DNA of 22,234 nt from Leucogyrophana mollusca (taxonomy: Eukaryota > Basidiomycota > Agaricomycetes > Boletales), in assembly GCA_021014945.1 (NCBI GenBank), contig MU266689.1, positions 1 through 22,234 of the forward strand, given 5' to 3'. Made by a program: the position numbers and the translations under genes. How positions within the stretch are numbered: position 1 is the stretch's first letter; each line of letters begins with the position of its first letter. Positions 1 to 22,234 of the stretch are shown here, in pieces. Under the pieces are notes generated by a model. The model ran no database searches and was not told the origin of the DNA. It saw only the letters and a list, made by a program, of their open reading frames with translations.

Positions 1-53
1 GTCCTGACCAATGCTGTGTGTCCAACAAATTGCTCTGACTCCTATTGGATGAG

Positions 54-566
54 TCATGGTGCATCCAGAATGTCATGTGACTGCGGTGGCACTCCAGGAA
101 TGATATGGGAATCGATCATCCATTGTGGTGGTGGAGTGTAGAAGCGTTCGTTGAATGATAAGATGGGAGCATTATTGCCGTATACACGAGTGGTGATCCG
201 AGGTAGGTGATTAGATATGGAAAGGAGTGTGTATCGGATGTGATAGGGGGAGGGAAGTCAAGTCCAGGACATGAGGACGGCAAGGAGGAACGGGGTATTC
301 GGCATGTATCGTCCATAGTCGGCTTTGCCAGGCGTCAACTCTAAAATTGCCCAATCTTTCTCCAAATGTGCAACTCCAGTGACGACATCGAAAAACCAGC
401 TTCTGGGCCTTGATGAAATAGCCCTAATGATGAGATGGTCCCCAAATTTGATAGGGAGCGGACGAGATGTGGTGGCTGCAACCCAAGGAGACTTTGGGTT
501 GTCCTTGTAACAGAATGCGTGGATGAACGTGGAATGAGTGTTTTGGAGCGGAATGATGGCAGACAT
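54..566 (-). pseudogene. Broken copy 1 of an unrecognised conserved fungal protein
   Basis: I do not recognise the family. The minus strand opens with ATG at 564-566 (MSAIIPLQNTHS) and reads 102 codons to TGA at 258-260. The same frame continues with LPSPYHIRY and ITTRVY, then shifts near 179-183 into GNNAPILSFNERF, TPPPQWM and IIPGVPPQSHD, ending at TGA 54-56. The copy at 21.7-22.0 kb has WTRLPP, FGNNAPYLSFDEKY, TPPPRWM and IIPGVPIRSHD in one open frame and ends at the equivalent stop. This shows that the 258 stop sits where that copy has Arg (CGA to TGA fits) and that the shift is an indel. Predicted length is about 170 residues. I see no signal peptide or membrane segment. Nucleotide similarity between the copies continues past the stop to the window edge. 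It lies divergent from the DUF6532-like gene. Confidence 0.7.
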
Positions 567-666
567 AGAAGCGTTCAGCGGGCGTCAAGATATAATTAGC
601 ATGGTGAATGATTGGACGGAGTCTGGTGACAGGATGTGGGGAAAATGAAAGAGACGCACAAGTGCA

Positions 667-1505
667 TTGTGTTCATTTGCTATCTCACGCTGCGAGTCCA
701 TCAATCACCCATTTCCCGCCCGAGACACCTTTATTCGAGGCCCTGGAATAGAGTACATGACCGAAGCAATCACTGAGGCCGAGGAAGTGGGTGTCGTGCC
801 TGGTATTGAATGTTGGGAAGAAAACAAGACAAACATGGCAATCCTGGTGCGTGTATAGATATCTCATGTATTGCTAACTTAATACTTTTATAGCTTTATG
901 AGGATATTGGTACCATGTGATCGGAAATCAAGAAATCGGCTCATCACATCGTCAAAAGTAAATGTCCCCTTTTCCCCAATGACATAGACGACGCCGATGA
1001 ATATGCAGACTTTGTCAAGGACACTGTGGCCAGTCTGCTCGAGGACGGGGCCTACCTGCATGGCGGTTTCGATGAACAGGTCAGTGGCCCGTACACTATC
1101 ATTCACTTGCTGACGTGTCTTTGTGCAGGGTTGCACAGACAACTTCGTGAGCGTATATCTATTCGATGTCATCAATAACTACTTCTACGAAGGAGAATCA
1201 GCCCTTGTGCTGCAGTTTCCAGAGGTGTTCCAAGAGGAAGTACCAAGAGGGGCAGTTGTCATGGCGGGTACAGCTGTAAGCTTTTCACTCTCACAGGTAA
1301 CATTGCTAACGCACTGTTCTCATAGCTCAAGGCAGCAATTGAAGAGTACGATTCTGGTGCGCTGGTGCAGAAGAAATTTTTGCTCGAGATTTACTCGCCT
1401 GTATATGACACAATCAAGGGCCTTATGGACAAACTCAAAATGAATGCTTATCATTCCAACAAGGCCAAGAACCTTCGGCAGGCCTGGGCGGCAGGAGCAG
1501 CGTAG
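667..1505 (+). pseudogene. DUF6532-like protein gene, four exons, one nonsense codon
   Basis: Exons 667-846, 894-1079, 1129-1275 and 1326-1505 join in phase 0 throughout. The introns are 47, 49 and 50 bp, with GTGCGT, GTCAGT and GTAAGC donors, TTGCTAAC branch sites in the first and third, and TAG/CAG acceptors. The spliced product carries EIKKSAHHIVKS, FVKDTVASLLEDGAYLHGG, INNYFYEGESAL, FPEVFQEEVPRGAVVMAGTA, LKAAIEEYDSG and IYSPVYDTI. This order matches the DUF6532 domain common in Agaricomycete hypothetical proteins (function unknown). TGA at 918-920 interrupts exon 2 between LYEDIGTM and SEIKK, where the family usually has Arg, so CGA to TGA is likely. The true start is unclear: no good ATG precedes 667, and TGA at 646-648 closes the frame. 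Everything except the single stop looks functional, so the loss may be recent. Confidence 0.75.
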
Positions 1506-2053
1506 GTTTTTTAAAACCTGTCAGCTCGATGAAACTAACTACCTCATCATAGCCATCAGCACTGCCAATACTCAAAGAGGTGTCAGGACCTCAGATTTAA
1601 GATTCGGCTCGATTAATGATATTCATGACACACAATGTGCTTTGTTCCTGCTATATTTAGATAGACGGAATTAATGGACAAATGATGACGTAGTTTTGCT
1701 TTTCCTGATTGAACTGAGATCTGTAGAGATTGGTGGCAAGCTTATGTGACAAGTCTGTGTCTCTGGCAGACCTGTGTTCTGTGTCTCTGGCAAGTCTGTA
1801 CAGAGCTATCAGCTGCTTTGGGCCATGCATTGACATGTCTAGGTAGAGCTATCAGCTGCTTTGGGCCATGCATTGACATGTCTAGGTAGATTGACAGATC
1901 TCCCTTTGGCCTGGACAGAATTGGACAGGCCTGGACACAGTGCAGTCCGCCCTGGACAGACCTATCCATAAAGAACCATTACTGTGTGCTCTGTGGCTTT
2001 GCCCAGACCTCTCCAGGGCTGCCTAGACCATCCTCAGTTTACTGATGATCACC
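1506..2053. other. Non-coding interval between DUF6532-like gene and element A
   Basis: I see no supportable gene here. The stretch holds low-order direct repeats (variants of CTGTGTCTCTGGCA near 1756-1798), the perfect 2 x 43 bp tandem repeat annotated separately, and several copies of the word TGGACAG around 1890-1960. The dense hairpins typical of element A begin only at about 2054. No LTR matching the one at 8433-8604 is visible, so element A has no recognisable 5' LTR here. Confidence 0.5.
1802..1887. repeat. Perfect tandem duplication, 2 x 43 bp
   Basis: Units 1802-1844 and 1845-1887 are identical. Each begins AGAGCTATCAGCTGCTTTGG and ends TGTCTAGGT. No coding frame uses it. Identity without divergence suggests a recent slippage or repair duplication. 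Confidence 0.9.
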
Positions 2054-2234
2054 AGGACCGGCGTGGGTCCTCGCCTCTGACGAGGCGGATATGTCCACCA
2101 ATGAGGTGGAGCAGTTGTTGATGGAGCCTGTGGGGTGCATGCACTGCATGAGCCATAGCAGTGGCAACTCCTCTCATGGAGAGGAGAGCGAACAGCCCCA
2201 TGCTATGCATGAAGCAAAAGCACCTGAAGAGTGA

Positions 2235-2726
2235 GAATATCGCTACACCATCAGGAGGTACACAGCTACAGGACAGCGTCCCAAGAGGGACGCTCGTGCA
2301 CAGCGGTGCATGGCAGGGTATATTACCCTCAACGGCTTTTGAGCCTACACACTGTTCGACTCTGGGAGCACGACCAACTTGGTCAGCCCCCAGGTGATGA
2401 AGGTAGGGAAGCTACCGGTTTTCCAACTGGATAACCCAGTGACATTGCAACTCGGCTGCGTTGGCAAACTGGATAACCCAGTGACGCTGCAACTCGGCTG
2501 TGTGGGCAGCCATTCCAAAATATTCTACGGTTGCAATGTGACCGCTGCGTTTGGTCCACTCTCAGTGGACCACTACTTCAATGTCACGAACATCGATAGA
2601 TACGACTGCATCGTAGGAAATCCCTGGATGTGTGAACACAGAGTCCTATTGGACTTCGCTAACAACGCCATTGTTATCAATGGTGTACCTATCCCCGCTC
2701 TTACGGAGGGGGAGGAACAGGAGTGA
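2235..2726 (+). pseudogene. Element A retropepsin (aspartic protease)
   Basis: One frame runs from about 2235 (RRYTATGQRP) through GYITLNGF, stops at TGA 2340-2342, and continues as AYTLFDSGSTTNLVSPQV. LFDSGST is the retropepsin catalytic motif (Asp codon 2358-2360). Downstream KIFYGCNVTAAFG and YDCIVGNPWM match the rest of the fold as known in Agaricomycete Ty3/gypsy polyproteins. In that family the residue at the 2340 stop is Arg, so CGA to TGA is likely. A 42 bp in-frame duplication (2427-2510) repeats the peptide LDNPVTLQLGCVG. The frame meets TGA at 2724-2726 and then carries a Lys/Glu/Ser-rich linker to about 2840 (VEVEDEEAPKSASHGG) before the RT frame takes over. It would cleave the Gag-Pol polyprotein, but it is not functional as read. 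Confidence 0.8.
2427..2510 (+). repeat. In-frame 2 x 42 bp tandem duplication in the protease
   Basis: Units 2427-2468 and 2469-2510 each start CTGGATAACCCAGTGAC and differ at a few bases. The multiple-of-three period keeps the frame and duplicates LDNPVTLQLGCVG. Related proteases have a single copy as far as I recall. Confidence 0.85.
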
Positions 2727-2835
2727 CTAGCTCACTCGAAGTCCTCTGGTACCTCTACAAAAGTAGAGCCGGCGAGGACTTCTCGCCCCCATGCCACAAC
2801 AATAGTGGAAGTGGAGGACGAGGAGGCACCCAAGA

Positions 2836-3867
2836 GTGCCTCGCATGGAGGGAGTGCAGTGCAGGCACCGCTCTCACAAGGTAATGTTAGTCACCCGAGG
2901 GGGACCTCAGAGGCCCCTTCAGAAAAATCTGAAAAAGCCAAAAAGAAGTCGAAGAGTACCCCAAGCTGCACCAATGTTGTGCATCCCCAAGAAAAATGGG
3001 AAGTTGAGGACAGTTGTGGACTGTCGTAAATGGAACGATAACACCGTAAAGGATGCTACCCCGTTCCCGGATCAAGATCAGATCCGGATGGATTTAGCTT
3101 GAGCGAAAATTCACTCGAAGATAGATATGGTGAACACGTACAAACAAGTACGTGTTGACCCCGCGAATGTGGTGTCGACGGCCTTTGCAACTGTCCATGG
3201 CACGTTCCTGAGCAATGTGATGCAGCAAGGGGACTGCATTGCCCCCGCTACATTCCAGTGGCTCATGACCACAATATTTTTTGATTATATCGGGGTGCTT
3301 ATGCATGTCTATCTAGACGACATGTTCGTGTTCAGCGATACAATCAAAGAACACGAAGAACACCTGTGTATGGTGTTTGCAAAGCTGCGCGAGGCGCAGC
3401 TATACCTCGAGAAGGAAAAATGCGACTTGTATTCCAAGCGCATGGACTGTCTCAGCCACATAGTGGACGACAAGGGGCTTCATGCCGACAGTGATAAAAT
3501 GGCATGAATTTGTGCTCGGAGAGCAATGCGCTCGTACCATGGGGTACAGCGCTTCCTGGGACTGGTGGGATATCTGGCACAATTCATGCCAGACACATCC
3601 GCGTATACCGGTCCGTTGTCTGGCATGACCAAGAATGGTCACGCGTCCTACTGGAGACCGCTCCATGATAAGTGCCTTGAGTATATCAAGGCACTGGCGT
3701 GCAAATCGCCAATACTTCGGCCTATCAACCTAAAATTGCTTGAAGCAATTTGGTTGATCTGCGATGCCTCAGCATCGGGGCTAGGAGCTTACTATGGGGA
3801 GGGCCCGGATTGGAGGACATGTAGGCCAGCCGGCTTCATGTCCCTACTCGTAAGAGTAGGCAGCTAA
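2836..3867 (+). pseudogene. Element A reverse transcriptase and start of RNase H
   Basis: One frame with two internal TGA codons (3100-3102, 3505-3507). It carries MLCIPKKNGKLRTVVDCRK (motif 1), SKIDMVNTYKQVRV (motif A Asp), GTFLSNVMQQGDCIAPATFQ (motif B) and HVYLDDMFVFSD (YxDD active site intact). Then come LYSKRMDCLSHIVDDKGLHAD, QRFLGLVGYLAQFMP (connection) and IWLICDASASGLGAYYGEGP, the start of RNase H. Both stops fall where the family has Arg (LA-R-AK, KMA-R-I), so both fit CGA to TGA. The N-terminal fingers region is missing between the protease linker and about 2960. RNase H breaks off near 3840 and the frame closes at 3865-3867. The role would be copying element RNA into cDNA. Normal length from protease to integrase is far longer, so deletions as well as stops inactivate it. 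Confidence 0.85.
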
Positions 3868-4076
3868 AGGAAATGCCTGAACCCAGGAGGGTTCAGGCCA
3901 AGGAACTCACACACGCCGCCCCTCAATGAGGGGAATCAGTGCGTGGCCCTTCGAAAGACCCAGGGGGTGGGAAACCAACCCCAGGGACCCTCAAGGGACC
4001 AAGCATGGTGCTCCAAGGAGATGCCACAGTGAGTGGTGATGATGATGACGCATCAACAGTGAGGTTGGTCAACTCA
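3868..4076 (+). other. Degraded linker between RNase H and integrase of element A
   Basis: The rest of RNase H and the integrase HHCC zinc domain should lie here, but the stretch is only about 200 bp and shows neither. It holds strong hairpins: a perfect 10 bp stem with a 4 nt loop (3875-3884 with 3889-3898) and CCCCTC/GAGGGG at 3919-3933. This is an internal deletion of the element. Confidence 0.5.
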
Positions 4077-5190
4077 GTGGCCAACAGACCCTGGGGATTG
4101 GTAGGAATGGACTTCGTGGGTCCATTCCCTGAATCAAAAGGGTACACTACCTATGGGTAGTCCTGTGTAGGTTAAGGGGTACGACTACCTGTGGGTAGTC
4201 CTGTGTAGGTTAACATCAATGGTACACTTGGTACCGGTGAGGACGACCATTAGGGCATCTGAACTAGCTGGTGTATCCGTACGAGAGGTTGTACGACTGC
4301 ATGGGCTGCCTGAGACAATCATCTTGGACACAGATCCCAAGTTCACGTCAAAGTTTTGGTGTGAAACGCATTGGATATTAGGAGTCAAGCTCCTAATGTC
4401 CACCGTGTTCCATCCCCAGACAGATGGAGCGTCCGAAAGATCTATAAGATCAATCGGACAGTTGTTGAGAAGCATGGTGCTCCCAGACCAGACGGATTGG
4501 GCAGATAAAGTTCCCCTGGTTGAGTTTGCAATAAACTCAAGTATCAGCGTGTCAATGGGGTTCACCCCATTCGAACTGAACTACGGATACATGCCTACAT
4601 TTAGCGTAGGCATGCACCCCCAGGAGAAGAACATTGTTCCCGGCGTTTGGCACTTTGTGCGTCAAGCACAAAATAATCTGGCGATGGCGCATGACGCCAT
4701 CTTAGAGAGCTGGGTCAATCAGACCCACTACACTAATCAGCGTAGGCAGACAGAGTATGATTTTCAAGTAGGAGATCTGGTGTACCTGTCCATGAAGAAC
4801 TTATCCCTACCCAAGGGTAGGGCGTTCAAACTATTTCCCAAATACATAGGACCTTACAAGGTCCTGAGTAGGAATGAGGAGAGCTCGAAGTACACACTTG
4901 AGCTCCCTGACATACTTGTCAATAGATGAGTTCACCCCGCGTTCCACGTGGGCGTACTCCGCAAGCACAAACCAAACGACGATGGGTTGTTCCCCCATCG
5001 TGACGCCCAAGTCTATTATGACTTCGGAGACAATGACGAGACCAAATGACTCGTCGACGAGATCAATGCCCACCAGTGGGTGGGCGGGAAATTAGAGTTC
5101 CAGGTTCACTGGAACCTGGGTGAATCTACGTGGGAGCCTTACAACAAGTGTAAGGACTTAGAAATGTGCGACGTTTTTGTCATGGGATAG
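4077..5190 (+). pseudogene. Element A integrase core and chromodomain
   Basis: Residues RPWGLVGMDFVGPFPESKGY open the DDE core. The first Asp is codon 4110-4112, the second 4327-4329 (ILDTDPKFTSKFW) and the Glu 4435-4437 (DGASERS). The last two are separated by 35 residues, the D,D35E spacing. A ~37 bp tandem duplication at 4140-4213 breaks the frame just after GY; the second copy restores the expected frame up to MVHLVPV at 4219. After KNLSLPKGRAFKLFPKYIGP and YTLELP, TGA at 4927-4929 replaces an Arg of the family, and TGA at 5047-5049 replaces what is usually Trp. The C-terminus (LVDEINAHQWVGGKLEFQVH, then WNLGESTWEPYNKCKDLE) is a chromodomain, which directs chromovirus integration to marked chromatin. 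Stop at 5188-5190. Confidence 0.85.
4140..4213 (+). repeat. Tandem duplication of ~37 bp in the integrase
   Basis: Copy 1 (4140-4176) and copy 2 (from 4177) both read GGGTAC..ACTACCT.TGGGTAG followed by TCCTGTGTAGGTTAA. Copy 1 lacks one G of GACTAC. The duplication adds stops and shifts the frame between KGY and the following core strand, so it is inactivating. Confidence 0.85.
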
Positions 5191-6260
5191 AGGAGGCTAT
5201 CGTCACTTGTGACGAATATTTGCACGAGTTGCGAGATCAAGACTCTGAAATCGCAACTCTCAAGGAAGAGTTGGCCATTGCACAGGCACAACTGGCCTCT
5301 GTGGGCATCCCACCGGTTGCTCATGGGGGGCAGCGGAGCGGCGGCTCCTCGAAACCGGTGGGTAGGGGCAAAGCGCCGAGCTTCCCCCTCCCCCCTGATG
5401 TCAAAACCACCCTTGCTCAACAAGGGTAAGACTTCTGATCCGCCCTTATTGGGCCAGGCAATGTTCGTGTCGTACGTAAAACCTCCGACAATGTCCGCAT
5501 CATCAACCAAACCCCCGGCAACGTCTTCATTTCCCACTACCGCAAGCAAGCCCGCTGCGGTCCCAACCTCTGAAAAGAGGAAGGGCCCGCAGCCCCGATC
5601 CCCGTAAAGGGGAAAGGGAAGGACATCTGGAGGGACTCGTCCCCACCAGAGAAGCTGTCTAAGCGGGCCCGTAAACGGTTGAACCAGGAGGTCAACCCAG
5701 CACTCTTTGGATACATCACCGACGAATCCAACTCCAAGGAGGAGTGCGACATGAGGCATGCGATATGAGTATCACGGGAGGAGACAACCCAAGCGGTCTA
5801 TGAAGACAATGGGGCGAGCAGCTCTGTTCCCAACCTGCCATGCAAGACTGTGGCAAGGGTAAGGCAGTCAAGACTGCCCCCCAGGCCGCTGAAGTGCAGG
5901 AGGACGCCCCCGAAGTCCTGCCCGACGAGTCCATATTCTATGGACAAGGTGTGCGACCCCCAGGGTGGCTAGAGGGGGAGCGGGGGAACCAGTTCTTCCA
6001 CTTCAAAGGTGAAAACAACGGGACCTTAGTGGTCCTGATTGGCGGTGATGAGCCTCGTGCACATCTAGGCCCGGATACGACCGATATCCTATGTTTTCGA
6101 CTTCGCCAAGCGCCACAGCATCCAGCAACTGATCCGCGAACGTGACTCCACCTCGGTGACCAGTAAGAAGACTTTGCAAACGCCTGGAGTGCTTGAGGTT
6201 CCTCTGACTCACAAGCACACATTATTCACCTATGCCCTATGCCCTCAATCCTTCCCCTAG
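5166..6260 (+). pseudogene. ORF X: coiled-coil/low-complexity protein, frameshifted, unrecognised
   Basis: I do not recognise this protein. It starts at the end of the chromodomain. The first part (IEEAIVTCDEYLHELRDQD, then SEIATLKEELAIAQAQL) has heptad-like spacing typical of a coiled coil. Next comes a Pro/Ser/Ala/Thr-rich stretch in another frame (KPPTMSASSTKPPATSSFP), then a basic stretch SKRARKRLNQEVNPALFGYI with a likely CGA-to-TGA stop after DMRHAI. A third frame gives GWLEGERGNQFFHFKGENNG and GPDTTDILCF. After a one-base insertion near 6095 it continues with DFAKRHSIQQLIRERDS and VPLTHKHTLFTYALCPQSFP, ending TAG 6258-6260. At least three shifts and one stop make it a pseudogene. The last ~220 bp belong to the segment repeated at 9192-9531. 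An accessory or late-position retroelement ORF is a guess. Confidence 0.5.
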
Positions 6261-6395
6261 GCCCTGGGCTATTCTACCCTCGCATTGCAAGCGTCCCTGA
6301 CGCTCTGGCTGGCACGCAAGCACCCCTGTCCATCAAATGAGGCGAGTCAGCATCGACCCACATCAAGTCCGATCGCCCTTGACCCAGGGCACCAC
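6045..6395 (+). repeat. Dispersed repeat, copy 1 (shared with 9192-9531)
   Basis: About 350 bp align with 9192-9531, both beginning GATGAGCCTC.TGC.CATCTA and including GCCACAGCATCC, CGCAAGCACCCCTGTCCATC and ATCAAATGA. I judge identity by eye at about 85%. It covers the C-terminal part of ORF X and 135 bp beyond its stop. Similarity ends near GGGCAC at about 6395. Confidence 0.85.
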
Positions 6396-6902
6396 TATCC
6401 GCATTCCCAATAACTTGGGCGACTGGTCTCAGACCTGATCGCAATCCAGTCTACTGTTGTCCTAGCGGTCTCAACCAACGACTTCGACAACCTTGTTTGC
6501 TTTCCGATTGCATTTGCATCTGGGCGGTCTCACTTGGTTATACTTGCTCGCTGTGTATCTCGACCAGCGATTGAGTTGTATCCTATACTAACCAAACCCC
6601 CTTTCCCCTCACTGACCCTGGCTGTCACCCAGTCAAGACTCAGATCCTAGTCGTAGATCCTCGCACCCCTCAGACTAGTTCCACAGGTAGCCTATCTACA
6701 AGAGACTCAACCCTCCTTTCCTGTTCCTCCCTTGCATCCCAGCAGCCCTACAGCTCAGTAATCAGACTCGCTCGCCGACCGCTCGCACTCACTTGCACGG
6801 TTGCAGCGCCCCTAGTCTCTCACTAGCAGACCAACTGTTTGTTTGTTTGTCCTTTAGGTTTTGGGTTTTGCCTCTAGGCCCGCCCACAAGCGCATCAGTG
6901 GT
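6261..6902 (+). other. Non-coding stretch upstream of ORF Y
   Basis: No ORF here has support. The first ~135 bp are the tail of the dispersed repeat. The rest is C- and T-rich on the plus strand (CCCCTTTCCCCTCACTGACC near 6600, CTCCTTTCCTGTTCCTCCC near 6713) and contains TTTGTTTGTTTGT at 6839-6851. CT-rich leaders are common upstream of fungal genes, so this may be the promoter or leader of ORF Y. The hairpins of the rest of element A are absent. Confidence 0.4.
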
Positions 6903-8147
6903 ATGGAAAACCGCTTCTCCGGCACTGCTAGACTGCGCGTGGAGACCACCATGGCCAACGGGGCCCCACCTTCCCTTGACGGCGCCTGTCAAGACACCAT
7001 TCCGCTATTTAACACATATGCGGAATGGTGTGGATTCTTTGCACGTGCGTGTGACCCACGCTTGCATGACGTAGAGGCAATCTTCAAGATCAAACGCTAC
7101 GTTGTGCATGCGCAACAGGCCTCCCCGAGGACTTGGATCCGGGCCGTGGTCCTGGAGGAGTGGAGGACTCCCAATTGGTGTGCCAAGTGGAGAGAAGACC
7201 ACCCTCCTGCGGCACCCTCGGGTGCCACCAATCGTTCTAATGTGCCTGCCCGAGGCATTCACCCTAAGCCGGTGAAGAAAGAGGGCGCGTTGCCTCAACC
7301 CAGGCTCACTTCCACTCCACAGGAGTGGAAGGACTGGATTGAATTCTACTCGAAAGAATTCAATGGCATTCCACTTGAGGGTGGAACTGTTAGCCTGCAT
7401 GACATGAGGGGTCATATCCTCATGTCACGCCTCAACCCCACCTTCAAGAAGGGGACCAGCGAACGGAGGCGTACCATATTCCGGTACCACCTCTGCCTGT
7501 TGGCCCTGGTACCGGGGTTGTACCATGAGTATCTGGCCATGTTCACATGGCCCATTGCCCCAACATTTGAACCCACGCGGTTCAAAGGACACATCGACAA
7601 CCTGACGGAGGACGGCGTTGCCCAGCACCTAGCGCAGTGCAGGGTATCCTTCCACCAGGTTGATGACATTCAACCCTACACACAACACTGGCTGTTGTGC
7701 TGTCTGGACACCTGCCATGGGTTCCTGACGGATGACAAACACGCCGTCCTCAGCGAACGCCTGGCGATTGCGGCATCCCTGGACGCGTGTACCACCCTCT
7801 CGCTCAAGGGACATGCCGAGCTCGAGATGATCGCGCGCGAGCAAGGGACCAAGCTCCCCGACGCTGCTCCCACCTCGAGACTATTCTCGTCATTTGACAA
7901 CAAGCAGATGAGCCTGCTGGCTGATCGCCCCACCGTGCACAATTTAGTCACAGCTAGTGCAACATCTGGGCTTGTTGCCGGGGGGTTCGCCGCCAACAAT
8001 CCGTTGGCCGACGTGGACCACAAAATGGCCATGGTTGTCCCCAACAACAAGCAGCAGCTCATCATCGGCCGTCCCCATGATTCTCCCCCCCTGGCGAGGG
8101 GGCAGTCTCTCTCGACTACGGAGAGGGAGATGTACCCGTCAACATGA
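6903..8147 (+). CDS. ORF Y: intact 414-residue protein of unknown function
   Basis: I chose ATG 6903 (MENRFSGTARLRVETTMANG). The frame is also open upstream to 6861 without another ATG. It runs to TGA 8145-8147 uninterrupted, unlike everything else in element A. Visible parts: an N-terminal region (residues ~30-90) with IPLFNTYAEWCGFFARACDP and ASPRTWIRAV; a Pro/Ala/Ser-rich linker (~100-135, including KPVKKEGALPQPRL); a central region rich in Trp, Tyr and Phe (EWKDWIEFYSKEFNGIPLE, RYHLCLLALVPGLYHEYLAM, WLLCCLDTCHGFLTDDKH); and a Gln/Asn/Ser C-terminus. I see no signal peptide, zinc knuckle, protease or polymerase motif. It keeps an in-frame CGA codon at 7251-7253. The polypurine tract and LTR follow 275 bp downstream. 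A divergent gag or accessory retroelement protein is possible. The coding call is strong; the function is unknown. Confidence 0.7.
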   Translation: MENRFSGTARLRVETTMANGAPPSLDGACQDTIPLFNTYAEWCGFFARACDPRLHDVEAIFKIKRYVVHAQQASPRTWIRAVVLEEWRTPNWCAKWREDHPPAAPSGATNRSNVPARGIHPKPVKKEGALPQPRLTSTPQEWKDWIEFYSKEFNGIPLEGGTVSLHDMRGHILMSRLNPTFKKGTSERRRTIFRYHLCLLALVPGLYHEYLAMFTWPIAPTFEPTRFKGHIDNLTEDGVAQHLAQCRVSFHQVDDIQPYTQHWLLCCLDTCHGFLTDDKHAVLSERLAIAASLDACTTLSLKGHAELEMIAREQGTKLPDAAPTSRLFSSFDNKQMSLLADRPTVHNLVTASATSGLVAGGFAANNPLADVDHKMAMVVPNNKQQLIIGRPHDSPPLARGQSLSTTEREMYPST

Positions 8148-8422
8148 GTGTTGATGCCACCAACCTCCCTGGTGACCCAACAGGTCACCCCAATGCCCCC
8201 GCTAATGAGGCCCCACCCTCGTGAGCGCTTTATCATCCACACTACCCTAGGGTAGCATCTGTTTCTCTTTTTCTTTCTCTTCTCATTCTCTCTCTACTTA
8301 AAATATGCAAGTACCCTAGTGGTACTTGCTCTCTGTACTACTTCTACCTAGTACATTACTGTACCACCACCCGTGCGTCTCAATACGCACTGTTAAAATT
8401 ATGAGAGTCCCAAGGGACTCTA
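8148..8422 (+). other. 3' untranslated stretch of element A with stacked hairpins
   Basis: No gene. It holds perfect hairpins or palindromes at 8171-8189 (GGTGACC/GGTCACC), 8242-8255 (14 bp palindrome CTACCCTAGGGTAG), 8307-8329 (GCAAGTACC/GGTACTTGC), 8373-8390 (GTGCGT/ACGCAC) and 8404-8421 (AGAGTCCC/GGGACTCT), plus a CT-rich run near 8262-8298. It leads directly into the polypurine tract. Confidence 0.6.
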
Positions 8423-8432
8423 GTGGGGGGAG
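8423..8432 (+). promoter_or_regulatory. Polypurine tract of element A
   Basis: GTGGGGGGAG lies immediately before TGTAAGGGG, the LTR start. This is the expected place and composition for the plus-strand primer of a Ty3/gypsy element. Confidence 0.7.
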
Positions 8433-8604
8433 TGTAAGGGGCTGTTACCCTTTTAGGGTGACAGCTCATATATTCACTCCTATCTACTATTAATACCTAC
8501 AAAACCTTATTTACAGTATCATTGTACTTTCACTTACTTACCATCAAATACACCAAGCGGTTGTGTTAGTGGTCTGAGTGAATAAGTATAACAAAACCGT
8601 TACA
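8433..8604 (+). repeat. 3' LTR of element A (172 bp)
   Basis: It begins TGTAAGGGGC right after the polypurine tract and ends ..CCGTTACA, giving TG..CA ends within a 5 bp inverted repeat (TGTAA/TTACA). A hairpin with one G-T pair sits near the start (8441-8450 with 8456-8465). The 3' boundary is inferred from these ends because no partner LTR exists in the window, so no target duplication can be checked. Confidence 0.6.
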
Positions 8605-9191
8605 TCGTCGCTGCAACATTTTACTGCCAGCCCTTTAGTGATTGGTTTGGGCACCCACCTGCTGTCCCTCATGGCCTTCCTGACACCCGCACATGTTTGC
8701 TGCTCATGTTTCCTGGGGCATGTTAGAGGTTTGTGCTACCCTTTCATTGTTCTTTGCATTCTGTTTGCGTTTCCACCCTTGTACTATAGCATTTTGGTTG
8801 TTACGTGAATGAATGAATTGCTTGCTAGCTTTCCTTGTGTCATTGAGGGTGGCCATGTGAAGTACATGCACTTTGGTCCCCTCCATATAACAAGGTAAGT
8901 CTATCCTACTACTCTTGTTTTACTTTCTCCAGCGCTGACAGATGTCTTTCAGGTGCCCAAAGCCTTGCAGGATTACTAAGTCCAGGTCCCCCATCAAGGC
9001 ATCTGCTCAATTGTCTCCCCGTCAATGGTTTGACGTTGTGGGTGGCGTCCCTGCCACACTTCGCAAGTTATAGTTAATCCAGAACCTCACCTGGTCATCC
9101 CAGGTGGTAGCCAACTGACATTTGTTGATGCTGACAGTTGTCATCCACAGCGAAGAGCGTCAACAGCATCATCTCACCACGAGGATGACGA
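8605..9191. other. Gene remnant with one consensus intron; otherwise empty
   Basis: I see no intact gene. At 8811-8894 a frame reads LASFPCVIEGGHVKYMHFGP and meets a consensus donor AG|GTAAGT at 8895 with acceptor TTTCTCCAG at 8932. A short open frame follows (SPRQWFDVVGGVPATLRKL, stop near 9073). These may be exons of a decayed gene; I cannot name it. The run at 8641-8800 encodes a hydrophobic stretch that I do not consider real. Confidence 0.3.
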
Positions 9192-9531
9192 TGATGAGCC
9201 TCATGCCCATCTAGGCCCGGATACGACCAATATCCTATGTTTTTTGACTTTGCAAAGCGCCACAGCATCCGGCGACCGATCCACGAACGTGGCTCCACCT
9301 CGGCGACTGGTAAGAAGACTTTGTGAATGCTTAGGGGTCTTTGAGTTCCTCTGACTCACAAACACACGTCATTCCCCTATGCCCTTAACCTTTCCCCTTT
9401 GCTCAGGGCTTCTCTACCCTCACATTGCAAGCATCCCCGACGCTCTGGCTGGCGCGCAAGCACCCCTGTCCATCAAATGAGAGTCAGTGTCAACCCACGT
9501 CAAGTCTGATTGCCCTTGACCCGGGGCACTG
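9192..9531 (+). repeat. Dispersed repeat, copy 2 (decayed ORF X fragment)
   Basis: This is the counterpart of 6045-6395. The peptide corresponding to DFAKRHSIQQLIRERDS is recognisable as DFAKRHSIRRPIHERGS but is out of frame with the upstream part and stops at TGA where copy 1 has CAA. It is isolated from any chromovirus coding sequence. Confidence 0.8.
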
Positions 9532-9602
9532 CTTTATGCTTTCCTGATGCTTCCATGACGTCGACAATCACACTCTATCATTATTAACTCCTCAGCCACT
9601 AT

Positions 9603-9964
9603 TGTGAAGTTACAGAGTTGTGGTTAGAATGCACTCTAAAACAAATGGCATCAGAAAATACATTAGTGGACTCAAGGTAGTTGACCATGCATACATGGGT
9701 GGGGACCAAGGAATCAGGCTTGAGTGGCTTGTCGATTCCAGTACTTTCAACTGTGTAGCCTTGCTTGTAGATAAGCTTGCAAGTGTTTGAGACAAGAAGA
9801 TGACAACGGTCGTTGTCAACTCGGGCAAGTCTCTTCCTTTGGGCTACTGAACATACATGTCTAGACTCTATATAATAAGAACTGAACATGACACAGATGC
9901 AGGGTATGACATAGTGATGACGTGTGTCAATGTGACAGATCAATGAGGAAGCCACAGGCTTACA
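9603..9964 (-). repeat. Probable 3' LTR of element B (362 bp)
   Basis: On the minus strand it starts TGTAAGCCTGTGG at 9964, right after the purine-rich GATGGGCTGAGAGGG, and ends CTTCACA at 9603, giving TG..CA ends. A TATATAGAGTC box (minus, near 9870-9885) could be the LTR promoter. There is no partner LTR in the window, so the far boundary is tentative. Confidence 0.5.
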
Positions 9965-9969
9965 CCCTC

Positions 9970-10830
9970 TCAGCCCATCAAGAAGAAGCTCCTGGGCGTA
10001 AGCCAATCGTCGAGTATAGTGCAATCTTCAAGTTCACATTGGGGTAGCCATTCATCGGCTTCAGCACCATAACCAGACCACCAAACCAAGTACTGATGAC
10101 CTCTGCCTCTCCTCCACTTGTCAATGATACGTTCGACCATCCATTCTTGTTCACCATGAGGAGTGACAACAGGGCCAGGACGAGACATTTCGCAAGGGGG
10201 GAAAAGGGTAAGATCATTTGTGTGGGCATAACTCACTCAAGTGGAATGTAGGGTAAATATTCGGGGGGTTAGGCAGATCTAGAGTATAGGTGGATGTTCC
10301 AGCGTGGTGATCTATGATTTTGTAGGGACCATTGAAGCGAGGTATGAACTTAGCAACATGGCCGTCTCCATTTTGCATATATGCCAACAACAATTCTTGG
10401 CAGACAGCATGGCCTTGTCGCTGATTGAGAAGGAATGTTCCAGTCCACGGTGCTTATTAGCGTGATCAGCCTGGGAAGTCTTTGCATACAACAGAGCATC
10501 TTGTGCTGCAATGACGTCCATGTGTAACTGATTGATGAGGCGACGTACTGCAACATTGTCCAGAGTGATAGTGTTGTCAGCACACGGAAGAATGGGGGGA
10601 AGTAGTCAAGGTGATCGCCCAATGTGTAGCTGAAAGGGGGTAAACCCAGTGCTGGTGTTGACCGTGTTCATGATATTGAAGCATACACATGGTAGAGCGT
10701 GCACCCAACCGCACTGATTATGGCCAACGTGTAGTCGTAGTGCCTGATTGACAGTCTTGTTGGTGTGTTCGCCAGTGCATGCAAAGACTTCCTTACCCTG
10801 TTTTACACTTTCAAGAATCACTGATACATA
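9970..10830 (-). pseudogene. Element B integrase C-terminus and chromodomain
   Basis: Reading the minus strand from about 10830: TGEHTNKTVNQALRLHVGHN and MNTVNTSTGFTPFQLHIGRS (end of the DDE core, with the catalytic Glu region). A shifted frame follows with QLHMDVIAAQDALLYAKTSQ and ANKHRGLEHSFSI. Another carries NGDGHVAKFIPRFNGPYKII, TSTYTLDLP and NIYPTFHLSEL. A last shift near 10205 leads to a chromodomain (EQEWMVERIIDKWRRGRGHQ, YLVWWSGYGAEADEWLP), ending at 9970-9972. At least three frameshifts disable it. Two Trp residues (KWRRGRG, YLVWW) sit where the family has Arg, as expected from CGG to TGG. Confidence 0.8.
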
Positions 10831-10911
10831 CTCCTCTGTGTTTGGTCAAAATTTCTCTACCCAGCAACAACATGCTGGATAGGGCCCTGTTGATTGAGCC
10901 CCAAGGCAGCA

Positions 10912-11280
10912 ATGAGCCAGCAATCTGACCTGAATAGCAAGCAGGTGGTGGTTGATGTGATCCTAACCCTAAGTGACATGGCTACTATCTATGTATCTAG
11001 GACTCTGAATCCTCCTCTGGGACCTCTGTCACCTTCTACCAGCTCTCCCTTGACCAACTCTACCCACCACAACACTGGAGCACAAAGCTTGCTCAGGTAC
11101 AACCTCCAAAATGATGGCTTGCACCTTAAAACCAGAATGCCTGGGGGTCCGTACATAGAGTTTCGCCCAAATGTGTTTGCTGACGGTTCCATCAGCCACA
11201 AACAGCTGCTCGAAGATGCTGTAGGCAATATATTTGATTCAGTTGGTTGTTGTTATCCACAAGTGCTTTATACTAACTGA
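10912..11280 (+). CDS. Possible exon(s) of an unrecognised gene
   Basis: I do not recognise it. From ATG 10912 the frame reads MSQQSDLNSKQVVVDVILTL, a Ser/Thr/Pro/Asn-rich middle (NPPLGPLSPSTSSPLTNSTH) and LLRYNLQNDGLHLKTRMPGG, then IEFRPNVFADGSISHKQLLE, stopping at 11278-11280. A splice from GTAGGC at 11221 to TTTAG near 11288, with the branch-like TACTAAC just upstream of the acceptor, would remove the stop and continue as IALQDCINGSLTLHCSPQCG. It lies downstream of element B on the opposite strand and may be the 5' part of the gene split by element C. The evidence is open frame plus splice signals only. Confidence 0.3.
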   Translation: MSQQSDLNSKQVVVDVILTLSDMATIYVSRTLNPPLGPLSPSTSSPLTNSTHHNTGAQSLLRYNLQNDGLHLKTRMPGGPYIEFRPNVFADGSISHKQLLEDAVGNIFDSVGCCYPQVLYTN

Positions 11281-11387
11281 AGTTTAGATTGCACTGCAAG
11301 ACTGTATCAATGGCAGCCTGACTCTGCACTGCTCACCCCAATGTGGATGTACTTGAGCATATTTTTGCAGATGTCCACAACAATTAA

Positions 11388-11825
11388 TCTTCCAGCACTA
11401 GTGCACCCGGTTTAGCAGCAACATCCTCTCATATTTGTCAACGACGCCACGCGGATTCCTTCCAGGGAAAGGATCAAAATCCATGTCCCAACCCTACTTT
11501 CAATCCTACCATTATCACCGCACCTCTCTTGAGCATGGGGCCTCACAGCGATGCCGTTATTTATTGGTTCAAAATGGGCAATCGCTCCCTATTCAAGCTG
11601 CATGAACTAATCTCCACCATCCGCAGTAGCTGTTGGGAAGCTGTCTTACGGTCTCCAAGATGGGACCTCCTGTACAAACAAGCTGCAAATTTAGCAAATG
11701 CCCTCCAGGAAGATGTCTGTGAACTGTCCAAAAGTCAAGTTAAGGTTGGGTTTTTCGTTATACATTACATCCACTTGAACCCTGATTTAGCATGCACCAG
11801 AAAATGTCCTCTGCATTTTCAATGA
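11388..11825 (+). CDS. Possible exon of an unrecognised gene
   Basis: I do not recognise it. The frame opens after an in-frame TAA at 11385-11387 and reads through SPGLAATSS-like low-complexity sequence into MGPHSDAVIYWFKMGNRSLF, KLHELISTIRSSCWEAVLRS and PRWDLLYKQAANLANALQED. A donor-like GTTGGG follows at about 11745. Mixed charged and aromatic composition without repeats makes it more exon-like than its surroundings, but no start or acceptor is certain. It may belong with the exons near 10.9, 12.9 and 19.2 kb. Confidence 0.3.
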   Translation, partial: SSSTSAPGLAATSSHICQRRHADSFQGKDQNPCPNPTFNPTIITAPLLSMGPHSDAVIYWFKMGNRSLFKLHELISTIRSSCWEAVLRSPRWDLLYKQAANLANALQEDVCELSKSQVKVGFFVIHYIHLNPDLACTRKCPLHFQ

Positions 11826-12943
11826 TCTATAGGGTGCTCGTCACCATGGCCTTCCTTGTGTTCTTCTCATGCTTTCTCTACCTCCTTACTCTCTTTTTAG
11901 TTTTAGTTTGACAAACATAAGGGAATTTTTTTTCCAGAGGTTTCTGTCATCTTCCAATACCTGCTCTATTATGATTGTTACTATTAGTTAGATCAATTAG
12001 GAATCAAACCACCAGCACCAAGCTGAAAAAAACATTGTCAATATCTCAAACATTTACTAGGCCTTTTGATTGTAAGTGCACAATTGCGCATGTATGCAAA
12101 TATTAGTCGATAATCATAATATACCATTGGAGTACATATTAATGTATGTACAAACTGACTGGAAGATGTGTATAGAATCATGCAATGAAAAAATAAGACA
12201 GGGGAATGTGAAGATAACAGGAGCATACATGATCATGGGGTGTATGAGGTCATCACATGGGAAGGATAGTTACTGAGGGACTTGATGGCATTGTCAGCTG
12301 TGACACATTTCTGCTCGGCATTCTCTGCATCTGCCTCACAAAGACAGTATTGCGGAAGACATCTTCGGTAGGTGTGTTCGGCAGCAACCTTCTGTGCACA
12401 ACACTCCTCTTAGGCTGCAAGTGTGATTGCGAGTAGACATTGAGGACCCAGGTGTTCTGCTTGATCAAGAAAGCGTGAAAAATGTAGTTGCTGGTAAAGG
12501 ATGTTAGCCTTAAATGTACAAAGAGCACCATTTGCGAACCTGGACATAATCTACATCCACTGGTGATGCAGATATAATACGACAATAAGCCGAGTGAAGA
12601 GGGTCACGGGAACATAAAGCCTTGGGATTGGCTGTCTGGTCATTGGCAGCAGAGCCACTTGTTCCAGCTGTTGAGTCCTTGAGCTTGGATTGGAGAGCGT
12701 ATACTATTGATTGGTGTGCTGGCACATCTTCATCACCTCAGCAAAGGCTGCATCACCTTTGCCAACCTCAGCCAAACAAGTCTTTAGTCTTGCTGCAGCA
12801 GTGTCCCTCTCCTTTACACATTGCTGAAGAAGAGCGTGTGCCAGTGTTAGAAGACCTGTTACAGAACTGTGAGGGAGTGAGTCCGGGATAATGTCAAACT
12901 GTCACGTAAGGAGTTGAAAGTATGGTTATAGCTTGACAAATAC
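11826..12943. other. Interval without a supported gene
   Basis: About 1.1 kb. 11826-12250 is AT-rich and looks intergenic or intronic. 12253-12725 has open stretches on the minus strand (for example SIVYALQSKLKDSTAGTSGS), but neighbouring frames are equally open and no consistent splice model emerges. At 12844-12943 a plus-strand frame EEERVPVLEDLLQNC ends at a possible donor GTGAGG, with TATAG|CTTGACAAATAC just before the exon annotated from 12944. Confidence 0.35.
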
Positions 12944-13129
12944 ATGAAGAAAGGTGCTTTCTTGGGGGTTATCGCTTTGGTGCACAAGTGGATTGAGTTG
13001 TACTGGCTGCCCGTAAAGGAGCACGACAACTGGGTCATGTATATCGACCATGGATTGTTGAAGATGTTCTGCTTCTTCAGGCAGGGAGACGACAGTGGGC
13101 CAACCAGTACAGAGCAAGTTCAAGCTCGT
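12944..13129 (+). pseudogene. 5' half of an exon split by element C
   Basis: The frame reads MKKGAFLGVIALVHKWIELY, WLPVKEHDNWVMYIDHGLLK and FFRQGDDSGPTSTEQVQAR, reaching the element C insertion at 13129/13130. The last four bases, TCGT, are the target duplication. Skipping C and one TCGT joins ..EQVQAR to VGEQLEDNAFIG at 19168 in the same frame. I do not recognise the protein. ATG 12944 is the first Met, but a splice acceptor TTATAG just upstream suggests this is an internal exon. Confidence 0.55.
13126..13129. repeat. Target-site duplication of element C, left
   Basis: TCGT directly before the left LTR, repeated at 19164-19167 directly after the right LTR. Five-base duplications are more usual for Ty3/gypsy, but the fifth base does not match on either side. 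Confidence 0.75.
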
Positions 13130-13320
13130 TGGAGTGGTGCCAACTGGCACAGCGACAATCCTGTCGTGGATGGAGTGATCAACCTCTAAGTCTGTACACG
13201 CTGTGTATCTACTTGTCCGGCTGTAGCCAGCTTACTCAGCTATGCCTCTAAACCCTCTCACAACCCCTCTACAACCCCTTCCAACCCTAACCCTAACCCC
13301 TCTCCAGCCTAACCACCACA
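13130..13320 (-). repeat. 3' LTR of element C (191 bp)
   Basis: Minus strand: starts TGTGGTGGTTAGG, ends GGCACCACTCCA. It matches 18973-19163 at 188 of 191 positions, the differences being 13193, 13194 and 13229. It contains a telomere-like CCCTAA run (13281-13300 on the plus strand) and the hairpin GTGCCA/TGGCAC. The integrase stop codon lies inside it (13309-13311). Confidence 0.95.
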
Positions 13321-15012
13321 AGTACCCCCCACACATATGCGACACTCCCAGGTCGTATCTCGAAAAGGAGTGCCCACAGGAGGAGCAGTGGTTGGGAGCG
13401 TTGTCCGTGGCACAATGTTGACACCTAGAACCATCTCTTCATTGTCCAAATCTCCGTGTTCATTGTCGGCCTGTGGCCCACTCTCATCAACCAGACTCTC
13501 ATCCCCTCCGTCGCTACCTTGCGAGATCGCTAGTCGTTGAGCTTCGTTGGCCACGCTCTCTGCCTCAGCTAGAGCTGTTCCTGTTCTCAGTATAAACCGC
13601 CGTAATCTCCGCGCGTGGAAGTAACCTGCGATAGGGAAGCCCTCCAGCATAGTGAGCATGTACGAGTTGAGATGGCGCGACTGTACGCGGTGGGGTGCTG
13701 ACCACCGCGGGATGATCCTTCGTGAGGTTCTGAAGGTGCTATCAACATTGTTAGCGTAGATCTGCACGAGTTGACCCAGCTTGAAAACTACTTCTCCGGT
13801 TCCCGAAGTCAATACTTTGCGGTCAAATGCTGCCTTGTGACGGATGGCGTGTTCCACACTGTTTGCCAGGCCATCCAGCCGTTGCGGTGAGATGTACGCT
13901 GAGTGAACGTTGACATTGGATGTGGAGGGAGGTGACAGTGTTGCGTCGTGAGGTGTACACGGTGTGTCGACAACCAGCCCAAGCATGAGTTCTTTGGGCA
14001 AGAATTTGAACAAGGGGAGAACACGCTCATTCAGATGCTCGATGGCTGCGTCGAAGTGGTCTGGCCAGTGCTTGGGGATGCTGTCTGCATCGACTTCCTC
14101 GTAGTCATCCTCCCCGAGGCCTGGTGCGCACATGCGCCTCAGGCGGCCCAACAGTTTGCTGTTTGTTCCTTCCACCAACCCATTTATCCACAGCGCGTGG
14201 GCTGACGTGACATGGTGTTGCATGTTGTGAGCCGTGCACCACATGTTGACAAGTTTGTTACCAAAGTGTGATCCGCCATCCGTCATGAACGATTCTGGTG
14301 CGTGAAAATTGTGTCGGATTTTGGTCAAACAGTCGACTGTGGACTTAGCTGTTCCGTGCGTCTTCAACCTGAATCCCCACACATATTGTGAATACGTGTC
14401 GATGAAAAGGGCGATGGTGTGAAAACCGCCCTTGCCCGCTGGCATGCTCAAGTAATTGGCGACGATCAGCTCGAATGGGTGCCTACGTATGATGGGCTCA
14501 AGCAGGGAGTGCAAATGGGTGGGGCCGAAGTTCTTGCAAGGGCCGCATTCCGAGATGGCGGTTGCAATGGAACGGTCAAGGTGGGGTGAGTATATGTGGT
14601 CCATCAGCTGGAGCTTAATCATGTCCCTTCCCCAGTGCCCGCGAGACCGGTGCTCTTGCCGTGCCATCTCAACGGCTTCCGCCTGCATGATGCATTCCAA
14701 CCTACTATGAACGCGTGTGCTTGAATTATTGGGTACTCGCCATAGCTTGCCGTCACGGATAAAGAAGAACTTTGTGCAATGACCCGCACGGTGCTTGTCC
14801 CTGATTGGCCTTTCACGGTCTAGATCCAGAATTGTGTTAACAATTTCGAGAAACAGTGGCTCCTTCTCAAAGCGCTCGCGAAGTGCCAGGGCCGAAGAGT
14901 CAGTAGAATCCACCATAAATAGATCATAAACAATTCCGCGTGCCTGTTCCCAGTCTTCACTCACAGTCCACTCGCCCCCATCACCCGGGGACTGGGGGAC
15001 TGTAGCAAACAT
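13309..15012 (-). pseudogene. Element C integrase
   Basis: A continuous 567-codon frame; it really begins a little upstream, at HVNTAADGLSR near 15060, after a frameshift from RNase H. Residues ~115-155 carry the zinc-binding pattern (EHRSRGHW ... CGPCKNFG). In the DDE core, residue 186 is Asn (FELIVANYLSMPAGKGG, codon 14455-14457) where the family has the first catalytic Asp. Asp245 (FMTDGGSHFG) and Glu281 (NGLVEGTNS) are kept with 35 residues between. GCC-AAT from GCC-GAT is a CpG transition. The C-terminal part has LGQLVQIYANNVDSTF and a Glu/Asp/Ser-rich tail ending in the 3' LTR. There is no chromodomain. The enzyme would insert cDNA, but with Asn186 it should be inactive. The frame itself is fully open. 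Confidence 0.88.
13321..13334 (-). promoter_or_regulatory. Polypurine tract of element C
   Basis: Minus strand GTGTGGGGGGTACT abuts the 3' LTR start TGTGGTGG, the expected site for plus-strand priming. It is also translated as part of the integrase C-terminus. Confidence 0.65.
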
Positions 15013-15017
15013 CCGGC

Positions 15018-16400
15018 TTAAGCCGTCAGCGGCGGTGTTGACGTGCCCAATCTGTGGCGTATATCAGTAATGTGATAGGCAAGAATCCTATCACGCCACC
15101 TGGCGTGAACCACGTTAAGTTTTGAACTGAGCAGCGTGTCCCGAAGGGCCTGGCAGTCCATCTCAATCTCGACGGCTGATCCCCAAATAACGTTGGAGAA
15201 TTGATCTAACACAAACTTCAGTGCAGCAAACTCAAGGATATAGGGCTTGTACTTAGCTTCGGTGGGGGACGTTCGCTTCGAAGCAAACGCAATGGGATGT
15301 ATGGCTGTGACCTGCTTGCCCAATGGTAGGATGCTGGTGTGTCTTTACTCGAGGACAGCACCATACCCATCTTTCGACCCATCCGACGTTACAATGAAAG
15401 GAGTGCCGTCAAAGCGAGGGCCTTTGAGTATGGGTTCCGAAAGCAGCAAGCGTTTCAAAGCCATGAACGTTTTGGAGTGCCGAGTGCCCCAGCGCTTGCC
15501 TAAGGTGGTTGTACGCAAATGTTGACGATAGTGTTGCTTTCCAACCTTTTGGCCTCCTGGTGGTGTGCCGAGCCTGCGGACTAAGTTGGTAAGGGGCGCC
15601 GCGATTCGAGTGTAATCTGTGATGAGCGAACAAAAGTACCCTGTGAATCCAAGGAATTGCATTAAGTTGTGAAGGGTGGTGGGAACAGCCCAGTCCGCAA
15701 CCACTGTGAGCTTGGCTAGGTCTGGTCGGATGCCATCACGACCAATTCTGGTGCCTGCAAATATCGCCTCTGTCATGAACAGTTGTGTTTTCTTTGGGGA
15801 AAGTGACAGTCGTTTTTCCCGAACGTGTTTAAAGAACTTACAGAGGTGCTCGAGTTTTTCATCAAAGTTGTTTCCGGCCATCCCCGTGTTGTCCACATAT
15901 AGTTCATATAGCAACCCGATCTGATCCTGCAATGCAGTAGCAGCCATATCTCCAAACGTGGTAGGAGCCCCTGTGAGTCCGAATGGTATGCGGCAGTAGC
16001 ACTCATACCCCCATCCCTCAGTATAAAAACATATGTACGGTTGTGTCTCCTCGTCAACTGGGACTGCATAAAATCCAGCTGCAATCCAGCGGTGCCCACA
16101 AAGGTGTTGCTGTTTCTCACGAATATCCCCTTGAGGGAGTGGAGGTATTTGGCTAGCACGGTTAACCTCCGCGAAATTCTGGCATATGCGCCATTTAGGC
16201 GCTGCGGTAGGAATGCTAGAGCCAGCTGTGTCCAGCGTAGGTCGAGGTGGTAAGTCCTCGTAAGACGGTAAGCCCAGTTTGTGTCAGCATATGCCTCAAC
16301 ATCCTGAGGTAGAGCATCTGGGGCAATCTCGTAGACAAAGTGTTCGCCCACACGCACGGGACCGGCACATGTGCTGGGTGGTGAAGAAGTGTTAGTGGTG
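15018..16400 (-). pseudogene. Element C reverse transcriptase and RNase H
   Basis: The minus strand carries GEHFVYEIAPDALPQDVEAY and RRLTVLAKYLHSLKGIFVRN. After a frameshift near 16100 come HRWIAAGFYAVPVDEETQPY, GYECYCRIPFGLTGAPTTFG, LYELYVDNTGMAG, REKRLSLSPKKTQLFMTEA, GRDGIRPDLAKLTVVADW and LMQFLGFTGYF. RNase H follows with VTSDGSKDGYGAVLE, TAA at 15345-15347, then FASKRTSPTEAKYKP and DCQALRDTL. The RT active site reads YVDN instead of YVDD (Asn codon 15888-15890), and the motif A Asp expected after HRW appears lost with the indel. The TAA fits CAA to TAA. A further frameshift near 15060 leads into the integrase. The enzyme cannot be active. Confidence 0.87.
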
Positions 16401-16559
16401 TCCATTGGTACAGTAATGACAAGGAATGTAGGAACTGGGGAGTTGGGTGATGGGGGTATGTACATAGGAGATGTAATTTTACTATGTGGCGTGTTCTGTT
16501 TGATTGTGTGGGAAGTGGAATTATTCACAATGGGCGGCAGTACGTCAGAGGTTGTATCC

Positions 16560-17578
16560 ACAGGCAATGGGGATCGACGGGCAGGAGGCATACGGCGAGG
16601 CCGCGGCCCAGCGCCCGAGGTGGTGTCCCAGGTATTAGTAATGGTAACGTGATGGGGGGAATGGGGGATGGTGATGGTGTCTGAGCTATAATCGTGCACT
16701 GCGTGTATTTGTTCTAGTAGAGGTTTACCAATAAGGACGGACCATTGGCCCCCACTTGAAAAAACTTCGAACAAGGTTGAAATATCCACCGTTCCCCACT
16801 TGACGGTGCCATGCCACATACCTTTGGATGGTACAACTGACCTGTCTGCCATTCAGAGGGTTCGCGTCGATGGCATTAGTGGGAAAAGTCTGCATGACAC
16901 CTTTTCGTATGCGCTTATGTCTATGGTGTTAACCATTGCGCCGTCATCGACATTCGCGTGAAACAACGAAGATATGCCCTTAGTGGGCCCATACAGGCAA
17001 ATCAGGGTTACGAATGGGGTGCTTTCCCCTGGAGATCCCGGCCCATGTCCAACCACATACAGATCAGTAGGTTGGATTGCAGATGAGATAAGTACTGGAC
17101 TCAGCGCTACTGGTTCTGTGACTACAACATGTTCAACCGACGCGGACGTAGACGTTTTGGTTACAGGAGCAGTCAAGTGGCATGTCAACTGAGGTTCCAC
17201 AGCTGTAGTAGCATCAGCGTTAACAGAAGAAGCAAGAGGTGAAGAAGGATCAAGCAGAGAAACCGTAGCGAAGGGGGAAACAGGTTTGATCATAGGCAGT
17301 ATGGAATCAACGTCAAGGTCGTCAGAAGTGGAAACAGAAGCAGAAAGAGGCACCAAAGCAAGGTCAAAACTGGACATGGATGCAGAGACAGGAACTGAGG
17401 CATTGTCAAAGTCAGAAGGGTTGAGAGAAGCAGAGGATGGAATTTCGGAGATAGTCACCACTAGATCCAACGGCGACGACCCTCCCGAACTAGAGTCAAG
17501 CCTCGCTATGACAGCCTCCATACTGTCGTCCGATGCTGGGGCTGGGAATACCACTGATGGAATGTGATAATCATCCAT
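16560..17578 (-). pseudogene. Element C start of pol: low-complexity leader and aspartic protease
   Basis: ATG 17578 (MDDYHIPSVVFPAPASDDSM) opens a frame 73 nt before gag ends, in the -1 phase relative to gag. A Ser/Asp/Pro/Val-rich leader of about 190 residues precedes GPTKGISSLFHANVDDGAMV. VDDGAMVNTID is the retropepsin catalytic motif in the DDGA form used by this lineage. TGA at 16853-16855 falls between STRTL and MADRSVVPS, where the family has Arg (CGA to TGA). The frame then continues with WSVLIGKPLLEQIHAVHDY, the end of the protease, and a long Pro/Ser/Thr linker to RT. I see no slippery heptamer in the overlap, so pol may use its own ATG or another mechanism. Confidence 0.8.
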
Positions 17579-19038
17579 CTAACGAAAGGCGGGTAGGGTT
17601 TGTCAATGGTGGGTAGCGTGTCTATGCCGTGCTGAGAATGCCAGTCCTGTACTTGCTTCATGTACGCCTGTCGGCCTGCCTCCGTGTCTGGGTGATGTGG
17701 CAGGTTCGTACACTGCGCTGCAGCACGAAGACGGTCAGCGGCTGACAAGCGCGTGGGTGATGGGGTTTGCGGGTATTGGCTTTGCCCAAAACGATGGAAC
17801 AGATTGGTGTTGGCCATTGGTGAGTTTGTTGCGAATGGATTTGGGCCCGCGGCTGCCTGGGGCATTATGGGCATAGGCAGAAGCTGGGTTTGCTGACGCA
17901 TAGGTTGTTGTTGTATGAAAGCTGGTGGTGGAGCTGTCTGCTGCATGGTGGGGGGAGTGGGAAGAGGAAGTGGGCGGGTTGCTGGGCGATAGGCAGGCAT
18001 GGGGGAGTACGTGGTGTTTGCGGGTTGCTGTTGGCCATTTGTCCGAAACATTGATGATTGTAGTTGGTCCTTGAGTCATTCCACTTCCTCCTGAAGGAGT
18101 CGGTCGGCAGCTGCACGTTCCTTTGCCCGGTTTAGCTGTGCGGTGGAGACACGACTCATGTCAGCCAGAAACTCTGCCCACGAGGCGTATTGCTCTGTCA
18201 GGTGGTCTCGAATAATGTATGGGACGCCTAACATCACAATGTCCAAATGTTGACATGTTGAGCCCCTGAATCCCTGCGCGAGTCGAGATACTTGGCGTGC
18301 ACAGTGTATGTGGCCCCAGTCCCATCTGCGCTCATCCTCTATCATGGTGCCGATATCTTCCTCTTTGAGAATTATCGCCCACAAGCATTCTCGTTGCTGA
18401 GCTGCTGAGAACTGAATTGCAACCGGGGGCGGCCAACAAACGTTAAAGGCGCTTTCAAAAGTCGCCCAGTCAGCTTTATCCGCGGGAGTCAGTGTTTGGA
18501 ACCAGGTCTCGGCTGCGCATTGAAGACCGAACCGCACTATTTTGTCAGCGTAGCCTCACGCGAGCGGAAGTCCGAGTTGGAACTGGCGAAACCATTCCGT
18601 GGGCTCTTCACTGTGCTGGTAGTCGCCATGAAACGTGGGTTGTACTGGGATGATAGACATAGAAGCTAGACTAGATGGAACAAAGCTAGTCGTACTAGCA
18701 GTGGTGGTGACGGGATGCGCAGTGACTGCGAGGGATGGTGGTAGAGTCGCCTGAGTAGCAAGCTGTTGTCGTATGTAACGTAGGTTAACCACTAATGCTG
18801 TGGACGAGGTGGGATGCGGGGATGTGATGTTGACTAGAGAGGACTCAGAAGAAGTTTGCTGCCTTGGTCTGACAGGCGAAAAAGAAGTGAAGTTGACTGC
18901 TGAGTGGTTGCGGAGCCGCGCAACGTCGTCGATGCTGGGGGCCGTGGCTCGGATCGACCTCGTGTCACCAGGTGGAGTGGTGCCAACTGGCACAGCGACA
19001 ATCCTGTCGTGGATGGAGTGATCAACCTCTAAGTCCAT
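17506..19038 (-). pseudogene. Element C gag
   Basis: A single frame of ~510 codons split by two TGA codons (18556-18558, 18076-18078). ATG at 19036-19038 lies inside the 5' LTR; the peptide runs out of the LTR through the primer-binding site (VGTTPPGDTRS). Capsid-like residues follow: PVQPTFHGDYQHSEEPTEWF, FGLQCAAETWFQTLTPADKA, WATFESAFNVCWPP, VMLGVPYIIRDHLTEQ. A coiled-coil-like stretch (LNRAKERAAADRLLQEEVE) comes next, then a Gln/Pro/Met-rich region and HPDTEAGRQAYMKQVQDWHS. No CCHC zinc knuckle is visible before the end at 17506. The 18076 TGA could derive from CGA; the 18556 one is ambiguous between Arg and Trp. Gag would form the particle that packages element RNA. Confidence 0.75.
18958..18970 (-). 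promoter_or_regulatory. Primer-binding site of element C
   Basis: Minus strand TGGTGACACGAGG lies two bases inside the 5' LTR end. It begins TGG as required to pair with a tRNA 3' CCA end. I cannot say which tRNA without a tRNA set from the genome. The same bases encode part of gag. Confidence 0.65.
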
Positions 19039-19163
19039 ACACGCTGTGTATCTACTTGTCCGGCTGTAGCCGGCTTACTCAGCTATGCCTCTAAACCCTC
19101 TCACAACCCCTCTACAACCCCTTCCAACCCTAACCCTAACCCCTCTCCAGCCTAACCACCACA
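18973..19163 (-). repeat. 5' LTR of element C (191 bp)
   Basis: Partner of 13130-13320 with three differences (19036 C/T, 19037 A/G, 19072 G/A relative to the left copy). It carries the gag ATG at 19036-19038; the left LTR has lost it because of two of those differences. The telomere-like CCCTAA run lies at 19124-19143. Confidence 0.95.
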
Positions 19164-19167
19164 TCGT
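19164..19167. repeat. Target-site duplication of element C, right
   Basis: TCGT directly after the right LTR, matching 13126-13129. Confidence 0.75.
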
Positions 19168-20843
19168 GTGGGCGAACAATTGGAAGACAATGCATTTATT
19201 GGACTTGGATTAGGAGACACTCCCCAGCTTTCACTGTTTATTAATGCACCAGCCCATAAGGACCACTTTCTACAGGTCAATGTGTTGTACAATGAATCCA
19301 TTGAAATCATATGCAACAACGAAAAAGGCCACAGCATGGTGTCTATCTTCCCGGACAACTCAGCACCCAGTGCTGCGACTGGGCACTGACAGTTATTGCC
19401 ACAGCAGTAAGTTCATTCCAGCAGCTGGGTTTTAAAACTGACCATTTCTTTTGGCAGTTATTTGTCTGTCTGAAGCGAAGGAAAAATGGTGTCTACACGA
19501 AAGAGCAAGACTTTAACAAGGCTGACGCCTTTATCAAGAGGCTCGATGTGCACCTGACTACCCTCCAGGCAGGTGCCAACTTCATGACCTCATTGGGTGT
19601 CTTCTGTGTGCAAATTGCCTCCAAGTAAGTCTTTGATTCCCCTCCTGTTCATGACCATTGATATCTTGGCTACAGTGGATACATGGTGGCCGCAGTTTGA
19701 GGATGCAGCTTGTTTGAACATTGTGTTTTTCTGGTTTTATTCAGTTTAAAATCATCTTTCCATACAAATCTGATATACACAAGTGTTACATGTCATTGGA
19801 TATCAAACTTATATTCCTGGACCCGAATGCTCTAAGAGAATCCATGGAATTAGTGTCCGTAATACGTGAAGATGTACATCATGCGTCTCTACACCCTCAT
19901 GGAAATCACATTCCCATATGTGCGGGCACTGCATTTATCCCCACAGATACCCTGAAGAACTCTGTCAACAAACATGATTTATTCCCACAGGTATGCTGAA
20001 GAAGTCTGTGGTGAACACAGCAGCTTCAGTGTGGGCTGGAAATTTTGGCTGTCACGCCAGCAGCCTCACTAGGCTTGTGGCTCTACTTCACACCTGCTGC
20101 AATCATGATGGAGAATTTGACATCCCCCCCTGGCATCTATGATGCCCTGACATGTGAAAGCCACTGCAAATGCATTTCTGCCTCCCAGAAAAAGCTACAA
20201 CACAATTGACATGGCAATGCTATTGAACTGAACTGTGGGTTGAACGCAAAGGTGTTAAATCTTGACAAAGGCAGCCAGTGTGGAATCAAACATTGAATTT
20301 TTGAGCAGCCTTACCCTCCGCCATCCGCAATGCCTTTCATGTTGGGTGATATCTGGGTAATTTTTGATGCCCAAACAGTCTCCTGGTACAACGGAGACAC
20401 CTGGCAGCCTGGGATTGGCAACTGCGCCAAGCAATCCACCATGCACCCCATCATGCAAGGGTACAAACTTTACTATATTCCGAAGTCTCCATTTGCTGTC
20501 AAATGGTTTTCTGCACAATCTGTCAGCTCTGTTGCACAGCAGGAGACGGTCACAGGTGCTTCCGCCAGTGTTGGAGACGTATCTAATCAGAGTTGCAGGG
20601 ACACCAAAAACTTGAAGAGAAAGCAAGGTGATGAATGTGACGAAGGTCTGCTGCTGTTGACAAATTGTAAGTCAATTTTTGATGCCTGTAATCTCACTTC
20701 TGTTTTGCTAAATTGGAGTCATGCAAGGCAACAACTTCACCTTTGATGTGCATCATCAAAATGAGAATGCCCATTTGGATGTTGGCACGGTGTCTCATGT
20801 GTTGGTGCCTACTGACCTCCTGCTGTCTGCATTTCCCACATAG
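19168..20843 (+). pseudogene. 3' part of the gene split by element C, several exons
   Basis: I do not recognise the protein. Piece 1, 19168 onward: VGEQLEDNAFIGLGLGDTPQ, APAHKDHFLQVNVLYNESIE. A one-base indel near 19376 shifts it into DWALTVIATA, followed by a consensus donor GTAAGT (19409) and TTTTGGCAG. Piece 2: LFVCLKRRKNGVYTKEQDFN, AGANFMTSLGVFCVQIAS, donor GTAAGT at 19626. Piece 3: GYMVAA, a GTTTGA..TTCAG intron, then FKIIFPYKSDIHKCYMSLD and LRESMELVSVIREDVHHASL. Near 20000, KKSVVNTAASVWAGNFGCHA looks coding. The last pieces are firm: 20309-20666 (PSAMPFMLGDIWVIFDAQTV, WYNGDTWQPGIGNCAKQ), a 61 bp intron (20667-20727, GTAAGT..AAG), then NNFTFDVHHQNENAHLDVGT to TAG 20841-20843. Splicing looks authentic; the indel and element C make it non-functional. 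Confidence 0.5.
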
Positions 20844-20861
20844 GATAATACATGGAGGAAA

Positions 20862-21265
20862 ACTAATAAAAGCGGTCACTACAAATGATATACTAGTCTT
20901 ACTGATGTTTTACTAGTAATTACTAATAAAAGTGGTCACTACAACTTATTTACAAGTGTTTGTTAGTCTATTATAAGTAACTACTAATAAAAGTGGTGAC
21001 TACAAAGCATTTACTAGTGTTTACTAATGTTTCACTAGTCATTGATAGTGTTCACTAGCATTGGGTAGCCCATTATAAGCAATCATTGATAAGAGCAGTG
21101 TTTATTAGTGTTTGTGAGTGTTTGTTAGTCTATTATAAGCAATTATTGATGAAAGCAGTGTTTACTAGTGTTTACTAGTATTTGTTAGTTCATTATAACT
21201 GATTACCAATCTATGGAGTCACTACACACCATTTACTGGTCTCGACTAGCCTTTCACTAGCACTT
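20862..21265. repeat. Degenerate ~60 bp minisatellite
   Basis: Related units begin at 20862, 20922 and 20983 (ACTAATAAAAG.GGT.ACTAC) and at 21085, 21145 and 21205 (ATTGAT/ACCAAT variants), with spacings of 60, 61, 102, 60 and 60 bp. Units contain the submotif TTTACTAGTGTTTACTAAT and ..TATTATAAGCAAT. AT-rich, non-coding, starting 18 bp after the stop codon of the preceding gene. Confidence 0.85.
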
Positions 21266-21701
21266 TCGGATGTATCCTATTGTCGCTATTTATGCGTGAT
21301 TATTTACTGCTATTTTTATTTATTTAATAATTTAATTTAGCTGAACCCATTTACATATTGGCCCACTGGGTCGACCTGAAGTGCCCCATGTTGTCCCACA
21401 AAAATGGGCCAATTAAATGGACCCACAAACCAGTGGGACAATGGGCCAATACTGGCTGGTCCTTTTGGGGCCCTGTGGGACCCTATTCACTTTTTGGCCC
21501 ACTCTATAGGCCAAAACCTGTGGCCCAACCACAGGGTAGAGACCCTTCAAGGTTCTTCTCTTACCACGATAAGTAGAGCCTTATAGGGTCCCCTAGAGGG
21601 TTTTTTGAAGTGCCCCAGTTGGGGGCACTGGAGACGGACTGTGGGGAATCGAGAAATTCTGGCTCAAAGGCACCAAAAACGGTGTCACGCACCAAAAGTG
21701 G
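21266..21701. other. Non-coding interval with inverted repeats
   Basis: AT-rich to 21345, then G/C-rich with repeated TGGCCCACT/AGTGGG words in both orientations (for example 21358-21370 against 21430-21455). Two perfect 7 bp stems with 5 nt loops occur at 21517-21535 (CCTGTGG/CCACAGG) and 21610-21628 (GTGCCCC/GGGGCAC), the same design as in element A. This may be a MITE-like or retroelement remnant. No gene is supported. Confidence 0.4.
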
Positions 21702-22001
21702 TTGGTAGCGAGAACATTGATTATTGACGAATATACGATGCCAAATGCAGCACAGGACGATCCTTCACTTATTAATTCCCAATTGTTGTGGACCCGTCTT
21801 CCCCCCATCCATCACATTTGTTATTCCCTCCTCTCTAAATCTGATCGCCTACCCTGGATTACCGCTTGCGTCTTTGGCAATAACGCTCCTTATCTCTCAT
21901 TTGATGAGAAATATGACACTCCCCCTCCCAGATGGATGACTAACTCGCAGATCATTCCTGGAGTCCCAATACGGTCACATGACTCAGTGGAGGTGTCATG
22001 A
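21702..22001 (+). pseudogene. Copy 2 of the conserved protein at the window start, 5'-truncated
   Basis: The open frame reads TLIIDEYTMPNAAQDDPSLI, LLWTRLPPIHHICYSLLSKS, WITACVFGNNAPYLSFDEKY and TPPPRWMTNSQIIPGVPIRS, ending at TGA 21999-22001. It aligns with the C-terminal ~85 residues of the minus-strand copy at 54-566, and nucleotide similarity continues about 40 bp past the stop (CATTGGTCAGGAC at 22027-22039 equals the complement of 1-13). The N-terminal half (IPLQNTHSTFIHAF, KFGDHLIIRAISSRPRSWFF in copy 1) is missing; ATG 21738 is the first Met. The retained part has no lesion. Confidence 0.6.
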
Positions 22002-22234
22002 CTCAGCAATAGGAGGTAGCGCGATTCATTGGTCAGGACGATTTCTAATCTCTTATATTTTTGGACTTGTGATTATTCATCTCTTTTCCTCTATCCATTC
22101 TTCTATTTTTATCATTGGACAATTGTTCTTGCTTATTCAGACACTCCTGTGTCGCTCACTCAGCCTTCATTTATCTTTAGACTAACATTTTCACGTGTTA
22201 TTGTCTTTATTCATGGATCGTATAGCTTTGCACT
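22002..22234. other. AT-rich tail, no gene seen
   Basis: After ~40 bp of homology to the window start, the sequence is T-rich (TTATTTTTGG, TCTATTTTTATCATTGG) without a supportable frame. Confidence 0.4.

What the first reader, a model, noticed from the sequence alone, without database searches (positions are those of the whole stretch)
2054..8465. Dense array of short perfect hairpins written into the coding sequence of element A and ORFs X and Y
Inverted repeats with 7-12 bp perfect stems and mostly 2-9 nt loops recur every few tens to a few hundred bases. Verified stem pairs: 2168-2175/2179-2186, 2276-2282/2287-2293, 2553-2560/2564-2571, 2823-2829/2836-2842, 3133-3141/3148-3156, 3383-3390/3394-3401, 3671-3680/3686-3695, 3733-3740/3744-3751 (extended by 3724-3730/3752-3758), 3843-3849/3854-3860, 3875-3884/3889-3898, 4104-4112/4120-4128, 4377-4384/4390-4397, 4520-4527/4533-4540, 4590-4598/4606-4614, 4654-4660/4666-4672, 4683-4689/4695-4701, 4805-4812/4815-4822, 4848-4855/4858-4865, 4979-4986/4994-5001, 5100-5107/5112-5119, 5137-5143/5149-5155, 5254-5260/5267-5273, 5409-5415/5421-5427, 5863-5869/5872-5878, 6994-7005/7020-7031, 7211-7217/7220-7226, 7338-7346/7356-7364, 7400-7409/7418-7427, 7535-7542/7545-7552, 7566-7573/7579-7586, 7681-7687/7693-7699, 8171-8177/8183-8189, 8307-8315/8321-8329, 8404-8411/8414-8421. 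For random sequence, 8 loop lengths times 4^-7 over ~5.5 kb predicts about 3 stems of 7 bp or more. They run through protein-coding frames, so codon choice accommodates them. Possible causes (inference): genome-scale ordered RNA structure of the retroelement RNA, template-switch (quasi-palindrome) correction during reverse transcription, or foldback RNA interacting with silencing. I know of no such description for chromoviruses.
Basis: partly seen in the sequence, partly recalled or inferred. Interest (0 to 1): 0.88.

Follow-up and report, generated by a model that had tools for sequence, protein, structure and literature searches.

The report
Hairpin-riddled retrotransposon family
A family of Ty3-type jumping elements in one genome, probably a fungus, carries a small perfect hairpin about every hundred bases, mostly inside its protein-coding genes, while the host DNA and other Ty3-type elements sampled from that genome do not; the pattern fits copying errors made when a strand folds back on itself, though selection for folded strands is not excluded.

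Summary
All 35 stem pairs checked (34 listed, one extension) are exact. Window 2054-8465 has 43 perfect hairpins (stem >=7, loop 2-9) against 2.9 in dinucleotide shuffles. The element is a Ty3-type LTR retrotransposon: "element A" and "ORFs X and Y" are one degenerate copy, split by a hairpin-free insertion (6047-6900) and ending in a 172-bp LTR (8433-8604). Seventeen pieces of this family, two of them the window's own, are enriched 6-53 fold, and two further relatives 11.4 and 7.5 fold; four other Ty3-type elements and two host stretches are not. Synonymous-codon shuffles do not explain it (113 against 7.6 over nine ORFs). The hairpins are discrete: stems of 6 or more, loops mostly 0-7, 5'-C/G-3' closing pairs preferred, so they really fold. 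G-U is no better tolerated than A-C, and both strands fold about equally. Individual hairpins turn over. Three loops are exact inversions between copies. I favour arm-correcting template switching during reverse transcription (0.5) over selection for folded RNA or ssDNA (0.35). Covariation and one-arm conversion signals are weak or absent.

The parts
2048..6046 (+). Ty3-type element, first part of the window copy (protease to integrase/SH3 and the start of the 3' ORF region); hairpin-dense, 32 hairpins vs 2.2 expected
   Evidence: Copies L009, L011 and L012 align from 2048 on; count and 20 shuffles
2343..2726 (+). Retroviral-type aspartyl protease (RVP_2) frame
   Evidence: Pfam E 5e-05
3103..3507 (+). 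Reverse transcriptase fragment (RVT_1)
   Evidence: Pfam E 8.9e-21
4171..4929 (+). Integrase C-terminal frame with Tf2-1-like SH3 domain; 9 hairpins vs 0.19 in synonymous shuffles (counted on 4171-4926)
   Evidence: Pfam E 3.9e-09
6047..6900 (.). Insertion into the element, without hairpins; not part of the element
   Evidence: 6046 and 6901 are adjacent in L036, L037, L040, L042; 0 vs 0.37
6901..8432 (+). Ty3-type element, second part: long 3' ORF of no Pfam family (stop-to-stop frame 6858-8147 begins in the insertion) and 3' untranslated part; with the LTR it has 11 hairpins vs 1.0
8433..8604 (+). 3' LTR, 172 bp, TGTAAG...GTTACA, preceded by a G-rich stretch; no perfect hairpin of 7 bp
   Evidence: Ten copies including this one share the 3' end with unrelated flanks; 12 of 31 matches listed start at 8433; sequence
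3671..3695 (+). Hairpin, 10-bp stem, loop GTATA; stem intact in L010, L011, L012, one pair off in L013, 5 of 10 in L014
3101..3116 (+). Hairpin site where the window and L012 carry 16-nt segments that are exact reverse complements of each other (4 differences)
4805..4822 (+). Hairpin, 8-bp stem identical in the five relatives compared; loop AA in four of them and TT in L036
8171..8189 (+). Hairpin with one pair exchanged on both sides (G-C here, A-T in L010, L040, L042, L045, L041)
8307..8329 (+). Hairpin with an invariant 9-bp stem in seven of eight relatives and a strongly varying loop
7309..7331 (+).

Best explanation
The hairpins are true fold-backs that arise and are kept perfect by intramolecular template switching while the element is copied, most likely during reverse transcription. 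A strand folds on a short imperfect palindrome, one arm is copied from the other (or the whole hairpin is copied inverted), and synthesis returns to the normal template. Over many rounds this acts as a mutational drive that fills the element with short perfect hairpins; purifying selection on the proteins lets through mainly palindromes that codon degeneracy can absorb. Shown: the array, its excess over synonymous shuffles, its restriction to one clade among the sequences sampled, signs of physical folding, strand symmetry, three loop inversions, turnover of single hairpins. Inferred: that reverse transcription is the step, and that conversion rather than selection built the array.
For: Perfect Watson-Crick arms without G-U tolerance (G-T 359 vs A-C 368 of 6870 cells; shared states 71 vs 73; stems with one internal mismatch, de-duplicated, G-T 16, A-C 27, other 27). 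Folding z about equal on both strands. Stems of 3-4 bp near background, stems of 6 or more far above it, loops mostly 0-7. C-G closing pairs 63% vs G-C 3% for stems >=7 with loops 2-3, n = 92 with copies pooled; 85 vs 40 once per group. Enrichment in all 17 family pieces and two more relatives, none in element B, L048, L057, L058, L055, L056: a host-wide cause would not spare these. Three exact loop inversions among 7 wholesale loop changes, one of them part of a 16-nt in-place inversion. Density persists while single hairpins turn over. Codon-position register 69/39/39, the bias reported for Nematomorpha palindromes.
Against: One-arm clusters of 3 or more changes are rarer in stems than in controls (0.6% vs 4.4%). 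Positions changed on both sides are no more frequent than in control pairs (2.60% vs 2.75%), and their Watson-Crick share is only 0.62 vs 0.53. No consistent left/right arm polarity (118 vs 100 differences; one of four outgroups opposite). Loop inversions also arise in host DNA replication (yeast, PMC8604942), so they do not point to RT. Stems are kept better than expected from ascertainment alone (no difference in 0.56 of comparisons vs 0.24 in controls, whose half-rate value would be about 0.49), which selection would also explain. In groups found in two or more copies the register bias is not significant (p 0.14).
Confidence: 0.5

Rival explanations
1. Selection for a generally folded nucleic acid (RNA genome or single-stranded cDNA) keeps many interchangeable hairpins, in the manner of genome-scale ordered RNA structure; the benefit might be compaction, packaging, nuclease resistance or evasion of silencing.
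For: Folding z about -4 in element copies and about 0 in element B and L048. Stems kept better than control pairs in L039a, L038 and L013. Loops vary more than stems. Closing-pair preference. Loops slightly purine-rich (difference 0.036, interval 0.002-0.070). Sense strand folds slightly better in L042 (z difference -0.69, se 0.41).
Against: No G-U tolerance and a G-U share below shuffles. Antisense strand folds about as well. No tetraloop signal (GNRA 3 of 46 four-base loops, UNCG 0). Loop inversions are not expected from it. Selection on ssDNA of either strand would escape the G-U argument.
Confidence: 0.35
2. A host DNA process (replication or repair switching, or gene conversion between arms) acts on integrated copies and for some reason only on this family.
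For: Template switching at short inverted repeats is known for host polymerases in yeast (PMC8604942). The inversions seen could be of this origin.
Against: Two host stretches (10 kb) have 0 hairpins vs 3.5 expected together, and four other Ty3-type elements of the genome are near background. Copy-specific changes in stems look like ordinary decay.
Confidence: 0.07
3. Each hairpin is a specific functional site (regulation, packaging, protein binding).
For: Some hairpins are conserved across most copies, e.g. 8307-8329 and 8404-8421.
Against: 191 groups with unrelated sequences; 77 seen in one copy only; in L014 at about 67-72% identity stems are kept no better than control pairs (0.471 vs 0.519), while L014 has hairpins of its own (18 vs 2.9).
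Confidence: 0.05
4. Chance, base composition or assembly artefact.
For: None found.
Against: Dinucleotide and synonymous shuffles; recurrence in copies on many contigs.
Confidence: 0.01

Closest known systems
Coding palindromes of Nematomorpha mitochondrial genes (PMC6649704; abstract, Discussion and passages read)
   Same: Perfect inverted repeats inside functional protein genes, gained and lost over time, few imperfect ones, codon-position register 1-1 favoured; the authors discuss template switching or repeat conversion.
   Different: There mitochondrial and long (up to 284 bp); here nuclear, in an LTR retrotransposon, 7-13 bp stems, loops mostly 0-7, spaced by a mean of about 97 bases (L010).
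Template switching at short inverted repeats in yeast genes (PMC8604942; abstract and one Results section read)
   Same: Short perfect inverted repeats in coding DNA, spacer inversions of 2-5 bases, short spacers favoured.
   Different: [quoted passage not shown] here a dense array confined to one element family, inversions with arms of 8-9 bp, and arm conversion not shown directly.
Genome-scale ordered RNA structure of RNA viruses (recalled; seen here only in a search listing)
   Same: Pervasive predicted folding through coding sequence without strict conservation of single stems.
   Different: Here Watson-Crick stems without G-U tolerance, about equal on both strands, in an integrated retroelement.
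Ty3-type LTR retrotransposons, chromovirus group
   Same: LTR, protease, RT, RNase H, integrase, Tf2-1-like SH3; RT matches yeast Ty3 best among solved structures.
   Different: Hairpin array; an additional 3' ORF of about 500 aa without a Pfam family (L010); weak chromodomain match.

Membership tests
Ty3-type LTR retrotransposon | Domain order protease, RT, RNase H, integrase | tested here: met
   (in L010; RT best matches yeast Ty3 among solved structures)
Ty3-type LTR retrotransposon | Long terminal repeats with TG...CA ends | tested here: met
   172-bp LTR at 8433-8604 with many partial or solo-like matches; no copy with both LTRs intact was established, and the window copy has only the 3' one
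Chromovirus | Chromodomain at the integrase C-terminus | tested here: inconclusive
   Pfam Chromo E 0.073, 13.4 bits against a cut-off of 25.1, in one of two proteins tried; motif recognised by eye only
Genome-scale ordered RNA structure | Folding energy well below shuffles through coding sequence | tested here: met
   Mean z -4.31, -4.15, -4.42 in L010, L012, L042; about 0 in two controls
Genome-scale ordered RNA structure | Sense-RNA pairing (G-U tolerated, sense folding better than antisense) | tested here: not met
   dilution by decay after insertion limits the mismatch test
Template-switch corrected palindromes | Spacer inversion between copies | tested here: met
   3 exact reverse complements among 7 wholesale loop changes; 16-nt in-place inversion
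Template-switch corrected palindromes | One-arm multi-base homogenisation | tested here: inconclusive
   Candidate sites, but no excess over controls
Template-switch corrected palindromes | Conversion occurs in reverse transcription | not testable with these tools
   Only indirect: other sampled sequences of the genome lack the array
Nematomorpha-type coding palindromes | Perfect inverted repeats within protein-coding sequence beyond codon-preserving expectation | tested here: met
   Nine ORFs, 113 vs 7.6
Nematomorpha-type coding palindromes | Long arms (most over 15 bp in the published analysis) | tested here: not met
   Stems 7-13 bp

The most novel reading that the evidence does not exclude
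Palindrome drive: one lineage of Ty3-type retrotransposons has a reverse transcription cycle that keeps rewriting its own genome into short perfect hairpins, so that 10-17% of the sequence lies in perfect stems (seven pieces) and its proteins are written around them.
Probability: 0.45. Interest if true: 0.87.

Novelty: new variant of a known kind. Interest (0 to 1): 0.78.

Why it matters
If conversion built the array, this family is a natural many-copy record of fold-back template switching by a reverse transcriptase, and of how coding sequence absorbs a strong mutational drive. If selection built it, it is an unusually dense folded retrotransposon genome. Either way the question is testable, because several subfamilies share the property and the other Ty3-type elements sampled in the same genome do not.

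Tried and rejected
Chance or composition: rejected by dinucleotide and synonymous shuffles. Selection on sense RNA in its classic form: not supported by mismatch counts or strand comparison. Compensatory substitution as proof: weak, because paired transitions keep complementarity anyway (control 53%). Arm polarity as a test of minus-strand conversion: no consistent bias. Template-switched clusters: 26 reverse-complement hits vs 14 reversed and 5 complemented among 3305 clusters from ordered pairs of copies, not de-duplicated. In-place inversions: 45 loci vs 27 reversals and 0 complements, but 40 of the 45 have only two differences and can be two independent transitions; with three or more differences 5 vs 2; with length 10 or more 8 vs 1. 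Only the three that span a hairpin loop are used as evidence. A fourth exact reverse-complement loop differs at one base only and is not counted. Fixed differences between two 3' subfamilies: 3 of 158 stem, 2 of 33 loop, 15 of 596 other columns, too few. Loop composition and tetraloops: no clear signal. Rfam: no match at gathering scores. Relatives in viral contigs: none confirmed for the RT query. A first near-perfect-stem table had an empty de-duplication through a script error and was redone. Protein homologues elsewhere: the search was not run, so nothing is known here of other hosts.
Full report
OBSERVATION. All 35 stem pairs checked are exact. Across 2054-8465 there are 43 perfect hairpins (stem >=7, loop 2-9) against 2.93 (sd 1.55) in 60 dinucleotide shuffles; for stems of 10 or more, 5 against 0.02. 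The rest of the window is at or up to about three-fold above expectation on small counts (2 vs 0.97, 6 vs 2.15, 3 vs 2.55, 6 vs 1.92). Synonymous-codon shuffles of nine ORFs give 7.6 hairpins in all against 113 observed, and none of 100 shuffles of any ORF reached its count (two ORFs are the window's, seven belong to L009, L010 and L012, and some are orthologous, so they are not independent).

WHAT THE ELEMENT IS. The region is a degenerate copy of a Ty3-type LTR retrotransposon. Protease, RT and SH3-type domains are found in the window; protease, RT with RNase H, integrase and SH3 follow each other in copy L010. Its RT best matches yeast Ty3 among solved structures. A chromodomain is suggested by eye but weak by Pfam. 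Ten copies, this one included, share the same 3' end with unrelated flanks, and 12 of 31 matches listed elsewhere begin at window 8433, so the LTR is 8433-8604. Window positions 6046 and 6901 are adjacent in L036, L037, L040 and L042: A and X/Y are one element split by an insertion. The copy is cut at 2048 and lacks about 400 bases near 3843 and again near 4085 that are present in other copies. The probable gag region lies further 5' in other copies (L012 998-2842, by position; no Pfam match).

WHO HAS THE HAIRPINS. Seventeen pieces of this family, two of them from the window, are enriched 6.2 to 53 fold (20 shuffles each; some pieces include flanking DNA, and the highest value rests on a short piece). 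Relatives L053 and L054, of other subfamilies, are 11.4 and 7.5 fold (loops 0-7). Controls: element B 0.9, L048 1.3 (1.8), L057 1.8, L058 1.5; host stretches L055 and L056 zero against 2.17 and 1.37; four stretches on contigs that carry copies, outside them, 0 to 2.0; the insertion zero; the window's other parts 1.7 to 3.4 fold on 2 to 5 hairpins. Among the sequences sampled, the property belongs to one clade. The host sample is only 10 kb.

WHAT THE HAIRPINS ARE. Pooled over six copies, stems of 3 and 4 bp are within about 1.4 fold of the long-loop background, while stems of 7 and 8 bp with loops of 2-7 exceed it about 8 to 26 fold, those with loops 0-1 about 4 fold, and little is left at loops 8-9. 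For stems of 7 or more, 5'-C/G-3' closing pairs make 63%, 52% and 61% and G/C pairs 3%, 27% and 11% at loops 2-3, 4-5 and 6-7 (n = 92, 150, 61; copies pooled), against 28-29% and 28-30% for stems of 1-2 bp. Once per orthologous group it is 85 C-G to 40 G-C, with 215 to 202 in chance stems. I read this as physical folding. Stem GC is 0.567 against 0.524 in the flanks. In coding frames the register that pairs codon position 1 with 1 is favoured, 69/39/39, p 0.002; in groups seen in two or more copies 45/30/31, p 0.14. The Nematomorpha paper reports the same preference.

RNA OR DNA LEVEL. Mean folding z, sense and antisense: L010 -4.31 and -4.20 (29 windows), L012 -4.15 and -3.97 (16), L042 -4.42 and -3.72 (16), element B 0.31 and -0.04 (30), L048 -0.11 and 0.23 (20). 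In the three element copies G-U pairs are rarer than in shuffles on both strands. Mismatch states in stems are G-T 359, A-C 368, others 270 of 6870 cells; shared by two or more copies 71, 73, 40; by three or more 41, 31, 18. Many are decay after insertion, which dilutes the test, but shared states show no clear G-U preference either.

CONSERVATION AND TURNOVER. The 488 hairpins form 191 orthologous groups, 114 of them in two or more copies. Stem pairs survive better than control pairs in L039a (0.774 vs 0.541), L038 (0.658 vs 0.560) and L013 (0.727 vs 0.653), not in L014 (0.471 vs 0.519); the 95% intervals clear the control for L039a and narrowly L038 but not L013 or L014. In L038, 10 of 28 are perfect or one pair off, while others keep only 2-4 pairs. 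Hairpins are thus inherited, lost and replaced while the density stays.

MECHANISM. Two explanations remain. Conversion by fold-back template switching explains perfect Watson-Crick arms, strand symmetry, short loops, clade restriction and loop inversion. The inversions are AA/TT at window 4805-4822 in L036; CCA/TGG in L010, at a site the window copy lacks; and AA/TT within a 16-nt in-place inversion with four differences between window 3101-3116 and L012. Of 131 distinct loop changes of two or more bases, 7 alter every base, 3 of these are exact reverse complements, none is a reversal, and two (the AA/TT cases) are complements as well. Against conversion: one-arm clusters are not in excess, covariation is hardly above control, arm polarity is inconsistent. 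If switching happens only in reverse transcription, copies that differ mostly by decay after insertion would show few events; that is an inference. Selection for folded strands explains density and conservation, but not, if RNA is the target, the lack of G-U tolerance.

PRIOR WORK. Eight literature searches listed no paper whose title or abstract start describes dense perfect hairpin arrays in the coding sequence of LTR retrotransposons. The library holds open-licence papers only, and four listings were shorter than the number of papers found. The nearest papers are PMC6649704 (abstract, Discussion, passages) and PMC8604942 (abstract and one Results section).

VERDICT. Real, striking, confined to one clade among what was sampled, and not described in what I could search. 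The mechanism is open between a mutational drive and structural selection, with the drive slightly favoured.

Noticed in passing
13130-19163, minus strand: A second Ty3-type element (RT and integrase domains) with LTR-like ends 13130-13320 and 18973-19163 that are 98% identical. It has no hairpin excess and served as a control.
   Followed up: partly
6040-6341 and 9186-9481: Two direct repeats, 82-91% alike, about 3140 bases apart; the first lies mostly in the insertion that splits the hairpin element.
   Followed up: no
20850-21253: Diverged repeats with a spacing of about 60 bases, 62-82% alike.
   Followed up: no
1788-1873, 2418-2501, 4146-4213: Short direct duplications of 30-43 bases with adjacent or near-adjacent copies, 86-97% alike; the last contains a hairpin.
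   Followed up: no
around 3843 and 4085: The window copy lacks about 400 bases at each place that other copies (L010, L011, L012 at the first; L009, L012 at the second) have.
   Followed up: partly
L012 257-3914: The 3' end and LTR of one copy are followed at once by the 5' part of the next, as if two elements shared an LTR (or through mis-assembly).
   Followed up: no
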